From positions 33,014 through 97,013 of the forward strand of contig JAJPYQ010000032.1 of NCBI GenBank assembly GCA_021204865.1: a stretch of 64,000 bases of DNA, written 5' to 3'. Positions 1 through 64,000 of the stretch are shown piece by piece. Source of the stretch: Prevotellaceae bacterium (lineage in GTDB: Bacteria; Bacteroidota; Bacteroidia; Bacteroidales; Bacteroidaceae). Numbering within the stretch: position 1 is the stretch's first letter; each line of letters starts with the position of its first letter. The notes under the pieces were generated by a model. The model worked only from the letters and a program-made list of their open reading frames with translations, had not been told where the DNA came from and did not search any database. The position numbers and the translations under genes were made by a program.

Positions 1-2
1 AG

Positions 3-557
3 ATGACTGACCTCGACGGCGACGAGGCGGACGGCCTTGACGAGACGTGGGTGCCCTACGACGCCTGCCGCAAGCCCTGCGAGCAGGACCAAGGGGAGAG
101 GCATCTCAGCGACGACGAGGTGTACCTGCTGCTCTCCTCTATAAGGAAGGCAATAGGCGAGGAGGGGAAGCTGCTGGTGGTGATAGACGCCTGCCACAGC
201 GGCGACGCTTCCCGTGGCCAGGAGCAGGACGACGGGGCTGCGGTGAGAGGGGCGTGGGAGGTGTTCCGCTTAGACCAAGGCGGCACGGTAGCCAAGACCC
301 TCGGGCAAAGGCAGGAGCAGTGGGTGACGGTGAGCGCCTGCAAGAGCTACCAGAACAACGAGGAGCTCAGGGGCAAGAGGGTAGGGAAGCTCACCTACGC
401 CCTCTCGGAGCTTGCCAAGGGAGGCAAGAGGAGCAACGAGGAGGTGGAGGCGCGGCTGCAAGCCTTCATGCAGGACAATCCCGGCAGGCTGCCCCAGACC
501 CCCGAGGTCACGGGCTTGAAGGGAGAGATGAACATCACGGACGTTATATGTAACTGA
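3..557 (+). CDS. Caspase-like (peptidase C14/metacaspase) protein, 5' truncated by window edge
   Basis: This is the C-terminal part of a caspase-fold cysteine protease. The segment DLDGDEADGLDETWVPYDA is the stretch that in metacaspases directly follows the catalytic His motif (YSGHG), so the true start and the His lie left of the window and the ATG at base 3 is internal. The catalytic Cys motif is present as VVIDACHSGD (Cys64 of the visible part), and VSACKSYQ marks the next strand. The gene ends 2 nt before the sigma-factor gene, so the two are very probably one operon. A role as a regulatory protease in the adjacent sigma/CHAT system is inference from context. Confidence 0.8.
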   Translation: MTDLDGDEADGLDETWVPYDACRKPCEQDQGERHLSDDEVYLLLSSIRKAIGEEGKLLVVIDACHSGDASRGQEQDDGAAVRGAWEVFRLDQGGTVAKTLGQRQEQWVTVSACKSYQNNEELRGKRVGKLTYALSELAKGGKRSNEEVEARLQAFMQDNPGRLPQTPEVTGLKGEMNITDVICN

Positions 558-559
558 AG

Positions 560-1198
560 ATGCCTAAGTCAATTTCATTCTGGCCTAAGCACGCCTACGA
601 GGGGGAGACGGTGTACACGGACACGGAGTACGTCAACGGTCTCCTCAAGGACGAGAAGGTGCAGGCTGCCCTCTACAAGAACTGGCGAAGCTACTTCGAG
701 GAGCACGCGGGCGGCGTGTTCTTCAACCTTGGGGGAAGGGAGAGGGACATCGTGCAAGACACCTTCGTCATCCTCTGGAAGAAGGTGCAGCACGGGCAGA
801 TAAGCGTAAAGGAGGGAAGGCTGTGCGGCAGGGGAGGCAAGCCCTTCACCAGCACCTTGTCTACCTATATGATGGCTATAGCCAAGCGCAACAACCTGGA
901 GAACGTGAAGCAGACGACGGGCAACCTCTCCCTCGACGAGACGATAGCCAAGGAGACCGCCGACGAGCAGGAGGACACGAAGATGAAGCTGAGGGAGATA
1001 GTGGCGAGCCTGCTGGTGACGATGTCCCCCGTCTGCAAGCAGATACTCACCCTCTTCTATTACAACGGCCTCAGGCTCGACGAGATAATGTGGCGTCTGA
1101 ACTCTTACCGCAGCAAGGACGCTCTGAAGACACAGAAGAACAAGTGCCTCAACCGCCTCCGCAAGCTTGCCACTGAGCAATACAATAAGCAGCTATGA
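560..1198 (+). CDS. ECF-type RNA polymerase sigma factor
   Basis: A 212-residue sigma-70-family protein of the extracytoplasmic-function class. Region 2 is visible as DIVQDTFVILWKKV (residues about 64-77), the core-binding and -10 recognition helices. Region 4 is visible as SPVCKQILTLFYYNGLRLDEI followed by a basic helix rich in Lys and Arg (residues about 155-205). The linker is long for an ECF factor. It starts 2 nt after the caspase-like gene and its stop overlaps the start of the anti-sigma-like gene (ATGA), which implies translational coupling. It probably transcribes its own operon, as many ECF factors do, but no target promoter was identified. Confidence 0.8.
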   Translation: MPKSISFWPKHAYEGETVYTDTEYVNGLLKDEKVQAALYKNWRSYFEEHAGGVFFNLGGRERDIVQDTFVILWKKVQHGQISVKEGRLCGRGGKPFTSTLSTYMMAIAKRNNLENVKQTTGNLSLDETIAKETADEQEDTKMKLREIVASLLVTMSPVCKQILTLFYYNGLRLDEIMWRLNSYRSKDALKTQKNKCLNRLRKLATEQYNKQL

Positions 1199-1854
1199 AC
1201 ACGGACTATCAGGACTACATAGACGACTACCTGCTCGGACGTATGACCGACGAGCAGAAGGCGCGCTTCGAGGCTATGCTCGACGAGGACACGGAGCTGC
1301 GTGAGAGCCTGCGGCTGACGAGGATGGTGAGCGAGGAGCTGCGGACTGAGATGGAGCTGAGGGAGAGGATGCGAAGGTGGGACAGAGAGGCTGCCCCAAG
1401 GAGGAAGAGGCGCAGGCGGTGGCAGTGGCTGGGGGGCATAGCCGCCGTGCTTGTGGTAGGCTTAGTTATAAGCACCCTCGTGGTGGGAAGGAGGGGAAGC
1501 GTCAGCGCCCCCGAGCCTGAGGCTGCCCTGAGGGGAAGCGACGACCTCGAGGAGATAAGGCTCTTGATGGAGGCAGGCAAGTGGGAGGAGGCACTGGCGC
1601 AGATTGACTTGGGATTGCTTGAGGCAAGGGACGGGCTCGAGAACGTATGCGCTGCCGAAGGGGAGGAGGAAGACTACGCAAGGGAGGAGTGCAAGCTTCG
1701 CCTGAGCCTGCTTTCGTGGCTAAGGGTGCAGGCACTGCTCGGGCTGGGCAGGAGGGACGAGGCGCTTCAGCTGCTCGACAGCCTACGCACGAGCGACGAC
1801 GAGGATGCCCCGAGGGCTGATTCCATATACCTTTATATAAAGGCTAACCAATAA
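1195..1854 (+). CDS. Anti-sigma-like single-pass membrane protein with extracytoplasmic helical repeat
   Basis: This 219-residue protein has an acidic N-terminal cytoplasmic segment beginning DYIDDYLLGRMTDEQKARFE, similar in layout to zinc-free anti-sigma N-termini in Bacteroidetes. A strongly basic stretch (PRRKRRRR) is followed by one transmembrane helix at about residues 77-97 (WLGGIAAVLVVGLVISTLVV). The C-terminal half looks like one or two degenerate TPR units (GKWEEALAQIDLGLLEA; GRRDEALQLLDSL) and would lie in the periplasm. Its start overlaps the sigma gene. The simplest reading is that it holds the sigma factor at the membrane and senses through its periplasmic repeat, possibly by contacting the downstream TPR-CHAT protein. 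That contact is inferred. Confidence 0.65.
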   Translation: MNTDYQDYIDDYLLGRMTDEQKARFEAMLDEDTELRESLRLTRMVSEELRTEMELRERMRRWDREAAPRRKRRRRWQWLGGIAAVLVVGLVISTLVVGRRGSVSAPEPEAALRGSDDLEEIRLLMEAGKWEEALAQIDLGLLEARDGLENVCAAEGEEEDYAREECKLRLSLLSWLRVQALLGLGRRDEALQLLDSLRTSDDEDAPRADSIYLYIKANQ

Positions 1855-1862
1855 CCAATGAT

Positions 1863-4800
1863 ATGAGAAGCATAAGGATCATCGCCGCCATAGCCTTGGC
1901 GGCATTGCTCTCGCTCCCAGCCTTCGGGCAGATACAGGAGACTATGAACAACGCCTTCGCCCTGAGCAAGGCGAAGCAGTACACCGAGGCTGCCGATGCC
2001 TTCCGCTCCGTGAGGGAGGCGACCAGCCACAAGCGCACTGCCGACGAGCGCACGCTCTTCGGCATCAGCAGCCTTATGCTAAGCACGTGCTGCTACCACT
2101 CCAACCAGTACGAGGAGGGATACCTCGTGGCTAAAGCCTTGCTCACGGACGTGCCCGAGGGGGTGGACAAGGCGACGGTGGTGCAGTACTACGAGCTTAA
2201 CGGCTACTGTGTCGCCCTCGACCTGATGAAGAACGAGAGCAGGAGGTACGACGAGGCGAGGCAGCTGCTCGAGGAACTGCTGCCCCTCGCCGACGCTGAT
2301 ATGCAGGAGCGCATAGCCAAGCGGCTGCCCTTGGCTTGGTATATGCAGGGGAGTACGCTGAGCATTGGGCTTAGTGACAGCGAGGCGCTGGAGTGCTTCC
2401 TTAAGGCGGCGAAGGGCTTCCACGAGATAGGAGACACGGAGGACGAGCTGTCTGCCTTGGCGAGGATAGCAAGCATTAAGAGGAGCCAGAACGACTTCGG
2501 CGGGGCGCTTGAGGCTTATCGTCAAGGGGCTTCGTTAGCCTCCTCGACGGGCAGCGCTGAGAAGCTTATGACGATGCTCGATGGTATGAGCGACGTGTAC
2601 TCCTCGCTGTGCAGCGCCGAGGGGATGGCTGCCGTTGAGAGTGAGATGGACTCAGTGGCAAGGGCTAACACGGGCAACGCCAAGCTTCAGTACGCCTATA
2701 ATAAAAGGAAGGGCGACGAGGCTCGAGGGCAGGGGCAGCTCCAGCTTGCGGAGCTGTGGTACCGCAAGAACGACGCTCTCGCCCCCGAGGCTGACATGGA
2801 AGGCGTGCAGACGATAGCTCTCAGAGACCTCTACCAGCAGATGGGGCAGTATGACCTTGCCCTCCGCTATGCCGAGGAGGACGTGAGGCGGATGGAAGGC
2901 GTAAGCTTGGAGAAGCCCACGGCTGTGGCTCTCGCTTACTCCGACGTGGCTTACATCTACCGTCTGATGGGGGACAGCCTCAACTGCTTCAGGACCTTGG
3001 ACAAGATGTTCGGCTACCTTAACGAGATTGACGAGCCTCGAACGCAGCACGTGCTTTACGACGCTCGGGGGCTGGCTTACGCCTACTTCAAGAACTACGA
3101 GGCGGCGTTGAAGGACTATCAGAAGGGCGACGCTATTATGGCAACGAAGTACGGGGAGGACGACGGCGACCGCGTCACCCTGCTTGCCCTTATGGGCGGA
3201 GCGCAGGGCAAGCTGGGCAACTACGAGGAGTCGAGGGAGCTTTACGTCAAGTACGCCCAGCGGGTGAAGGCGGTGTACGGGGAGAACAGCATAAGCTACG
3301 TCTGCGCCCTCTACTACCTTGCCAACGCCGAGGCCTTGGCTGGCGACTTGGAGAGGGGAAGCCAAGACTACGAGACGGCCATCGCCTTGCTGAGGGGCGT
3401 AGTCAAGAGCCAGCTGCCTTACACCACCCCCGCCGAGAGGGAGGCGCTCTGGGCTAACTTCACCGACATGCTCTCCTCTATGGCGCCCTTCGCCCTCGAG
3501 ATGGGGGCTACCAACGACAGCTTCACACGCTCCTGCTACGACGCCCTCGTGCTGCTCAAGGCGTTCCTCTTGGAGACGGAGCGCACCGCCTACGACATCA
3601 TCAAGCGAAGCGGAACGGAGGCTGACCTCGAGGCGTTCCAGGAGGCGGCGGCACTCGAGAGCCGCATCAAGGACTTGCAGAAGAGCTACAGCGACAACGC
3701 CGACGAGATACTCACGCTCTCCCAAGAGCTCGAGCAGAAGAACAAGGCACTCGCCGCACGCTGTAGGGCTTACGGCGACATCACCTCCCCGATGGACGTG
3801 GACTACTCTCAGGTCAGGGAGGCTCTCCGCGAGGGCGACGTGCTGATAGACTTCACGGACTACGTCTCGGAGACCAGAGGCAGGAAGTACGCCGCCTTCG
3901 TCGTAAGCCCGGGGCAGGAGTACCCACGGCTGCTCCCCCTCTTCGCCGAGGCGCAGATAGACTCGCTCGGGGCGAGGAAGCCTGACAACTACTACCTCGA
4001 GCCCGTCGCCTCCAGCCTGCGCCAGCTCCTGTGGCAGCCCCTCGAGCCTTACGCCACGGAGGGCAAGACGGTCTACTACGTGCCATCGCAGCTGCTCTTC
4101 AACGTCGCCCTCGAGGCCATCCCGCTTGAGGACGGCAGCATCCTCGGCGACCACTACAACTTCGTGCGCCTCTCGTCTGCACGTGAGGTGGCTCGCTACG
4201 GGCAGAGCCTCGCCTTGACGAGGGGAGGGGAGAGGGCAGTGCTCTACGGAGGCTTGCACTACGACGTTGACGCGCAGGAGATGGCTCGGGAGGCCGCCAA
4301 GTACGACCTCAGCCCTCTTCTGGCTATGCGCGGGGCAGCGGGCGGCGGCACGAAGCCCTTCGAAGACCTCTCAGGCACGAAGGCGGAGATAGAGGAGGTC
4401 GGCAGGATACTCACCGAGGGGAGCGTCGAGGTGACCACCTACAGCGGGGCGGACGGCACGGCGGAGTCGTTCCTCAGCCTCGACGGCCAAGCCCCCGCCA
4501 TCCTGCACCTTGCGACGCACGGCTTCTACTACACCCCTCAGGCTGCCCAGAGCGTTGACTACCTTAAGGGGCAGACGGACGCGATGCGGCTCTCGGGACT
4601 TGTCTTCAGCGGAGGCAACGCCGCATGGCTCGGCAAGGAGCTGCCCGAGGGCGTGCTGGGAGGCATACTGACAGCCGACGACATCTCCCGCCTCGACCTT
4701 CAGGGTGCGGAGCTCGTGGTGCTATCCGCCTGCCAGACCGGGCAAGGCGAGGCGACCTCCGAGGGCTTGTACGGCCTTCAGCGAGCCTTCAAGAAGGCGG

Positions 4801-4994
4801 GGGCAAGGGCGATGGTGATGACGCTCTGGAGCGTGAGCGACCAGGTGACAAGGGAGTTCATGGCGGCGTTCCATCGCCAGTTGACCTCCGACGGCACGTG
4901 GGACAAGCGCCGGGCGTTCGAGGCTGCCCGAGCCCTCGTTAGGCAGAAGTACCCCGAGCCGTTCTACTGGGCGCCCTTCGTGATGCTCGACTGA
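1863..4994 (+). CDS. Secreted TPR-CHAT protein (caspase-like C-terminal protease domain)
   Basis: This 1043-residue protein has an N-terminal signal peptide (RIIAAIALAALLSLPAFG, cleaved before QIQE). A long array of tetratricopeptide repeats covers roughly residues 25-620; examples are YTEAADAFRSV, YEAALKDYQKGDA and YEESRELYVKYAQ. The C-terminal CHAT domain spans about residues 650-1043, with the catalytic dyad visible as His886 (LHLATHGFYY) and Cys957 (LSACQTGQGE), so it is probably an active protease. It follows the anti-sigma gene by 8 nt. Family knowledge: CHAT domains are caspase-fold proteases regulated by their TPR arrays. Here the signal peptide puts it in the periplasm, where it could reach the anti-sigma C-terminus. 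The substrate is unknown. Confidence 0.85.
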   Translation: MRSIRIIAAIALAALLSLPAFGQIQETMNNAFALSKAKQYTEAADAFRSVREATSHKRTADERTLFGISSLMLSTCCYHSNQYEEGYLVAKALLTDVPEGVDKATVVQYYELNGYCVALDLMKNESRRYDEARQLLEELLPLADADMQERIAKRLPLAWYMQGSTLSIGLSDSEALECFLKAAKGFHEIGDTEDELSALARIASIKRSQNDFGGALEAYRQGASLASSTGSAEKLMTMLDGMSDVYSSLCSAEGMAAVESEMDSVARANTGNAKLQYAYNKRKGDEARGQGQLQLAELWYRKNDALAPEADMEGVQTIALRDLYQQMGQYDLALRYAEEDVRRMEGVSLEKPTAVALAYSDVAYIYRLMGDSLNCFRTLDKMFGYLNEIDEPRTQHVLYDARGLAYAYFKNYEAALKDYQKGDAIMATKYGEDDGDRVTLLALMGGAQGKLGNYEESRELYVKYAQRVKAVYGENSISYVCALYYLANAEALAGDLERGSQDYETAIALLRGVVKSQLPYTTPAEREALWANFTDMLSSMAPFALEMGATNDSFTRSCYDALVLLKAFLLETERTAYDIIKRSGTEADLEAFQEAAALESRIKDLQKSYSDNADEILTLSQELEQKNKALAARCRAYGDITSPMDVDYSQVREALREGDVLIDFTDYVSETRGRKYAAFVVSPGQEYPRLLPLFAEAQIDSLGARKPDNYYLEPVASSLRQLLWQPLEPYATEGKTVYYVPSQLLFNVALEAIPLEDGSILGDHYNFVRLSSAREVARYGQSLALTRGGERAVLYGGLHYDVDAQEMAREAAKYDLSPLLAMRGAAGGGTKPFEDLSGTKAEIEEVGRILTEGSVEVTTYSGADGTAESFLSLDGQAPAILHLATHGFYYTPQAAQSVDYLKGQTDAMRLSGLVFSGGNAAWLGKELPEGVLGGILTADDISRLDLQGAELVVLSACQTGQGEATSEGLYGLQRAFKKAGARAMVMTLWSVSDQVTREFMAAFHRQLTSDGTWDKRRAFEAARALVRQKYPEPFYWAPFVMLD

Positions 4995-5029
4995 GGCGGC
5001 TGCGACTCGTAGGGCTACAGCCCGAAACT

Positions 5030-5167
5030 CCTTCATTGGACAAGTCGTGGTTCCTTCATTGGACAAGTTCCAACTTGTGTATTGGACAAGTTGGAAGAGT
5101 TCCGTCGGAGGAGTTGCAAGAGTTCCGTCGGAGGAGTTGCAAGAGTTCCGTCGGAGGAGTTGGAAGA
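5030..5167. repeat. Tandem array of six 23-nt units, two sequence subtypes
   Basis: Six consecutive units of exactly 23 nt lie between the convergent CHAT and rpoD genes. Units 1-3 share the core ATTGGACAAGT; units 4-6 share GTTCCGTCGGAGGAGTTG. The phase is unbroken across the change of sequence. Units 4-6 contain the small inverted repeat TCCG-T-CGGA. The rest of the 4995-5264 gap shows no gene or clear terminator. Confidence 0.85.
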
Positions 5168-5264
5168 GGTCAGGCGAACGGGTTTTGGTCCGTCGTACGT
5201 CTCGTTGAGGCTTCTAAGCTCGAGGCTTTGCGGTCGCTAAGACTGGGCGGGTTCAGACCTCTCT

Positions 5265-6122
5265 CTACAGATAGTCCCTCAGCTGCTCCTTCCCTTGGCT
5301 AAGCCTGAGGCGTGTGGCTGCCTTCTCCTTTATCTGCCTGACGCGCTCGCGGGTGAGCGCAAGCGTCAGGCTTATCTCGTCGAGAGACATTGGCTTGCAG
5401 CCTATTCCGTAGTAGAGCCTCAAGACCCTTTGCTCCCGCTCGGGCAGCGTGGAGAGCACCGCGTCCACTTCCCGCTGGAGCGACTCGCGCTCGAGCCTTT
5501 GGTCGGTGGCTGGCTGGTCGCGGTTGGGCAAAAGCTCTGAGAGCGTTGTGTCCTCGCCGTTGGGCAGAGGTGAGTCGATGCTGGCGTGCCTGAGGTTCAC
5601 TCCCAAGAGCTGCGTCACCCGCTCGGGCGGCATCTCGAGGGCCTCGCCAATCTGGTAGACCGACGGTGTGTGCTCATTCAGCTGCTCGAACTCGGCTATG
5701 TACTGGTATATCTTGTGCTGCTCCCCGAGCTTGTTCAGTGGCACTCGCACCATCCGCCCGTGGTCGGCAATGGCCTGCATGATGCTCTGCCTTACCCACC
5801 ACACGGCGTAGGATATGAACTTGAAGCCTCTGGTCTCGTCGAAGCGCTCGGCGGCCTTCAACAGTCCCACGTTGCCCTCGCTGATGAGGTCCATGAGGTC
5901 CATGCCTTGCGAGGGGTATTGCTTGGCGACGGAGACGACGAAGCGCAGGTTGCTGTTCACCATCTTGTCCCTCGCGTCTGTGTCCCCCAGGTGTATGCGC
6001 CGGGCAAGCTCGGTCTCCTCGTCGGGCGAGAGCAGGGGGTAGCGGTCGATCTCGCGGAGATATGCGTTCACGCTCTGAGTGTCCCTGAGCGTTATGCTTG
6101 GGTTCATCTTGATTTGTCGCAT
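5265..6122 (-). CDS. rpoD: RpoD-type (primary) RNA polymerase sigma factor
   Basis: A 285-residue sigma-70-family protein of the compact Bacteroidetes type. Region 1.2 begins SVNAYLREIDRYPLL. Region 2 shows NLRFVVSVAKQY, LMDLISEGNVGLLKAAERFD and FISYAVWWVRQSI. Region 3 shows RVPLNKLGEQHKIYQ. Region 4 shows LPEREQRVLRLYYGIG and the helix-turn-helix SLDEISLTLALTRERVRQI. The ORF track starts two codons earlier (MAMRQIK). I chose the inner ATG because family members begin MRQxK. A TACATTTG promoter element lies about 42 nt upstream. It converges with the CHAT gene across the 23-nt repeat array. Family knowledge: this is the main sigma factor for growth-phase promoters of the TTTG/TAnnTTTG type seen throughout this window. 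Confidence 0.93.
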   Translation of the reverse strand: MRQIKMNPSITLRDTQSVNAYLREIDRYPLLSPDEETELARRIHLGDTDARDKMVNSNLRFVVSVAKQYPSQGMDLMDLISEGNVGLLKAAERFDETRGFKFISYAVWWVRQSIMQAIADHGRMVRVPLNKLGEQHKIYQYIAEFEQLNEHTPSVYQIGEALEMPPERVTQLLGVNLRHASIDSPLPNGEDTTLSELLPNRDQPATDQRLERESLQREVDAVLSTLPEREQRVLRLYYGIGCKPMSLDEISLTLALTRERVRQIKEKAATRLRLSQGKEQLRDYL

Positions 6123-6163
6123 TGCCATTGTGTCAGGGTGGTTTAAGGGTTGTTCTTTAGATG

Positions 6164-6171
6164 CAAATGTA
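6164..6171 (-). promoter_or_regulatory. Bacteroidetes -7 promoter element for rpoD
   Basis: TACATTTG on the minus strand matches TAnnTTTG and lies about 42 nt before the chosen rpoD start. No clear TTTG box is seen 20 nt further upstream. Confidence 0.55.
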
Positions 6172-6221
6172 AGGCTTAATATGGGTTCGCTTGAAGCTCG
6201 TCGCTGACTAATTGACCTGCT

Positions 6222-7763
6222 TTATTCCCACTCGATGGTCGCCGGGGGCTTGGAGGAGATGTCGTAGCACACCCGGTTGACGCCCCTCACCTTGTTGATG
6301 ATGTCGTTGGAGACGCGGGCGAGGAAGTCTTGGGGCAGGCGCGCCCAGTCGGCTGTCATGGCGTCGGTGCTGGTCACCGCCCGCAGTGCCACGGGCCACT
6401 CGTACGTCCTCTCGTCGCCCATCACGCCCACGCTGCGGATGTCGCTCAAGAGTATCGCTCCCGCCTGCCACACTTGGTCGTAGAGCGCGACGCCGTCCTG
6501 CTTGTACGAGCGAAGGGCCCGGATGAAGATGTCGTCCGCCTCCTGAAGCACCCGTATCTTCTCCCTCGTGACGCTCCCGAGGATGCGCACGGCAAGCCCC
6601 GGTCCAGGGAAGGGGTGGCGGGTGATGAGATGCTCGGGCATTCCCAGCTGCCGCCCGACGCGCCTTACCTCGTCCTTGAACAGCCACTTGAGGGGCTCTG
6701 AGAGCCTGAGGTTCATCTCCTTTGGCAGCCCGCCGACGTTGTGGTGGCTCTTTATGACCTTGCCCGTTATGTTGAGGCTCTCGATGCGGTCGGGGTAGAT
6801 GGTGCCTTGCGCAAGCCACTTGGCGTCCCCTATCTTCCTTGCCTCCTCTGTGAACACCTCGACGAAGTCCCGCCCGATTATCTTGCGCTTACGCTCAGGC
6901 TCGCTGACGCCCTCGAGGTCGCTTAGGAACTTCTCGCTCGCGTCCACGCCTATGACGTTCAGACCGAGGCACTCGTAGTCTCGCATCACGCTGGTGAACT
7001 CGTCCTTTCGCAGCATGCCGTGGTCTACGAAGATGCACGTGAGCTGCCTCCCTATGGCTCGGTTAAGCAGCACCGCGGAGACTGAGCTGTCCACACCGCC
7101 CGAAAGCCCGAGGATGACCCTGTCCTCGCCTATCTCGGAGCGCAGCTGAGCGACGGTGGTCTCGATGTAATTGGCAGCCGACCAGTCTTGCCTGCCCCCG
7201 CAGACACTGACCACGAAGTTGCGCAGGAGACGGCTTCCCTCCTCTGTGTGGAAGACCTCAGGGTGGAACTGCACGCCCCATACGGGCATGTCGTCTGCCG
7301 CGAAGGCTGCGTTCCTGACGCGGGCGGTGCTTGCAATGGCGTGGAACTTAGGCGGCAGGGAGGTTATCGTGTCCCCGTGGCTCATCCACACCTGACTGCC
7401 TGTATGGAAGCCTTGGAAGAGTGGGTTGGCGGTGTCGATGACGGAGAGGTTAGCCCGCCCGTACTCTCGGCTCGCGGCGGGCTCGACCGTGCCTCCAAGC
7501 TCGTGGCTGATGTATTGCGCCCCGTAGCAGATGCCAAGCACGGGCAGTTTGCCGAGCAGCTGCCCGAGGTCCATGCGGAAAGCCTGAGGGTCGCAGACGC
7601 TCAGAGGGCTGCCCGAGAGTATCACGCCAATAACGTCAGGGTCGTCGGCGGGGAACTTATTATAAGGAAGTATCTCGCAGAAGGTGTCGAGCTCCCTGAG
7701 GCGACGTGCGATAAGCTGCGTCGTCTGGCTCCCGAAGTCGAGGATGATTATCTTTTGCTGCAC
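6222..7763 (-). CDS. guaA: GMP synthase (glutamine-hydrolysing)
   Basis: This 513-residue protein makes GMP from XMP, ATP and glutamine, the last step of GMP synthesis. The class I glutamine amidotransferase domain (about 1-195) has its nucleophile in LGICYGAQY and the catalytic His and Glu in [13 protein letters not shown]. The ATP-pyrophosphatase domain (about 200-385) carries the P-loop [16 protein letters not shown]. The C-terminal dimerisation domain ends TIEWE, as in the family. Length is normal. It starts 2 nt after the stop of the upstream outer-membrane barrel gene, so the two are co-transcribed from the promoter near 8575. Confidence 0.97.
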
Positions 7764-7765
7764 CT

Positions 7766-8533
7766 TTAGAACCTGTAGCCCAGGGTGATGCTGATGCAGA
7801 AGTTCTTGAGCTTGTCAGCGTTGTACTGATATTCTGTCCCGAAAGCATCGCGATACTCTCCACGGAGCATATCCGTCAAGCCCCAGTCGCAGCCCACGTT
7901 AACTGAATAGTGCTTCAGGTATTCCGCTCCGACACGGAAGCCGATGCCCGTGTCGAAACGCTGGAAGCCCCAGCAAGCCATGTCGGCGTCCCCATTCTCC
8001 TTGAATGTGGCGTATTTGAAATTGGCTGTGTTGGCAGGGTAGCCTTCACGTTCTGTGTCGAACCGGTTGTGTCCTGCCACGCCAATCGCGAAGTATGGAC
8101 CGAACTCACCGAAGATTCCCCAGTCGTCGCTGAAGTTGTAACGGAAGCCCACGTGGATGGGGATGGAGATGTAATGCTCGGTTACCTTGTGGGTTCCGGG
8201 GTACGGCACATTGTCTTCCTCGTCGTCAAAACGGCTTGGGTACTCCAGACCTTTCCGCTTTCCTCCTTTTTGCGTCCACTCCAGACCAAGGCTGATGTAG
8301 GTTCCGTGTGCGTCGGGCAGATAATACTCGCCTTTTATCGCGATGTCCACACCCGCTTTGTTGTTCATCTTGAAGCTGGTGCCGTCGATGATGTCGAAAT
8401 AGCCGTGTATCTTTGACACATTCATCCCGAACTGTGCCTGCCACGAAAGCCCTTCCTCAGGCTCATGGTCGAGGGCTCTTGCGCTTGCAGCCCCGAGAAG
8501 GAGGACGATTGCCGCCAATAATGCTTTCTTCAT
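7766..8533 (-). CDS. Outer-membrane beta-barrel protein (PorT-like family)
   Basis: A 255-residue protein with a signal peptide ([19 protein letters not shown]). The mature part has alternating polar and aromatic beta-strand segments ([57 protein letters not shown]) and ends in an aromatic-terminal strand ([11 protein letters not shown]), typical of small outer-membrane barrels of the OMP_b-brl type. It is the first gene of an operon with guaA (2-nt spacing). The link with purine synthesis may only reflect position. Its function is unknown. Confidence 0.75.
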
Positions 8534-8570
8534 AATGGTGTTCTTTATGCTTTTGTTCTTGTTCCGCCAA

Positions 8571-8602
8571 CAAAATTAATGGATTTCCTGCGCACATACA
8601 AA
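8571..8602 (-). promoter_or_regulatory. Promoter for the barrel-guaA operon
   Basis: On the minus strand TTTG (8602-8599) is followed after 20 nt by TAATTTTG (8578-8571). This fits the Bacteroidetes -33/-7 consensus. It is divergent from the gap promoter. Confidence 0.7.
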
Positions 8603-8611
8603 AGAATTCTG

Positions 8612-8619
8612 TAACTTTG
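8612..8619 (+). promoter_or_regulatory. -7 promoter element for gap
   Basis: TAACTTTG exactly fits TAnnTTTG and lies 48 nt before the gap start codon. The -33 box is not obvious at the expected distance. Confidence 0.65.
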
Positions 8620-8652
8620 CACCGCAATGAGGCAAAAAAGTCTAATCTCTAA

Positions 8653-9681
<1,029 letters not shown>

Positions 9682-9710
9682 CACGACTGGAGACCACACC
9701 TTAATAGCTA

Positions 9711-9744
9711 TAACCTCCTGACTGCCTTGCCAGGAGGTTATTTC
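9711..9744 (+). terminator. Rho-independent terminator of gap
   Basis: A 10-bp perfect stem (TAACCTCCTG / CAGGAGGTTA) with a 10-nt loop is followed by TTTCTT. It starts 29 nt after the gap stop codon. Confidence 0.85.
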
Positions 9745-9757
9745 TTACCTCTCCCGT

Positions 9758-10504
9758 ATGCCCTACGACCTCCTTACCATCCTCGGACCCACCGCCTCGG
9801 GCAAGACCAAGCTCGCCGTAAGGGTTGCCCGCAGGCTCGGGGCTGAGATAATCAGCGCCGACAGCCGTATGGTGTACCGGGGAATGGACATCGGCACGGG
9901 GAAGGACTTGCAGGATTATATGCTCGAGGGGGAGCAGGTGCCCTATCACGTCATAGACATAGCCGAGGCTGGCTACCGCTTCAACCTCTATGAGTTCCAG
10001 TGCGCCTTCCAGACAGCCTATATGGACATCCGAGAGCGGGGGCGCATCCCTCTTATGTGCGGCGGCACGGGCTTGTACATCGAGGCGGTGCTCAAGGGCT
10101 ATAGGCTTGGGGCGGTGACCTTCCCCGAGAGGAAGAGCCTGACGATAGGCTTGCTCACCGACCGCGAGAAGCGCAGGGCGAGGATAACGGAGAGGCTTAA
10201 GCTGCGGCTTGAGCAGGGGATGGTGGACGAGGTGAGGCGGCTGCTCGAGACCGTGCCGGCAGAGCGCCTCCTTCGCTACGGGCTTGAGTACAAGTACGTC
10301 ACGCTCTACCTCACGGGCGAGCTCTCCTTCGAGGAGATGCAGCGTAGGCTTGAGGTCGCCATCCACCAGTTCGCCAAGCGGCAGATGACGTGGTTCAGGG
10401 GGATGGAGGAGAGAAGGGGAGTGCCCATCCGCTGGCTCGACGCTGAGAGGGACGTGGAGGAGAACGCGGAAGAGATAGAGAGCCTATGGACCGCTGGGGC
10501 ATAA
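9758..10504 (+). CDS. miaA: MiaA-like tRNA dimethylallyltransferase, short form without the insertion domain
   Basis: A 248-residue protein of the family that prenylates A37 of tRNAs reading UNN codons. The P-loop GPTASGKTKLA (residues about 10-20), the substrate motif ISADSRMVYRGMDIGTGK, GGTGLYIEAVL and the C-terminal AKRQMTWFRGME are all present. Family members are near 300-316 residues. Here about 70 residues between GGTGLYIEAVL and the SLTIGLLTDRE strand, the helical insertion domain including the NDxxR segment, are missing. The deletion is in frame and the rest is well conserved. Bacteroidetes often carry two MiaA paralogues and this may be the divergent one. The 3' end overlaps the lipid-kinase-like gene by 19 nt. 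Confidence 0.8.
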   Translation: MPYDLLTILGPTASGKTKLAVRVARRLGAEIISADSRMVYRGMDIGTGKDLQDYMLEGEQVPYHVIDIAEAGYRFNLYEFQCAFQTAYMDIRERGRIPLMCGGTGLYIEAVLKGYRLGAVTFPERKSLTIGLLTDREKRRARITERLKLRLEQGMVDEVRRLLETVPAERLLRYGLEYKYVTLYLTGELSFEEMQRRLEVAIHQFAKRQMTWFRGMEERRGVPIRWLDAERDVEENAEEIESLWTAGA

Positions 10505-11397
10505 TCTACAGCCCGAAGTCGGGCATCAAGCGCACCCACCGCCGCTGGGAGGAGATACGCCTGCTGCTCGAAGAGAGGGGCGTACGTTACGACTTCGTGC
10601 AGAGCGAGGGCAGCGGCTCGGAGCGCAGGCTTGCGGCTATGCTCGCCCAGAACGGCTATGAGACGATAGTGATGGTTGGAGGGGACATAGCCCTGAGCCA
10701 CGCAGTCAACGGCATAGCCTCCGTCGATGTTGGTCTGCTCAGTAAGCTGAGGCTCGGTGTCATCCCGAACGGGCACGTCAACGACTTCGCCTCCTACTGG
10801 GGCTTAAGGGACGATGACCCGCGGCTCTCGGTGGAGACGCTCGTCGGGGGCAGGGTGCGGAGGGTTGACCTCGGAGTAGTGGAAGGGGAGGCGGGCAGGC
10901 AGTTCTTCCTCAATTGCGTGAACGTGGGGCTCGTCGCCAGCATAGCCGACCTAAGGCACAAGACTTACCGCTTCTGGGGCTTGTCAAGTCTTAGCTACCT
11001 GAGCAGCATGTTCCTGCTCCTCTTCCAGCGGATGGAGACGAGGATGAAGCTCGCCGTCAACCACGAGACTATCGAGGAGCGACTGATGTCAGTGTGCATA
11101 AGCAACTGCCGCGGCTACGGGCAGACACCCAACGCAGTGCCTTATAACGGGATGCTCGACGTGTCCGTCATCTCCTGCCCGCAGGTGAGGCAGCTGTTCG
11201 TCGGCTTGTCGCTGCTCCAGCAGAGGCGTTTCCTCGCCTTCCGCCACGTGCGTCCCTTCCGCTCCGGGAAGCCCGTGCGTGTCCTCGAGACTGGGCAGGC
11301 CCGTGTGAGCGTCGACGGCTTGGTGTGCCCGCAGCTCAAGGCTCCCTTCCGCGTCAGCGTGCAGAGGGAGGCCGTCAACTTCATTATACCGGCTTAA
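10486..11397 (+). CDS. Diacylglycerol kinase/YegS-like lipid kinase family protein, divergent catalytic loop
   Basis: This 303-residue protein has the DAGK/NAD-kinase-like fold. The N-terminal strand is GIIYSPKSGIKR, the nucleotide loop is MVGGDIALSHAVNGI, and the second motif is VIPNGHVNDFASYWGL. In canonical members the loop reads GGDGTxNExxNG and the second motif PxGTxNDFA. Here Gly-Thr is replaced by Ile-Ala and Gly-Thr by Gly-His, while the Asp and the NDFA are kept. Such variants occur in Bacteroidetes, and the substrate cannot be named. No signal peptide is present, so it is probably peripheral at the inner membrane. It overlaps the miaA-like gene by 19 nt and so is co-translated. Confidence 0.75.
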   Translation: MDRWGIIYSPKSGIKRTHRRWEEIRLLLEERGVRYDFVQSEGSGSERRLAAMLAQNGYETIVMVGGDIALSHAVNGIASVDVGLLSKLRLGVIPNGHVNDFASYWGLRDDDPRLSVETLVGGRVRRVDLGVVEGEAGRQFFLNCVNVGLVASIADLRHKTYRFWGLSSLSYLSSMFLLLFQRMETRMKLAVNHETIEERLMSVCISNCRGYGQTPNAVPYNGMLDVSVISCPQVRQLFVGLSLLQQRRFLAFRHVRPFRSGKPVRVLETGQARVSVDGLVCPQLKAPFRVSVQREAVNFIIPA

Positions 11398-11449
11398 TCG
11401 CGAGTGCTATAGCCTGTTATACAGGCGTTACGAAGGGTGTATAAGAGGC

Positions 11450-13903
11450 TTAACGCGTCTCCAGTTTGAGTGTCTTCTTGAGCGAGGGCGTGCTGAGGTT
11501 GAGCGTCACCTTGCCCGCCTCGCGCTTGGAGCGCAGGATGACCTGCATGTAGCCTTGGCGCATGTTCTTCGTCGTAACGTCGTGGAAGAGATCGTCGGTA
11601 TAGTGGTCGGCGTTGTCCATGGCGAGGAAGGTCGCCGCCCCCGACACGGTGACGGTCATCGGCTCTGAGAACGAGGGCACTTGCCTGCCCTTGCTGTCCA
11701 CAGCGTAGACGTTGATGTACTGAAGGTCCATCCCGTCCGCCTTCCAGCCGTCAGGGGTCTCCGCCTCCACACGCAGCCCCGCTGCCTTGCCTGCCGTCTC
11801 TATCTGGTGACGTGCCACCTCCTCCCCTCCGTTGTAGGCCACAGCCAAGAGCGTGCCTCCCTTGCCGTAAGGCACGTCCTTCCACGTGATTATGCCTCGC
11901 TTGAACACGTCCGTCGTGTCGTTCGCTTGCCTCCCGAGGCTCTCGCCGTTGTCGATGAGTTCAACCTCCTCTGCGTTGGTGAAGGTGGTGACGTCCACGA
12001 GGCTGCCCTCTCGGCAGTTCCAGAAGGAGGTGTACGTCTTCTGTCCTACGCTAACATCGTTCCAGTCCTGGCTCTCCTCGCCCGTCTTGATGCCTATTCT
12101 GACCACGGGCTCCTCGGGCTGGAACGCTCCCTTGATGAGGTAAGCCTGAGGGTAGGGCTGGAGGGTGTGGGAGAAGAAGCTGTAGTTCCAGCCCTTCTTC
12201 GGCCACTTGTCCGCCTCCCCCCAGTATTCTATCGCTCCCCAGTAAGCCAGCCCTACGGTGCGGTCTCTGTCCATGCCGTAGAAGGGCGCTTGCAGCTGGT
12301 TGGTCACCGCCTCGCTCTGGTAGAGGATGAGGTCGGGCTTGTACTCGAAGTACTTGGGGTAGCAGTCCCATTGGTAGTTGAAGCTGTTAACCTCCGTGGC
12401 GCAGCCAAGCTCGGGAGGGGCGAAGTAGGTCTTGAACTCCTTCTCCTCACGGATTGCGCCTGCCCTTGCCGGGAACTGGGCGACGGTTGTCTTGCGTGTG
12501 GGGTCGTAGCGCTTCACCATCTCATTGAAGATGCGGTAGGTGGTTATGCCCCAGTCGTTGGTGTCGTAGCCGTTCCAGCCGTCTCTCGTCTGAAGCTCGT
12601 TGCCCAAGCTCCAGAGGACGACGCTCGGGCAGTTGCGGTCTCTCGTCACCCACTCTCGGATAAGGCTTGGCCAAAGCTGCATGAAGGGCTCTCTGCCTCC
12701 CCAGTATTCGTTGTCGCTCCACTTGTCTATAAGCTCGTCGACCACCAGTATGCCAAGCCTGTCGCAGAGGCGTGTCAGGCTCTCGCTGTAAGGATTGTGG
12801 CTGCAGCGTATGCTGTTGTAGCCGAACGCCTTCATCTGCCTTAGCTGCCGCTCCAAACCCTTGTCGAAGGCGGCCGCCCCGAGCGCCCCGAGGTCGTGGT
12901 GGTTGGCAATGCCCTTGAGGAACACCTTCCTGCCGTTGAGCCTGAAGCCGAACTCGGGGGAGAACTCAAGGGTGCGAACGCCAAAGCTTTCCTGCCTGCG
13001 GTCTACAAGCACAGAGTCGGCGAAGACCTCAACGTCGACGGTGTAGAGATAGGGCGTGTCCAAGTCCCACCGCTTGGGAGTGGGTATGGTCATCAGGGGC
13101 AGGCGTAGCTCGTCGTGGGTGTGCTTGGTCAATTGGTTCATAGTGTCCTGCACCGAGGAGATGGCGTAGCCCTCAGCGTTCCACAGGGTAGCCCTGACGA
13201 GGGTGTTGTGCCTCTTGAAGCCGCACACGTCCACTTGCACTTGCACTGTCGCCTCCTCGTCGCTAACCTCGGGGGTAGTGACGTAGATGCCGTGCCTGCC
13301 GATGTGCGTCGGGTTCTGAAGCAACAAGTAGACATCACGGAAGATGCCTCCTCCCGTATACCAACGGCTGCCGTTCCTCTTGCCAGTGCTGGCGTAGACG
13401 GCGACCACGTTGTCCTCCCCGTAGGCGAGGTACTTGCTTATCTCCGCCTCGAAGCCGCAGTAGCCGTATTCGCTTGAGGCTACCTTCTGCCCGTTGACGT
13501 ACACGTCGCTGTAGTACATCACGCCCCCGAAGTCAAGCACGACCTCCTTTCCTTGCCACGAGGTCTCTGCCTTGAAGGTCTTCCTGTACCAGCCTTCGCA
13601 CATAGGCTTGAAGCCACGTGCGCCGCCAGCCTCCTCGTCCCAAGGCTGCTCGAACTGGAAGTCGTGGGGAAGGTCGAGCGTTCGCCACGCCGTGTCGTCG
13701 AAGTCCCTCTCGCTTGCCCCCTCGGGGTTGCCAAGCTGGAAGCGCCAGTCGAAGTTGAAGAGTGTCTTCTGCTGCTTGGCGAAGGAGGAGAAGTCCACGT
13801 TGGTCTCGGCGGCTTGCTCCGCCTGCCTCTCGTATTGCTGCGCCCTTGCGCTTAGGGGCAGCAGGCAAGACACTAATAATAAGGTAAGGGTATGCTTGTT
13901 CAT
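11450..13903 (-). CDS. Glycoside hydrolase family 2 protein (beta-galactosidase-like), secreted
   Basis: An 817-residue protein with a signal peptide (TLTLLLVSCLLPLSARA). The N-terminal sugar-binding jelly roll (about 50-215) holds WRTLDLPHDFQFE and GWYRKTF. An immunoglobulin-like domain follows (about 220-330). The TIM barrel (about 330-620) carries the acid/base Glu in VVLWSLGNEL and the probable nucleophile Glu in LILYQSEAV. The C-terminal part resembles the DUF4982 plus Ig-like modules of Bacteroides GH2 enzymes. It probably acts in the periplasm on beta-linked galactosides or related glycans; the exact substrate is unknown. It is the last gene of an operon, and its start overlaps the PD40 gene's stop (ATGA). 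Confidence 0.88.
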   Translation of the reverse strand: MNKHTLTLLLVSCLLPLSARAQQYERQAEQAAETNVDFSSFAKQQKTLFNFDWRFQLGNPEGASERDFDDTAWRTLDLPHDFQFEQPWDEEAGGARGFKPMCEGWYRKTFKAETSWQGKEVVLDFGGVMYYSDVYVNGQKVASSEYGYCGFEAEISKYLAYGEDNVVAVYASTGKRNGSRWYTGGGIFRDVYLLLQNPTHIGRHGIYVTTPEVSDEEATVQVQVDVCGFKRHNTLVRATLWNAEGYAISSVQDTMNQLTKHTHDELRLPLMTIPTPKRWDLDTPYLYTVDVEVFADSVLVDRRQESFGVRTLEFSPEFGFRLNGRKVFLKGIANHHDLGALGAAAFDKGLERQLRQMKAFGYNSIRCSHNPYSESLTRLCDRLGILVVDELIDKWSDNEYWGGREPFMQLWPSLIREWVTRDRNCPSVVLWSLGNELQTRDGWNGYDTNDWGITTYRIFNEMVKRYDPTRKTTVAQFPARAGAIREEKEFKTYFAPPELGCATEVNSFNYQWDCYPKYFEYKPDLILYQSEAVTNQLQAPFYGMDRDRTVGLAYWGAIEYWGEADKWPKKGWNYSFFSHTLQPYPQAYLIKGAFQPEEPVVRIGIKTGEESQDWNDVSVGQKTYTSFWNCREGSLVDVTTFTNAEEVELIDNGESLGRQANDTTDVFKRGIITWKDVPYGKGGTLLAVAYNGGEEVARHQIETAGKAAGLRVEAETPDGWKADGMDLQYINVYAVDSKGRQVPSFSEPMTVTVSGAATFLAMDNADHYTDDLFHDVTTKNMRQGYMQVILRSKREAGKVTLNLSTPSLKKTLKLETR

Positions 13904-15378
13904 TTCGCCTTGATTGAGTCGTTGTTAACCACTGCCGCCAGCTCCTGCGGGCGCACCTTGACGGGTCCCTTCATAAACTCAGGTATGTTGTAGGACCGAA
14001 GTAGCTCACGGTGGTACTCGGGGTACTTAGAGGGAAGCTCGAAGGGCTTCGTGCCTCTGCCCTCTGCGTCTATGTGGGCGATGAAGGGGCGAGTGTAGTT
14101 GCCGTCCGTGCGCCTGCTGCTGAAGATGACCCACCGTCCGTTGCTGCTCCACGTGTGGTAGCTCTCCACGTTGTCGGAGTTAAGCTCCTTCATCGGGCGC
14201 ACCTCCTTCGTCGCAAGGTTCATAAGGTAAAGGTCAGCGTCGGTGTGCCATATATGGAAGACACCGAAGCGCCCCATCGTGAACATCAGCCATCGCCCGT
14301 CGGGACTTACCCTTGGCAGCGTGGCGCTCATAGAGTCGGCGGCAGCGTCGTACACCAGTTCCCGCTCTCCGAAGGAGCGTGTCTTGAGGTCGAAGGGGCG
14401 GCGGTAGAGGCTGTAGCGCACCTGCTGGTAGTTCACTATCATATCGAACTCCTTGCTCACGCCCTCCGTCGTGTCCGCCCTCTCGTAGTGGGCGGAGCAG
14501 TAGTACAGCCACTTGCCGTCGGGGCTCCAGTGTGGGAAGCAGTCGAGGTTGTTGGTGTCCTTCTCCAAGGGCAGCACCTCGTGTCGGTCGATGTCATAGA
14601 GCATAAGGTCGCTGTACGTGTCCTGCACCTCAATCTTCTGCACGTCGTTGGTGTGGAACGACTGCCCTGTATGGTTGGTGGAGTAGGCTATGAGCTTCTC
14701 CGTCGGGTGCCAAGCAGGGTAGACGCCAGCGCTCACCGTCTTGCCCGTCACGAGGTCAATGCGCTCCGTCTTGCCGTCGTAGCTTATGATGGTGCCGCCC
14801 TTAGCCTGACGTACGTGGAACTGCATACGGTCAGGGTTGTAGTTCTGATAGGCGTGGCAGTTGATGCACTGCCCGTCCTTCTCGTTGCTGTTAATCATAT
14901 TGCCGTAGATGACGCTCTCGTCGTACGTCTCGAGGCAGCGTTGGCAGATGGTCAGGTCCTCGTAGGTGACGTAGGAGGGGGCGATGAGGCGGTAGGAGAT
15001 GTAGGGGTCTATGCTGTCGGGGGAGATGACGATGCTGAACGGCTTCATCCGTGTCCACCTGCCTTGGTTCTTAAGGAACACCTCGGCTGTCACCGTCCCC
15101 TTAAGCTGCCTCCACTGCTTCTCCTTAGGGCAGATGTCAGGGCCGCTAAGCACTATCTCCGTCTCGCCGTCGCTTAGGCGGCAGAGGCTTTGCTCCGCCT
15201 CGCTGTCGATGTGGAAGGTTAGGGGAGCGATGTTCACAGGCACGGTCACGTCCCTGTAGTCAGGGTAGATCATTGCCTCCTGCCTGCTTTGGGTGTAGTC
15301 GTGAGGCACGCTTGCCCTCTTGCACGAGAGGGGTAGGGCAGAGAGCAGGATAATATATAAGGTGTGAGATGCTTTCAT
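13900..15378 (-). CDS. TolB-like PD40 beta-propeller lipoprotein with CxxC/CxxCH motifs
   Basis: A 492-residue protein with a lipoprotein-type signal ending LLSALPLSC. The middle and C-terminal parts contain repeated PD40/WD40-like blades (VYPAWHPTEKLIAYSTN, CFPHWSPDGKWLYYCS, LPRVSPDGRWLMFTMG, SYHTWSSNGRWVIFSS), which form a TolB-type propeller. Between the N-terminal domain and the propeller lie CQRC and CINCH, the latter a potential haem c attachment motif. It sits between the DUF6057 gene (14-nt gap) and the GH2 gene (overlap), the same order of families known in other Bacteroides genomes. Its function is unknown; a surface or periplasmic binding role is likely. Confidence 0.75.
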   Translation of the reverse strand: MKASHTLYIILLSALPLSCKRASVPHDYTQSRQEAMIYPDYRDVTVPVNIAPLTFHIDSEAEQSLCRLSDGETEIVLSGPDICPKEKQWRQLKGTVTAEVFLKNQGRWTRMKPFSIVISPDSIDPYISYRLIAPSYVTYEDLTICQRCLETYDESVIYGNMINSNEKDGQCINCHAYQNYNPDRMQFHVRQAKGGTIISYDGKTERIDLVTGKTVSAGVYPAWHPTEKLIAYSTNHTGQSFHTNDVQKIEVQDTYSDLMLYDIDRHEVLPLEKDTNNLDCFPHWSPDGKWLYYCSAHYERADTTEGVSKEFDMIVNYQQVRYSLYRRPFDLKTRSFGERELVYDAAADSMSATLPRVSPDGRWLMFTMGRFGVFHIWHTDADLYLMNLATKEVRPMKELNSDNVESYHTWSSNGRWVIFSSRRTDGNYTRPFIAHIDAEGRGTKPFELPSKYPEYHRELLRSYNIPEFMKGPVKVRPQELAAVVNNDSIKAK

Positions 15379-15392
15379 AGTGGTGTATGGCT

Positions 15393-17351
15393 TCAGTTAG
15401 TCTTTTGGTCGCGCTCAAGGAAGTAGAAGTAGAAGAAGGTGTCTCCGAACTGTGGGTAGAAGGCGCGCTTCTTTTGCTCGTCCGTCATGCTGCCGCACTG
15501 GGTGTTGAAGTTCATAAAGTCTTGGTAGCGCTGCTTAACGTTAGGGTCGAAGGGTATCTTCTCGAGGGCTTGGGCGTTGGTCAGCCCTGGCCACAGCTCG
15601 CTCTCACGCTGGGGCTCGAGCATAGAGTAGAGGTAGGCTGCCTCCTGGTAGTGGGTAGGCACTCGGAAGCCGTCCTCCGTCTGGTGCATCCCGATGTACT
15701 GGTGGAAGCGTGGCCAGAAGAGGGAGATGTCCTTCATCAGCATAGCGCAGATGAGCGTCATCTCTTGGTAATAGGGGTCTGCGCCTTGCCCTGAGGAGAA
15801 GGTGCGAAGCAGGTATAGCTCCACCAGCGTCTTGTCCCCGTCGAGACGGTCGGTGAAGACGGACATCGGCATTATCGGCTTGAACTCCTCGTCCTCTGCC
15901 ATCAGCTCGGGCCTTCCGAGGTACTGCTCGTAGTGCCGTGCCCAAGCCTTATGGTTGCGTGTCATCTCGAGCAGGCGCAGGTACTTGCGGGCCACCTCCC
16001 ACTCCTTCGAGACGAGGCTGCTCTTAGCCATGTACTTAAGCACGTTGGCGTTCCACCCGTACTCTACGCCGTCCTCCATGCACCATCGGTAGCAGAACTG
16101 CTCCTTGCCGTAGAAGTAGTAGAGCATCTTGCCGCCCACCTGCGTTATGTGGATGGGCGACACCTGATGGCTGAAGTGCTTGTCGAGGGGCAGGTGCACC
16201 ACGGTGTCACGTCCCTCCGCCTTCGTCACTGTGCAGTGGTAGCCGCAAAGGCAGTATTGCTCCGAGCCCTCAGGGTAGCGGAACATCTCGTCTCCCGCCC
16301 TTCCGAGGCGGAAGAGGGCGAGGTTCTTCTCCATCACCATAAGCCTCGACGGGGGCATCTGCTCCCCTATGGTGTTGTCACGCATAGCGCGGAGCACCCC
16401 CTCCCAGTCCATACGCTCTATGCAGTTCATCATACGCGCCTCCTTCAGGAAGTTAGTGTCCATGTACCAGCGCGACAGCAGTCCCCAGCCGCCAAGGCAG
16501 ACGAGCACCACCGCCGCTGCCCACGCCAAGGCTTGGCGGCGGCGCATAGGGCGCATCCACGAGAAGACCAGCGGAGGCAGGAAGGAGAGGGCAAGGGCGT
16601 AGTAGGCAAGTCGGAACTCAGGGAAGTCGGTCTGGGCAAGGCTCATGCACGGCATCGCCGCACGGTACACCTCCGTCCTCATCACCTGCGTGTAAGCCCA
16701 CTGGTAGTACAGCTGCGGCACTATCAGCACAAGGGCGACGGCGAGGCAGGCGTACGTTATCTGCTGCCCGCGACTGGCGTTGGGGTAGCGCTTAAGCCCC
16801 AGCAGCAGCACGGCGAGGAAGCTCCAAGCCCCCATCAAGGGATAGCCTGCCCCCGCCACCACCGCGATATATAGGCAGCGCCACCAGCCACGGGTGTGCT
16901 TCGCGGGAGGTTGCAGCAGCAGGGACACGAGCACGCCTAACGTCGGCACCCAAGCCCAGCCCTGAAGCTTGGAGTGGTATATCCAGTAGCCCGACTGCAC
17001 GAGAGCCGTCTCTATCGCCAAGAGGGGCAGCAGGGCGAACAGGACCCTCGCCCCTCTGAGGCGGAACGCGCAGCAGAGCAGGGCGGCCGTCAAGAGCCAA
17101 GCCACGCAGAGCAGCAGCACCCCTAAGCCCGGCTGCTGGAAGTATTGGGTCATGAGGGCGGCCAGCCAAGTGAGCGTGCCGCCGGGGTACTTGCAGCTTG
17201 TCTCATAGAACAGGCGGGTGGGCAGGAAGAGCGACAGCTCCTCGACGCGGACGAGCACCTCGCCCCAGCGCCTCAGCAGCATAATGCCCATCGCGGCGAC
17301 TGACAGCGCGACGAGGAGGTAGGGAAAGGCTTTCGAGAGTAGGCGTTTCAT
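15393..17351 (-). CDS. DUF6057-family multi-pass membrane protein
   Basis: A 652-residue protein with about ten hydrophobic helices in its first 330 residues (AFPYLLVALSVAAMGIMLL, GVLLLCVAWLLTAALLCCAF, AWAAAVVLVCLGGWGLL) and a soluble C-terminal half with TPR-like helices (WEVARKYLRLLEMTRN). The ORF track begins at a TTG 11 codons earlier, but that TTG lies inside the TACCTTTG promoter element, so I chose the ATG at 17351. It is the first gene of the operon with the PD40 and GH2 genes. No biochemical function is known for the family. Confidence 0.75.
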   Translation of the reverse strand: MKRLLSKAFPYLLVALSVAAMGIMLLRRWGEVLVRVEELSLFLPTRLFYETSCKYPGGTLTWLAALMTQYFQQPGLGVLLLCVAWLLTAALLCCAFRLRGARVLFALLPLLAIETALVQSGYWIYHSKLQGWAWVPTLGVLVSLLLQPPAKHTRGWWRCLYIAVVAGAGYPLMGAWSFLAVLLLGLKRYPNASRGQQITYACLAVALVLIVPQLYYQWAYTQVMRTEVYRAAMPCMSLAQTDFPEFRLAYYALALSFLPPLVFSWMRPMRRRQALAWAAAVVLVCLGGWGLLSRWYMDTNFLKEARMMNCIERMDWEGVLRAMRDNTIGEQMPPSRLMVMEKNLALFRLGRAGDEMFRYPEGSEQYCLCGYHCTVTKAEGRDTVVHLPLDKHFSHQVSPIHITQVGGKMLYYFYGKEQFCYRWCMEDGVEYGWNANVLKYMAKSSLVSKEWEVARKYLRLLEMTRNHKAWARHYEQYLGRPELMAEDEEFKPIMPMSVFTDRLDGDKTLVELYLLRTFSSGQGADPYYQEMTLICAMLMKDISLFWPRFHQYIGMHQTEDGFRVPTHYQEAAYLYSMLEPQRESELWPGLTNAQALEKIPFDPNVKQRYQDFMNFNTQCGSMTDEQKKRAFYPQFGDTFFYFYFLERDQKTN

Positions 17352-17381
17352 GTCTTCGGTTAAGGTGATGAACAGTTGGCG

Positions 17382-17389
17382 CAAAGGTA
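17382..17389 (-). promoter_or_regulatory. -7 promoter element for the DUF6057-PD40-GH2 operon
   Basis: TACCTTTG on the minus strand matches TAnnTTTG. With a start about 6 nt downstream the leader would be about 25 nt. The element excludes the upstream TTG start given in the ORF track. Confidence 0.6.
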
Positions 17390-17429
17390 GGCAATTCCTC
17401 CTTCAATGGCAAGACTGACAGCAAGTTTC

Positions 17430-17498
17430 CGCGAAGAGGAGCGGCTGGTCGTCGCGAAGAGGAGCGGCTGGTCGTCGCGAAGAGGAGCGGCTGGTCTT
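17430..17498. repeat. Tandem array of three 23-nt units
   Basis: Three near-identical 23-nt units with the core GCGAAGAGGAGCGGCTGGTC follow each other between the DUF6057 promoter and the 3' end of the SpoU gene. Only the last two bases of the third unit differ. TCGCGA at the unit junctions is palindromic. Confidence 0.85.
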
Positions 17499-17521
17499 TT
17501 GCGGCTTATACCTTATATATA

Positions 17522-18283
17522 TTAGGGACGCTGCCTGCGCCTGAACTCAGCGCAGACTATCGCCGCGGCCATCGCCACATTGAGGCTTTCCACCGTAGGG
17601 GACTGGGCAGGGTAGGGCGGGATGACGAGCCGGCGGCTGACCAGGCGACTGAGGCCCGGGCGGATGCCCCTCCCCTCGTTGCCAAGGAGGATGACGCCCG
17701 TCCCGCCCAGCTCCGCGCTGTAGATGTCCTCGCCGCTGAGGAAGGTGCCGTAGATGTCTCCACCGAAGGCTCGCAACTGCGCCTCAAGGTCGATGTACTG
17801 GACGCGCACCCGTGCCAAAGCACCCATGGTGGCTTGAACGGCCTTGGGGCTGAACACGTCGGCGGTGTCCGTGGAGCAGAACACGCGCCTCAGCCCGAAC
17901 CAGTCCGCCAGCCTGACGATGGTACCGAGGTTGCCGGGGTCTTGCACGCAGTCCAGCGCCAGCGTCAGCTCGTGGGTTGCCACGTCCTCGAGCCGCTCCT
18001 GCCACCGGGGGAGACTGAAGATGGCGATGACCTCCTGCGGGTGCTGCTGCAAGGAGGCACGGCGCAGCTCCTCAGGGCTTACTATGACGGGCGTGACCCC
18101 AGGGGGCAGCAGGGCGGCGTTGCGCTCAGCCCACCCCTCGAGGCAGATGACACGGTGGAGGGTGAACGAGGGCATAAGCTCTCCCACGAGCTTGCCGCCC
18201 TCCGCGAGGAACAGCCCCTCCTTGAGGCGACACTTGCGCCCCTCGAGGCTCTTGATGGTACGCACAAGGCTCTTGCTGATCAT
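17522..18283 (-). CDS. SpoU/TrmH-family RNA 2'-O-methyltransferase
   Basis: A 253-residue SPOUT methyltransferase. A substrate-binding N-terminal domain (SLEGRKCRLKEGLFLAEGGK) precedes the knotted catalytic domain. SAM-site motifs are DCVQDPGNLGTIVRLADWFG, VILLGNEGRGI and TVESLNVAMAAAI. The ORF track starts 38 codons further up; I chose ATG 18283 (MISKSLV) because the family begins there and because the promoter element lies just upstream. It acts on rRNA or tRNA; which nucleotide it modifies cannot be told from sequence alone. Confidence 0.9.
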   Translation of the reverse strand: MISKSLVRTIKSLEGRKCRLKEGLFLAEGGKLVGELMPSFTLHRVICLEGWAERNAALLPPGVTPVIVSPEELRRASLQQHPQEVIAIFSLPRWQERLEDVATHELTLALDCVQDPGNLGTIVRLADWFGLRRVFCSTDTADVFSPKAVQATMGALARVRVQYIDLEAQLRAFGGDIYGTFLSGEDIYSAELGGTGVILLGNEGRGIRPGLSRLVSRRLVIPPYPAQSPTVESLNVAMAAAIVCAEFRRRQRP

Positions 18284-18289
18284 CGCCTG

Positions 18290-18297
18290 CAAAGGTA
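18290..18297 (-). promoter_or_regulatory. -7 promoter element for the SpoU gene, adjacent to the start codon
   Basis: TACCTTTG on the minus strand ends only 6 nt before ATG 18283. The expected transcription start falls on or next to the start codon, which implies a leaderless or nearly leaderless mRNA. Confidence 0.6.
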
Positions 18298-18336
18298 GCG
18301 AATAAAGGCAAGCGGGTACACTAATCAGGCGAAAGC

Positions 18337-18368
18337 TTTGGACTAATGCCCCTTTCTCCTTACCTTTG
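18337..18368 (+). promoter_or_regulatory. Promoter for serC-serA-DUF1015
   Basis: TTTG (18337-18340), a 20-nt spacer and TACCTTTG (18361-18368) form a full Bacteroidetes promoter. The start codon chosen for serC is 39 nt downstream. Confidence 0.8.
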
Positions 18369-18407
18369 CCACCGGAAACACCTAACACAATAAGCAACTA
18401 CACACAA

Positions 18408-19478
18408 ATGATGAAGCACAATTTCAACGCAGGCCCCTCGAAGCTGCCCATCGACGTGATGAGGGCGGTGAGCGCGGCCTGTCTCGACTTCGAGAACAGT
18501 GGCCTCTCCCTGATGGAGATGAGCCACAGGGCGAAGAACTTCCAGCCAGTGGTCGACGAGGCGGTACAGCTCTTCCGTGAGCTGCTCAGCATACCAGAGG
18601 GGTACAGCGTGCTGTTCCTCGGCGGCGGGGCGAGCCTCGAGTTCTGCATGGTGCCCTATAACTTCCTCGAGCATAAGGCAGCCTACCTCAACACCGGCGT
18701 GTGGGCTAAGAAGGCGATGGCGGAGGCCAAGCTCTTCGGGGAGACGGTGGAGGTGGCAAGCAGCGCCGACACCACTTACAACTACATCCCGAAGGGCTAC
18801 ACCGTGCCCTCGGACGCGGACTACTTCCACGTGACGACCAACAACACCATCTACGGCACGGAGCTGCACCGTGACCTCGACTCCCCCGTGCCTATGATAG
18901 CCGACATGAGCAGCGACATCTTCTCACGCCCCGTGGACGTTAGCAAGTACAACTGCATATACGGCGGGGCGCAGAAGAACCTCTCGATGGCAGGCGTGAC
19001 CTTCGTCATCGTCAAGGACGACGCACTGGGCAAGGTGACAAGACCCATTCCCACGATGCTCGACTACCGCACGCACGTGAAAGGCGGCTCTATGTTCAAC
19101 ACGCCCCCGACGGTGCCCATCTACTGCGCCCTTCAGACGCTAAGGTGGATTAAGCGTGAGGGCGGCGTCGAGGAGATGCAGCGCAGGGCGGAGGCTAAGG
19201 CAGCCCTGCTGTACGGCGAGATAGAGCGCAACAAGCTGTTCCGCCCGACGGTCCTCAACCCCGACGACCGCTCCTATATGAACATCTGCTTCGTGATGAG
19301 CGAGGAGTACAAGGAATTGGAGGCAGGTTTCCTCAGCTTCGCCACAGAGCGAGGGATGGTGGGCGTGAAGGGTCACCGAAGCGTGGGAGGCTTCCGCGCC
19401 AGCTGCTACAACGCGGTAACCATCGACGACGTGAAGGCCCTTGTGGAGTGTATGCAGGAGTTCGAGAGGCAACATTAA
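18408..19478 (+). CDS. serC: Phosphoserine aminotransferase
   Basis: A 356-residue PLP enzyme converting 3-phosphohydroxypyruvate to O-phosphoserine in serine synthesis; it can also serve PLP synthesis. The start [11 protein letters not shown] is family-typical. The PLP lysine lies in [12 protein letters not shown], and [13 protein letters not shown] is the preceding conserved segment. [14 protein letters not shown] near the end binds the substrate phosphate. The ORF track's earlier start (18366) lies inside the promoter, so ATG 18408 is preferred. It heads an operon with serA, 25 nt downstream. Confidence 0.95.
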
Positions 19479-19503
19479 GACTAACTAAAGGAGACAACGA
19501 GAC

Positions 19504-20427
19504 ATGACTAAGGTGCTTGTGGCGACAGAGAAGCCTTTCAGTAGGGTAGCTGTCGAAGGGATAAAGGAAGTGACCGACGCTGCCGGCTATGAGCTGGCTC
19601 TGCTGGAGAAGTACACGGACAAGGGGCAGCTGCTCCAGGCGGTGGCAGACGCTGACGCATTGATTGTGCGGTCGGACAAGGTGGACGCTGACGTACTGGC
19701 GGCTGCCAAGAAGCTTAAGATAGTAGTACGAGCCGGGGCAGGGTTCGACAACCTCGACCTTAAGGCTTGCACGGCGCACAACGTGGTGGCGATGAACACC
19801 CCTGGGCAGAACGCCAACAGCGTGGCTGAGCTTGTGTTCGGTCTGCTGGTCTTCTGCGTGCGCAACTTCTTCAACGGTAGCAGCGGCACGGAGCTTAAGG
19901 GCAAGAAGCTGGGCATCCTCGCCTTCGGCAACGTGGGCAGGAACGTGGCGCGCATTGCCAAGGGCTTCGGCATGGAGGTATGCGCCTTCGACGCTTACTG
20001 CCCCGCCAGCGTCATAGAGGAGGCCGGGGTGAAGGCAGTGCCTGACCAGGAGACTCTCTTCGACGAGTGTGACATCGTGAGCCTGCACATACCGGCGACA
20101 CCCGAGACCCTCAAGAGCATCAACAAGGCTCTGGTGGGAAGGATGAGGAAAGGCGGCATCCTGGTGAACACCGCCCGCAAGGAGGTGGTCGACGAGGAGG
20201 GGCTGCTCAGCCTTATGCAGGAGCGCGCCGACCTCAGGTACCTTACAGACATCAAGCCCGACACTGACGCTGCTTTCTCGGAGAAGTGCGCAGGCCGCTA
20301 CTTCGCCACGCCTAAGAAGATGGGGGCGCAGACAGCCGAGGCTAACGCCAACGCAGGGGTTGCCGCCGCAAAGCAGATAGTGGGCTTCCTTAAGGAAGGC
20401 ATAACCAAGTATCAGCTTAACAAGTAG
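19504..20427 (+). CDS. serA: D-3-phosphoglycerate dehydrogenase, short form
   Basis: A 307-residue NAD-dependent dehydrogenase making 3-phosphohydroxypyruvate, the step before SerC. The substrate domain has VRAGAGFDNLDL. The Rossmann motif is LGILAFGNVGRNVARIA. GGILVNTARKEVVDEEGL carries the catalytic region. There is no C-terminal ACT or regulatory domain, so serine feedback of the E. coli kind is not expected. It lies between serC and the DUF1015 gene, which starts immediately after its stop codon. Confidence 0.93.
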   Translation: MTKVLVATEKPFSRVAVEGIKEVTDAAGYELALLEKYTDKGQLLQAVADADALIVRSDKVDADVLAAAKKLKIVVRAGAGFDNLDLKACTAHNVVAMNTPGQNANSVAELVFGLLVFCVRNFFNGSSGTELKGKKLGILAFGNVGRNVARIAKGFGMEVCAFDAYCPASVIEEAGVKAVPDQETLFDECDIVSLHIPATPETLKSINKALVGRMRKGGILVNTARKEVVDEEGLLSLMQERADLRYLTDIKPDTDAAFSEKCAGRYFATPKKMGAQTAEANANAGVAAAKQIVGFLKEGITKYQLNK

Positions 20428-21681
20428 ATGGCAACGATAAGACCATTCCGTGGCTTGCGTCCGCCTAAAGACTTGGTGGAGCAGGTGGAGAGCCGCCCCT
20501 ACGATGTGCTTTCCAGCGAGGAGGCAAGGCAGGAGGCTGGCGACAACGAGAAGTCTCTCTACCACATCATCAAGCCTGAGATAGACTTCCCCGTGGGCAC
20601 AAGCGAGTACGACCCCCGTGTGTACGAGCAGGCTGCCCTGAACTTCCGCAAGTTCCAGCAGGAGGGCTGGCTGGTGCAGGACACTCAGGACATGTACTAC
20701 ATCTATGCCCAGACGATGCAGGGCAGAACGCAGTACGGGCTTGTCGTGGCTGCTGCCGTCAGGGACTATATGACGGGCGTAATCAAGAAGCACGAGCTCA
20801 CGCGCAGGGACAAGGAGGAGGACCGCATGAAGCACGTGAGGGCTACGCAGGCCAACATGGAGCCTGTCTTCTTCGCCTACCCCGACAACGAGGTGATTGA
20901 CCGCCTCGTCGCTTCGTACGTCAGGCAAGCCCCCGAATACGACTTCATCGCACCCGTCGACGGCTTCCGCCATCAGCTCTGGCTCATCAGCAGCGAGGAC
21001 GACCAGAGGCTCATCACAGAGACCTTCGCCTCCATACCTTTCTTGTATATAGCCGACGGGCATCACCGCAGTGCCGCCGCCGCACTCGTGGGGGCGGAGA
21101 TGGCTAAGCGCAACCCCGACCAGACGGGCCAGGAGGAGTACAACTACTTCATGGCGGTCTGCTTCCCAGCGGGGCAGCTAACAATCCTCGACTACAACCG
21201 TGTGCTGAGAGACCTGAACGGAATGACGGGGCAGCAGTTCCTCGCCCGGCTTGCCGAGAGCTTCGACATTGAGATTGCCGAGGGCAGGCAGGAGGCTCGC
21301 CCACAGCGGAAGCACCAGTTCGCACTTTATCTCGAGGGGTCGTGGTACCGCCTCACGCTTCACGAGGGGAAGGTGGACGAGAGCGACACGATAGAGAGCC
21401 TCGACGTTAGCGTAAGCAGCAAGCTGATACTGGATAACCTGCTCAATATCACCGATTTACGCAGCGACAAGCGAATAGACTTCGTGGGTGGTCTTCGTGG
21501 CTACGAGGAGCTGGAGAAGAGGGTGGACAGCGGGGAGATGAAGATGGCTCTCGCACTCTATCCCGTGTCGATGGCGGAGATCATGAGCATTGCGGACAGC
21601 GGCGCCATCATGCCCCCGAAAGCCACTTGGTTCGAGCCTAAGCTGCGCAGCGGGCTGGTGGTGCATAAGCTCAGCTCTTGA
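20428..21681 (+). CDS. DUF1015-family protein
   Basis: A 417-residue cytosolic protein beginning ATIRPFRGLRPPKDLVEQV, the family signature, with YIADGHHRSAAAAL in the middle (a conserved His/Arg motif similar to ParB-like or SerK-type active sites). It directly follows serA with no gap, an arrangement repeated in many Bacteroidetes. Family knowledge: some DUF1015 relatives are free-serine kinases (SerK), which would fit the serine operon, but for this protein that activity is an inference. Confidence 0.85.
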   Translation: MATIRPFRGLRPPKDLVEQVESRPYDVLSSEEARQEAGDNEKSLYHIIKPEIDFPVGTSEYDPRVYEQAALNFRKFQQEGWLVQDTQDMYYIYAQTMQGRTQYGLVVAAAVRDYMTGVIKKHELTRRDKEEDRMKHVRATQANMEPVFFAYPDNEVIDRLVASYVRQAPEYDFIAPVDGFRHQLWLISSEDDQRLITETFASIPFLYIADGHHRSAAAALVGAEMAKRNPDQTGQEEYNYFMAVCFPAGQLTILDYNRVLRDLNGMTGQQFLARLAESFDIEIAEGRQEARPQRKHQFALYLEGSWYRLTLHEGKVDESDTIESLDVSVSSKLILDNLLNITDLRSDKRIDFVGGLRGYEELEKRVDSGEMKMALALYPVSMAEIMSIADSGAIMPPKATWFEPKLRSGLVVHKLSS

Positions 21682-21699
21682 GGCTGACGCACTGCCGCT

Positions 21700-22302
21700 A
21701 TGGACGACACGTATCTCACTCTGGCTGGTCCCTCTGAAGGCGAGTACTCCGAGAAGGGCAGCCGCTTCTTGGCGTTCGCGACGCACGTGTCGACCCTCGA
21801 CGACTGCCGTGTTCTTGTCAATCAACACGGCAGAAGATTCCACGATGCACGGCACTTGTGCTACGCTTACATGCTAGGTCCCGAGCGTGCGACATACAGG
21901 GCTGTGGACGACGGCGAGCCGAGCGGAACAGCGGGACGGCCCATCCTGGGGCAGATAAACAGCCGAGGACTGACGGACGTGCTCGTGATCGTTGTGCGCT
22001 ATTTCGGGGGGACTAAGCTGGGGACAAGCGGACTGATACGGGCTTACAAGACTGCCGCAGCGGCTGCTCTTAATGAAGCTAACATCGAGGAGCGAATGGT
22101 GTGCGACACCGTGACCGCGACTTTCGAGTATCCTTTACTCAGCCAAGTGATGCGGATAGTGAAAGACGAGGACTTGACCATCCTGAGGCAGGACTTCCAG
22201 CTCGAATGCGAGATGGTGCTGAAGGTGAGGAAGTCCGCCTCCAGCCACCTCGCTGAAAGGCTCCGTCAGGTGAGGGGCGTGGAAATACGAGTGAACGATT
22301 AA
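21700..22302 (+). CDS. YigZ/IMPACT (UPF0029) family protein
   Basis: A 200-residue protein with the IMPACT N-terminal domain. The motif DARHLCYAYMLG and the block DDGEPSGTAGRPILGQI are diagnostic, followed by VIVVRYFGGTKLGTSGLIRAY. A small C-terminal ferredoxin-like domain (about 135-200) completes it. The family is linked to translation control in eukaryotes; its bacterial role is not settled. It lies 18 nt after the DUF1015 gene and could be in the same transcript. Confidence 0.88.
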   Translation: MDDTYLTLAGPSEGEYSEKGSRFLAFATHVSTLDDCRVLVNQHGRRFHDARHLCYAYMLGPERATYRAVDDGEPSGTAGRPILGQINSRGLTDVLVIVVRYFGGTKLGTSGLIRAYKTAAAAALNEANIEERMVCDTVTATFEYPLLSQVMRIVKDEDLTILRQDFQLECEMVLKVRKSASSHLAERLRQVRGVEIRVND

Positions 22303-22326
22303 ACATAACGTCCATTATAAGTTGAA

Positions 22327-23253
22327 ATGAGCAGGCAACTAAGCGGTGCCGAGTACGCCGCCTCGAAATACAACGAATACCAGGTGCGCGAGGCTTCGAC
22401 GCTCACAGAATTTCTAAGCAAGCAGATGTCAGGCATCAGCCGCACCAGGCTGAAGAACATCCTGCAAGGTCGCGGCGTGCAGGTGGACAGATGTGTCGTC
22501 ACACAGTTCGACTTTCCGCTGCGTCCCGGCATGCTGGTGCGCGTGAGCAAGCACCGCGGCAAGACCGACCTCCGTAGCCGCTGGATACAGCTAATATACG
22601 AGGACAAGGACATCGTCGTCGTTAACAAAGAGCCCGGAATACTGAGCATGGCAGCCACTCCAAGGCAGTTCTGCATAAAGAACATACTGGACGGATACTT
22701 TGACAAGCGCAACTTCAAGTGCCATGCACACGTCGTTCACCGCCTCGACAAGGAGACAAGCGGCCTGCTGGTCTACGCCAAGACAATCGAGGCCGCAAGA
22801 ACGCTGCAAACTGACTGGAAGTCATACTGTTACGACCGCCGATATCTCGCAGTGCTTGAAGGCAGGATGGAACGCGAGGGAGGCACCCTTCAGAGCTGGC
22901 TTAAGGACGACAAGAACTACTACACGCACAGTAGCCCCTTTGACAACGGAGGAAAACTTGCCATAACCCACTACCACACGCTGCAATGCTCGGACAATTT
23001 CTCACTCGTAGAGATGCGCCTCGAGACTGGCAGAAAGAACCAGATACGTGTGCAGATGGCAGACATCGGGCATCCCGTCGTCGGCGACATCAAGTACGGC
23101 AGCGGACCTGGCCCCTTGGACAGGCTTTGCCTCCACGCCTTCCGCCTTTTCCTCACCCATCCCACGACGGGCGAACGCCTCCAGTTCGAGACACCCTACC
23201 CCGCCAGCTTCGTGAAGTTGACGAAAGCAAATGCTGTAATGCAAGACTTTTAG
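22327..23253 (+). CDS. RluA-family pseudouridine synthase
   Basis: A 308-residue enzyme. The N-terminal S4 RNA-binding domain (about 25-85) includes SRTRLKNILQGRGVQVD. The catalytic domain follows, with the active-site Asp in VHRLDKETSGLLVYAK, the Tyr segment CYDRRYLAVLEG, and the third motif NQIRVQMADIGHPVVGD. It converts uridine to pseudouridine in rRNA or tRNA; the target position is not assignable. It starts 24 nt after the YigZ gene. Confidence 0.92.
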   Translation: MSRQLSGAEYAASKYNEYQVREASTLTEFLSKQMSGISRTRLKNILQGRGVQVDRCVVTQFDFPLRPGMLVRVSKHRGKTDLRSRWIQLIYEDKDIVVVNKEPGILSMAATPRQFCIKNILDGYFDKRNFKCHAHVVHRLDKETSGLLVYAKTIEAARTLQTDWKSYCYDRRYLAVLEGRMEREGGTLQSWLKDDKNYYTHSSPFDNGGKLAITHYHTLQCSDNFSLVEMRLETGRKNQIRVQMADIGHPVVGDIKYGSGPGPLDRLCLHAFRLFLTHPTTGERLQFETPYPASFVKLTKANAVMQDF

Positions 23254-23263
23254 GCTGATTTGT

Positions 23264-23293
23264 TTTGCGATACAAGATAAATCACTAACTTTG
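23264..23293 (+). promoter_or_regulatory. Promoter for higB-higA
   Basis: TTTG (23264-23267), an 18-nt spacer and TAACTTTG (23286-23293), 17 nt before the higB start. Autorepression by HigA here is expected from the family; no operator palindrome was resolved. Confidence 0.65.
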
Positions 23294-23310
23294 CAGGTGA
23301 GAATGACAGC

Positions 23311-23610
23311 ATGAGGATTATATCACACAGAAGACTGCGTGAATACTATGAGGCGGAAGGACACGAGGACGCACGTGTGGCTTTGGAGCGATGGTACGAG
23401 ATAGCCGAGAATGCCGAATGGAAAAGCCTGTCGGACATAAAAGTTGACTTCCGCTCCACGGATTATGCCGGTAACCAGCACTATGTTTTTAACATTAGAG
23501 GTAATCGCTATCGCCTGGTCGTAGTCATCAAGTTTGTTATGGGGAGTATATACGTGCGATGGGTCGGCACACATAAAGAATATGACAAGATAGATTGTTC
23601 AACGATATAA
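23311..23610 (+). CDS. higB: HigB-type mRNA interferase toxin
   Basis: A 99-residue basic protein of the HigB family (RelE superfamily). DVARVALERWYEIAE-like N-terminal helices are followed by the sheet VVVIKFVMGSIYVRWVGTHKEYDKID, which carries the conserved Arg/His/Tyr cluster of HigB toxins. The family cleaves mRNA at the ribosome. It is directly upstream of a helix-turn-helix antitoxin (12-nt gap), the inverted toxin-first order typical of hig loci. Length is normal and the frame intact. Confidence 0.88.
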   Translation: MRIISHRRLREYYEAEGHEDARVALERWYEIAENAEWKSLSDIKVDFRSTDYAGNQHYVFNIRGNRYRLVVVIKFVMGSIYVRWVGTHKEYDKIDCSTI

Positions 23611-23622
23611 GAGCATGAAGTT

Positions 23623-23985
23623 ATGGAAGAGATCTCTAAAGAACAGTATGAGTATGCGGAGGCAAGGATTGAGGAGCTTCTGCCTCTGGTGGATGACAAC
23701 ACCCCGGCTGACGACAGGAATGCGGTTGAGCTGTCAATAGTCTCTGACATTGTGGTGGCGTACGAGAAGAAGCACTACCCCATCGCAAAGCCCACCGTTG
23801 CTGAACTGATAGAGCTTTCCCTTGAGGAAAAGGGAATGACACAAAGACAACTCGCCTCAGAGATTGGGGTAAGCCCTTCACGTGTGAACGACTATGTGGC
23901 TGGTCGCTCGGAGCCCACCCTGAAGATAGCAAGGCTACTGTGCCGGGTACTCGGCATCCAGCCGACATTGATGCTCGGAATGTGA
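23623..23985 (+). CDS. higA: HigA-type antitoxin, XRE helix-turn-helix
   Basis: A 120-residue protein with an N-terminal helical part and a C-terminal XRE helix-turn-helix (about 66-115): GMTQRQLASEIGVSPSRVNDYVAGRSEPTLKIARLLCRVLGI. In the family this protein neutralises HigB and represses the operon. The pair marks the left boundary of the accessory island. Confidence 0.88.
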   Translation: MEEISKEQYEYAEARIEELLPLVDDNTPADDRNAVELSIVSDIVVAYEKKHYPIAKPTVAELIELSLEEKGMTQRQLASEIGVSPSRVNDYVAGRSEPTLKIARLLCRVLGIQPTLMLGM

Positions 23986-24054
23986 AGTGCTTGGTGTGAC
24001 GCTTGAATTCACCAATTCCAAGTCTACCCAGTTGTTAATAATCCGGGCAACGGT

Positions 24055-24123
24055 CACCACCCCCAAACACATACCTACCAACCCCTATATATAAGGGGTT
24101 GGTAGGTATATGTTTGAGGGGTG
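24055..24123. repeat. Island palindrome, copy 1 (long form)
   Basis: Two nearly complementary arms of about 30 nt (CACCCCCAAACA... / ...TGTTTGAGGGGTG, with ATACCTACCAACCCCT inside) flank an ATATAT centre. The same long form with its flanking sequence recurs at 35575 and, inverted, at 45977. Confidence 0.9.
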
Positions 24124-24184
24124 TATGTACCCGTATTGCCAAGATTATTTGTATGACATTATATATAATGAGAGTAGCACCTGA

Positions 24185-24304
24185 AAGACCACCTACCTAA
24201 CCGGAGCATATAGGGAATGGTTGGTAGGTAGTCTTAGTTCCTATGGCTGCCATCAAACACCACCCACCATACCTTAGTATATATAGGCAGGTTGGTGGGT
24301 GTTT
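24185..24304. repeat. Island palindromes, copies 2 and 3 (short form)
   Basis: Copy 2 (24185-24235) and copy 3 (24255-24304) each pair an ACCTACC/ACCCACC arm with GGTAGGT/GGTGGGT around a central CATATAG or TATATA. The 24125-24184 spacer has no gene. Confidence 0.85.
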
Positions 24305-24360
24305 CCATTTGCCCGTGCGATTTTCCCCGCCCACATGCGGTGCGAATGCGAAGAATTGCC

Positions 24361-24368
24361 TATCTTTG
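24361..24368 (+). promoter_or_regulatory. -7 promoter element of the duplicated leader
   Basis: TATCTTTG matches TAnnTTTG exactly. The inverted copy at 38748-38741 has TACCTTCG. Confidence 0.6.
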
Positions 24369-24373
24369 CGACA

Positions 24374-24519
24374 CAAACCGTAAACCAAACCGATATGTAA
24401 AGACCAAGAGTAGGACACTTAGATAAAGCGTTAGCTTACGTTCTTGTCTTCTGTAAATAGCCAGTTTACGAGGCAGTCAAGGGTTTAAGCCGATGCTCAC
24501 GCGGAACGCGTGGGCTTTT
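24374..24519 (+). ncRNA. Putative small RNA or attenuating leader, copy 1
   Basis: From the predicted start after TATCTTTG to the T-run there are about 146 nt without a convincing ORF. It ends in a GC-rich hairpin (GCTCACGCG / CGCGTGGGC, loop GAA, 24495-24515) plus TTTT. The inverted copy at 38590-38735 is identical through this whole region apart from two bases, so it is under constraint or was recently duplicated. Whether it is a free sRNA or a leader that attenuates the Sel1 gene at 24642 cannot be told. Comparison with the Rfam Bacteroidales RNA motifs would decide whether it is known. Confidence 0.5.
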
Positions 24520-24641
24520 ACTCGTATATGACTGCAATGGTTTTGGCTATACCTCAGAAGACGTAGACGAAGAATCGGTCCACGTTTTTTTGTTGCCCAA
24601 GCTCCAGGCCATAGATAAACTGACCACTAAAAACTACAGCT

Positions 24642-25133
24642 GTGACAAGGAAATCATTAGTATTAGCATTGATGGCAGCTATGCTTCTGCTCGCCACCCC
24701 CGCCTTCGCCCAGAAACCCATCCAGAAACCGCAGAAGCCACAGAAGACAACCACCACAACTGCCCCAAGCAGACCTGCCGCCCCAAAACCTCCGAAGGTA
24801 AATGCCCAGTCGTCCGACAGCCCCGTTTCCGAGCTGGACGAGCTGAGAAGGGCTGCCGAGCAAGGAGATGCCGATGCCCAAACCAACCTGGGTTTTCGCT
24901 ATTACAACGGAGACGGCGTGACACAAAGCTACACAGAGGCAGTCAAGTGGTGGAGGAAGGCTGCCGAGCAGGGTAACGCTGACGCTCAATACAATCTGGG
25001 ATGTTGCTATGCCAATGGAGAAGGTGTTGCCCAAAGCGATGAGGAGGCATTAAAGTGGTTTCGCAAGGCTGCTATACAAGGGGACGCTGCCGCGATAAAA
25101 ATTCTGGAGGAGTTGGGTGAAACAGCCAACTAA
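24642..25133 (+). CDS. Sel1-repeat secreted protein
   Basis: A 163-residue protein with a GTG start. The signal peptide (RKSLVLALMAAMLLLATPAFA) is followed by a Lys/Pro/Thr-rich linker and about two and a half Sel1 repeats (ADAQTNLGFRYYNGDGV, ADAQYNLGCCYANGEGV). The same start region, including GTGACAAGGAAATCATTAG, opens the Sel1 lipoprotein at 43059, so the GTG start is supported twice. It lies downstream of the duplicated leader. Sel1 arrays are protein-interaction scaffolds; no catalytic domain is present. Confidence 0.8.
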   Translation: MTRKSLVLALMAAMLLLATPAFAQKPIQKPQKPQKTTTTTAPSRPAAPKPPKVNAQSSDSPVSELDELRRAAEQGDADAQTNLGFRYYNGDGVTQSYTEAVKWWRKAAEQGNADAQYNLGCCYANGEGVAQSDEEALKWFRKAAIQGDAAAIKILEELGETAN

Positions 25134-25213
25134 ACAGGCGGCAGGATAATAGCCATGAGCGAACACATAAGAACTGCGACACTATATTTTCTAACCATAA
25201 AAAGTAAGACACT

Positions 25214-27310
25214 ATGAAGAAGCTCTTTTTTACACTGACTCTATTGACGCTCGTGTTGCCCATGGCCGCACAGATAAGTGTGTCTCCATCGGACGAGCAA
25301 AGCGGGAAACTACTTATGGAGGCTTTCCAGGCGGTAGAGGCGCAGGAATATGACACGGCTATTGAACTCGCTCTGGAGGGGCTTAAACACACGACAAACT
25401 CGCAACTAAGGTCGTATCTCTACAGTGAGCTCGCCTCCGCCTATCACGACTCAGGGGAGAAGACAAAAGCCGTGGAAGCAGCCTACAAGGGATTGGCTGA
25501 AGACTACACCAACTCCATACTGCAATACAATCTTGAGGTGTTTCTTTATGAGTTGGAACAGTATGACAACGCCGAGAGAGCCTTCTTGCAATTGCTGGAA
25601 CTCAACAAAAGGACTCCCGTGGACAAACAGTGGCTTTGCGGAGCATACGCATATATGGGTCTTATACAGCAGAAGAGAGGGCAATACCTTCCGGCGGAAG
25701 ACTCGTTCAAGAAAGCGATAGACTTAGCGCCGAACAAATACTCTGTCCAGATGCAAGGTGCTTACAATGGTCTTGGCGATGCCTGCTTTGAGCAAAAGAA
25801 ATACCAAGAGGCAATAGAGCCGTATGAAGTGGCCGCGTCCTTGCAAGTGGACAACCTGAACGGAAGGCACTACAAACTGGCTGTATGCTACTTTAACACA
25901 GGCAATACGGACAAGGCGATAGAGAACTTCAAGAAATACATCGAGATCTTCAACTCTAATTTGGAGACTTTATTGTTAGCCAGTGAAGACGAGGAAGAGA
26001 AGAAGATACTTGCCGAAATGGACATAGACGCAACCGAGTTGGTGGCGATGTGTATCGACACGTACCGCTACTTGGGCATGATATACTACGGAAAAAGGGA
26101 TTACGCCTCCGCCACCTCATACGCCAACACTTTTATGCTCAATGGCAGCGACGACGGCGGTGTCAACAAAAAGTTATTAGGGTATTCCTCACTAACAGAC
26201 TTCTTGTGGCTTATCGACTTGTACCTCAACAGAAACAAAGACACTGAGACAGGGCAGGCACTGTTCGAGGTAGGTATGGAGAACTACCCTGACAACCCAG
26301 ACATCTTGTTTATCAAGGCCATTTCGGATGGAGATGGAGCTGCGGAGGAAGATGTGGAAATTTATAAGGAGATAATCAGGCAGGAACAAACATACTCGCC
26401 TATACAGTTCGACTATGCCACCGCCTATAACAACCTGGCGTGGGCTTACTACAATCTGGGACAAGCGGAAGCGGGACTGCCCTATGCGGAGAAGTCTGTC
26501 AGGATGAACGCCAAGCACGATTATAGCTGGGACACGCTTGGGAGAATATACTACGACTTGGGACGTTATGAGGACTGCATCACCGCTATGACCAAATGCG
26601 CGGCGATACCCAACTGCTCCACCCTGCAAATAGCCTACGAGTACATCGGCAACTCTTACAATAAGTTAGGTAACGAAGACGAGGGAAGTCAATGGCTCGA
26701 AAAGGCGAAAATGCCAGTAGCTTCTACTTCTGAACAGACGAGCCAGCAATCGGATTCCCCTCTGGTTTCTGGGATGATAAACGGTTACGAGTATGTCGAC
26801 CTTGGACTGAGCGTCAAGTGGGCGGTGTTCAACATAGGGGCTAACGCCCCGTGGGAATACGGAGACTACTACGCCTGGGGCGAGACACAGACGAAGTCAT
26901 CGTACACTGAGAGTAACAGCGTAACATACAAGAAGAAAATTAGCGACATAGCAGGCTGGGTGGACTACGATGCCGCCTGCGCCAACTGGGGAGGCTCGTG
27001 GCGTTTGCCCACAGCAGACGAGATAGACGAGCTGGTGAAGAAATGCAAATGGGAAGGAGGCGTGTGGCACGACCATAGCGGCTATATGGTGACAGGTCCT
27101 AACGGTAACTGCTTATTCCTTCCTACGGCTGGCTACCGCAGCGGCACGGAGCTTAACAAGGTCGGAGAGTTCGGAGATTACTGGACTTCCACACCTTATG
27201 AGGGCGACTCTCAGAATGCATACTATCTCTACTTCAACATAGAAAGCTATTGCAAGGACTGGCACGACCCTCGCATCACAGGGCAGACCATACGCCCAGT
27301 CTCTGACTGA
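25214..27310 (+). CDS. TPR protein with C-terminal FISUMP (C-type-lectin-like) domain
   Basis: A 698-residue protein. Signal peptide about 1-20 (FFTLTLLTLVLPMAAQ). TPR array about 25-505, for example YLPAEDSFKKAIDLAPN, YQEAIEPYEVAASLQVD and TDKAIENFKKYIEIF. FISUMP domain about 521-698, starting NGYEYVDLGLSVKW, with YYAWGETQTKS, WGGSWRLPTADEIDEL and DYWTSTPYEG. FISUMP belongs to the C-type-lectin superfamily, a fold used by DGR variable proteins. The TPR segment near residues 430-510 is almost identical at DNA level to part of the minus-strand gene at 36149. It follows the Sel1 gene by 80 nt. Probably exposed at the cell surface; ligand unknown. Confidence 0.82.
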   Translation: MKKLFFTLTLLTLVLPMAAQISVSPSDEQSGKLLMEAFQAVEAQEYDTAIELALEGLKHTTNSQLRSYLYSELASAYHDSGEKTKAVEAAYKGLAEDYTNSILQYNLEVFLYELEQYDNAERAFLQLLELNKRTPVDKQWLCGAYAYMGLIQQKRGQYLPAEDSFKKAIDLAPNKYSVQMQGAYNGLGDACFEQKKYQEAIEPYEVAASLQVDNLNGRHYKLAVCYFNTGNTDKAIENFKKYIEIFNSNLETLLLASEDEEEKKILAEMDIDATELVAMCIDTYRYLGMIYYGKRDYASATSYANTFMLNGSDDGGVNKKLLGYSSLTDFLWLIDLYLNRNKDTETGQALFEVGMENYPDNPDILFIKAISDGDGAAEEDVEIYKEIIRQEQTYSPIQFDYATAYNNLAWAYYNLGQAEAGLPYAEKSVRMNAKHDYSWDTLGRIYYDLGRYEDCITAMTKCAAIPNCSTLQIAYEYIGNSYNKLGNEDEGSQWLEKAKMPVASTSEQTSQQSDSPLVSGMINGYEYVDLGLSVKWAVFNIGANAPWEYGDYYAWGETQTKSSYTESNSVTYKKKISDIAGWVDYDAACANWGGSWRLPTADEIDELVKKCKWEGGVWHDHSGYMVTGPNGNCLFLPTAGYRSGTELNKVGEFGDYWTSTPYEGDSQNAYYLYFNIESYCKDWHDPRITGQTIRPVSD

Positions 27311-27364
27311 AAGGAGAAGCATATCCCATAGACAGCATCGATGACAGGCATCAACATACAGACG

Positions 27365-28030
27365 ATGAGAAGTTTTCTTCTGCTTGCAGGGCTGCTTCTG
27401 TTTGCCTCCCCTAATTTCGGGCAGAAACCTATAAAGAAGCCAGTGCTGCCGAACAAAAACACAACAACCACTACGCCAAGCAAGCCTTCTCGCAGTTACA
27501 TAAACGGTCATGAATATGTTGACATTGGCTTGAGCGTCAAATGGGCAACCTGCAACGTCGGTGCCTCTTCTCCTTCGGAGTATGGCGACTACTTCGCCTG
27601 GGGTGAGACTCAAACGAAGTCGTTGTTCGTTGAAGATAACAGTGCCATAAGCAATAGGAGAATGCCAGACATAGCAGGCAACGCGAAATACGATGCGGCA
27701 CGCTCCAACTGGGGAGGCTCGTGGAGGCTGCCAACATCTGACGAATTGGACGAGCTGATAAGCAAATGCAAGAGAGAGTGGACGGCTATGGGCGGTGTGA
27801 ACGGCTACAAGGTGACAGGACCTAACGGGAAAAGCATCTTCCTCCCTGCCTCTGGCTGCTATAAGAGCAATACGCTCGGTTTCGCAGGAGGCTGTGCTGT
27901 CTATTGGACTTCCACCCCCTATGAGAAAGGCACACAGAATGCATACGGTCTCATCATCGTTAGCGACGGTTTTGAAAGGAGCGATGTCCCACGTTACTGC
28001 GGCGTGTCCGTTCGCCCCGTGTCAGACTGA
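27365..28030 (+). CDS. Secreted FISUMP-domain protein
   Basis: A 221-residue protein consisting of a signal peptide (RSFLLLAGLLLFASPNFG), a short Lys/Pro/Thr linker and one FISUMP domain from about residue 43 (NGHEYVDIGLSVKWATCNVG ... WGGSWRLPTSDELDEL ... VYWTSTPYEKG ... VSVRPVSD). The track starts eight codons earlier; I prefer the ATG directly before the signal peptide. Its C-terminal 30 residues differ strongly from the other FISUMP copies. It follows the TPR-FISUMP gene closely and may be co-transcribed. Confidence 0.8.
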   Translation: MRSFLLLAGLLLFASPNFGQKPIKKPVLPNKNTTTTTPSKPSRSYINGHEYVDIGLSVKWATCNVGASSPSEYGDYFAWGETQTKSLFVEDNSAISNRRMPDIAGNAKYDAARSNWGGSWRLPTSDELDELISKCKREWTAMGGVNGYKVTGPNGKSIFLPASGCYKSNTLGFAGGCAVYWTSTPYEKGTQNAYGLIIVSDGFERSDVPRYCGVSVRPVSD

Positions 28031-28142
28031 TATGCGACACAAGGTCAATGTGCATCATACGTTTGCCAGCAATGATTGGGCAGGAATGACGCAATGACAA
28101 TAATATGGAGCATGCTGTTGTTGGTGGAATATAGCTGCCCAC

Positions 28143-28193
28143 GAAACACCACCCACCTCACCTCTCCCTATATATAAAGGTAGGTAGGTGTTT
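28143..28193. repeat. Island palindrome, copy 4
   Basis: GAAACACCACCCACCTCACC pairs imperfectly with GGTAGGTAGGTGTTTGC around CTATATATA. It lies between the FISUMP gene and the duplicated carB end. The remaining bases of 28031-28290 hold nothing recognisable. Confidence 0.85.
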
Positions 28194-28290
28194 GCCGCTG
28201 GCATGGGGACGGAGAACACGCCTGTCGGGAGGCCTGGGCCGCTGCGGTCGGGTGCCTTCGGCCGCCGCGCTCGGTGTGCCGCGAGACGTG

Positions 28291-28349
28291 GGCTCTACTT
28301 GTACTCCGCCCAGCTCTTTATGGCGAGGTCCTCGAGCCTCAGTGTGCAG
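28291..28349. repeat. 59-bp direct repeat, left copy (duplicate of the carB 3' end)
   Basis: These 59 bases are identical to 29132-29190, the last 18 codons and stop of carB. The copies flank the rhuM pseudogene with 841 bp between equivalent bases. This looks like an insertion scar at the end of carB. Confidence 0.92.
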
Positions 28350-28368
28350 CATCTATTGCAGGGGCAGC

Positions 28369-28410
28369 GGTGAAGTGAAGCGCCTATATGTGGTCGCGCT
28401 TCACTTCACC
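28369..28410. terminator. Perfect 15-bp inverted repeat at the rhuM 3' end
   Basis: GGTGAAGTGAAGCGC pairs perfectly with GCGCTTCACTTCACC across a 12-nt loop containing CTATATG. It overlaps the last codons of rhuM. There is no long T-run on either side, so it may be a terminator or a mobile-element end. Confidence 0.55.
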
Positions 28411-29124
28411 TTGCGTTGGCGTGAAGTCGCTTGCTTCCTGAGTTTTTCCTGCTCCTTGTCGAAACTCTCCAGGAAATGAGCCTCGACAGGCGAGAGGGCG
28501 TTCAGGCTTCTTTCCTTGTATTTGTCAAACTCCGTGTCGGCTTTCCACTTTGCCATCTCCCGCGGAAATCCTGCCCGTATGAGCAAGAAGCTCCTTCCCT
28601 GTCAGCTTTAGGAAATCATCCAGTTTCTCTATCCAGTCCTTCATGTACATCGGCTTGTGCGACTTAGCCTGTAGCTCAGCGAAATCCAGATAAAGGCTGA
28701 CGATGTGGTTCAGCGTGTCCAGTTCGTCGGGAGAAAGGTAGTTCTTCGCTACTTCAGCGTCTGTCCGTTTTGGCGTCGCCCAGACGCGGAACTGCACGCC
28801 CCTATGGGAATTGACGCGATAGCCCACGCTTATAATCATGTCAAGGTTATAGTATGCTGTCTGATGGGTTTGTGTCTTCCCCTCAATCGCGCCATGCCGA
28901 GTGGTTGTTGCATAAAACGCAACTACCATATCCGCCCGTAGTTCCCCAGTCTCAAAGATGTTCTTTATGTGCCGTGAGATGGTGGACTTATTTCTCTGGA
29001 ACAGTTCCGCCATCTGGTCGGCTGTGAGCCACACCGTGTCGTCAGACAGTGTGACCTCAATCCTCGTCCTCCCGTCAGAGGTCTGATAAAGGATGATATT
29101 CCCTTTGCCCGTCTCCTCGCTCAT
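28401..29124 (-). pseudogene. rhuM: RhuM-family (virulence protein RhuM) gene with a frameshift
   Basis: The N-terminal 180 or so residues in one frame are clearly RhuM (TVWLTADQMAELFQRNKST, GVQFRVWATPKRTDAEV, LDDFLKLTGKELLAHTGRIS). The family's C-terminal helix continues in another frame as REMAKWKADTEFDKYKERS through to LRKQATSRQRKVK. One extra base near 28557 (in TTCCGCGGGAG) breaks the frame, so the first ORF ends early at 28525. The cause may be a real mutation or a sequencing error. RhuM proteins are common in Bacteroidetes accessory regions; their function is not established. The gene lies between the two 59-bp carB-end repeats. Confidence 0.75.
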
Positions 29125-29131
29125 GTCTTAC

Positions 29132-29190
29132 GGCTCTACTTGTACTCCGCCCAGCTCTTTATGGCGAGGTCCTCGAGCCTCAGTGTGCAG
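29132..29190. repeat. 59-bp direct repeat, right copy (native carB 3' end)
   Basis: The partner of 28291-28349. It covers the stop codon and last 18 codons of carB, so the insertion left the gene intact. Confidence 0.92.
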
Positions 29191-32100
29191 AACGCCTGCA
29201 CGAAGGCGGCGGCCAGACGGGCGTTGGTTATCAGCGGGATGTTGAGGTCCACGGCGGCGCGCCGTATCTTGTAGCCGTTCGACAGCTCGCCCGCCGAGAG
29301 GTCCTTCGGGATGTTCACCACCATGTCTATCTGGTGCTGGTGCATAAGGTCGAGAGCCTGTGGGCGGCCCTCCGTCTCGCTTGGCCAGTAGACAAGCGTG
29401 CTGTCAATATCATTCGCCTTGAGATAGCGGTGCGTCCCGCCAGTGGCGTAGAGCTGGTAGCCGTGTTCCAGAAGCAGTCGTGAGGTGTCGAGCAGGTCCG
29501 CCTTCTGCTTGGCGTCGCCCGTCGACAGTAAGATGTTTTTCGCAGGTATGCGCTGCCCCACCGATAGCATCGCCTTAAGCAAGGCACTGTTCACGTCGTC
29601 TCCCAGACAGCCCACCTCGCCAGTCGAGCTCATGTCAACCCCAAGCACAGGGTCAGCATTCTGCAGGCGGTTGAAGGAGAACTGCGAGGCCTTGATGCCG
29701 ACGTAGTCGAAGTCGAAGAAAGACTTGTGCGGCTTCTCCGCTCTGAGGCCAAGCATAATCTTGGTGGCAAGCTCTATAAGGTTGATTTTCAGTATCTTAC
29801 TTACGAACGGGAACGAGCGTGAGGCGCGCAGGTTGCACTCGATCACCTTGATCTCGTTCTCCTTGGCGAGGTACTGGATGTTGAAGGGGCCCGAGATGCA
29901 CAGCTCACGAGCTATCTGTGTGCTTATTTTCTTAATGCGCCTGACTGTTTCAACGTAAAGTTTCTGAGCGGGGTACTGTATGGTTGCGTCGCCTGAGTGA
30001 ACCCCCGCGAACTCGATGTGCTCCGATATGGCGTATGCGATGATTTCCCCGTTGGAGGCGACAGCGTCCATCTCCACCTCCTTGGTGTTCTGCATGAACT
30101 TGCTGATGACCACTGGGTGCTTCTGCGAGACATTCGCCGCAACGGTGAGGAAACGCTCCAGCTCGTCCTGATTGCTGCACACGTTCATCGCGGCTCCAGA
30201 CAAGACATAGCTTGGGCGAACCAGCACGGGGAAGCCCACACGCTGTATGAACTTGTTCACATCCTCCATAGAGGTCAGCGCACTCCATTCAGGCTGGTCA
30301 ACCCCGATCCTGTCGAGCATGGCGGAGAACTTGTCACGGTCCTCAGCGTTGTCTATGTACTTGGCTTGCGTCCCCAGTATAGGCACTCGCTGAGCGTCCA
30401 GCTTCATTGCGAGATTGTTGGGGATTTGTCCGCCAGTGCTTACCACCACACCCTTCGGCTGCTCCAGCTCCACGATGTCCATCACACGCTCGAAGGTCAG
30501 CTCGTCGAAGTAAAGGCGGTCGCACATGTCATAGTCCGTAGACACCGTCTCGGGGTTGTAGTTAATCATTACAGAGCGGTAGCCCTCACGTCTTATAGTG
30601 TTTATAGCCTGCACACCGCACCAGTCGAATTCCACGCTGCTCCCGATGCGGTAAGCACCGCTGCCAAGCACCACGATGGAGCGTTTGTCACGGTCAAAAT
30701 GTATGTCATGCGCCACTGCCTTATAAGTCAGGTAAAGGTAGTTGGTCTGTGCGGGATACTCGGCGGCAAGAGTGTCGATCTGCTTCACGTACGGCAGTAT
30801 GCCAGCCTGCTTGCGCTTTCGCCTCACCACCAGGACAGCGTCGTCGATGTCCATATCCTTTTCCATCCCCAAGGCACGTGCAATCTGGAAGTCTGTGAAG
30901 CCGTACACCTTCGCCTTGCGGATGAGGGCGCTGTCCACCGTGTTGATGTTCTTCGAGCGAAGTTCCTTGTTGATGTTGTAGATATGGAGCAGTTTCCGGA
31001 GAAACCACTTGTCAATCTTTGTCAGCTCGTGTATCTCGTCGATTGAGTAGCCAGCGAAGAACGCCTTCTCTATGACGCAGATGCGCTTGTCCGTCGGCGC
31101 TTCCAGCTCGGCAGCTATGTCGCTGATGGTAAGCTCCTTGTTGCCGACAAATCCGTGCATCCCCTGCCCTATCATCCGCAAGCCCTTCTGTATCGCCTCC
31201 TCGAATGTGGAGCCTATCGCCATCACCTCGCCCACCGACTTCATGCTGCTGCCGAGCTCACGGTCAACGCCACGGAATTTTCCCAAGTCCCAACGTGGAA
31301 TTTTGCAGACAACATAGTCAAGCGCAGGCTCAAAGAACGCGCTGGTGGTCTTTGTCACGGAGTTTTTAAGCTCGAACAAGCCGTAGCCCAAGCCCAGCTT
31401 GGCTGCCACGAACGCCAGCGGATAGCCCGTCGCCTTCGACGCGAGAGCCGAGCTGCGAGACAGGCGGGCGTTCACCTCAATCACACGATAGTCCTCGCTT
31501 TCGGGGTCGAGAGCGTACTGGACGTTGCACTCGCCCACTATCCCGATGTGGCGGATGATGCTGATTGACAGCGCGCGAAGCTTGTGATACTCGCTGTTCG
31601 TCAGCGTCTGGCTGGGCGCGATCACGATGCTCTCTCCAGTGTGGATGCCCAGCGGGTCGAGGTTCTCCATGTTGCAGACCGTGATGCAGTTGTCGTAGCT
31701 GTCACGGACCACCTCGTATTCAATTTCTTTCCACCCCTTCAAGCTCTTCTCGACAAGCACCTGAGGCGAGAAGGAGAACGCCTTCTCCGCCACTGCCTCA
31801 AGCTCGTTGTCATCGGAGCAGAAGCCGCTTCCCAGCCCACCCAGGGCGTAAGCCGCGCGGATGATGACGGGATAGCCAAGATCCTCTGCCGCTTGTCTTG
31901 CTTCTTCTATGTTCTCGCAGGCGTGGCTCTTTATGGTCTTCACCCCGATCTCGCTCAGTCGCTCCACGAAAAGCTCACGGTCCTCCGTGTCGATGATTGC
32001 CTGCACGGGCGTGCCAAGCACCTCAACCCCATACCGCTCAAGCACTCCGCTCTTGTAAAGTTCCACTCCGCAGTTGAGGGCGGTCTGCCCGCCGAACGAG

Positions 32101-32360
32101 AGTAATATTCCTTGAGGCCGTTCCTTCTCTATGACACGCTCCACGAACCATGGCATCACGGGCAGGAAGTATATCTGGTCAGCCACCCCGTCGGAGGTCT
32201 GCACCGTGGCTATGTTCGGGTTGATGAGCACTGTCTCCACGCCCTCTTCCCTGAGAGCCTTCAGTGCCTGCGAGCCAGAGTAGTCGAACTCGCCCGCCTC
32301 GCCTATCTTCAGCGCTCCTGAGCCGAGCAGTAGAACCTTCTTTATGTTGGGATTTATCAT
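29136..32360 (-). CDS. carB: Carbamoyl-phosphate synthase large subunit
   Basis: A 1074-residue enzyme, the usual length. It makes carbamoyl phosphate for pyrimidine and arginine synthesis using ammonia from CarA. Two ATP-grasp halves are seen: the first starts KVLLLGSGALKIGEAGEFDY and contains ALGGLGSGF and VIEVNARLSRSSALASKATG; the second starts SIVVLGSGAYRIGSSVEFD and contains KVIECNLRASRSFPFVSK. The C-terminal MGS-like regulatory domain covers about 940-1074. The ORF track starts 12 codons earlier; ATG 32360 (INPNIKKV) is the family start and lies 16 nt after the carA stop. Confidence 0.96.
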   Translation of the reverse strand: MINPNIKKVLLLGSGALKIGEAGEFDYSGSQALKALREEGVETVLINPNIATVQTSDGVADQIYFLPVMPWFVERVIEKERPQGILLSFGGQTALNCGVELYKSGVLERYGVEVLGTPVQAIIDTEDRELFVERLSEIGVKTIKSHACENIEEARQAAEDLGYPVIIRAAYALGGLGSGFCSDDNELEAVAEKAFSFSPQVLVEKSLKGWKEIEYEVVRDSYDNCITVCNMENLDPLGIHTGESIVIAPSQTLTNSEYHKLRALSISIIRHIGIVGECNVQYALDPESEDYRVIEVNARLSRSSALASKATGYPLAFVAAKLGLGYGLFELKNSVTKTTSAFFEPALDYVVCKIPRWDLGKFRGVDRELGSSMKSVGEVMAIGSTFEEAIQKGLRMIGQGMHGFVGNKELTISDIAAELEAPTDKRICVIEKAFFAGYSIDEIHELTKIDKWFLRKLLHIYNINKELRSKNINTVDSALIRKAKVYGFTDFQIARALGMEKDMDIDDAVLVVRRKRKQAGILPYVKQIDTLAAEYPAQTNYLYLTYKAVAHDIHFDRDKRSIVVLGSGAYRIGSSVEFDWCGVQAINTIRREGYRSVMINYNPETVSTDYDMCDRLYFDELTFERVMDIVELEQPKGVVVSTGGQIPNNLAMKLDAQRVPILGTQAKYIDNAEDRDKFSAMLDRIGVDQPEWSALTSMEDVNKFIQRVGFPVLVRPSYVLSGAAMNVCSNQDELERFLTVAANVSQKHPVVISKFMQNTKEVEMDAVASNGEIIAYAISEHIEFAGVHSGDATIQYPAQKLYVETVRRIKKISTQIARELCISGPFNIQYLAKENEIKVIECNLRASRSFPFVSKILKINLIELATKIMLGLRAEKPHKSFFDFDYVGIKASQFSFNRLQNADPVLGVDMSSTGEVGCLGDDVNSALLKAMLSVGQRIPAKNILLSTGDAKQKADLLDTSRLLLEHGYQLYATGGTHRYLKANDIDSTLVYWPSETEGRPQALDLMHQHQIDMVVNIPKDLSAGELSNGYKIRRAAVDLNIPLITNARLAAAFVQAFCTLRLEDLAIKSWAEYK

Positions 32361-32376
32361 AGTCTTTATAAAGGAT

Positions 32377-33459
32377 TTAACGTGTGAGCAATTCAATAAA
32401 TCTGTCGAAGAGGAACTCAGTGTCCACTGGACCTGCGCAAGCCTCTGGGTGGAACTGAGCCGAGAACCAAGGCAATTCCTCGTGGCGTATCCCCTCGTTG
32501 CTGCCGTCGTTCATGTTGGTGAATAGCGGCTTCCATCCCTTGCCGAGGGTTGATGCGTCCACGGCGTAACCGTGGTTCTGCGTGGTGATGAAGCAGACGT
32601 TCGTGCCCTCCTGCCTCACTGGCTGGTTGTGGCTGCGGTGTCCGTATTTCAGTTTATAAATAGAAGCTCCCGAGGCTTTCGCCAAAAGCTGGTTGCCCAT
32701 ACATATTCCCATACAAGGACGCACGGGATTTGTCGCAAGAAATCGGCTTATGTTCTTAACTGTTTGCCCGCACGTGTCGGGGTCTCCCGGGCCGTTCGCA
32801 AGGAAGAGAGCGTCGAATTGAAGTTGGTTGAAGTCATAGTCCCACGGCACTCTCACCACCTCAACGCCACGCCTGAGGAGGCAGCGGATGATGTTGTTCT
32901 TCACGCCGCAGTCGACAAGCACCACTTTCTTGTCAATCGGTGTGGAAAGAGGTTGATAGTTGATGACTTCCTTGCACGACACTTGCGAGACGAAGTTGAC
33001 ACCCTCGTACTCAGCCTCGGGGGCTGCGTCGCCCTCCATCACGATGCTTCCCATCATCACCCCGTGCTCTCGCAGAACCTTGGTGAGCTGGCGCGTGTCG
33101 ATGCCCGTGATTGCGGGGACGCGCTCACGTCTCAGCCACGAGGCAAGGCTCTCCGCCGCGTTCCAGTGGCTGTACTCCTCGCTGTAGTCGCCCACCACAA
33201 GCCCGCGGACGTATATCCTGTCGCTCTCCATGAAGGTGGCGATGCCGTTGTCCTCTATGGAGAAGGGAGGCACGCCGTAGTTGCCCACGAGCGGATATGT
33301 CAGCACCATTATCTGCCCCGCGTACGAGGGGTCGGTGAGGCTCTCGGGGTAGCCGGTCATCGCCGTGTTGAACACCACCTCGCCAGCCACTGAGCTTTCA
33401 AAGCCGAAGCTCTCGCCTTGGAACTCGGTGCCGTCTTGAAGTCTAAGTGTAGCTTTCAT
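32377..33459 (-). CDS. carA: Carbamoyl-phosphate synthase small subunit
   Basis: A 360-residue glutaminase subunit. The N-terminal CarA domain has LTDPSYAGQIMVLTYPLVGNYG. The class I amidotransferase domain has the nucleophile Cys in CMGICMGNQLL and the His in SAQFHPEACAGP. Its ATG follows the purF stop codon directly, and carB follows, so purF-carA-carB form one operon that joins purine and pyrimidine synthesis. Confidence 0.96.
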   Translation of the reverse strand: MKATLRLQDGTEFQGESFGFESSVAGEVVFNTAMTGYPESLTDPSYAGQIMVLTYPLVGNYGVPPFSIEDNGIATFMESDRIYVRGLVVGDYSEEYSHWNAAESLASWLRRERVPAITGIDTRQLTKVLREHGVMMGSIVMEGDAAPEAEYEGVNFVSQVSCKEVINYQPLSTPIDKKVVLVDCGVKNNIIRCLLRRGVEVVRVPWDYDFNQLQFDALFLANGPGDPDTCGQTVKNISRFLATNPVRPCMGICMGNQLLAKASGASIYKLKYGHRSHNQPVRQEGTNVCFITTQNHGYAVDASTLGKGWKPLFTNMNDGSNEGIRHEELPWFSAQFHPEACAGPVDTEFLFDRFIELLTR

Positions 33460-35355
33460 TTATCTTGAGTAAATCTGTTCGTAATAGTTGACAAAGGCGT
33501 GGCAGAGCAGCTTCAGTCCGCCAGGCGTGGGGTAGTCGCCGCTGAAATACCAGTCGCCCTTGAAGTCGGGGCAGGCGCGGCGCAGCCCCTCGAGGCTCTG
33601 GTACACGATGTCGATGGGTGTGGTCACACCTTTCGGGCGGAGCATCTCCACCATCTTGTGTGAGATCTCCTCGTCGGTGAACGGCTCGTACACTGCCTTC
33701 ACGTGGTTCACCCGCTGGAGCTGGCGAGGCAGATCCATGTCACGTTTGCAAAGGCTGTACACCTCGTCGATGATGTCTCTTCTGTCCGTGTCTTTCAGCA
33801 GCTCGATGGTGGCTCTGAACGCTATGAACTCCTCCATTCGAGCCATATCGATGCCGTAGTAATCAGGGTAGCGCACCTGCGGACAACTGCTGACAAGTAC
33901 GATTTTTTTCGGGTGCAAGCGGTCAAGTATTCGTATGATGCTCTCTTTAAGAGTGGTGCCACGGACAATGCTGTCGTCAATAATCACGAGGTTGTCCACG
34001 TAGGGTTCCAGACTGCCGTAGGTGATGTCGTAGACGTGAGTGGCAAGGTCGTTGCGGCTGGCTCCCTCTGTAATGAATGTTCGTAGCTTGATGTCCTTGA
34101 GTGCAACCTTCTCGCTTCTGACGTACTGCCCGCCGATGATGCGGTTTATCTCGTCGAGCGTCGGCTGATGGTCCTGCACAAGCTCGTAAATCTGTTTTAC
34201 CTTCTGGCGGTTCATCTGCTTCTTGAAGCCCGTGAGCATGCCGTAGAACGCCACCTCCGCAGTGTTGGGGATGAAGGAGAAAACGGTGTGCATTATGTCG
34301 CCGCTGACTGACTCCGTGATGCGCTCCGTGAGCTGCTCGCCGAGAGCCTTGCGCTCCTTGTAAATGTCTCTGTCGCTACCTCTGCTAAAATATATTCGCT
34401 CGAAGCTGCAAGCCCGCTTCTCCTCCGCCTTGATGATCTGCTGGAAACTGATCTCTCCGTTCTGCCTCACGCTGAGAGCCTGCCCAGCTTGCAGCTCGCT
34501 TATCTGATGCGTCTCCAGGTCGAACACGGTCTGTATCACTGGCCTCTCGCTGGCGACTACCACGACCTCGTCGTCCTTGTACCAATACGCTGGACGGATG
34601 CCCCAAGGGTCGCGCATGCAGAACATCTCCCCGCTGCCCGTCATGCCGCAGACAACGTAGCCACCGTCCCAGAGCGGAGCGCTTGTGCGAAGAACGTTGC
34701 ACACGTCTATCCTCTTCTCTATGAAGCGTGTGATGTCCTCGCCCTCCAGGCCCTGACGCTGCGCAAGGTTGAACAGTCGCTCGCTCTCACGGTCGAGCCT
34801 GTGGCCCATCTGCTCGAGCATGATGTATGTGTCGCTGTAGACGCGGGGGTGCTGCCCGTGCCTGACGATGCTGCTGAACACCTCGTCAACATTTGTGAGA
34901 TTAAAGTTGCCGCAGAGGCAAAGGTTTTTCGCCCTCCAGTTGTTGCGCCTCATGAACGGGTGGACATAAGAAAGGCCACTCTTGCCTGTTGTTGAATAGC
35001 GAAGGTGGCCCATGTAAATCTCTGCGGCGAACGGCAGATGTCTCGAGGCGTAGGCGGCGTCGCTTAGCTGCTGCTCGGGAAAAGCCGAGAGCCTTTGCCG
35101 CGCGCTCTGGAAGATCTCACTTATCGCGTCGCCGCCAAGCGCCCGCTCGCGGAACATGTACTCCTCACCAGCACGGGCGTTCATCTTCACGCAAGCCATG
35201 CCAGCTCCCTCCTGCCCTCGGTTGTGCTGCTTCTCCATCAGCAGGTAAAGCTTGTTGAGGCCGTACATCCACGTGCCGTAACGCTGCTGGTAGTAGCTCA
35301 AAGGCTTTAGCAGCCTTATCATCGCCACACCGCACTCGTGCTTCAGTTGCTCCAT
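33460..35355 (-). CDS. purF: Amidophosphoribosyltransferase
   Basis: A 631-residue enzyme for the first step of purine synthesis (PRPP plus glutamine to phosphoribosylamine). The N-terminal nucleophile is the Cys in QLKHECGVAMIR, so a seven-residue propeptide must be removed. Glutaminase-domain motifs MGHLRYSTTG and GNFNLTN are present. The PRPP site is LVIIDDSIVRGTTLKES. It is longer than E. coli PurF, as usual in Bacteroidales. The ORF track's start at 35478 lies upstream of the promoter; ATG 35355 is chosen. It is the first gene of the purF-carA-carB operon. Confidence 0.93.
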   Translation of the reverse strand: MEQLKHECGVAMIRLLKPLSYYQQRYGTWMYGLNKLYLLMEKQHNRGQEGAGMACVKMNARAGEEYMFRERALGGDAISEIFQSARQRLSAFPEQQLSDAAYASRHLPFAAEIYMGHLRYSTTGKSGLSYVHPFMRRNNWRAKNLCLCGNFNLTNVDEVFSSIVRHGQHPRVYSDTYIMLEQMGHRLDRESERLFNLAQRQGLEGEDITRFIEKRIDVCNVLRTSAPLWDGGYVVCGMTGSGEMFCMRDPWGIRPAYWYKDDEVVVVASERPVIQTVFDLETHQISELQAGQALSVRQNGEISFQQIIKAEEKRACSFERIYFSRGSDRDIYKERKALGEQLTERITESVSGDIMHTVFSFIPNTAEVAFYGMLTGFKKQMNRQKVKQIYELVQDHQPTLDEINRIIGGQYVRSEKVALKDIKLRTFITEGASRNDLATHVYDITYGSLEPYVDNLVIIDDSIVRGTTLKESIIRILDRLHPKKIVLVSSCPQVRYPDYYGIDMARMEEFIAFRATIELLKDTDRRDIIDEVYSLCKRDMDLPRQLQRVNHVKAVYEPFTDEEISHKMVEMLRPKGVTTPIDIVYQSLEGLRRACPDFKGDWYFSGDYPTPGGLKLLCHAFVNYYEQIYSR

Positions 35356-35447
35356 CCGCTCCTCTGCCGTTGCTTTCAGCGACACTCGGCCGCGCTCGTG
35401 AGAGTCTGCGAGCAGCTCTCCTCTCGCTTGCACGAGTGTTCGGGGTA

Positions 35448-35479
35448 CAAAGATAAGGCTTATTGGCGGAACCGCCAAA
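35448..35479 (-). promoter_or_regulatory. Promoter for purF-carA-carB
   Basis: On the minus strand TTTG (35479-35476), a 20-nt spacer and TATCTTTG (35455-35448) give a full consensus. The leader to ATG 35355 is about 87 nt. A PurR-like operator or riboswitch is not evident. Confidence 0.75.
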
Positions 35480-35574
35480 GGGAGAGCGAGCGATTTTCTG
35501 CTTCGTCAGCCCTTTGCCTCCACTTCCCCAAACATTACACACTTCCCTCAACTGTCATCAATCCGGGCATCGGT

Positions 35575-35643
35575 CACCACCCCCAAACACATACCTACCA
35601 ACCCCTATATATAAGGGGTTGGTAGGTATATGTTTGAGGGGTG
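35575..35643. repeat. Island palindrome, copy 5 (long form)
   Basis: Identical in the palindrome to copy 1 (24055) and, with its right flank through TTGCCAAGATTATTTG, nearly identical to it. It appears inverted at 45977. Confidence 0.9.
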
Positions 35644-35697
35644 TCTGTACCCGTATTGCCAAGATTATTTGTATGACATTATAGATAAAGAGGGAGC

Positions 35698-35812
35698 AAA
35701 CACATACCATACCTGGGCATATAGGGAATGGTTGGTAGGTAGTCTTTAAAGGTCAGAATACGGAAACACATACCATACCTGGGCATATATGGGGAAGTGT
35801 GGTAGGTGTTTC
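35698..35812. repeat. Island palindromes, copies 6 and 7
   Basis: Copy 6 (35698-35749) and copy 7 (35762-35812) share CACATACCATACC arms and GGGCATAT centres. Copy 7 touches the stop codon of the FISUMP remnant, so it may act as its terminator. This block is repeated inverted downstream of the FISUMP gene at 44719. Confidence 0.85.
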
Positions 35813-36245
35813 ATTCTGAAACGGTGCGGACGGAGAAGCCGTAGCAGCGGTAGTTCCAATACCGGTAGAAGTAGCCACTGAAGAAGCTGAGGTAGTACGC
35901 GCCCTGCGTATCGCTCTCGTCGGGTGTGGCACTCCAATAGTCGCCGCCCTGTCCAGCGCTGAGAAGCGACGTCCCGAAACGCCAGCCTGCGGCGGGAAGG
36001 AAGATGCTGTTGCCGCTCGGTCCCGTCACCTTGTAGCCCGCATGTCCGCCCATAGTTGTCCACGTGCGCTGGCACTTGTTTATCAGTTCGTCTATCTCGT
36101 TCGCTGTGGGCAGCCTCCACGAGCGCTGGCACTTGTTTATAAGCTCGTCTATCTCACTCCACGTGGGCATTCTCCACGAGCTGCCCCAGTTGGCGCGGGC
36201 GGCATCGTAGTCCACCCAGCCTGATATTTCGCCTTTTCGAGCCAT
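35811..36245 (-). pseudogene. FISUMP domain remnant fused out of frame to an upstream TPR gene
   Basis: This frame holds the second half of a FISUMP domain (SGWVDYDAARANWGSSW ... GYKVTGPSGNSIFLPAAGW ... GFSVRTVSE). The first half (EYVDLGLSVKW...) is missing. It joins the TPR gene at 36149 at GCGAAA/TATCAGG, with a frame change. It also contains a 57-bp imperfect tandem duplication, visible as SSWRMPTWSEIDELINKCQR next to SWRLPTANEIDELINKCQR. It has no signal peptide, and the ATG given in the track lies inside the TPR reading frame. Its last 60 codons form variable region A (see 35823). Confidence 0.75.
35823..35987 (-). other. Candidate DGR variable region A
   Basis: Compared codon by codon with region B (45241-45405) over 60 codons, 20 amino acids differ. 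Of these 20 codons, 18 differ only in positions 1 and/or 2 (for example TTC/GGC, CTC/TAC, AGC/TAC, TGC/ACC). Of the 40 codons for unchanged residues only one has a silent change (GCA/GCT). This fits mutation of AAC-type codons to NNC. Confidence 0.7.
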
Positions 36246-37195
36246 TGACTTCCCTCGTCTTCGTTACCTAACTTATTGTAAGAGTTGCCGATGTACTCGT
36301 AGGCTATTTGCAGGGTGGAGCAGTTGGGTATCGCCGCGCATTTGGTCATAGCCGTGATGCAGTCCTCATAACGTCCCAAGTCGTAGTATATTCTCCCAAG
36401 TGTGTCCCAGCTGGCCTCGTTTGCATCTGTTTTGACTGACTGCTCCGCATAAGGTAAGCCCAATTCTGGCTTGCCCTGTTCGTAGTAATACCACCCCAGA
36501 CTGTTCTGCGCACCAGCATGTCCTTGCTCAGCTGCCTTGCGATACCACTTCGCAGCTTCCTCCTTGTTCTGGGGAACTCCTTTGCCATTGTCATAGCACA
36601 CTCCCAGATTGTTTTGAGCCCACTTGTTACCTTGCTCAGCTGCCTTGCGGTACCACTTCACGGCTTCCTCTAAGTTCTGTTCAACACCTTCGCCATTGTC
36701 ATAGCTATATCCCAGATTGTACTGAGCGACAGCATTCCCCTGCTCGGCAGCCTTGCGGTACCACTTCACGGCTTCCTCTAAGTTCTGTGGTACGCCTTCG
36801 CCATTGTCATAGCACACTCCCAGATTATTCAATGCCTCGGCGAATTGTGGGGAAGAGAATCCTTGTTCGGCTGCCATTGAGTACCATCTGGTGGCTTCCT
36901 CGTAGTCTTGCGTCACGCCAGTGCCGTTGTAGTAGCACTGTCCCAGTTTGTATTGAGAATATGCGTCCCCAAACATAGCGGCTTTCCTGTAGGAGCGGAA
37001 CTTGGATTTATTTTGGATTGATTCTATGGCTGAACCTATACCATAAACGATACCATAATAGATACCACCGATGATAACGGCGGTAAAACAATAGGAAGCT
37101 ATCTCTATGATAGTATCACCCACATTGCACGCAGTCACGGATAGGGACAACGCCATTATCAGCAGAGCCTTACATGTTAGCCTTATCGCTTTCAT
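36149..37195 (-). CDS. Sel1/TPR lipoprotein, C-terminus altered by deletion
   Basis: A 348-residue protein with a lipoprotein signal (ALSLSVTAC, Cys23), a second hydrophobic segment about 37-57 (FTAVIIGGIYYGIVYGIGSAI), Sel1 repeats about 70-225 (AQYNLGYSYDNGEGVEQNLEEAVKWYRKAAEQGN and similar) and a TPR tail about 230-320. The tail (GRIYYDLGRYEDCITAMTKC) is almost base-identical to the TPR gene at 25214. After LEKAK the frame runs into shifted FISUMP sequence and ends with GARGECPRGVR, which is not meaningful. The intact ancestor was probably a TPR/Sel1-FISUMP fusion like 25214. Confidence 0.75.
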   Translation of the reverse strand: MKAIRLTCKALLIMALSLSVTACNVGDTIIEIASYCFTAVIIGGIYYGIVYGIGSAIESIQNKSKFRSYRKAAMFGDAYSQYKLGQCYYNGTGVTQDYEEATRWYSMAAEQGFSSPQFAEALNNLGVCYDNGEGVPQNLEEAVKWYRKAAEQGNAVAQYNLGYSYDNGEGVEQNLEEAVKWYRKAAEQGNKWAQNNLGVCYDNGKGVPQNKEEAAKWYRKAAEQGHAGAQNSLGWYYYEQGKPELGLPYAEQSVKTDANEASWDTLGRIYYDLGRYEDCITAMTKCAAIPNCSTLQIAYEYIGNSYNKLGNEDEGSQWLEKAKYQAGWTTMPPAPTGAARGECPRGVR

Positions 37196-37211
37196 AGTCT
37201 TGAATCGGTTG

Positions 37212-37505
37212 TCAACGTTCGTCGTACTTCTTGATCTTCTTCGCCATTCCGAACGTGTCGAGCTTCGCCTTGAACACTTGGCAGCAATCCTTGCAGAAGT
37301 ACTGGTGGTAGCCAGTCTCCAGGGCGAGCTTTCTCACCAGCAGTCCGGATAACGACACCCCAGCCGCGCCCACCAACGTCGAGACAACCGCCCCTCCCAG
37401 CACACCGCCCACCTGAGCGATGCCACGGGTGAGCTTTCCTTTCGCGGTCTTCTTCACGTTGAGACTGCCGCAGTAAGGACATTGAACAGTTACACTACTA
37501 CTCAT
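37212..37505 (-). CDS. Small zinc-ribbon membrane-associated protein
   Basis: A 97-residue protein with CPYCGSLN near the start and CKDC near the end, a split zinc ribbon, around a Gly/Ala/Val-rich hydrophobic stretch (GGVLGGAVVSTLVGAAGVSLSG) that could span or insert in the membrane. It belongs to a minus-strand group with the J-domain gene (25-nt gap). Function not recognised. Confidence 0.6.
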   Translation of the reverse strand: MSSSVTVQCPYCGSLNVKKTAKGKLTRGIAQVGGVLGGAVVSTLVGAAGVSLSGLLVRKLALETGYHQYFCKDCCQVFKAKLDTFGMAKKIKKYDER

Positions 37506-37530
37506 TTTGATCTGTCTTTTGATGATTTAA

Positions 37531-37788
37531 CTATAGCTTTCCCTTGATTTCTTTCTCCAGCTTGACAAGCTCTGAGTAGTTGAAGCGGTTGTCGTTGACA
37601 CGCCTCATCAGCTCCTCAGCCAGTTTCTTCTCGTCGGGGTTCTCATAGTGGTCGGGATGCACACTGTTCGCCAGCCTCTTGTATAGCGAGCGTGCCCGCA
37701 CGATGCCGTCCACCACATTCGCGCTCTCGTCACGCCTTGTCTTTCTCCTCAACCTCAGGCGGTTGATGTATCTCATCAGGATGTTCAT
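37531..37788 (-). CDS. Mini J-domain protein
   Basis: An 85-residue basic protein. SLYKRLANSVHPDHYENPDEKK carries the HPD tripeptide of J-domains, and NDNRFNYSELVKLEKEI resembles the following helix. In the family this motif stimulates Hsp70 ATPase. The protein is little more than helices II-IV of a J-domain preceded by a Lys/Arg-rich N-terminus. It overlaps the upstream gene by 4 nt (ATGA), so the two are translationally coupled. Confidence 0.65.
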   Translation of the reverse strand: MNILMRYINRLRLRRKTRRDESANVVDGIVRARSLYKRLANSVHPDHYENPDEKKLAEELMRRVNDNRFNYSELVKLEKEIKGKL

Positions 37789-38204
37789 GACGGCTTGCCT
37801 ATGAAGTAGTTGCTAAGGTTGGCGAACTTCGCCAGAGGGTAGAGTTGCTTCATTCCCGTCGTCTTGCCCTTTATCACGAGTGTGTCGAAGCCCATCGCCA
37901 TCAGCTGGCGCACGAACTGGGCGTTCCCCGTCACGTACGAGGCAAGCTCCTTCATCTCCCCTGAGGTCAGGCGGAAGTCGTTCTCGATGCTGATCTTGAA
38001 GCCGCTCCTGAGCCACATTGCGCTCATCTCGTGGCGGAAGTCGCTCACACCCTGGGTGATTGACACCTTGCACAGCCTGCCGAACTCTCCGCTTGTGAAG
38101 TACTCCATAAATGCCGTGTTCATCTGGCTGATTATTCTCACACGCTCGAACGAGCCGTCCATAATGACGTTGATAATGTTGGTGATCAGTGTTTTTAAGG
38201 TCAT
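37785..38204 (-). CDS. Hypothetical protein coupled to the J-domain gene
   Basis: A 139-residue protein, not recognised. It is mostly helical by eye (LITNIINVIMDGSFERVRIISQM; GEMKELASYVTGNAQFVRQLMAMG) with no signal peptide. It overlaps the mini J-domain gene, so it may be its partner or client. Confidence 0.55.
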   Translation of the reverse strand: MTLKTLITNIINVIMDGSFERVRIISQMNTAFMEYFTSGEFGRLCKVSITQGVSDFRHEMSAMWLRSGFKISIENDFRLTSGEMKELASYVTGNAQFVRQLMAMGFDTLVIKGKTTGMKQLYPLAKFANLSNYFIGKPS

Positions 38205-38234
38205 AGTCTTGATATAGTTTGATTGATAATGTGC

Positions 38235-38438
38235 CTACCCGAAAAGGAACTTGAACAGCCAGATGACGATGAATATGCCAAGGCCTGCCAGCAGTATGCG
38301 CCACACGCAACCCGCCGCCAATAATCCGCCTCCGAGGCATCCTCCCAAAGTGTCTCCCACTTTGTCTTTCCCGTCAGAGAGCAGGAAGCCCAGCACTCCG
38401 CCTATAACGGCGATGATTACTACAACCCAGAACCACAT
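38235..38438 (-). CDS. Small two-helix membrane protein
   Basis: A 67-residue protein with two hydrophobic helices (WFWVVVIIAVIGGVLGFLL; LLAGLGIFIVIWLFKFLF) separated by a Gly-rich hinge (GDTLGGCLGGGLLAAGC). It is the first gene downstream of the right copy of the 256-bp leader and heads the zinc-ribbon/J-domain set. Function unknown. Confidence 0.55.
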   Translation of the reverse strand: MWFWVVVIIAVIGGVLGFLLSDGKDKVGDTLGGCLGGGLLAAGCVWRILLAGLGIFIVIWLFKFLFG

Positions 38439-38499
38439 AGTTCCCTCCTTTCCGTTGTTTTCATGTCTTCTATTGTTTTGTCGGTATCAGTGTCTGTGT

Positions 38500-38755
38500 G
38501 GCCTGGAGCTTGGGCAACAAAAAACGTGGACCGATTCTTCGTCTACGTCTTCTGAGGTATAGCCAAAACCATTGCAGTCATATACGAGTAAAAGCCCACG
38601 CGTTCCGCGTGAGCATCGGCTTAAACCCTTGACTGCCTCGTAAACTGGCTATTTACAGAAGACAAGAACGTAAGCTAACGCTTTATCTAAGTGTCCTACT
38701 CTTGGTCTTTACATATCGGTGCGGTTTACGGTTTGTGTCGCGAAGGTAGGCAATT
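38500..38755. repeat. 256-bp inverted repeat, right copy
   Basis: The reverse complement of 24354-24610 with about five differences. The two copies enclose about 13.9 kb that includes purF-carA-carB. It contains the second copy of the putative RNA. Confidence 0.9.
38590..38735 (-). ncRNA. Putative small RNA or attenuating leader, copy 2
   Basis: Starts after TACCTTCG (38748-38741) and ends at the same GCCCACGCG/CGCGTGAGC hairpin and T-run as copy 1. It differs from copy 1 at two bases within the RNA. Confidence 0.5.
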
Positions 38756-38802
38756 ATCCGCATTCGCACCGCATGTGGTCGGGGAAAAACTTGCGGCAAT
38801 CT

Positions 38803-38928
38803 GGAAACACCCACCTGTCCTGGGCATATAGGGAATGGTATGGTGGGTGGTCTTTCGTGGCGGGGAGGGGCATAAGAAAACACCTACCAACCTCTCCGTA
38901 TAGGCGGGGGGATTGGTAGGTGGTTTTA
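38803..38928. repeat. Island palindromes, copies 8 and 9
   Basis: Copy 8 (38803-38856) and copy 9 (38877-38928) have AAACACCCACC and AAACACCTACCAACC arms with matching GGTGGGTGG and GGTAGGTGGTTTT arms. Copy 9 is 20 nt from the 3' end of the 38948 gene. Between 38439 and 38948 nothing else is seen besides the leader repeat. Confidence 0.85.
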
Positions 38929-38947
38929 GAGAGTAAGCTCAGAGGGC

Positions 38948-39190
38948 TTACAGCAACTTGTACATTTTGCCGTCGCGCTTGAGCTTGCGGGCCTCGACGA
39001 GAGAGTTGATGATCAGGTCGGCGAGCTCGTTGTCCTCGCTGTTGGTGCGCTCCCTTCGGAAGTTGAACGTGTAGCCGAGCTCCAGCTTGACGTTGGCTCT
39101 CAGGTAGCGGTGGTCGAGCCACTGCTTGCCTGAGTTCCCGAAGACGCGGGAGACTATCTCCCGCGACTTCTCGAGCCCGCGGCGCGTCAT
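38948..39190 (-). CDS. Hypothetical basic protein
   Basis: An 80-residue Lys/Arg-rich protein, not recognised (RGLEKSREIVSRVFGNSGKQ ... LIINSLVEARKLKRDGKMY). Its start overlaps the stop of the 39187 gene (ATGA). It is the last gene of the AAA ATPase operon. Confidence 0.5.
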   Translation of the reverse strand: MTRRGLEKSREIVSRVFGNSGKQWLDHRYLRANVKLELGYTFNFRRERTNSEDNELADLIINSLVEARKLKRDGKMYKLL

Positions 39191-39594
39191 CGCAGCACCT
39201 CCTTCCTTTTTGAGGTGATCAGTCTCATCATCCCCACAGCAGCCAGTGTGTGGCGCGCGCTGAGGTCGAGGTTGACTGTCGGCCGCAGCTTACTGTCGAT
39301 GCCGTAGCGGAGCACGTCCTGGTCCACAAGGTAGTCGATGACGTTCAGGATGAAGATCCTCTCCTTCGGCAGGTTGTCCTTTGTCACCTCTGCATTGTAG
39401 CCACGGTAGTACTGAAGGGGGTCTTTTGTGAGTTCCGACATCAGGACACCCTTGGGGCGGTTGTGCTGGAAGTACTCGTCCCACAGGTAGGATAGCACAG
39501 CGTAGGTGCTTTCCACGCTCTTCACGCCCCATCCGAGGCAGTTAGTCACTGCGGCGCAGTTAGGATCGCGCCAGAAAATTTTCTTTTTTGTCAT
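39187..39594 (-). CDS. Hypothetical protein of the AAA ATPase operon
   Basis: A 135-residue protein, not recognised. It is compact and mixed in composition, with VESTYAVLSYLWDEYFQ and ERIFILNVIDYLVDQDVLRYGI suggesting a winged-helix-like region. It lies 12 nt after the ATPase gene and overlaps the next gene by 4 nt. Confidence 0.5.
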   Translation of the reverse strand: MTKKKIFWRDPNCAAVTNCLGWGVKSVESTYAVLSYLWDEYFQHNRPKGVLMSELTKDPLQYYRGYNAEVTKDNLPKERIFILNVIDYLVDQDVLRYGIDSKLRPTVNLDLSARHTLAAVGMMRLITSKRKEVLR

Positions 39595-39606
39595 ATTAAT
39601 TGAACA

Positions 39607-40890
39607 TTAAAGGTTAAACACAATAGGCTCGTCGCCTTCTACTTTACACTCAATGAACGCGTCAACCATACGGTCGACCTCCTCATCGTCGATCTGCTCA
39701 AACACGGCGTCTTCCGCGTCCGCGCCGTCGTCCTCGCCGGGTGGCGGCAGGAGGTATTGCTGCCCTTTGCGGACGATCAGTCCCTCCTTTACCATCGTGG
39801 TGATCTTCCTGTCGACGGTCACCTCCGCCTTCTGCCCGAGGTCCATGATGCCGTCGAGCAGCTCGCGTCTGGTCATAGCGTCCGCCCCTTTCCTGGTGAA
39901 CGCCTGCCTTGCCCAGTCGAAGTACCTCTTCAGGGTCTCCTCTGCCTGCGAGAGGGTCTCCACCTTGTCGCAAGCCACGGGCAGGGCGAGTCCGTCCCGG
40001 GTCTTCCGGATGGTGTAGGCGAAGGGGGCGAAGGGCTCCCCGCGTGTCCCCCTCTCGTGGGGCTTCACGGTGTTCCTTCCGTCCCTGCCGCTCACCATCA
40101 GGGAGCTGTACCCCTTCTGCAGGAGGAACCTGCCGATGTGGCCTCGCGCCTGGTCGGTGCCCATGTTGGTATGCAAGACGAGCAGGATGGCGCACTGGTA
40201 GCGGTCGCAGAGCTTGCGGAGCCAGCATATTGCGCGCTTGCTGCCGACCTCGTCGTTCATGGAGGGCACGAGGTCAATCAAGCCGTCCACCACGGCAAGG
40301 TCAGGACGCTCCGCCTTGATCCACCTTGCTATGCGCTCGCGCCTGAGGCTCTCGGAGTCGAGCAGGCCGCTCCGCTCGTCCTCAGCGTCCAGCAGGTCGA
40401 TGTAGCGCAGGCGTGGGTTGCTCTGAGCGTCGGCGGTGCCGCTGAGACGCTTGATCTTCCACATCAGGGTGACGCCGCCCTCGCTCTTGCCCTGCTCCGT
40501 GTCGAAGTAGATCACCCTCAGGTCATCCCTCGCGGCGGCCAGCCCCAGCTGCGCCTGGCCCAGTGTGGCGGCTGCCAAGGCGGCGCATAGGGTGGACTTG
40601 CCCACCTTCGAGTCGCCGATGACGCTGGTCATGCCGCCACGGATGAGTATGGGCACGCCCGTCTCCTGCTGCACCATGAGTGGCTGCACCCCCGCCAGCC
40701 GGGCAGTCTGGCTGAGCTCGTCCTTGCGGATGTCGTGCCCCGTGGAGTCGATGTAGACCCTCTCGTCCACTGTCTTCGTGGAGTTTGCTTCGTTGGAAGC
40801 GTTGTCTTGGCTTTCGCCGGCCTTCTGAGCAGCGGCCTCCTTGAGGTCCTGCTCTGCCTGCCGAGGCAGGTCGTTAGTTTGATTATTCAT
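39607..40890 (-). CDS. RepA/RecA-like AAA ATPase
   Basis: A 427-residue P-loop ATPase. The Walker A motif is VIGDSKVGKSTLCAALAAAT, Walker B-like strands are LRVIYFDTEQGKS and LAVVDGLIDLVP, and a sensor-like stretch is AILLVLHTNMGTD. This is the AAA_25/RepA helicase-like group found in Bacteroidetes mobile and accessory operons. The C-terminal 80 residues look like a winged helix (TRRELLDGIMDLGQKAEVTVDRKI) with an acidic tail. The ORF track starts 36 codons earlier, upstream of the promoter; ATG 40890 (NNQTNDLP) is preferred. No integrase or primase lies beside it. Confidence 0.75.
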   Translation of the reverse strand: MNNQTNDLPRQAEQDLKEAAAQKAGESQDNASNEANSTKTVDERVYIDSTGHDIRKDELSQTARLAGVQPLMVQQETGVPILIRGGMTSVIGDSKVGKSTLCAALAAATLGQAQLGLAAARDDLRVIYFDTEQGKSEGGVTLMWKIKRLSGTADAQSNPRLRYIDLLDAEDERSGLLDSESLRRERIARWIKAERPDLAVVDGLIDLVPSMNDEVGSKRAICWLRKLCDRYQCAILLVLHTNMGTDQARGHIGRFLLQKGYSSLMVSGRDGRNTVKPHERGTRGEPFAPFAYTIRKTRDGLALPVACDKVETLSQAEETLKRYFDWARQAFTRKGADAMTRRELLDGIMDLGQKAEVTVDRKITTMVKEGLIVRKGQQYLLPPPGEDDGADAEDAVFEQIDDEEVDRMVDAFIECKVEGDEPIVFNL

Positions 40891-40914
40891 AGTCTTGCTT
40901 TTTAAAGACATCGA

Positions 40915-40922
40915 CAAAGGTA
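40915..40922 (-). promoter_or_regulatory. -7 promoter element for the AAA ATPase operon
   Basis: TACCTTTG on the minus strand, 24 nt before ATG 40890. Confidence 0.55.
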
Positions 40923-40976
40923 GAGGGGTTCTCAGGGGCTGCATATAGTGCGGTATTGCGGCACAATATGGCGCAA

Positions 40977-41014
40977 TAAAAAAAGGCGCCCTCCTCATCT
41001 TTGGAGAGTGCCTC
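40977..41014 (-). terminator. Terminator of the 41044 gene
   Basis: On the minus strand GGCACTCTCC and GGAGGGCGCC form a stem with one mismatch and one wobble, followed by seven T residues, 30 nt after the stop codon. Confidence 0.7.
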
Positions 41015-41043
41015 TTGTGGCTTAGGTTATGCCCTGGTAAGGT

Positions 41044-41934
41044 CTAATCCTCGCCGTAGAGCAGGTCGTCGATCCCGCTCCTCCACTTCTGGGGCTTGTT
41101 GTGGGGGACGTCCTGTATCTGGGAGTACGAGGAGTGGAGGCCCTTCTTTCCGAACACCTCTTCCAGCTCCTTCCACGGCGGGGCGACCGTTTCCTTTTGG
41201 CGGTACAGCTCGCTGAGGAAATACGCCAGGCTGGCATTGGAGCCTTTCCACTTGTAGTGGTCGCCGTCCGTCTCGTCCATGAAGCCCTCCTCGACGGCTC
41301 TCTTGAAGAACTTGAGTGCCGTGTCGGTCTTCCACGACTGCCGCGGTCGAGTGCCTTCGACAGGCGTGTCGCTGAGCCGCGACAGCCTATGAACTACACG
41401 TGCCACCCCGAGGCACAGCCTCTCCAGCCACCCGGCGTTGTCCCACTCCTCGTCTTGAGGCTCGAGAGGCTCCCGCTCCTCCGTTATCCTCCTGAGCAGC
41501 CCTGTGTCAAGCTGCCTCGTCTCATGGCCGTCACTCACAGAGTACCCCTCGAGCGTGGACAGGAGGCGAACCCCGCCGAAGAACCACTGCCTGTTCTCGA
41601 ACCAGCGCATGCCCAGGCAGCCGAGAGCCTCGTCAACGGCCGCCCTCCTCTGCTCGGCGCTCATCTTCCTCGCCATCGCCTCCAGCTGCTCCAGCGCCTC
41701 GTCCTCCTGCCGTCGGTTGAGCTCACTGTACCAAGGCACTCCTGGCCAGCCCCCAGCCTCCGCCACTTCCTCCCGAGCGGGCAGATACTCGACAAGCCTC
41801 TCCCCCGGGTCCACCAACAGCCTCAGGCGCGCCTGGCCCTCGCCCGACCAGTACAGCGACACTATGATGTCCGCAAACTCCTTGGTCGCCTTAAGGCGGC
41901 TCTTCACATAGTCCATACTTTCCATGGTCTTCAT
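41044..41934 (-). CDS. Hypothetical cytosolic protein (possibly DUF6043-like)
   Basis: A 296-residue acidic helical protein without a signal peptide. The end part GSNASLAYFLSELYRQ ... PPWKELEEVFGKKGL resembles Bacteroides proteins annotated DUF6043, but I hold this loosely. A TAACTTCG element (41958-41951, minus) could be its promoter and a terminator follows the gene, so it is probably monocistronic. Confidence 0.5.
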   Translation of the reverse strand: MKTMESMDYVKSRLKATKEFADIIVSLYWSGEGQARLRLLVDPGERLVEYLPAREEVAEAGGWPGVPWYSELNRRQEDEALEQLEAMARKMSAEQRRAAVDEALGCLGMRWFENRQWFFGGVRLLSTLEGYSVSDGHETRQLDTGLLRRITEEREPLEPQDEEWDNAGWLERLCLGVARVVHRLSRLSDTPVEGTRPRQSWKTDTALKFFKRAVEEGFMDETDGDHYKWKGSNASLAYFLSELYRQKETVAPPWKELEEVFGKKGLHSSYSQIQDVPHNKPQKWRSGIDDLLYGED

Positions 41935-42114
41935 AAGCTGTCCTCCTGCGCGAAGTTACGCGTTTCTCCCCGACATACCGCAAGGGTGTGGCAAATTCGT
42001 CATCCCGCGCCCTCGGATTTGGCCTCGCCTCATACCTTATATATAATTGCCTTAAAGGGAGCTCTTGCAAGAGAGAAGCAGATAAGGAATCACAAACAAA
42101 ACAACATCACGCTT

Positions 42115-42633
42115 ATGGCAATCAATTACTCAAAGGTACTCAAGCAAGTGCCCGTCGGCTCCGGCACCTACAAGGTGTACGCCCAGGCGCAGACCACCCA
42201 GATCTGGGGTCTCGACGAGTTCGCCCAGCACATCCACGACCACAACTCCGTCGCCTCGAAGGGCATGATACTGCTCATCCTGACCGACATGGTGACCTGC
42301 CTCAAGGAGAAACTTCTTGACGGGGTGAAGGTAAGGCTCGGCGACTTCGGCTCGTTCTGGCTCTCGCTCCACAGCCACGGCGAGGACAACGCCGACGACT
42401 TCACCGCACAGGACATCACAGGCATCACCCTCAGCTTCACCGCGGGCAGCTCAATGACGAGCGACGAGCTGATGAAGGACGCGACGTTCGAGTTCGTCGG
42501 CACCCGCGCGCAGCAAGCCGAGACCAGGGCGCAGCGCAACGCCGACCTCAACGAGCAGGCCGGCGGCTCCAGCTCCAGCTCGCAGAGCGGCTCAGGCTCG
42601 CAGAGCGGCGCAGGCGGCGAAGGAGATGACTAA
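42115..42633 (+). CDS. HU-family DNA-binding protein with disordered tail
   Basis: A 172-residue protein of the HU-related Bacteroidetes group. The HU fold covers about 1-125 (DEFAQHIHDHNSVASKGMILLILTDMVTCLKEKLLDGVKVRLGDFGSFWLSL). A low-complexity tail of Ser, Gly and Gln ends in acidic residues. The ORF track merges it into a longer upstream frame (41101); ATG 42115 after AACATCACGCTT is the family start. The smalltalk ORF overlaps its stop. Confidence 0.85.
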   Translation: MAINYSKVLKQVPVGSGTYKVYAQAQTTQIWGLDEFAQHIHDHNSVASKGMILLILTDMVTCLKEKLLDGVKVRLGDFGSFWLSLHSHGEDNADDFTAQDITGITLSFTAGSSMTSDELMKDATFEFVGTRAQQAETRAQRNADLNEQAGGSSSSSQSGSGSQSGAGGEGDD

Positions 42634-42740
42634 TGGCCGAGATGACAAGGAAGACGTGGCTTCAGGTCCTGCTGCAAGTGCTCTCCGCGCTTGTCGGGGC
42701 GTTGACCGCAGCGATAACGAACTCCTGCATAGGGGCTTGA
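42633..42740 (+). CDS. Smalltalk-type micropeptide
   Basis: A 35-residue ORF too short for the track, with its ATG overlapping the HU stop (TAATG). It reads MAEMTRKTWLQVLLQVLSAL then VGALTAAITNSCIGA. A basic start with a Trp, one amphipathic or membrane helix and a terminal Ser-Cys fit the 'smalltalk' family found after HU-like genes in Bacteroidales. Its function is unknown. Confidence 0.75.
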   Translation: MAEMTRKTWLQVLLQVLSALVGALTAAITNSCIGA

Positions 42741-42823
42741 CGAGACACACAAGACGCTGACACGAGGACACGTGGGAGAGGCGCGACCCCTCCCTCGTTT
42801 TACGGAGAAGAAAAAGCATGAAC

Positions 42824-42871
42824 AGCCCGCGGGGGAGAAGCTTTGAGAGCCGACCCTGTCGCGGGCTTTTT
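42824..42871 (+). terminator. Terminator after the HU-smalltalk pair
   Basis: AGCCCGCG pairs with CGCGGGCT across a 27-nt loop and is followed by TTTTT. It lies 84 nt after the smalltalk stop. Confidence 0.75.
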
Positions 42872-42900
42872 CGTGCCCTCAAGGCAGAGACACCTGTCTT

Positions 42901-42950
42901 AAACACCACCTACCAACCTTTCCCTATATAGGCAGGACAGGTGGGTGTTT
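42901..42950. repeat. Island palindrome, copy 10
   Basis: AAACACCACCTACCAACC pairs imperfectly with GGCAGGACAGGTGGGTGTTT around CCCTATATA. Confidence 0.85.
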
Positions 42951-43006
42951 CCTGTCCCCCGCATAATTTTACCCGCCCGCTTGCCGTGTGTTTGCGGATT
43001 ATTGCC

Positions 43007-43014
43007 TACCTTCG
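43007..43014 (+). promoter_or_regulatory. -7-like element for the 43059 Sel1 gene
   Basis: TACCTTCG, the same variant as in the right leader copy, preceded by ATTGCC as in both leader copies. It lies 45 nt before the GTG start and no leader RNA intervenes. Confidence 0.5.
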
Positions 43015-43058
43015 CGCCAGACGAACATAAAGACACTGAAACCACTAAAACAATAGCT

Positions 43059-44705
43059 GTGACAAGGAAATCATTAGGAGTGGCATTGATGGCAGCTATG
43101 CTTCTGCTCACGCTCTCCGCCTGCCAGAGGAAGACCGACCAGGGCACGCCCGGCTCTGCGGAGCAAGGAGACACACTGACGCTCTGGTACGAGGATGGCG
43201 TATCCCTCTTGACGCTTTTCACAGATTCCGACACCGTGGCGGTACATCTGCTTGGTGAGGCCGCCCGCCGGGGGAACGCGAAGGCTCGGCTCGCCTTGGG
43301 AGTGTGCTATTTCACGGGCCGCGCAGTGGAGAAAGACTACAAGCAGGCGGCTGAGTATATGGCGGATGCCGCCAACGAGGGGAATCGCTTATGCCAAATG
43401 CTCGTGGCTATATGCCGTGGAGACGGACTGGGCGACGGGCGGGATTACGCTGAGGTGCTGGAATGGCTGAAGACCCACGAGGGCTCGAACCCTTTGTGCC
43501 AGTACCTGCTGGGCTTGTATTACGAGAACTGCACAAGCCTCGATAACCGCTATCGAGAGGCGTTGCGATGGTACAGGAAGCTGGCTGGCACTTTTCAACT
43601 GAGTGTGTGCGGCAAGGACTACCCTGCGGATTTCCGTAGAGGCGCTGAGAACGGAGAAGCTAAGGCACAATACTGCTTGGGGCTGTCTTACGAGATTGGC
43701 GACGGTGTCGGGCGAGACTTCGAGGAGGCTGCCAAGTGGTACCGCAAGGCCGCCGAGCAAGGGCTGCCGGACGCGCAGTTGCAGTTGGGCGATTGCTACT
43801 TCTTGGGGCTCGGCGTGCGGCAAAACCTGAAGGAGGCTGCGAGGTGGTACGGACAGGTCGAGGGGCAGTCTGTGACCGGCGACTTGGTTAGTTTGTGCCA
43901 GGACAGCGACATAGTCGAGAGCCAGTTCGAGTACACAATGGAGCATTCACGCATCGAGCGTGTACGTGTTGACGCGATGAATGACTACCCTTCAGCGCAG
44001 TACGATTTGGGCTATCTTGCCGAATACGGCTATGTCGACGATGACATGGCGAGAATGTACACAGAGGCAGCCGAAAGAGGAGATGCCGAGGCACGCTATA
44101 AGCTGGGCTGCCTCTACAGAGACGGCAAAGGGGTGAAGAAAGACTTGAGGCTCGCCTCGAAGTGGCTCAGGAAGGCGCAGGAGCATGGCTTCAATGTCAA
44201 GCGGATGGGGCTGGAGTCGTGCCTTGCTGAGGGAGACAGTGTGCCGCATGACAGAGCGGAGGCTTTCAGGTGGTACAGGAAGGCGGCGGAGCAGGGGAAC
44301 GCCGACGCTCAGTTCAACCTCGCCTATTGCTACGATAACGGCTACGGGGCTCCGAAGCTCCCTCTCGCGGCTGCGGGATGGTACCGCAAGGCCGCCGAGC
44401 AGGGTCACCCCAGCGCAATGTGCAGACTGGCCGGTCTCCTCTATGGCGTTAACGAGGAGGAGCGAGTGAAGTGGCTTAGAAAGGCGGCGGAGCTTGGCAA
44501 CCCCGAAGCCCAGTACTGGCTGGGCATGTCGTCGCTGCACGGGCAGAATCCCAAGGAAGCCGCGGGGTGGATACTAAAGGCGGCTGAGCAGGGGCTCGCT
44601 GATGCCCAGAGAGAAATGGCGGACCGCTACGAGAACGGCGACGGCGTGCCGCAAAGCCAGGAGGAATCGGACAAGTGGTTCACTCAGTACGCACAACGTT
44701 TCTAA
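43059..44705 (+). CDS. Sel1-repeat lipoprotein
   Basis: A 548-residue protein starting at GTG (TRKSLGVALMAAMLLLTLSAC), a lipoprotein signal with Cys22. The ORF track starts 38 codons earlier, upstream of the promoter-like element. More than ten Sel1 repeats follow (NAKARLALGVCYFTGRAV, EAKAQYCLGLSYEIGDGV, ADAQFNLAYCYDNGYGA, LADAQREMADRYENGDGV). No enzyme domain is seen. Sel1 proteins are solenoid scaffolds. It lies 13 nt upstream of the FISUMP gene and is very probably co-transcribed with it. Confidence 0.85.
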   Translation: MTRKSLGVALMAAMLLLTLSACQRKTDQGTPGSAEQGDTLTLWYEDGVSLLTLFTDSDTVAVHLLGEAARRGNAKARLALGVCYFTGRAVEKDYKQAAEYMADAANEGNRLCQMLVAICRGDGLGDGRDYAEVLEWLKTHEGSNPLCQYLLGLYYENCTSLDNRYREALRWYRKLAGTFQLSVCGKDYPADFRRGAENGEAKAQYCLGLSYEIGDGVGRDFEEAAKWYRKAAEQGLPDAQLQLGDCYFLGLGVRQNLKEAARWYGQVEGQSVTGDLVSLCQDSDIVESQFEYTMEHSRIERVRVDAMNDYPSAQYDLGYLAEYGYVDDDMARMYTEAAERGDAEARYKLGCLYRDGKGVKKDLRLASKWLRKAQEHGFNVKRMGLESCLAEGDSVPHDRAEAFRWYRKAAEQGNADAQFNLAYCYDNGYGAPKLPLAAAGWYRKAAEQGHPSAMCRLAGLLYGVNEEERVKWLRKAAELGNPEAQYWLGMSSLHGQNPKEAAGWILKAAEQGLADAQREMADRYENGDGVPQSQEESDKWFTQYAQRF

Positions 44706-44718
44706 ACACAACAGAGAT

Positions 44719-45417
44719 ATGGAAGGGAAAGCATTAAGGTTAACATTGATGGCATCGTTTCTTGCGCTCGCCACCACTGCCTTCGGGCAGAAACCTATAA
44801 AGAAGCCAGTGCTGCCGAGCAGGAGCAGCGCCACGACTGCCACGCCGAGCAAGCCAAGGGTGCAAGTGAGTTCGCCTACAGGAACGATAAACGGCCACGG
44901 CTATGTCGACCTGGGCTTGAGCGTGAAGTGGGCTACGTGCAACGTGGGGGCAAGCTCGCCTGAGGGTTACGGCAACTACTACGCCTGGGGAGAGACAAGC
45001 ACGAAGTCGGATTACTCGTCAAGCAACTGCAAGACTTGGGAAGTGAGCATGGGCAGCATAGCGGGCAACTCAAGCTACGACGCGGCACGCTCCAACTGGG
45101 GAGGAACGTGGAGGCTGCCCACAGTGGACGAGATAGACGAGCTGGTTAACAAATGCACGACTGTATGGACGACCGTGAACGGTGTCAAAGGGCGCAAAGT
45201 TACAGGACCGAACGGGAACAGCATCTTCCTTCCCGCCGCTGGCTGGCGTGGCGGGACGTCGCTTTACTACGCTGGAGAGAGCGGCTACTATTGGAGTGCC
45301 GCACCCTACGAGAGCAATACGCAGATCGCGTACGACCTCTACTTCGACAGTGGCGACTTCTACCGGAGCAACAACAGCCGCACCAACGGCTTCTCCGTCC
45401 GCGCCGTTTCAGAATGA
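44719..45417 (+). CDS. Secreted FISUMP-domain protein with candidate DGR variable region
   Basis: A 232-residue protein: signal peptide (LRLTLMASFLALATTAFG), a linker QKPIKKPVLPS shared with the 27365 protein, a Thr/Ser/Pro stretch and a FISUMP domain from about residue 55 (NGHGYVDLGLSVKWATCNVG ... WGGTWRLPTVDEIDEL ... GYYWSAAPYES ... NGFSVRAVSE). The last 60 codons are variable region B. The C-type-lectin-like fold tolerates massive side-chain change on one face, which is why DGRs use it. Two hairpins and a small MutS-like ORF follow. It is the best-preserved candidate variable protein in the window. Confidence 0.85.
   Translation: MEGKALRLTLMASFLALATTAFGQKPIKKPVLPSRSSATTATPSKPRVQVSSPTGTINGHGYVDLGLSVKWATCNVGASSPEGYGNYYAWGETSTKSDYSSSNCKTWEVSMGSIAGNSSYDAARSNWGGTWRLPTVDEIDELVNKCTTVWTTVNGVKGRKVTGPNGNSIFLPAAGWRGGTSLYYAGESGYYWSAAPYESNTQIAYDLYFDSGDFYRSNNSRTNGFSVRAVSE
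45241..45405 (+). other. Candidate DGR variable region B
   Basis: The partner of region A at 35823. Many positions are AAC, AGC, TAC, GAC or ACC codons (CGG AGC AAC AAC AGC CGC ACC AAC), the codon set expected from an AAC-rich template. Upstream of this block the two genes differ in the ordinary way, with silent changes. Confidence 0.7.
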
Positions 45418-45460
45418 AAAGCGAAGCGTGTTTGATTCATTTGATTCATTTGATTTATTA

Positions 45461-45516
45461 GCGTCGGGCATTAAAAGCCCGACGCTGGAATTCCCGCGAA
45501 GCGGGTCGATTTTTTT
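45461..45516 (+). terminator. Tandem hairpins after the variable region
   Basis: Hairpin 1: GCGTCGGGC / GCCCGACGC, a perfect 9-bp stem with a 7-nt loop (45461-45485). Hairpin 2: CCCGC-GAA-GCGGG (45493-45505) with a run of seven T from 45510. Hairpin 2 is probably a terminator. A hairpin placed shortly downstream of the variable region is also a known requirement for DGR retrohoming in Bordetella phage. A three-fold TTGATTCAT-like repeat precedes them. Confidence 0.75.
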
Positions 45517-45524
45517 GAGATTTT

Positions 45525-45710
45525 ATGCCAACGTACACAGAAGCTATCAAGTTTGAAGAGGCGGCTCCCAAAGGGACTATCCGCCTCGTGAGGTCAGGTG
45601 AGTTCTACCGCGCGTACGACCATTCGGCGTGGCTTCTCTCCAGCATCAAGGCGGCCAACCTGCCCACCCCGCAGCCAGAGCCGAAGATCTCCACCAGCTT
45701 CATCCGCTGA
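45525..45710 (+). CDS. Small protein resembling the MutS-like (MSL) DGR accessory, probably truncated
   Basis: A 61-residue ORF 107 nt after the FISUMP gene. IRLVRSGEFYRAYDHSAWLL resembles the MutS domain I motif (GxFYExYxxDA) and the small MSL accessory proteins encoded in Bacteroidetes DGRs. Those are about twice as long, so this may be a 5' fragment: after LSSIKAANLP the sequence becomes Pro-rich and ends. It could also be an unrelated short ORF. Confidence 0.4.
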   Translation: MPTYTEAIKFEEAAPKGTIRLVRSGEFYRAYDHSAWLLSSIKAANLPTPQPEPKISTSFIR

Positions 45711-45740
45711 CCCCAGAGGGGAGGATACGGGCGGAAAAGC

Positions 45741-46044
45741 GGAAACACCTACCACACTTCCCCATATATGCCCAGGTATGGTATGTGTTTCCGTATTCTG
45801 ACCTTTAAAGACTACCTACCACACTTCCCCATATATGCCCAGGCATGGTATGTGTTTCCGTATTCTGACCTTTAAAGACTACCTACCAACCATTCCCTAT
45901 ATGCCCAGGTATGGTATGTGTTTGCTCCCTCTTTATCTATAATGTCATACAAATAATCTTGGCAATACGGGTACAGACACCCCTCAAACATATACCTACC
46001 AACCCCCTATATATAGGGGTTGGTAGGTATGTGTTTGGGGGTGG
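45741..46044. repeat. Island palindromes, copies 11-14, partly a 67-bp tandem array
   Basis: Copies 11 (45741-45792), 12 (45807-45860) and 13 (45874-45924) repeat with an exact 67-bp period. Copy 14 (45977-46044) is the long form. The block is the inverse of 35575-35812 but has one extra 67-bp unit. No gene is present from 45711 to 46146. Confidence 0.9.
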
Positions 46045-46105
46045 TGACCGATGCCCGGATAGTTGACAGTTGATGGGAACAGGGGAGACTTTTCCTTGCC
46101 CTGCT

Positions 46106-46137
46106 TTTGCATTTCAGCATAGAGTTCACTATCTTTG
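46106..46137 (+). promoter_or_regulatory. Promoter for the DUF4199-GT2 gene run
   Basis: TTTG (46106-46109), a 20-nt spacer and TATCTTTG (46130-46137). The start codon is only 9 nt further on, so the mRNA would be almost leaderless. Confidence 0.75.
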
Positions 46138-46146
46138 CGTCTGAAT

Positions 46147-46677
46147 ATGGACACTCAGGGCTTTGACTTCCGTGACGCTCGCCGCCACTGTATGGGCTGG
46201 GGCCTGAGGGCGGGCGTGTGGTGGAGCGGCGGTTTCCTATGCACCGTGCTCGCGTTCCGCTACCCCGTTCTGGGCAACGTGGGGCTGCTCATTGGGTTGC
46301 TCTCGGTGTGGCGTTTGGGCTATCTCATCAAGGTGTTCAACTGGGAGACGGGCAACACGGGGTGGATGAGGACGTGGTGGATGTCGTTCCTCACCTACAT
46401 CTTCTGCGCCCTTGTGACGACGCTTGTGCAGTACATCTGGTTCAGATTCTATGACAACGGGATGCTGGCACACGAGTTGGAGCTGATGCTTCAGGTGGAC
46501 GCGTACCGTGAGACGCTGGAGCGTGTCGGCACGGCGGACATAGACTCGATGAAGGCTGCCCTCGGCAACCTCTCGATGCTCACATACGGCTTCCTGTCGG
46601 TGAACATATCGCTGGGCTTCATCCTCTCGTTCCCCACGATGGTGTTCGCGAGGATTGGCTTAAGTAAACGGAGTTAA
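46147..46677 (+). CDS. DUF4199-family membrane protein
   Basis: A 176-residue protein with four hydrophobic helices (AGVWWSGGFLCTVLAFRY, VGLLIGLLSVWRLGYLI, WMSFLTYIFCALVTTLVQYIW, FLSVNISLGFILSFPTMVFA). The ORF track begins at a TTG inside the promoter; ATG 46147 (DTQGFDF) is the likely start. It precedes a GT2 glycosyltransferase, a pairing conserved in Bacteroidales. Function unknown. Confidence 0.8.
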   Translation: MDTQGFDFRDARRHCMGWGLRAGVWWSGGFLCTVLAFRYPVLGNVGLLIGLLSVWRLGYLIKVFNWETGNTGWMRTWWMSFLTYIFCALVTTLVQYIWFRFYDNGMLAHELELMLQVDAYRETLERVGTADIDSMKAALGNLSMLTYGFLSVNISLGFILSFPTMVFARIGLSKRS

Positions 46678-46681
46678 GATT

Positions 46682-47641
46682 ATGAATATCAGTGTAGTTA
46701 TACCACTTTATAATGAGGAAGAGAGCCTCGTGGAGCTTCACGACTGGATAAGGCGTGTGATGGAGGACAACGGGTTCAGCTACGAGGTGATCTTCGTCTC
46801 CGACGGCTCCACCGACCGCTCGTGGGATGTGATCGAGCAGCTCGCGAGGCAGAACAAGGAGGTGCGTGGCATCAAGCTCCGCCGCAACTACGGGAAGAGC
46901 CCCGCTCTCTACTGCGGCTTCGAGGCAGCACGGGGAGACGTGGTGATAACCATGGACGCAGACCTCCAGGACTCGCCCGACGAGATCCCCCAGCTCTACG
47001 ACATGATCGTGAAACAGGGCTACGACCTCGTGAGCGGCTGGAAGATGAACCGCTCGAAGGGCGACCCGCTGTCGAAGACGCTCCCCACGAAGCTGTTCAA
47101 CGCAACGGCTCGCAGGGTGAGCGGCATACACAACCTGCACGACTTCAACTGCGGGCTGAAGGCTTACCGCCTTGAGGTTGTCAAACATATTGAGGTATAC
47201 GGCGAGATGCACCGTTACATCCCATACCTTGCGAAGAACGCTGGCTTCACCAAGATCGGGGAGCTTAGGGTGCACCACCAGGCGAGGAAACACGGCAAGA
47301 GCAAGTACATGGGCTGGAACCGCTTCGCCAACGGCTACCTCGACCTCGTGAGCCTCTGGTTCCTATCCTCGTTCGGGCTGAAGCCGATGCACGTGTTCGG
47401 ATTTGTCGGCACGCTGATGTTCCTCGTCGGAGCAGTAGCCGCTATAGTCGTGGGCGTTAACAAGCTGTGCTATTTGCTTAACGGACTGCCCCACCCTCTC
47501 GTCACCAGCAGCCCCTACTTCCACATCTCCCTGACGATGATGGTGCTTGGCACGCAGCTCTTCGTGTCGGGCTTCCTGGGTGAGCTGCTGATACGCAACT
47601 CGCAACTCAGGAACAACTACCAGATAGAGAAGGAGCTGTGA
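46682..47641 (+). CDS. Family 2 glycosyltransferase, polyprenyl-phosphate type
   Basis: A 319-residue enzyme. The GT-A fold starts ISVVIPLYNEEESLVEL and contains FVSDGSTDRSWDVIEQ, the metal-binding TMDADLQDSPDEIP and FNCGLKAYRLEVVK. Two C-terminal transmembrane helices (VFGFVGTLMFLVGAVAAIVVG; HISLTMMVLGTQLFVSGFLG) place it at the inner membrane, as in DPM1/GtrB-type enzymes that load a sugar on a lipid phosphate. The donor is not identifiable. It starts 4 nt after the DUF4199 gene. Confidence 0.9.
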   Translation: MNISVVIPLYNEEESLVELHDWIRRVMEDNGFSYEVIFVSDGSTDRSWDVIEQLARQNKEVRGIKLRRNYGKSPALYCGFEAARGDVVITMDADLQDSPDEIPQLYDMIVKQGYDLVSGWKMNRSKGDPLSKTLPTKLFNATARRVSGIHNLHDFNCGLKAYRLEVVKHIEVYGEMHRYIPYLAKNAGFTKIGELRVHHQARKHGKSKYMGWNRFANGYLDLVSLWFLSSFGLKPMHVFGFVGTLMFLVGAVAAIVVGVNKLCYLLNGLPHPLVTSSPYFHISLTMMVLGTQLFVSGFLGELLIRNSQLRNNYQIEKEL

Positions 47642-48123
47642 GAGGGTTGAGACGCTGTGTTGTCGCATATATGCTATGCCTTGCGCTTATAGGTTGCGAG
47701 GGGATAGACTGCACCCTGAACAACGTGGTGCTGTGCCACTACAGCTTCTACGGCTCTCAGAGCGGCTCGCTGGTGACGCTCACTGACACCCTCACCGTCA
47801 CTGCCGCGGGAACGGATTCCGTCCTCTACAACAAAGGGGCTGGCATCACTGGGGTTGACCTGCCGATGAGCTACTTTGCGGACGTTGACACGCTGGTGTT
47901 CACATTGAGCGGAGACGGTTATGGAACGAGAAGCACAATACGAGTGGAGAAGACTAACGTGGAGCATTATGAGTCGCCCGACTGCCCGACCACGATGTTC
48001 CACTACCTGACGGGGGTGTCTTTCGCCAGCACGGTGATGGACTCTGTAGTCATCAGGAGAGCAGAGGTGAACTATTTGCAGGATGAGAATATACGGGTAT
48101 ATTTCCATACTGATGGTGATTAG
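47638..48123 (+). CDS. DUF6452-family lipoprotein
   Basis: A 161-residue protein with a GTG start overlapping the GT2 stop and a lipoprotein signal (VVAYMLCLALIGC). The mature part starts EGIDCTLNNVVLCHYSFYGS and is beta-rich, the DUF6452 layout. The next gene (DUF6048) overlaps it by 41 nt. The two families occur side by side in Bacteroidales; their role is unknown, with an envelope location likely. Confidence 0.75.
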   Translation: MRGLRRCVVAYMLCLALIGCEGIDCTLNNVVLCHYSFYGSQSGSLVTLTDTLTVTAAGTDSVLYNKGAGITGVDLPMSYFADVDTLVFTLSGDGYGTRSTIRVEKTNVEHYESPDCPTTMFHYLTGVSFASTVMDSVVIRRAEVNYLQDENIRVYFHTDGD

Positions 48124-48775
48124 CCTCTTCTGCTTAGAAGCCAGCGGGAAGACGGAGGAGGTGATACCGCAAGCCCCCGTGTTCTGCGGTGCCGCCGTCA
48201 GTGTCGACCTGGCGGGCCCTGTGATGAAGGCAGTAGGCACAAGGTTCGACCAGCTGGAGTGTGGCGCGCGTCTGAACTTCCGCGACCATTACTTCCCCGT
48301 CTGCGAGCTTGGCATCGGCGAGAGCGACCGTGAGGGAAGGACGAACAACAACAAGTTCCACGCCCGTGCCCCGTATTTCCGTGTGGGGATGGACTACAAC
48401 GTGAACAAGAAACACAACGGCAACCGCATGTTCATCGGGCTGCGATACGCCTTCACCAGCTTCAGTTACGACTTCAAAGATCCTGACTTCAGCGACCCCG
48501 TCTGGCAGGTTTCGGAAAGTGGGCTAAGCTTGAGCGGGCAGAGCGCGAGGATGCAATGGATAGAGGCATGCTTAGGCTTCGAGACAAAGCTGTGGAGCTT
48601 CCTGCGCCTCGGCTGGACAATCCGCTTCAAGAAACCTGTGCACAAGAAGTTCCCCGAGCAAGGTGACCCCTACTACGTGCCAGGCTTCGGCAAATACGGC
48701 AACAGCACATTCGGCGGCACGTGCAACCTCATCTTCGACGTGGGCAGGACGAGCAAGAAAATGAACAAGAAATAG
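48083..48775 (+). CDS. DUF6048-family envelope protein
   Basis: A 230-residue protein with a signal peptide (YISILMVISLFCLEASG). Alternating strands (FCGAAVSVDLAGPVMKAVG, FRVGMDYNVNKK, MFIGLRYAFTSFSYDF, RLGWTIRFKKP) suggest a small outer-membrane barrel. The 41-nt overlap with DUF6452 indicates coupled translation. It ends six nt before apbE. Confidence 0.75.
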   Translation: MRIYGYISILMVISLFCLEASGKTEEVIPQAPVFCGAAVSVDLAGPVMKAVGTRFDQLECGARLNFRDHYFPVCELGIGESDREGRTNNNKFHARAPYFRVGMDYNVNKKHNGNRMFIGLRYAFTSFSYDFKDPDFSDPVWQVSESGLSLSGQSARMQWIEACLGFETKLWSFLRLGWTIRFKKPVHKKFPEQGDPYYVPGFGKYGNSTFGGTCNLIFDVGRTSKKMNKK

Positions 48776-48781
48776 GACGAG

Positions 48782-49834
48782 ATGAACAAGCTGAAGAAAT
48801 GGCAAATCGTGTTCCTCCTGCTGCTGATAGCGGGGACGATTGTGGTAATGATACAGGAGCATAAGGTTGCGCCTCTTAAGCCCAAGCCCTCATGGCAGAG
48901 AGACGAGGGCATGATATTCGGAACGGTCTACCACACAACGTATGAGAGCGACAGTTCACTCGAGGCACATTATTTGGCTGAATTACAGAGAGTTGACGGC
49001 GCACTCTCCATGTTCAACCCCCGCTCCACCATTAGTCTTATAAACAAGAATGAGAGTATGCAGACGGACACCTTGTTCCGTGAGGTGTTCAATCTTAGTA
49101 AGCAAATAAGCCTTGACACGGAGGGCGACTTCGACATCACCGTGGCACCGTTGGTGAACGCCTGGGGCTTCGGCTTCAAGAGCGGAGCGTTGCCCGACAG
49201 CCTTCAGGTGGACAGCATCCTCCAGTTCGTGGGCTGGCGGAAAGTGTGCCTGACCTCAGACGGCAAGTTGAAGAAGCTTGACAAGAGGACTGTGATGGAC
49301 ATGAGCGCGGTGGCAAAGGGCTACGGCGTTGACAAGGCAGCCGAGACGCTCGAGAGGCTTGGCGTGGAGAACTACATGGTGGAGATTGGCGGGGAGATAG
49401 CACTTAAGGGGAAAAATCCTGACGGAAAGCTGTGGACGATAGGCATAAACCGGGCAGACGACGACAGCACGAGCACCAACCGTGACATTGAGGCGGTGAT
49501 AGAACTGACCGACTGCCGCATAGCCACCAGCGGCAACTACCGCAACTACTATGTGACGGAGGACGGCAGAAGGCTTGCGCACACAATAAATCCACACACT
49601 GGCTACCCCGTACAGAGGGACATCGTCTCAAGCACCGTCATAGCTCCCAGCTGCGCCATGGCTGACGCTTACGCCACAGCCTTCATGGTGATGGGACTGG
49701 AGGAGGCCAGGAAGACGCTCGAGAGGCACACGGAGCTGCGGGCTTACTTCATATACCTTGACACGGAAGGCAACGAGAAGACATGGAAAACCGATAATCT
49801 TGTAGACATAAAAGAACGGACAGATGGACAGTAG
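48782..49834 (+). CDS. apbE: FAD:protein FMN transferase (ApbE family)
   Basis: A 350-residue enzyme that attaches FMN covalently to Thr/Ser of target proteins such as Nqr and Rnf subunits. An N-terminal membrane anchor (WQIVFLLLLIAGTIVVMI) exposes it to the periplasm. Motifs LAELQRVDGALSMFNPRSTIS, ITVAPLVNAWGFG, DMSAVAKGYGVDKAAE, YMVEIGGEI, HTINPHTGYPV and MADAYATAFMVMG are all family blocks including Mg and FAD ligands. It overlaps the Crp/Fnr gene by 11 nt. Confidence 0.93.
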   Translation: MNKLKKWQIVFLLLLIAGTIVVMIQEHKVAPLKPKPSWQRDEGMIFGTVYHTTYESDSSLEAHYLAELQRVDGALSMFNPRSTISLINKNESMQTDTLFREVFNLSKQISLDTEGDFDITVAPLVNAWGFGFKSGALPDSLQVDSILQFVGWRKVCLTSDGKLKKLDKRTVMDMSAVAKGYGVDKAAETLERLGVENYMVEIGGEIALKGKNPDGKLWTIGINRADDDSTSTNRDIEAVIELTDCRIATSGNYRNYYVTEDGRRLAHTINPHTGYPVQRDIVSSTVIAPSCAMADAYATAFMVMGLEEARKTLERHTELRAYFIYLDTEGNEKTWKTDNLVDIKERTDGQ

Positions 49835-50489
49835 AATGTACGAGACGCTGAACGCGATCCCCTTGTTCCAGGGGATGAACGGCATAGAGCTGAACCAAAT
49901 ACTTGACACCTGCCCTCTCAGGATCGAGTGCCTGGAGAAGGGCGACACATTGGTCAGGCAGGGCGAGCTGGCGAGAAACCTCACAGTGCTGCTGAGCGGG
50001 AGGCTAAGAGCAAGCGTGTCCTGGGGCGACGACTGCCTTGTCGTGACGGAAGAAGTGCCGTGTCCCTCGCTGATAGAATGCGATGTCCTTTACGGCATCC
50101 AGCGGGAGTGGGGAGCCACCTACACGGCAACGGGGGACTGCACCTTGCTGCTCATCCCTAAAGAGGACGTGAACCGCATGATGGGAACTATGGAGGTGTT
50201 CCGCCTGAACTACCTGAACACTGTATGCGCCCTTAGCCAGAAGAGGCGACAGCGCGCCTGGACCGAGCCCGCGCCTCGGCTCAGGGAGAGGATAGCCCTG
50301 TTCGTGAAGGCAAGAACCCTTGGGCAGACGGGGCCAGTAGAGGTGAGGATAAGGATGAGAGACCTCGGAATGCACCTCGGGGCCACACGCTCGCTCATCT
50401 CGCAGGTGCTGCACACGATGCAGGACGACGGCGTGCTCACGGCGGCCAGAGGCAGGATAATGATACCCGAACTGAAGGAATTGAGATAG
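49824..50489 (+). CDS. Crp/Fnr-family transcriptional regulator
   Basis: A 221-residue protein. The cNMP-binding-type domain covers about 12-125 (LRIECLEKGDTLVRQGELARNLTVLLSGRLRAS). The C-terminal winged helix covers about 145-215 with the recognition region MRDLGMHLGATRSLISQVLHTMQDDG. No Fe-S cysteine set of FNR type is obvious. The regulated genes are unknown; neighbours are apbE and the dipeptidase. Confidence 0.85.
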   Translation: MDSRMYETLNAIPLFQGMNGIELNQILDTCPLRIECLEKGDTLVRQGELARNLTVLLSGRLRASVSWGDDCLVVTEEVPCPSLIECDVLYGIQREWGATYTATGDCTLLLIPKEDVNRMMGTMEVFRLNYLNTVCALSQKRRQRAWTEPAPRLRERIALFVKARTLGQTGPVEVRIRMRDLGMHLGATRSLISQVLHTMQDDGVLTAARGRIMIPELKELR

Positions 50490-50492
50490 AAC

Positions 50493-52535
50493 ATGGCAGA
50501 GCACACGAACCCTTTCTTAAGGAAACATTACGACACCCCGCTGGACACGGTGCCGTTCCAGGAGATACGCTTCGAGGACTACGAGGAGGCTTTCCTCGAA
50601 GGCATGAGGCGTGACGACGAGGACACGGAGAAGATAGTCAGCAACGAGGAAGAACCCACGTTCGAGAACACGATAATACCCAAGGGAGACCACACCCTGG
50701 AGCGGGTGAGCGACGTGTTCTTCAACCTGCTCAGCGCGGACACAAACGACGACATGGACGCTCTGGCGCAGAAGATGGAGCCACTGCTGACGCAACACGC
50801 CAACAAACAGCTGGAGAACGAGCGGCTCTGGCTGAGGATAAAGGCGGTGCACGACCACCCTAACCGCACGCTTGACCAGGAGGAGCAGCAGCTTCTCGAC
50901 CTGACCTACGAGGGTTTCGCCCGAGAAGGCGCATTGCTCTCGCCTGACGACAAGAAGAAGCTGGGCGAGATGCGGGAAGAGCTTGGGATGGCAGAACTGA
51001 GCTTTCAGCAGAATGAGCTTAAGGAAATGAACAGTTTCCAGCTGCACATAACGGACAAGGCTGACTTAAGCGGGCTGCCCGACAGCCGCCTGGAGGCAGC
51101 CGCCCTTGAGGCAAAAGAAGCTGACAAGGAGGGATGGCTCTTCACCCTTCACCAGCCGAGCTACGGGCCCTTCATGACTTACGCCGACAACCGTGAGCTC
51201 AGGAGGCGGATGTTTATGGCGAACGCCACGATGTGCACGCACGAGGGAGAGAGGAACAACCTGCCTCTCGTGCCGAAGATAGTGAACCTGAGGCGCAGGA
51301 TAGCGAACATCCTGGGCTACAAGACCTATGCCGACTTCGCGCTTGAGAAGCGTATGGCTGAGGACACAGCGCACGTATACTCCTTGCTGAGGCAGCTCAA
51401 GGAGGCTTATCTGCCTGTCGCCAAAATGGAAGTGGAGGAGGTTTGCTCATTGGCTCGCAGGCTCGAGGGCGACGACTTTGAGATGATGCCGTGGGACTTC
51501 GCCTACTACAGCCACAAGCTCAAGCTGGAGAAGTACGACCTCGACGAGGAGACGCTGCGCCCGTACTTCGAGCTCGGGCGGGTGAAGCAGGGGGTGTTCG
51601 GGCTTGCCACAAGGCTGTATGGCATCACGTTCCACAAGAGAGGCGACATACAGGTGTTCCACCCCGACGCGGAGGCTTGGGAGGTGGACGACAAGGACGG
51701 CTCGCTTCTGGGCATACTCTACACGGACTTCCACCCGAGACCCTCTAAGCAGAGCGGAGCGTGGATGACGACTTATAAGGAGCAATGGAACGACGAGGAG
51801 GACGGGAACAGCCGACCACACGCCAGCGTGACGATGAACTTCAGCAAGCCCACCGAGGGGAAGCCTGCCCTTCTCACCCTGGGCGAGGTGAACACCCTGC
51901 TGCACGAGTTCGGGCACGCGCTGCACGCCCTGTTCTCGCAGGTGCGGTTCGAGGCGCTCTCGTGCACCAACGTGGCGTGGGACTTCGTGGAGCTTCCCAG
52001 CCAGATAATGGAGAACTGGACCCTCGAGCCTGAGTTCCTCAGCACATTCGCTTACCATTACGAGACGAAAGAGCCAATGCCCCAGGAGCTCATCCAGCGC
52101 ATCGATAGGGCGAGGCACCACTTGGTGGCGTACTCGTGTGTGCGGCAGGTGGGGCTCGCCTTGCTCGACATGGCGTACTACACGCTGGAGACGGACTTCG
52201 AGGGCTCGGTGCGTGAGTTCGAGAAACAGGCGTGGGCTGACTGCCAGCTCTTGCCGCAACTGGAGGAGACCTGCATGACGGTGCAGTTCAGCCACATAAT
52301 GACTGGTGGTTATGCCGCTGGTTACTACAGCTACAAATGGGCGGAGGTGCTGGAGGCTGACGCATTCTCGCTCTTTAAGCAGAACGGGATATTCGACCAG
52401 AAGACAGCCCGGAGCTTCAGGGACAACATACTCTCACGGGGAAGGACGGAGGAGGCGATGGATCTCTACAAGCGTTTCCGTGGCCAGGAGCCGAGCATCG
52501 AGGCATTGCTAAAGAGAGACGGTATAAAGGAATAG
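50493..52535 (+). CDS. dcp: M3-family peptidyl-dipeptidase
   Basis: A 680-residue zinc metallopeptidase (Dcp/oligopeptidase A group). The helical N-terminal half precedes the zinc motif LLHEFGHALHALFS, with the third ligand Glu downstream in SQIMENWTLEPEF. VQFSHIMTGGYAAGYYSYKWAEVL is the substrate-site block. No signal peptide is seen, so it is probably cytoplasmic. It removes C-terminal dipeptides in family members. It ends 4 nt before the dCMP deaminase gene. Confidence 0.92.
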   Translation: MAEHTNPFLRKHYDTPLDTVPFQEIRFEDYEEAFLEGMRRDDEDTEKIVSNEEEPTFENTIIPKGDHTLERVSDVFFNLLSADTNDDMDALAQKMEPLLTQHANKQLENERLWLRIKAVHDHPNRTLDQEEQQLLDLTYEGFAREGALLSPDDKKKLGEMREELGMAELSFQQNELKEMNSFQLHITDKADLSGLPDSRLEAAALEAKEADKEGWLFTLHQPSYGPFMTYADNRELRRRMFMANATMCTHEGERNNLPLVPKIVNLRRRIANILGYKTYADFALEKRMAEDTAHVYSLLRQLKEAYLPVAKMEVEEVCSLARRLEGDDFEMMPWDFAYYSHKLKLEKYDLDEETLRPYFELGRVKQGVFGLATRLYGITFHKRGDIQVFHPDAEAWEVDDKDGSLLGILYTDFHPRPSKQSGAWMTTYKEQWNDEEDGNSRPHASVTMNFSKPTEGKPALLTLGEVNTLLHEFGHALHALFSQVRFEALSCTNVAWDFVELPSQIMENWTLEPEFLSTFAYHYETKEPMPQELIQRIDRARHHLVAYSCVRQVGLALLDMAYYTLETDFEGSVREFEKQAWADCQLLPQLEETCMTVQFSHIMTGGYAAGYYSYKWAEVLEADAFSLFKQNGIFDQKTARSFRDNILSRGRTEEAMDLYKRFRGQEPSIEALLKRDGIKE

Positions 52536-52539
52536 GAAA

Positions 52540-52971
52540 ATGGCTACGAAACAAAGAGACCTTGACCTGCGCTACCTCAGGATGGCGGAGATATGGAGCG
52601 AGAACAGCTACTGCCTCAGGCGGAGGGTCGGGGCACTGATAGTAAAGGACAAGATGATAATCAGCGACGGCTACAACGGCACGCCCTCGGGCTTCGAGAA
52701 CGTGTGCGAGGACGAGAACAACGTGACCAAGCCGTACGTGCTTCACGCTGAGGCGAACGCCATCACCAAGATAGCCCGCAGCAACAACAACTCGGAGGGG
52801 GCGACCCTCTATGTCACCGACTCGCCCTGCAACGAGTGCGCAAAGCTCATCATCCAGGCAGGCATACGCAGGGTGGTCTACGCACGTGAGTATCGGCTCT
52901 CCGACGGGGTCGAGCTGCTCCAGAGGGCAGGCATAGAGGTAGTATTTATAAAGGAAGAAGTGAATATATGA
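52540..52971 (+). CDS. dCMP/cytidine deaminase family protein
   Basis: A 143-residue zinc deaminase. The zinc motif is LHAEANAI (His, catalytic Glu) and SPCNECAKLI (two Cys). VGALIVKDKMIISDGYNG is the ComEB/dCMP-deaminase N-terminal block. It makes dUMP for thymidylate synthesis if it is a true dCMP deaminase. Its stop overlaps the start of the S41 protease gene (ATGA). Confidence 0.9.
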   Translation: MATKQRDLDLRYLRMAEIWSENSYCLRRRVGALIVKDKMIISDGYNGTPSGFENVCEDENNVTKPYVLHAEANAITKIARSNNNSEGATLYVTDSPCNECAKLIIQAGIRRVVYAREYRLSDGVELLQRAGIEVVFIKEEVNI

Positions 52972-54602
52972 ATGACGAGAGGAGACAATCAACTGGCTCA
53001 CGCCTCACGCCCCTGCTGATGGCACTGTGCGTGATACTGGGCATACTGATAGGCACGTTCTACGCCAACCATTTCGCTGGCAACCGCCTGAGCATTATCA
53101 GCACGGGCAACAACAAGATCAACTACCTCCTGCAGATGATCGACCAGAACTACGTGGACACCGTTGACATGAACGACCTCGTGGAGCAGGCTATGCCGCA
53201 GATACTCTCGGAGCTTGACCCGCACTCCAGCTACATCAGCGCAAGGGACGCGGAGGAGGCGAGCGAGGACCTTAAGGGAAGCTTCTCGGGCGTGGGCATA
53301 AGCTTCAGCATGCAGAGCGACACCGCCACGATAATGAGCATAGTCAAGGGCGGACCCTCGGAGAAGGTGGGCATAATGCCGGGCGACCGCATCGTCTCCG
53401 CCAACGGGCTGAGCCTCGTGGGCATGGACGCTGACAGCGTGAAGACGCACCTCAAGGGCGAGAAAGGCTCTACCGTGAGGCTGGACATCGCGAGGCGCGG
53501 GCACAAGGACTTGCTGCACTTCTCTGTTGTCCGTGGAGACGTGCCTGTCAACAGCCTCGACGCTGCCTACATGATAGACAAGCAGACGGGCTATGTCTGC
53601 GTCAGGAGCTTCGGCGACCACACGTACGAGGAGTTCATGGTGGCTCTCGCCAAGCTTAACACCGAGGGGATGAAGCAGCTCATCGTAGACCTCAGGGGCA
53701 ACCGTGGCGGCTATATGCACATCGCCATACAGATGGTGAACGAGTTCCTGCCCAAGGGCAGGCTGATTGTCTACACCGAGGGGCGCAAGTCGCCAAGGGA
53801 GGAGTACAGAAGCGACGGGCACGGCACGTTCAAGCAGCTGCCCATCGTGGTGCTTGTGGACGAGGGAAGTGCCTCGGCAAGCGAGATATTCGCCGGTGCC
53901 ATTCAGGATAATGACCGAGGAACCATCATAGGCCGACGCTCCTTCGGCAAGGGCTTGGTGCAGCAGCCCATGGAGTTCAAGGACGGCAGCGTGGTGCGCC
54001 TGACGATAGCCCGCTACTACAGCCCCTCGGGCAGGTGCATTCAGAAGGCTTACGAGAACGGTCACGGCGAGGACTACGAGAACGAGCTGATAGCGAGATA
54101 CGAGCGTGGGGAGTACTTCACGGCAGACAGCATCAAGCAGGAGGGCGAGGCTTATAAGACGAGCCTCGGGCGCACGGTCTACGGAGGGGGTGGCATCACG
54201 CCAGACATCTTCGTGCCTGAGGACACGAGCGACGTGACGAGCTACTACAAGGAGGCGGTCTTCAGCGGATACGTGCGGCAGTTCGCCTTCAACTACAGCG
54301 ACACGCAGAGGCAGAAGCTTGGGCAGTTCCCCTCATGGCGGCAGATGGAGAAGTACCTCGTCGCACAGAAGCTGCCCGAGCAGTTCGCTGCTTACGCCGA
54401 AGGTCTTGGACTAAAGCGAAGAAACCTTATGCTTCAGCGCAGTCACACCCTGTTCGAGCGTGCCATCATAGGGGCGATCATCTACAATATCCTCGACATG
54501 GAGGACTATCAGGAGTACCTCAACACGGCTGACCCGACGGTGCTTAAGGCGCAGGACATACTGAAGGAGGGCAAGTCCTTCCCCACCGCTCCCGAGGACT
54601 AA
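52968..54602 (+). CDS. S41-family C-terminal processing protease
   Basis: A 544-residue protein with an N-terminal membrane anchor (LTPLLMALCVILGILIGTFYA). PDZ domain about 95-180 (GSFSGVGISFSMQSDTATIM, GGPSEKVGIMPGDRIVSANG). Protease domain about 185-360 with the Ser nucleophile in VDEGSASASEIFAGA and the Lys in GRRSFGKGLVQQP. The C-terminal 150 residues are specific to Bacteroidetes homologues. It acts in the periplasm. Confidence 0.92.
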   Translation: MNDERRQSTGSRLTPLLMALCVILGILIGTFYANHFAGNRLSIISTGNNKINYLLQMIDQNYVDTVDMNDLVEQAMPQILSELDPHSSYISARDAEEASEDLKGSFSGVGISFSMQSDTATIMSIVKGGPSEKVGIMPGDRIVSANGLSLVGMDADSVKTHLKGEKGSTVRLDIARRGHKDLLHFSVVRGDVPVNSLDAAYMIDKQTGYVCVRSFGDHTYEEFMVALAKLNTEGMKQLIVDLRGNRGGYMHIAIQMVNEFLPKGRLIVYTEGRKSPREEYRSDGHGTFKQLPIVVLVDEGSASASEIFAGAIQDNDRGTIIGRRSFGKGLVQQPMEFKDGSVVRLTIARYYSPSGRCIQKAYENGHGEDYENELIARYERGEYFTADSIKQEGEAYKTSLGRTVYGGGGITPDIFVPEDTSDVTSYYKEAVFSGYVRQFAFNYSDTQRQKLGQFPSWRQMEKYLVAQKLPEQFAAYAEGLGLKRRNLMLQRSHTLFERAIIGAIIYNILDMEDYQEYLNTADPTVLKAQDILKEGKSFPTAPED

Positions 54603-54623
54603 CCCTAACTCAACTTATAAGCA

Positions 54624-56225
54624 ATGAAGAAGACCCTTTTGTTATTGACCCTTGCGCTAATCCCTATCGGAAGGATGTGTGCGCAGGTAGACTACAACGT
54701 CATCCCCCTGCCGCAGTCTGTTGCGATAGACAAGCAAGGCGGGAGCTACCAACTAACCAGCGGGGCGGTCGTGTCCTACCCGTCCTCCAGCGAAGAGCTT
54801 AGGAGAAGCGCAGAGATGCTCTGCGACTACCTCCAAGAGAGCACAGGACTTAGCCTAACGGCAGAGCCTGACAGACGGAAAGACGCTGCCATCATCCTAT
54901 CCTACCCTAAAGAACGCTCGACGGAGAGCGAGGCTTACACCCTCACAGTCGGCAAGAAAGGAGTGACGATTGAGGGCAGCGGAGCTGGGGTGTTCCACGG
55001 CATTCAGACCCTGCGCAAGGCAATCGGAGCAAGCAACACTGACACCATCCAGCTGCCCTACGTAACCATCAATGACGAGCCTCGCTTCCCCTACCGAGGC
55101 GCTCACATAGACTGCTGCCGCCACTTCTTCAGCGTGGACTTCCTCAAGCGGTACATCGACATCCTCGCCCTGCACGGCTGCAACAAGCTTCACTGGCACC
55201 TCACGGACGACCAAGGCTGGCGGTTCGAGGTGAAGGCTCTGCCCGAACTGGCTGAGCAAGGGAGCATCAGGCGGGAGACCGTCATCGGGGCTAACCTCGG
55301 CATATACGATGGCGTGGAGTACGGGCGTGGGCTGTACTACACTCAGGAGCAGTGCCGCGAGGTGGTGGAGTACGCCCGAGAGCGTTACATAGACGTTATC
55401 CCCGAGATAGAGCTGCCTGGGCACATGGTGGCGGCACTGCACGTCTACCCCGAGCTTGGTTGCAGAGGCGAAGGCTACGAGGTGTGGACGGAGTGGGGCG
55501 TGTCGAAGGACATCCTCTGCGCAGGCAACCCCAAGACCCTCGACTTCCTTAAGACCATCCTCGGCGAGCTTTGCGAGGTGTTCCCCTCGAGGCTCATCCA
55601 CATAGGAGGCGACGAGGCACCACGCACACGGTGGAAGGAGTGCCCTCGTTGCCAAGAGAAGATGAAGGAGCTTGGCTTGACGGACGAGGCGCAGCTACAG
55701 ACCTACATCAACAGCGAGCTTGAGGCGTTCCTTGCCGAGCGAGGGCGCACCATCATAGGCTGGGACGAGATACTGGAAGGCGGAGCAAGCGAGAGCGCGA
55801 CGATAATGAACTGGCACGGCAGGGAGCTGGCTGTTGAGGCTGCAAGCAAGGGGCGTGACGTGGTGATGACCCCGATGGAGTTCTGCTACTTCGACTACTA
55901 CCAGCTGCGAGACCGCTCACGCCAGCCTTTGGGCATAGGAGGCTACGTCCCCGTCAGCAAGGTCTACACGCTCGAGCCTGTGCCTGAGGAGCTAAGCCCC
56001 GAAGAGGCGAGGCACATCCTCGGGGCGCAGTGCAACCTATGGGCGGAGTACATCGCCTATCCCCAGCACATGGAGTACATGCTCCTGCCTCGCCTGAGCG
56101 CACTCTCCGAGGTGCAGTGGACACAGCCTAAGCTTAAGGACTACGACGGCTTCCTCCGTCGCCTGCCACGCCTCATAGAGCTATACGACCGCCTCGGCTT
56201 CAAGCACTGCCAAAGCCTCGAGTGA
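54624..56225 (+). CDS. Family 20 beta-N-acetylhexosaminidase
   Basis: A 533-residue enzyme with a signal peptide (LLLLTLALIPIGRMCAQ). The GH20b N-terminal domain covers about 20-145. The catalytic barrel starts RFPYRGAHIDCCRHFFSVDF and carries the Asp-Glu pair in LIHIGGDEAPRTRWKECPRC, plus HWHLTDDQGWRFEV and TIIGWDEILEGG. It releases terminal GlcNAc/GalNAc from glycans, in the periplasm or at the surface. Confidence 0.93.
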   Translation: MKKTLLLLTLALIPIGRMCAQVDYNVIPLPQSVAIDKQGGSYQLTSGAVVSYPSSSEELRRSAEMLCDYLQESTGLSLTAEPDRRKDAAIILSYPKERSTESEAYTLTVGKKGVTIEGSGAGVFHGIQTLRKAIGASNTDTIQLPYVTINDEPRFPYRGAHIDCCRHFFSVDFLKRYIDILALHGCNKLHWHLTDDQGWRFEVKALPELAEQGSIRRETVIGANLGIYDGVEYGRGLYYTQEQCREVVEYARERYIDVIPEIELPGHMVAALHVYPELGCRGEGYEVWTEWGVSKDILCAGNPKTLDFLKTILGELCEVFPSRLIHIGGDEAPRTRWKECPRCQEKMKELGLTDEAQLQTYINSELEAFLAERGRTIIGWDEILEGGASESATIMNWHGRELAVEAASKGRDVVMTPMEFCYFDYYQLRDRSRQPLGIGGYVPVSKVYTLEPVPEELSPEEARHILGAQCNLWAEYIAYPQHMEYMLLPRLSALSEVQWTQPKLKDYDGFLRRLPRLIELYDRLGFKHCQSLE

Positions 56226-56234
56226 ACGGAGGCG

Positions 56235-56996
56235 ATGGACTACGTTCTCCGCAATCTCAGCATAGGATACGGGGGCAAACCGCTGCTCCCTCCCCTCTCA
56301 GCCACCCTTGGCGAGGGAGAGCTGTGCGCCCTTCTCGGGGCTAACGGCTCGGGCAAGAGCACGCTTCTGCGCACGATGGCGGGCTTCCTGCCGAGGCTTG
56401 GGGGAGAGCTTCTGCTGGGCGGCACTGACACCTCACGCCTCACCGCCTCACAACTCAGCCGAAGGGTGGGCGTGGTGCTCACGGAGCGTGTCTCGGCTCT
56501 GGGGCTAACGGTGCGGGGGCTCGTAAGCCTCGGGCGCAGCCCCTACACAGGCTACTTCGGGCGAATGCAAGAGGAAGACTTGCAGGCAGTGGAGACGGCT
56601 CTCGTAATGGTCGGCATCACAGAGCTTGCCTCGAGGGAGACCAGCACCCTCAGCGACGGCGAGAGGCAGAAGGCCATGATAGCCAAGACACTCGCACAGC
56701 AGACCCCAGTGGTGCTGCTCGACGAGCCTACCGCCTTCCTCGACTTCCCGAGCAAGGTGGAGCTGATGCTCCTGCTGCGCAGGCTGTGCCGGGAGATGCG
56801 GAAGAGCGTCCTGTGCAGCACGCACGACCTCGACCTCGCCCTTCAGGTGTCGGACAAGGTGTGGCTAATAGCCAGCGACGGCGCGCTCCACTCGGGCAGC
56901 CCCCAGGAGCTAAGCCGCACGGGGCAGCTCGACAAGGCGTTCAGCTCCCAGCACGCCAGCTTCGACCCTGAGACCCTCCGCTTCAGCATCGTCTGA
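56235..56996 (+). CDS. ABC transporter ATP-binding protein, FecE/BtuD type
   Basis: A 253-residue ATPase. Walker A LLGANGSGKSTLLRTM, Q-loop region VVLTERVSALGLTVRGLVSLG, signature LSDGERQKAMIAKTLA, Walker B PVVLLDEPTAFLDF and the His switch in CSTHDLDLAL are complete. Similarity is to siderophore, haem or cobalamin importers. No permease or binding protein lies beside it in the window, so its partners are encoded elsewhere. It starts 9 nt after the GH20 gene. Confidence 0.88.
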   Translation: MDYVLRNLSIGYGGKPLLPPLSATLGEGELCALLGANGSGKSTLLRTMAGFLPRLGGELLLGGTDTSRLTASQLSRRVGVVLTERVSALGLTVRGLVSLGRSPYTGYFGRMQEEDLQAVETALVMVGITELASRETSTLSDGERQKAMIAKTLAQQTPVVLLDEPTAFLDFPSKVELMLLLRRLCREMRKSVLCSTHDLDLALQVSDKVWLIASDGALHSGSPQELSRTGQLDKAFSSQHASFDPETLRFSIV

Positions 56997-57066
56997 CATC
57001 CCTGCTCTACCCTTTCCGTCACGCCTACTATATAGGGACCGTCACGCCTGTATATGAGTCGCCAGG

Positions 57067-57183
57067 GAACCCCTTGCGAGGGGCTCAATCGAACCCCTTG
57101 CGAGGGGTTGCCTTGAACCCCTTGCGAGGGGTTGTCTGAAGGGTGTTACTGAGGGACCACGAAGGGTGTTATAGAGGTCTTAC
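57067..57183. repeat. Tandem array of five 23-24-nt units
   Basis: Units 1-3 (24, 24 and 23 nt) share GAACCCCTTGCGAGGGG, whose CCCCT/AGGGG arms can pair. Units 4-5 (23 nt each) share GAAGGGTGTTA. The array lies between convergent genes. A single GAAGGGTGTATAAGAGG unit also overlaps the GH2 stop near 11432. Confidence 0.85.
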
Positions 57184-57186
57184 GGC

Positions 57187-59544
57187 TTATGCAAAGTAGT
57201 AGACACGCTTCACACGTGGGGAGACGCTGGTGAGTACCTCGTAGGGTATAGTGCCGAGAGCTTTGGCGAGCGAGCTCACGGGCAGAGCCTCGCCGAAGAC
57301 GATGGCTCGGTCGCCCTCTTGGCAGTCTATGCCAGTCACGTCCACGAGGCTCACGTCCATGCAGATGTTGCCGACGTACGGGGCTTCCTTCCCCTGTATT
57401 ACACAGTGCCCCGCTCCGTTACCCAAGCGGCGGTCGAGCCCGTCGGCGTAGCCAATGGGCAGTGCTGCGATGCGGCTTGCCCTCTCGGCAGTCCAGCGGC
57501 GGGAGTAGCCCACGGTGTCGCCTTTCGGTATCTCACGTATCTGGAGGATGGTGGTTGTGAGTGTGGAGACGTTGTTGAGCAGGCTGTCGTCTATCGGGCT
57601 TACCCCGTAGAGACCCAAGCCGAGGCGCACCATGTCCAAGTGCGTCTCGGGGAGGCGCTCTATGGCGGCAGAGTTGCAGATGTGGCGGAGGATGCGGTGC
57701 GAGGGGTAAACCCTTTGCAGCTGGTCCGCTCCTTTGAGGAAGAGCTTGTACTGCTCTCGGGTGAAGCTGTCGAAGGCGGGGCTGTCGCTGCCTGCGAAGT
57801 GGGAGAAGACGCTTCGGGGCAACACCACCCTTTGGCCGCCGAGCCTCTCGGTGAGCCTTGGCATGTCCTCAAGGGGACGGAAGCCGAGGCGGTGCATCCC
57901 TGTGTCGAGCTTGACGTGGACGGGGAAGTCTGTCACGCCCTCCCTCTTGCCCGCCTCTATGAGAGCCTCAAGCAGGCGCATGGAGTAGACCTCGGGTTCG
58001 AGCCCGTGGGCGAAGAGGGTGCCGAGGCAGTTCATCTCAGGGTTCATCACCATGATGCCCGTGGTGATGCCCGCACGCCTGAGCTCCACGCCCTCGTCAG
58101 CCGTGGCTACTGCGAGGTAGTCCACGTTATGGTCTTGCAGCACCCTTGCCACCTCCCTTGCTCCCGCCCCGTAAGCGTCCGCCTTCACCATGCACACAAG
58201 CCTCGTGCCTTCCTTGAGGAACGAGCGGTAGCGGTCGAGGTTGGCTATGAGGGCGTTGAGGTCTACGGCGAGGGTCGTCTCGTGCAGCCTTCGCTCGAGG
58301 CTCTCCACGATGCGCTCGAAGTGGAACGAGCGCGCGCCCTTGATGAGGATGACGCTGTCCCTTAGCCTAAGGAAAGCGCTGCTCTGAAGAAGCTCTGACG
58401 TGGAGGGGAAGAAGTGCGCCTCAAGCCCCGTGAACAGGGAGGCACAGCGGCTTATCTCCGCTCCCACTCCAAGCAGCAGCTGCACGCCTCTGCTCCTGAT
58501 GAGGCTCGCCACCCTTCGGTAAAGCACGCCCGCCTCCACGCCCGTCTGCTGGATGTCGCTGAGGATGAGCGTGCGCCTTAGCCGCTGCTCGTCGGGGCGG
58601 CGGCTGAGGAAGTCGAGGGCTATGTCGAGCGAGGCGAAGTCGCTGTTGTATGCGTCGTTGATGATGGTGCAGCCCCTGAGCCCCTCCTTCACCTCAAGCC
58701 TCATCGCCACTGGCTCAAGGCTTAGGGCTCGCTGCCTCACCGTCTCTTCCTTCATGCCAAGCTCGAGGCAGACGGCTTGGCAGAGCTGCCTGTTGATGTC
58801 CGAGCCTCTTACTGGCACGAGCTTGCCCCCGAACCCCATCTCCCTTATGCACCTGTCTACCACTGGGTTGCCCTCGGCGTAGACAAGCGTCGAGGCGTTG
58901 CGGAAGAGGGAGAGCTTCTCTCGGCACTTCTGCTCAAGGGAGGCGAAGTTCTCCTGATGTGCGTCGCCAAGGCAGGTGAACACCCCAAGCGTCGGCTGTA
59001 TGATGCCCTCAAGCCTCTGCATCTCCCCCGGCTTCGATATGCCCGCCTCGAAGATGCCTATCTCGCTCTCCTCGCTAAGGTTCCACACGCTCAGGGGCAC
59101 GCCCACCTGACTGTTGTAGCTGCGTGGCGAGCGGGTTACCCTCATCTCGCTGCCGAGCATCTGGAAGAGCCACTCCTTCACCGTGGTCTTGCCGTTGCTG
59201 CCCGTCACGCCTATCACTGGGATGCTGAACCTCCTGCGGTGCTTGGCGCACAGCAGTTGCAATGCCCCCAAGGTATCCCCTACGCAGAGGTAGGCTGCGT
59301 CCTCGTGAAGCGTCCTCTCAAGGCTGCTCACCACGAAGGCTCTCACCCCTCGCTGGTAAAGCCCCTCAACGTAGCGGTGCCCGTCGCCCTTGTCGGTCCT
59401 GAGGGCGAAGAACAGCGTCTCCTCGGGCGACCTAAGAGAGCGGCTGTCGGTAAGCAGGAAGGATATTGCAGGACTGCCCTTGCCCTTGAGGCTGCACCCA
59501 AGGGGCGAGAGCAGGGAGGCAATCTCTTCGACGGTGTAAGGCAT
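57187..59544 (-). CDS. Bifunctional MurF ligase / alanine racemase
   Basis: A 785-residue fusion of two steps in peptidoglycan precursor synthesis. The MurF part (about 1-430) has the ATP loop VIGVTGSNGKTTVKEWL and TIINDAYNSDFASLDIAL. The racemase part (about 435-785) begins AVDLNALIANLDRYRSFL, has the PLP lysine in CMVKADAYGAGA, and shows VKLDTGMHRLGF and GDTVGYSRRWTAERAS. This fusion is characteristic of Bacteroidetes. It starts 2 nt after the stop of the GSCFA gene. Confidence 0.95.
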   Translation of the reverse strand: MPYTVEEIASLLSPLGCSLKGKGSPAISFLLTDSRSLRSPEETLFFALRTDKGDGHRYVEGLYQRGVRAFVVSSLERTLHEDAAYLCVGDTLGALQLLCAKHRRRFSIPVIGVTGSNGKTTVKEWLFQMLGSEMRVTRSPRSYNSQVGVPLSVWNLSEESEIGIFEAGISKPGEMQRLEGIIQPTLGVFTCLGDAHQENFASLEQKCREKLSLFRNASTLVYAEGNPVVDRCIREMGFGGKLVPVRGSDINRQLCQAVCLELGMKEETVRQRALSLEPVAMRLEVKEGLRGCTIINDAYNSDFASLDIALDFLSRRPDEQRLRRTLILSDIQQTGVEAGVLYRRVASLIRSRGVQLLLGVGAEISRCASLFTGLEAHFFPSTSELLQSSAFLRLRDSVILIKGARSFHFERIVESLERRLHETTLAVDLNALIANLDRYRSFLKEGTRLVCMVKADAYGAGAREVARVLQDHNVDYLAVATADEGVELRRAGITTGIMVMNPEMNCLGTLFAHGLEPEVYSMRLLEALIEAGKREGVTDFPVHVKLDTGMHRLGFRPLEDMPRLTERLGGQRVVLPRSVFSHFAGSDSPAFDSFTREQYKLFLKGADQLQRVYPSHRILRHICNSAAIERLPETHLDMVRLGLGLYGVSPIDDSLLNNVSTLTTTILQIREIPKGDTVGYSRRWTAERASRIAALPIGYADGLDRRLGNGAGHCVIQGKEAPYVGNICMDVSLVDVTGIDCQEGDRAIVFGEALPVSSLAKALGTIPYEVLTSVSPRVKRVYYFA

Positions 59545-59546
59545 GC

Positions 59547-60497
59547 CTATCTCACTATTTGCAGCATCGGGTAGTCTTGCTGAAGCCTCTCAAGCTCCTG
59601 CCTCGTCTGCTCGGCGAAGCGCTGGTGGGCTATCGTCATAGGCAGCAAGGGGCGGTGCTGAAGCGAACGCTCCACACGACCCCACCGCTCAAGGTACTTA
59701 AGCAGGTCTGCGTCCATCCACTCACGCATCTTCCCCATAATGTAGCGCATGGTCTGAACCGAGGGGTGAAGCATGTCGTCGGCGTAGAAGCGGTAGTCCC
59801 GCAGCTCGTCCTTCACTATCTCGTAGGCGGGGAAGTACTGTATCCAGTCGGGGTGACGCTTCTGCAACGCCTCGGCAGTGAGCAGGAGGTGAGCCTTGGC
59901 GAGGTTGCTCTCGTGGAAGCCGTACATCGAGTAGCGGTAAGGGCTGACGGTCAGCGTAACGTCGAAGTTGGGGTTACGCTCCCTTAGGCGGCACAACGCC
60001 CCGTCCATCGTCTCGGTCATAAGCTCCGCGTCCCACACCTCCTCGTTGAACTCGGTGCGCCTGTGCTTGTGGCAGTTAGCCACTATCTGCCCCGTCTCGG
60101 CAAGGCGGTAGACGTGGTTCGTGCCGAAGGTAAGGAAGAGATGGTCTGCCTTGAGCAAGGCCTCTTGCAGGTCGTCAACAGCCTCCTGCGCCACCCGCAG
60201 GCACTCCTCCTCCGTCTCCCTAACCATCGAGGTGTCAGTAAGCCACGTGTGCCAGCCCGTCAGGCTCTCTGCCGTGCCGCTCACCTTGCGAGTGTCGAGG
60301 GCGAGGGCTATGGACGCTGGGCTGTAAGTCTCCCCAAGGGGGCAGAACATAGCGTTAAGGCGTGACTTGGAGAACATGTTGCCGATGACCTCGGCGAAGC
60401 AAGACCCGACGAAGACGCTGTGGTCTTCCACGTTTATCTTCCTGAAAGGGGCGGGAATAGGCACTAAGGTGCGGAAGAGTTGTTGCGGTATTGGCAT
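59547..60497 (-). CDS. GSCFA-domain protein
   Basis: A 316-residue protein named for its motif, seen as [25 protein letters not shown] and LTVSPYRYS with a downstream ADDMLHPS block suggest an SGNH-hydrolase-like fold with Ser, Asp and His residues. Its coupling to the MurF-Alr gene is conserved in the phylum, so a cell-envelope ester hydrolase role is plausible but unproven. Confidence 0.85.
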
Positions 60498-60532
60498 TGT
60501 GCTTGGTGCGCCATCGGCGCATTAATTAGCGG

Positions 60533-60569
60533 CAAATGTACGACTTCTAAGCGAAAAGGAGTAACTTTG
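60533..60569. promoter_or_regulatory. Divergent promoters for GSCFA-murF/alr and dxs-trkA
   Basis: TACATTTG on the minus strand (60540-60533) and TAACTTTG on the plus strand (60562-60569) lie 21 nt apart, so the two -33 regions overlap and the two polymerases would compete. Confidence 0.6.
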
Positions 60570-60590
60570 CGCTCGTTATTTCCCCCAAGG

Positions 60591-62501
60591 ATGGAAGAAA
60601 ACGAGAGCAAGAGCCTCCTGCCTAACATAAACCTTCCCGACGACCTTCGCCGACTTCCCCTCGAAGAGCTTCCGCAGGTGTGCGAGGAGCTTCGCCAATA
60701 CCTCATCCAACAGCTTGCCGACAACCCGGGGCACTTCGCCTCCTCCCTTGGAGTGGTGGAGCTTACTGTCGCCCTGCACTACGTCTTTAATACCCCCGAG
60801 GACCGCATCGTGTGGGACGTGGGGCATCAGGCTTACGCACACAAGATACTGACGGGCAGGCGAGAGGCGTTCAAGACCAACCGCAAGTTCGGCGGGCTGC
60901 GCCCTTTCCCCTCGCCAGAGGAGAGCGAGTACGACACCTGCACCTGCGGTCACGCCTCCAACTCCATCTCCATCGCCCTCGGCATGGCTGTGGCTGCCCA
61001 CCGCACTGGCTCCGAGAGGCAGGTGGTGGCAGTGATAGGCGACGGCAGTATGAGCGGCGGTCTTGCCTTCGAGGGGCTTAACAACGTCTCCTCCACCGAC
61101 AACGACCTGCTTGTCATCCTCAACGACAACAACATGAGCATCGACAGCTCCGTGGGGGGCTTCAAGGAATACCTCCACCAGCTGCACACCAGCAAGGCTT
61201 ACAACGACCTGAGGCACGCCCTCGCAAAGCAGTGCTACCGTTGGGGCATCCTCAATGACGAGAGGGCTAAGCAACTGCTGCGCTTCAACAACTCCGTGAA
61301 GTCGCTCCTCAACCGGCAGCACAATATGTTCGAGGGGATGAACATCCGCTACTTCGGTCCTAACAACGGGCACGACGTGATAGGGCTTGTGCATACGCTT
61401 AGGCAGATAAAGGACATGAAGGGCCCCAAGATGCTGCACATACACACCGTGAAGGGCAAGGGCTACGCTCCCGCCGAGAAAGACCCCGCCCTCTTCCACG
61501 CCCCGGGGCGCTTCTGCCCTGAGACGGGGGAGCGCATCGACGAGGAAGACCCCTCGCTGCCGCCCCACTACCAGACCGTCTTCGGGGAGACGCTGCTTGA
61601 GCTTGCCCGCGGGAACGAGCGCATCGTGGCTGTCACCCCCGCCATGCCTTCGGGCTGCGGCATCAACATCGTGCAGGCAGAGCTGCCCGACCGCTGCTTC
61701 GACGTTGGCATAGCCGAGGGGCACGCCGTCACCTTCTCCGCTGGTATGGCGAAGGACGGGCTGCTCCCCTTCTGCAACATCTACAGCTCCTTTGCCCAGC
61801 GAGCCTACGACAACATCATCCACGACCTTGCCATCAGCCGCCTCCACGTGGTGCTTTGCCTCGACCGAGCGGGGCTTGTGGGCGAGGACGGACCGACGCA
61901 CCACGGAGCGTTCGACCTTGCCGCCCTTCGCCCCATACCGGGGCTGACGATAGCCTCACCGATGGACGAGAGGGAGCTGCGCAACCTTATGTACACCGCC
62001 CAGCTGCCCGAGACGGAGGGAGTGTTCGTCATCCGCTATCCACGGGGCACAGGCACGTCATCTTCTTGGCGCACGCCTATGCAGGCTCTGCCCATAGGCA
62101 AGGGCAGGCAGCTTAAGGACGGCAAGGATGTCTGCTTGCTCTCGCTCGGACCGCTTGGCAACGACGCTGCCCAAGCCATACGAGAGGCAGAGAGCCAAGC
62201 GGGCGTAAGCGTAGCCCACTTCGACATGCGCTTCCTCCGCCCCATAGACGAGGGGATACTCCACACCGTGGGCAAGCGGTTCCGGCAGGTCATCACCCTT
62301 GAGGACGGCGTGCGCACGGGAGGGCTTGGCTCGGCAGTCATTGAGTTCATGGCGGAGCATGGGTACAACCCGAAGGTCACACGCCTCGGGCTGCCCGACA
62401 GCTTCGTGCCTCACGGCAGCCTCGAGGAGCTGCACCGCCTCTGCCACATCGACAGAGCCTCTATAAAGGAAGCAATACTTAAAGCCACAAGCCATGATTA
62501 A
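60591..62501 (+). CDS. dxs: 1-deoxy-D-xylulose-5-phosphate synthase
   Basis: A 636-residue thiamine-diphosphate enzyme making DXP from pyruvate and glyceraldehyde-3-phosphate for isoprenoid synthesis. [32 protein letters not shown], the ThDP motif [18 protein letters not shown]...NDNNMSI and the transketolase part [15 protein letters not shown] are seen. The ORF track starts 37 codons upstream of the promoter; ATG 60591 (EENESK) is chosen. It overlaps trkA by 8 nt. Confidence 0.95.
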
Positions 62502-63894
62502 GAAGGTGATTATCGCGGGGGCGGATGCCGTCGGCTCCCACCTCGCACAGCTGTTGGCAAAGGATAACCTCGACATTGTCGTCATCGACGAGGACCAGGA
62601 GAAGACCGACGCACTCACAGACTCGGGCAACAACGACCTTATGGTCATCAACTCCTCCCCCTCCAGCGTGAGCTGCCTCAAGGAGGCGGGCGTGGGCAGA
62701 GCCTCCCTCTTCATCGCCGTCACGCCCTCCGAGTCGAAGAACATCACCTGCTGCATGCTCGCCCACGCCCTCGGCGCGCAGACCACGGTGGCGCAGGTGG
62801 ACAACGCAGAGTACGTGCAGCCCCAGCACGAGGAGCTCTTCGAGCGTATGGGCATCAACTCCCTCATCTACCCCGAGATGCTCGCCTCGCAGGAGATAAT
62901 CGAAGGCCTTCAGCACTCGTGGGTGCGACAGTACTGGGAGGTGCACGGCGGGGCGCTCGTGATGCTCGGCATTAAGCTAAGGGAGGAGGCGCGGCTGCTC
63001 GACGTGCCTCTCTACAAGCTCTGCCGACCCGACAGCCCCTTCCACATCGTAGCCCTCAAGCGCGACGAGCAGACCATCATCCCCGGCGGCGGCGACTGCC
63101 TGCGCCTCGGGGACATAGCCTACTTCATGACCACCAAGAAGCACATCCCCCTCATCCGCCAGCTTGTGGGCAAGGAGAAGTACGCCGACGTATCGGACGT
63201 GATGGTTATGGGAGGCGGCAAGACGGCCGTTCACCTCGCCCACAGCAAGCCGGGCTGGCTCAACATGCGCATCATTGAGAAGAGCAAGGAGCGCTGCCGA
63301 AGGCTCAACGAGATACTGGAGAACGACGACGTGATAATCATCTGCGGCGACGGCAGCGACTCCGTCACCATGCAGGACGAGGGCATCGGCGAGTGCCAGG
63401 CGTTCGCCGCGCTGAGCGAGCAGACGGAGCGCAACATACTGGCGTGCCTCGTTGCCAAGCGTCTCGGCGTGCGCAAGACAGTGGCCATGGTGAACGAGAC
63501 CGACTACCTGAGCCTCGCGGAGAAGCTTGACATCGGCACCATCATCAACAAGAAGGCCATCGCCGCCAGTCACATATACAAGATGATGCTCGACGCGCGT
63601 GTGGCGGACGTTAAGTGCCTCTCGCTGGCCAACGCCGACGTGGCTGAGTTCGAGGCGGCAGAGGGTTGCCCCGCCGTGAAGCATCTCGTCAAGGACCTCG
63701 GGCTGCCCAAGGGTGTCGCCCTGGGCGGCTTGGTGAGGGACGGCGAGGGCGTCAGCATCAACGGCAACACGCAGATAATGCCCGGCGACCGCGTCGTTGT
63801 CTTCTCGACGGGCAACCTCATAAAGAGGATGGACCGTCTGTTCCGAGGGCATTCCTTCGGAGTGACCGACAAGCTAATCAACAAGTTCGCTTGA
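62494..63894 (+). CDS. trkA: Trk potassium uptake regulatory protein TrkA
   Basis: A 466-residue protein with two RCK units. The first Rossmann domain starts [20 protein letters not shown], the second [19 protein letters not shown], and each is followed by a TrkA-C domain ([37 protein letters not shown]). It gates the TrkH-type K+ channel by binding NAD(H) or ATP. The channel gene is probably downstream, beyond the window; here only repeats follow. Confidence 0.93.
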
Positions 63895-63912
63895 TTGAAG
63901 GAGTTTGAAAAC

Positions 63913-64000
63913 GTCCGTCGGACGAGTTGGAAAAGGTCCGTCGGACCGATTGGAGTCGATCCGTCGGACCGATTGGAGTCGATCCGTCGGACCGATTGGA
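63913..64000. repeat. Tandem array of 23-nt units, cut by window edge
   Basis: At least four units share TCCGTCGGAC followed by GAGTTGG or CGATTGG, with an exact 23-nt period. The GTCCG-T-CGGAC core is a small palindrome. Its core and tail (TCCGTCGGA...GAGTTGG) match units 4-6 of the array at 5099-5167, 59 kb away. Confidence 0.85.

Follow-up and report, generated by a model that had tools for sequence, protein, structure and literature searches.

The DGR of phage BPP-1 is the closest described system. There, the hairpin that follows the VR matters as a structure, and the IMH together with this hairpin is enough to retarget the system (PMC3240598), although residual activity is retained without the stem-loop (PMC12875486). 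In BPP-1 and phage DGRs, the element consists of one stem of 7 to 10 bp closed by a GRNA tetraloop and located 4 to 34 bp from the VR (PMC3240598). Two further groups bear on targets that lie outside a cassette, the cyanobacterial remote variable proteins (PMC7517822) and the multi-VR DGRs of DiGReF (PMC3521204). In the parts of these reports considered here, no common 3′ element of the targets is defined, and PMC7517822 goes no further than raising the possibility that remote targets are activated by cruciforms or IMH sites. Finally, MSL accessory proteins of DGRs were named with PF01624 in PMC10053308.

The locus described here lies in a window of 64,000 nts (the whole stretch of DNA analysed) from a Prevotellaceae bacterium, whose genome was searched as a single draft assembly of 2.34 Mb. 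In the window, a FISUMP gene ending in a VR is followed by a structured tail and by a 61-codon ORF (Table 1). This segment probably flanks a remote DGR target on its 3′ side, with the tail acting as a cis target-site element. Similar to the remote and multi-VR systems, as far as the parts of PMC7517822 and PMC3521204 considered here describe them, paralogous C-lectin targets are found off-cassette, diversified from its TR and several times fused to Ser/Thr kinases, with the difference that a structured tail is present here at both remote and cassette VRs.

As in BPP-1 (PMC3240598), a GC-rich inverted repeat follows the VR and its pairing is kept while the stem sequence is free; the loop is small and contains purines, and the 3′ end of the VR is common to the TR. 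Unlike in BPP-1, hairpin 1 has 10 bp and a larger 7-nt loop at 45 nts from the VR, hairpin 2 has 5 bp and a GNA (GAA) triloop at 78 nts from the VR, and the tail also contains a GNA mini-hairpin and about 30 nts of 9-nt AT repeats. Compared with the BPP-1 type, a GC-rich inverted repeat with conserved pairing is therefore present, whereas the combination of stem, GRNA loop and distance is not that of the phage element. A hairpin after the VR was already known from BPP-1; the architecture of the tail and its spread with remote targets are new.

Table 1. Features of the putative remote target locus and of the second VR gene in the window
Feature	Position	Strand	Remarks
Second VR gene, broken	35811..36245	-	25 A and 5 non-A changes relative to the TR; without tail
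FISUMP/Lcl_C (C-lectin-like) target gene, putative remote variable protein, 232 aa	44719..45417	+	PF07603, TIGR02145, translation
Variable repeat (VR), 183 nts	45232..45414	+	alignment to C13 TR
VR 3′ end GGCTTCTCCGTCCGCGCCGTTTCAGAA	45388..45414	+	same in TR and C13 VR (alignment)
Whole target tail, 110 nts, from stop codon to base before MSL start	45415..45524	+	identical to C13 tail; model R1, 107.8 bits
Mini-hairpin GCGAAGC, directly 3′ of stop codon	45421..45427	+	GCGNAGC, GNA triloop in relatives
AT-rich 9-nt direct repeats TTTGATTCA-TTTGATTCA-TTTGATTTATT	45431..45459	+	kept in relatives
Hairpin 1, AGCGTCGGGC-ATTAAAA-GCCCGACGCT, GC-rich	45460..45486	+	perfect 10-bp stem, 7-nt loop
Hairpin 2, CCCGC-GAA-GCGGG	45493..45505	+	5-bp stem, GAA triloop; TCGA and T7 after it
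MSL 5′ fragment, 37 codons	45525..45635	+	tblastn 86%, E 4e-21; matches C13 MSL
Copy of FMN-reductase gene 3′ end	45626..45754	+	98% over 129 nts; intact gene on C54

The window VR gene and the DGR on contig C13

The window FISUMP gene matches PF07603 (E 1.1e-08) and, under the curated cut-off of the family, TIGR02145 (E 2e-05), and by inspection its product carries an apparent signal peptide. The VR forms the 3′ end of this C-lectin-type gene and runs up to the stop codon. It differs from the TR on contig C13 at 17 positions, all 17 at TR adenines, with 0 of 129 non-A positions changed, an A-only pattern with a probability by chance of 1e-9. The 3′ end of the VR would correspond to an IMH-like region.

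The only RVT_1 match in the assembly lies on C13, which holds the one complete DGR of the genome, composed of a kinase-FISUMP target, VR, hairpins, MSL, bAvd, TR and RT. The target is a 647-aa Ser/Thr kinase-FISUMP protein whose VR is followed by the same two hairpins as in the window. The MSL has 162 aa and the bAvd/Avd protein 127 aa; the latter matches phrog_3206 (5e-22) and, slightly under the cut-off, bAvd PF22296 (1.7e-8), and the RT matches phrog_1423 (6e-91). The TR, 183 nts with 54 adenines, is located inside the RT reading frame and is read through. The VR of C13 shows 20 differences from the TR, every one at an adenine (0 of 129 non-A).

A-only homology to a TR, the presence of RT, Avd and TR in the same genome and a C-lectin VR at the 3′ end support the assignment of the window FISUMP gene as a remote target of the DGR on C13. 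The sequence-only reading had suggested that the cassette might be decayed, which holds for the truncated MSL copy but not for the VR, whose A-only pattern looks like recent diversification in trans from the C13 cassette. It had also proposed a search for a full-length MSL homologue and an RT elsewhere in the genome, and the 162-aa MSL beside the RT and Avd of C13 is such a pair.

Six VRs are present in the genome, in the window, on C13, C53, C60 and C57, and in the second gene of the window near 35.8 kb. The complete two-hairpin tail is found at two of them (window and C13), which are the only two without a non-A change. The VR of C53 has 22 A and 6 non-A changes and a 1-nt insertion leading to a frameshift, and that of C60 has 17 A and 15 non-A changes; at both, similarity to the tail stops at the end of hairpin 1. 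The C57 VR carries 21 A and 4 non-A changes, the latter adjacent and near the 3′ end, and one extra codon. In C57 and C53, a common block GGGCAG is found where GGCTTC is expected, which suggests a variant TR absent from the assembly. The 35.8-kb gene lacks the FISUMP N-terminus and its frame differs from that of the upstream Sel1/TPR ORF; as already noticed from the sequence, it lacks the tail segment, a palindromic repeat following directly after the stop with GAAA microhomology at the junction.

The two tail-less VRs (C57 and the 35.8-kb copy) were diversified at some past time, and their many A substitutions imply that diversification does not absolutely require the tail, or that the tail disappeared afterwards. 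A strict rule of no diversification without a hairpin is hence ruled out by these two copies. Another FISUMP copy, near 27.8 kb, was dismissed as a VR because of 44 non-A differences. The tail-less VR of C57 belongs to a second kinase-FISUMP protein (L026, 2584-4266), and the ORF that follows its gene resembles an ispE-type kinase by inspection.

Structure and distribution of the tail

Hairpin 1, first described as a perfect GC-rich hairpin of 9 bp, is perfect and GC-rich with a stem of 10 bp, and the second hairpin with its T-run was found as described. As single-stranded DNA, the sequence 45415-45524 folds with a z of -3.1, and 2 of 200 shuffles fold equally well. The motif GCGAAGC forms a DNA hairpin of unusual stability. 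The core of hairpin 1 (21 nts, at most 2 mismatches) was found at exactly four places in the 2.34-Mb genome, always directly after a VR (C13, window, C53 and C60). An Rfam search gave no match on the tail.

The tails of the window and C13 are identical (0 of 110 positions differ), compared with 70 differences in 330 positions (21%) in the FISUMP part upstream of the VR and 6 in 108 (5.6%; 5 synonymous and 1 nonsynonymous) in the first 36 MSL codons. The chance of finding 0 changes in 110 nts is about 2e-10 at the approximate MSL synonymous rate (5 in ~27 sites) and about 0.002 at the overall MSL rate. This identity could reflect constraint or, alternatively, gene conversion confined to the tail.

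A covariance model built from four tails was used to scan 301 whole genomes of the family, in which 38 tail sites were identified in 24 genomes and 13 genera. Among the 33 sites inspected, 30 are located at the 3′ end of a FISUMP/C-lectin ORF of the SVRPVSE type, shortly past the stop, including four in which the VR stop lies roughly 60 to 90 nts upstream of the tail; one follows a vestige of such an ending and two have no such ending. The scan of the order (393 Bacteroidales genomes) gave 7 sites outside the family, all after a FISUMP/C-lectin ORF, and at 6 of these RT, Avd or MSL lies no more than 1.5 kb away. At three of the outside-family sites, Avd follows the tail and MSL was not detected, which argues that the tail goes with the VR rather than with MSL.

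The aligned tails were fitted to the model, are related and include three or four of its seeds, hence the covariation figures lean towards structure: across 33 tails, standard pairs fill 94.7% of the pair cells, both sides have changed in 12 of 15 pairs (7/10 in hairpin 1 and 5/5 in hairpin 2) and the covariation score is 0.456, against 0.114 for shuffled and at most 0.122 for slid partners. The mini-hairpin GCGNAGC, in which all four bases occur at N, is found in 20 of the 33 tails (shuffled mean 0.15, maximum 3), and the loop of hairpin 2 is GNA in 17/23 tails and GTAA in 3/23. In five relatives, the differences between tailed VRs and the TR fall at adenines in 22/22, 25/28, 12/12, 33/35 and 16/20 cases.

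No DGR RT was found in 18 of the 24 tail-bearing genomes, some of them 91-95% complete, so either the assemblies miss the RT or many of the tails may be fossils. In most multi-tail genomes, RT or TR is not detectable. The exact hairpin pattern was not found in viral contigs, nor was the target gene with its flank in a plasmid collection; a search of viral contigs for the RT gave one relative.

Variants of the element were also observed. Two loci of genome G006 (L115 and L130) have tails without hairpin 1, and L130 has TTC as the loop of hairpin 2, so that the GAA loop is on the opposite strand. At five MSL-bearing loci (L041, L043, L045, L036 and L038), other inverted repeats, some of them longer, lie by inspection between the VR and MSL, indicating that the hairpin type varies between lineages.

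The hairpins could be read as an intrinsic transcription terminator of the target gene with no function in the DGR, since in the window hairpin 2 and TCGATTTTTT obtain a terminator-like score and TTCTTTT follows hairpin 1 in C53 and C60. This reading is improbable, because a T-run after hairpin 2 occurs in 3 of 23 tails and is absent from the other 20, and a terminator therefore probably does not explain the tail. Moreover, the AT spacer and the mini-hairpin are conserved too, the sites are almost confined to VR-type 3′ ends, and in the cassette the tail is placed between the target and MSL/Avd, where a strong terminator would presumably be costly. The recurrence of the hairpins at VRs, their covarying stems and the rarity of the T-run agree with the original proposal that they are DGR-like, and argue against their being merely a terminator.

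The 61-codon ORF and the putative surrounding island

The ORF at 45525-45710 contains SGEFYRAYDHSAWLL and was rightly recognized as MSL-like, its first 37 codons matching the C13 MSL. It was also thought to be about half the usual length; the MSL is indeed truncated, but the ORF is not simply a half-length MSL, since its final codons and stop are supplied by the FMN-reductase 3′ end, joined in frame to MSL. The intact FMN-reductase gene on C54 matches PF03358 (E 1.1e-31). The 61-aa ORF is probably a dead chimera and a passenger.

Searched against Pfam, NCBIfam and PHROGs, the 61-aa ORF gives MutS_I at an E of 0.06 only. The proposed profile check pointed in the expected direction for the full-length homologue, the C13 MSL matching PF01624 (MutS_I) at a sub-threshold E of 0.013 and 8 of 15 MSL family members matching it, the best at 5e-05. 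With an AlphaFold model of MSL (pLDDT 81), the best Foldseek matches are MutS and MSH2, which are weak (E ~0.1) and cover the N-terminal half; against PDB sequences, the MSL profile gave no match. By profile and predicted fold, the family is MutS-domain-I-like. Similar to the MSL of PMC10053308, the C13 MSL and its homologues lie between the target and Avd/RT, whereas the window retains a stub of 37 codons that continues into the end of an FMN-reductase gene. The C13 protein thus combines full length, MutS-I similarity and an adjoining RT, a combination that the window ORF does not have. Two MSL-like proteins of distinct sequence and ~162-171 aa (L053 and L052, contigs C30 and C32) are present in the single genome G028.

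Truncated MSL copies after target genes were found in at least four other genera. After tailed VRs, stubs of 58 codons occur in G053 and G134, the latter also having one of 20 codons beside a decayed VR, and a stub of 55 codons occurs in G072, at two overlapping contig ends; partial copies are also present in G028, G157 and G179. Such recurrence in other genera would be expected if the 61-aa ORF were a functional short MSL, or if its 5′ DNA belonged to the target element. For the window copy this is very hard to sustain: of 154 MSL profile positions the stub retains 35, which is under half of the MutS-I-like domain, its last codons derive from an unrelated gene, the ends of the stubs vary between copies, and C53, C60 and the three outside-family DGRs have a tail without a detected MSL.

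In G179, the MSL 5′ part is joined to the RT C-terminal part, apparently by an in-place deletion inside the cassette, hence MSL stubs can arise by copying or by in-place decay. By the second route, the window site would be a former full second cassette that lost the 3′ part of MSL together with Avd, TR and RT by deletion in place. This origin is conceivable although rather unlikely; besides the G179 junction, it could account for MSL segments that differ mainly at synonymous sites (5/6), as if both formerly coded working proteins. However, remnants of RT, Avd and TR were not found in the 64-kb window, the FMN-reductase sequence at the junction is a copy (98%) of the end of the gene that is intact on C54, and C53 and C60 hold copies of the tail without any MSL. 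Copying is tentatively favoured for the window stub.

The locus is part of a larger region of difference. Contig C161 of G740, a close relative, aligns to the window as far as 35478 (90%) and resumes at 46127 (85%), with 4.4 kb of different DNA separating the two stretches. The window block 35479-46126 (10.6 kb), which contains both VR genes, Sel1/TPR genes and small ORFs, looks from this alignment like a variable island. Inverted repeats of 266 bp, 98% identical, are found at its edges (35543-35807 and 45814-46079), each immediately beyond the 3′ terminus of one of the outward-facing VR genes, and inversion or exchange through them is possible. Intergenic imperfect palindromes of the AAACACCTACCACACTTCCCCATATATGCCCAGGTATGGTATGTGTTT type occur at 24037-24235, 35698-35812, 38803-38855, 42899-42953, 45740-45923 and 45978-46043; for the palindrome at 45982-46040, Rfam gave only sub-threshold microRNA matches.

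Proposed role of the tail

The favoured interpretation of the window segment as the flank of a remote target can be extended into a mechanism. The C13 cassette (bAvd, TR, RT and MSL) would provide adenine-mutagenised cDNA from its TR, to be written in trans into the window VR. The 3′ end of the VR would serve as the IMH and the 110-nt tail as the cis target-site element, in which the GNA-loop mini-hairpin, the AT-rich 9-nt repeats and one or two GC-rich hairpins follow the IMH. The GC-rich hairpins may extrude from supercoiled DNA and aid cDNA integration, similar to the BPP-1 hairpin. From this analogy we infer that the tail promotes retrohoming and that the hairpins act as extruded DNA. Counting against such a role, C53 and C60 keep hairpin 1 yet carry 6 and 15 non-A changes, and both hairpins of the window, at 45 and 78 nts from the VR, are farther away than the 4 to 34 nts of phage DGRs.

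Copying of the VR and tail beside a gene would turn this gene into a new target. In the window, the MSL 5′ fragment would have been carried along with them as a passenger, and illegitimate recombination would afterwards have joined it to a stray FMN-reductase 3′ end, leading to a non-functional 61-codon ORF. More speculatively, and with rather low confidence, the tail could be a portable target-capture module used throughout the Bacteroidales, in which the GNA-loop mini-hairpins and AT repeats form a platform read by Avd/RT or MSL, so that any gene receiving a VR and tail would become hypermutable in trans.

A large metagenome survey states that remote targets would escape it (PMC8144416). The tail, nearly exclusive to VRs, provides a model with which remote targets can be searched for even when the contig carries no RT. 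It is also a short, defined element with separable parts (mini-hairpin, AT repeats, hairpin 1 and hairpin 2). Finally, the tail suggests how a genome may expand a hypermutable receptor family, made of secreted FISUMP proteins and kinase-linked sensors, from one template.
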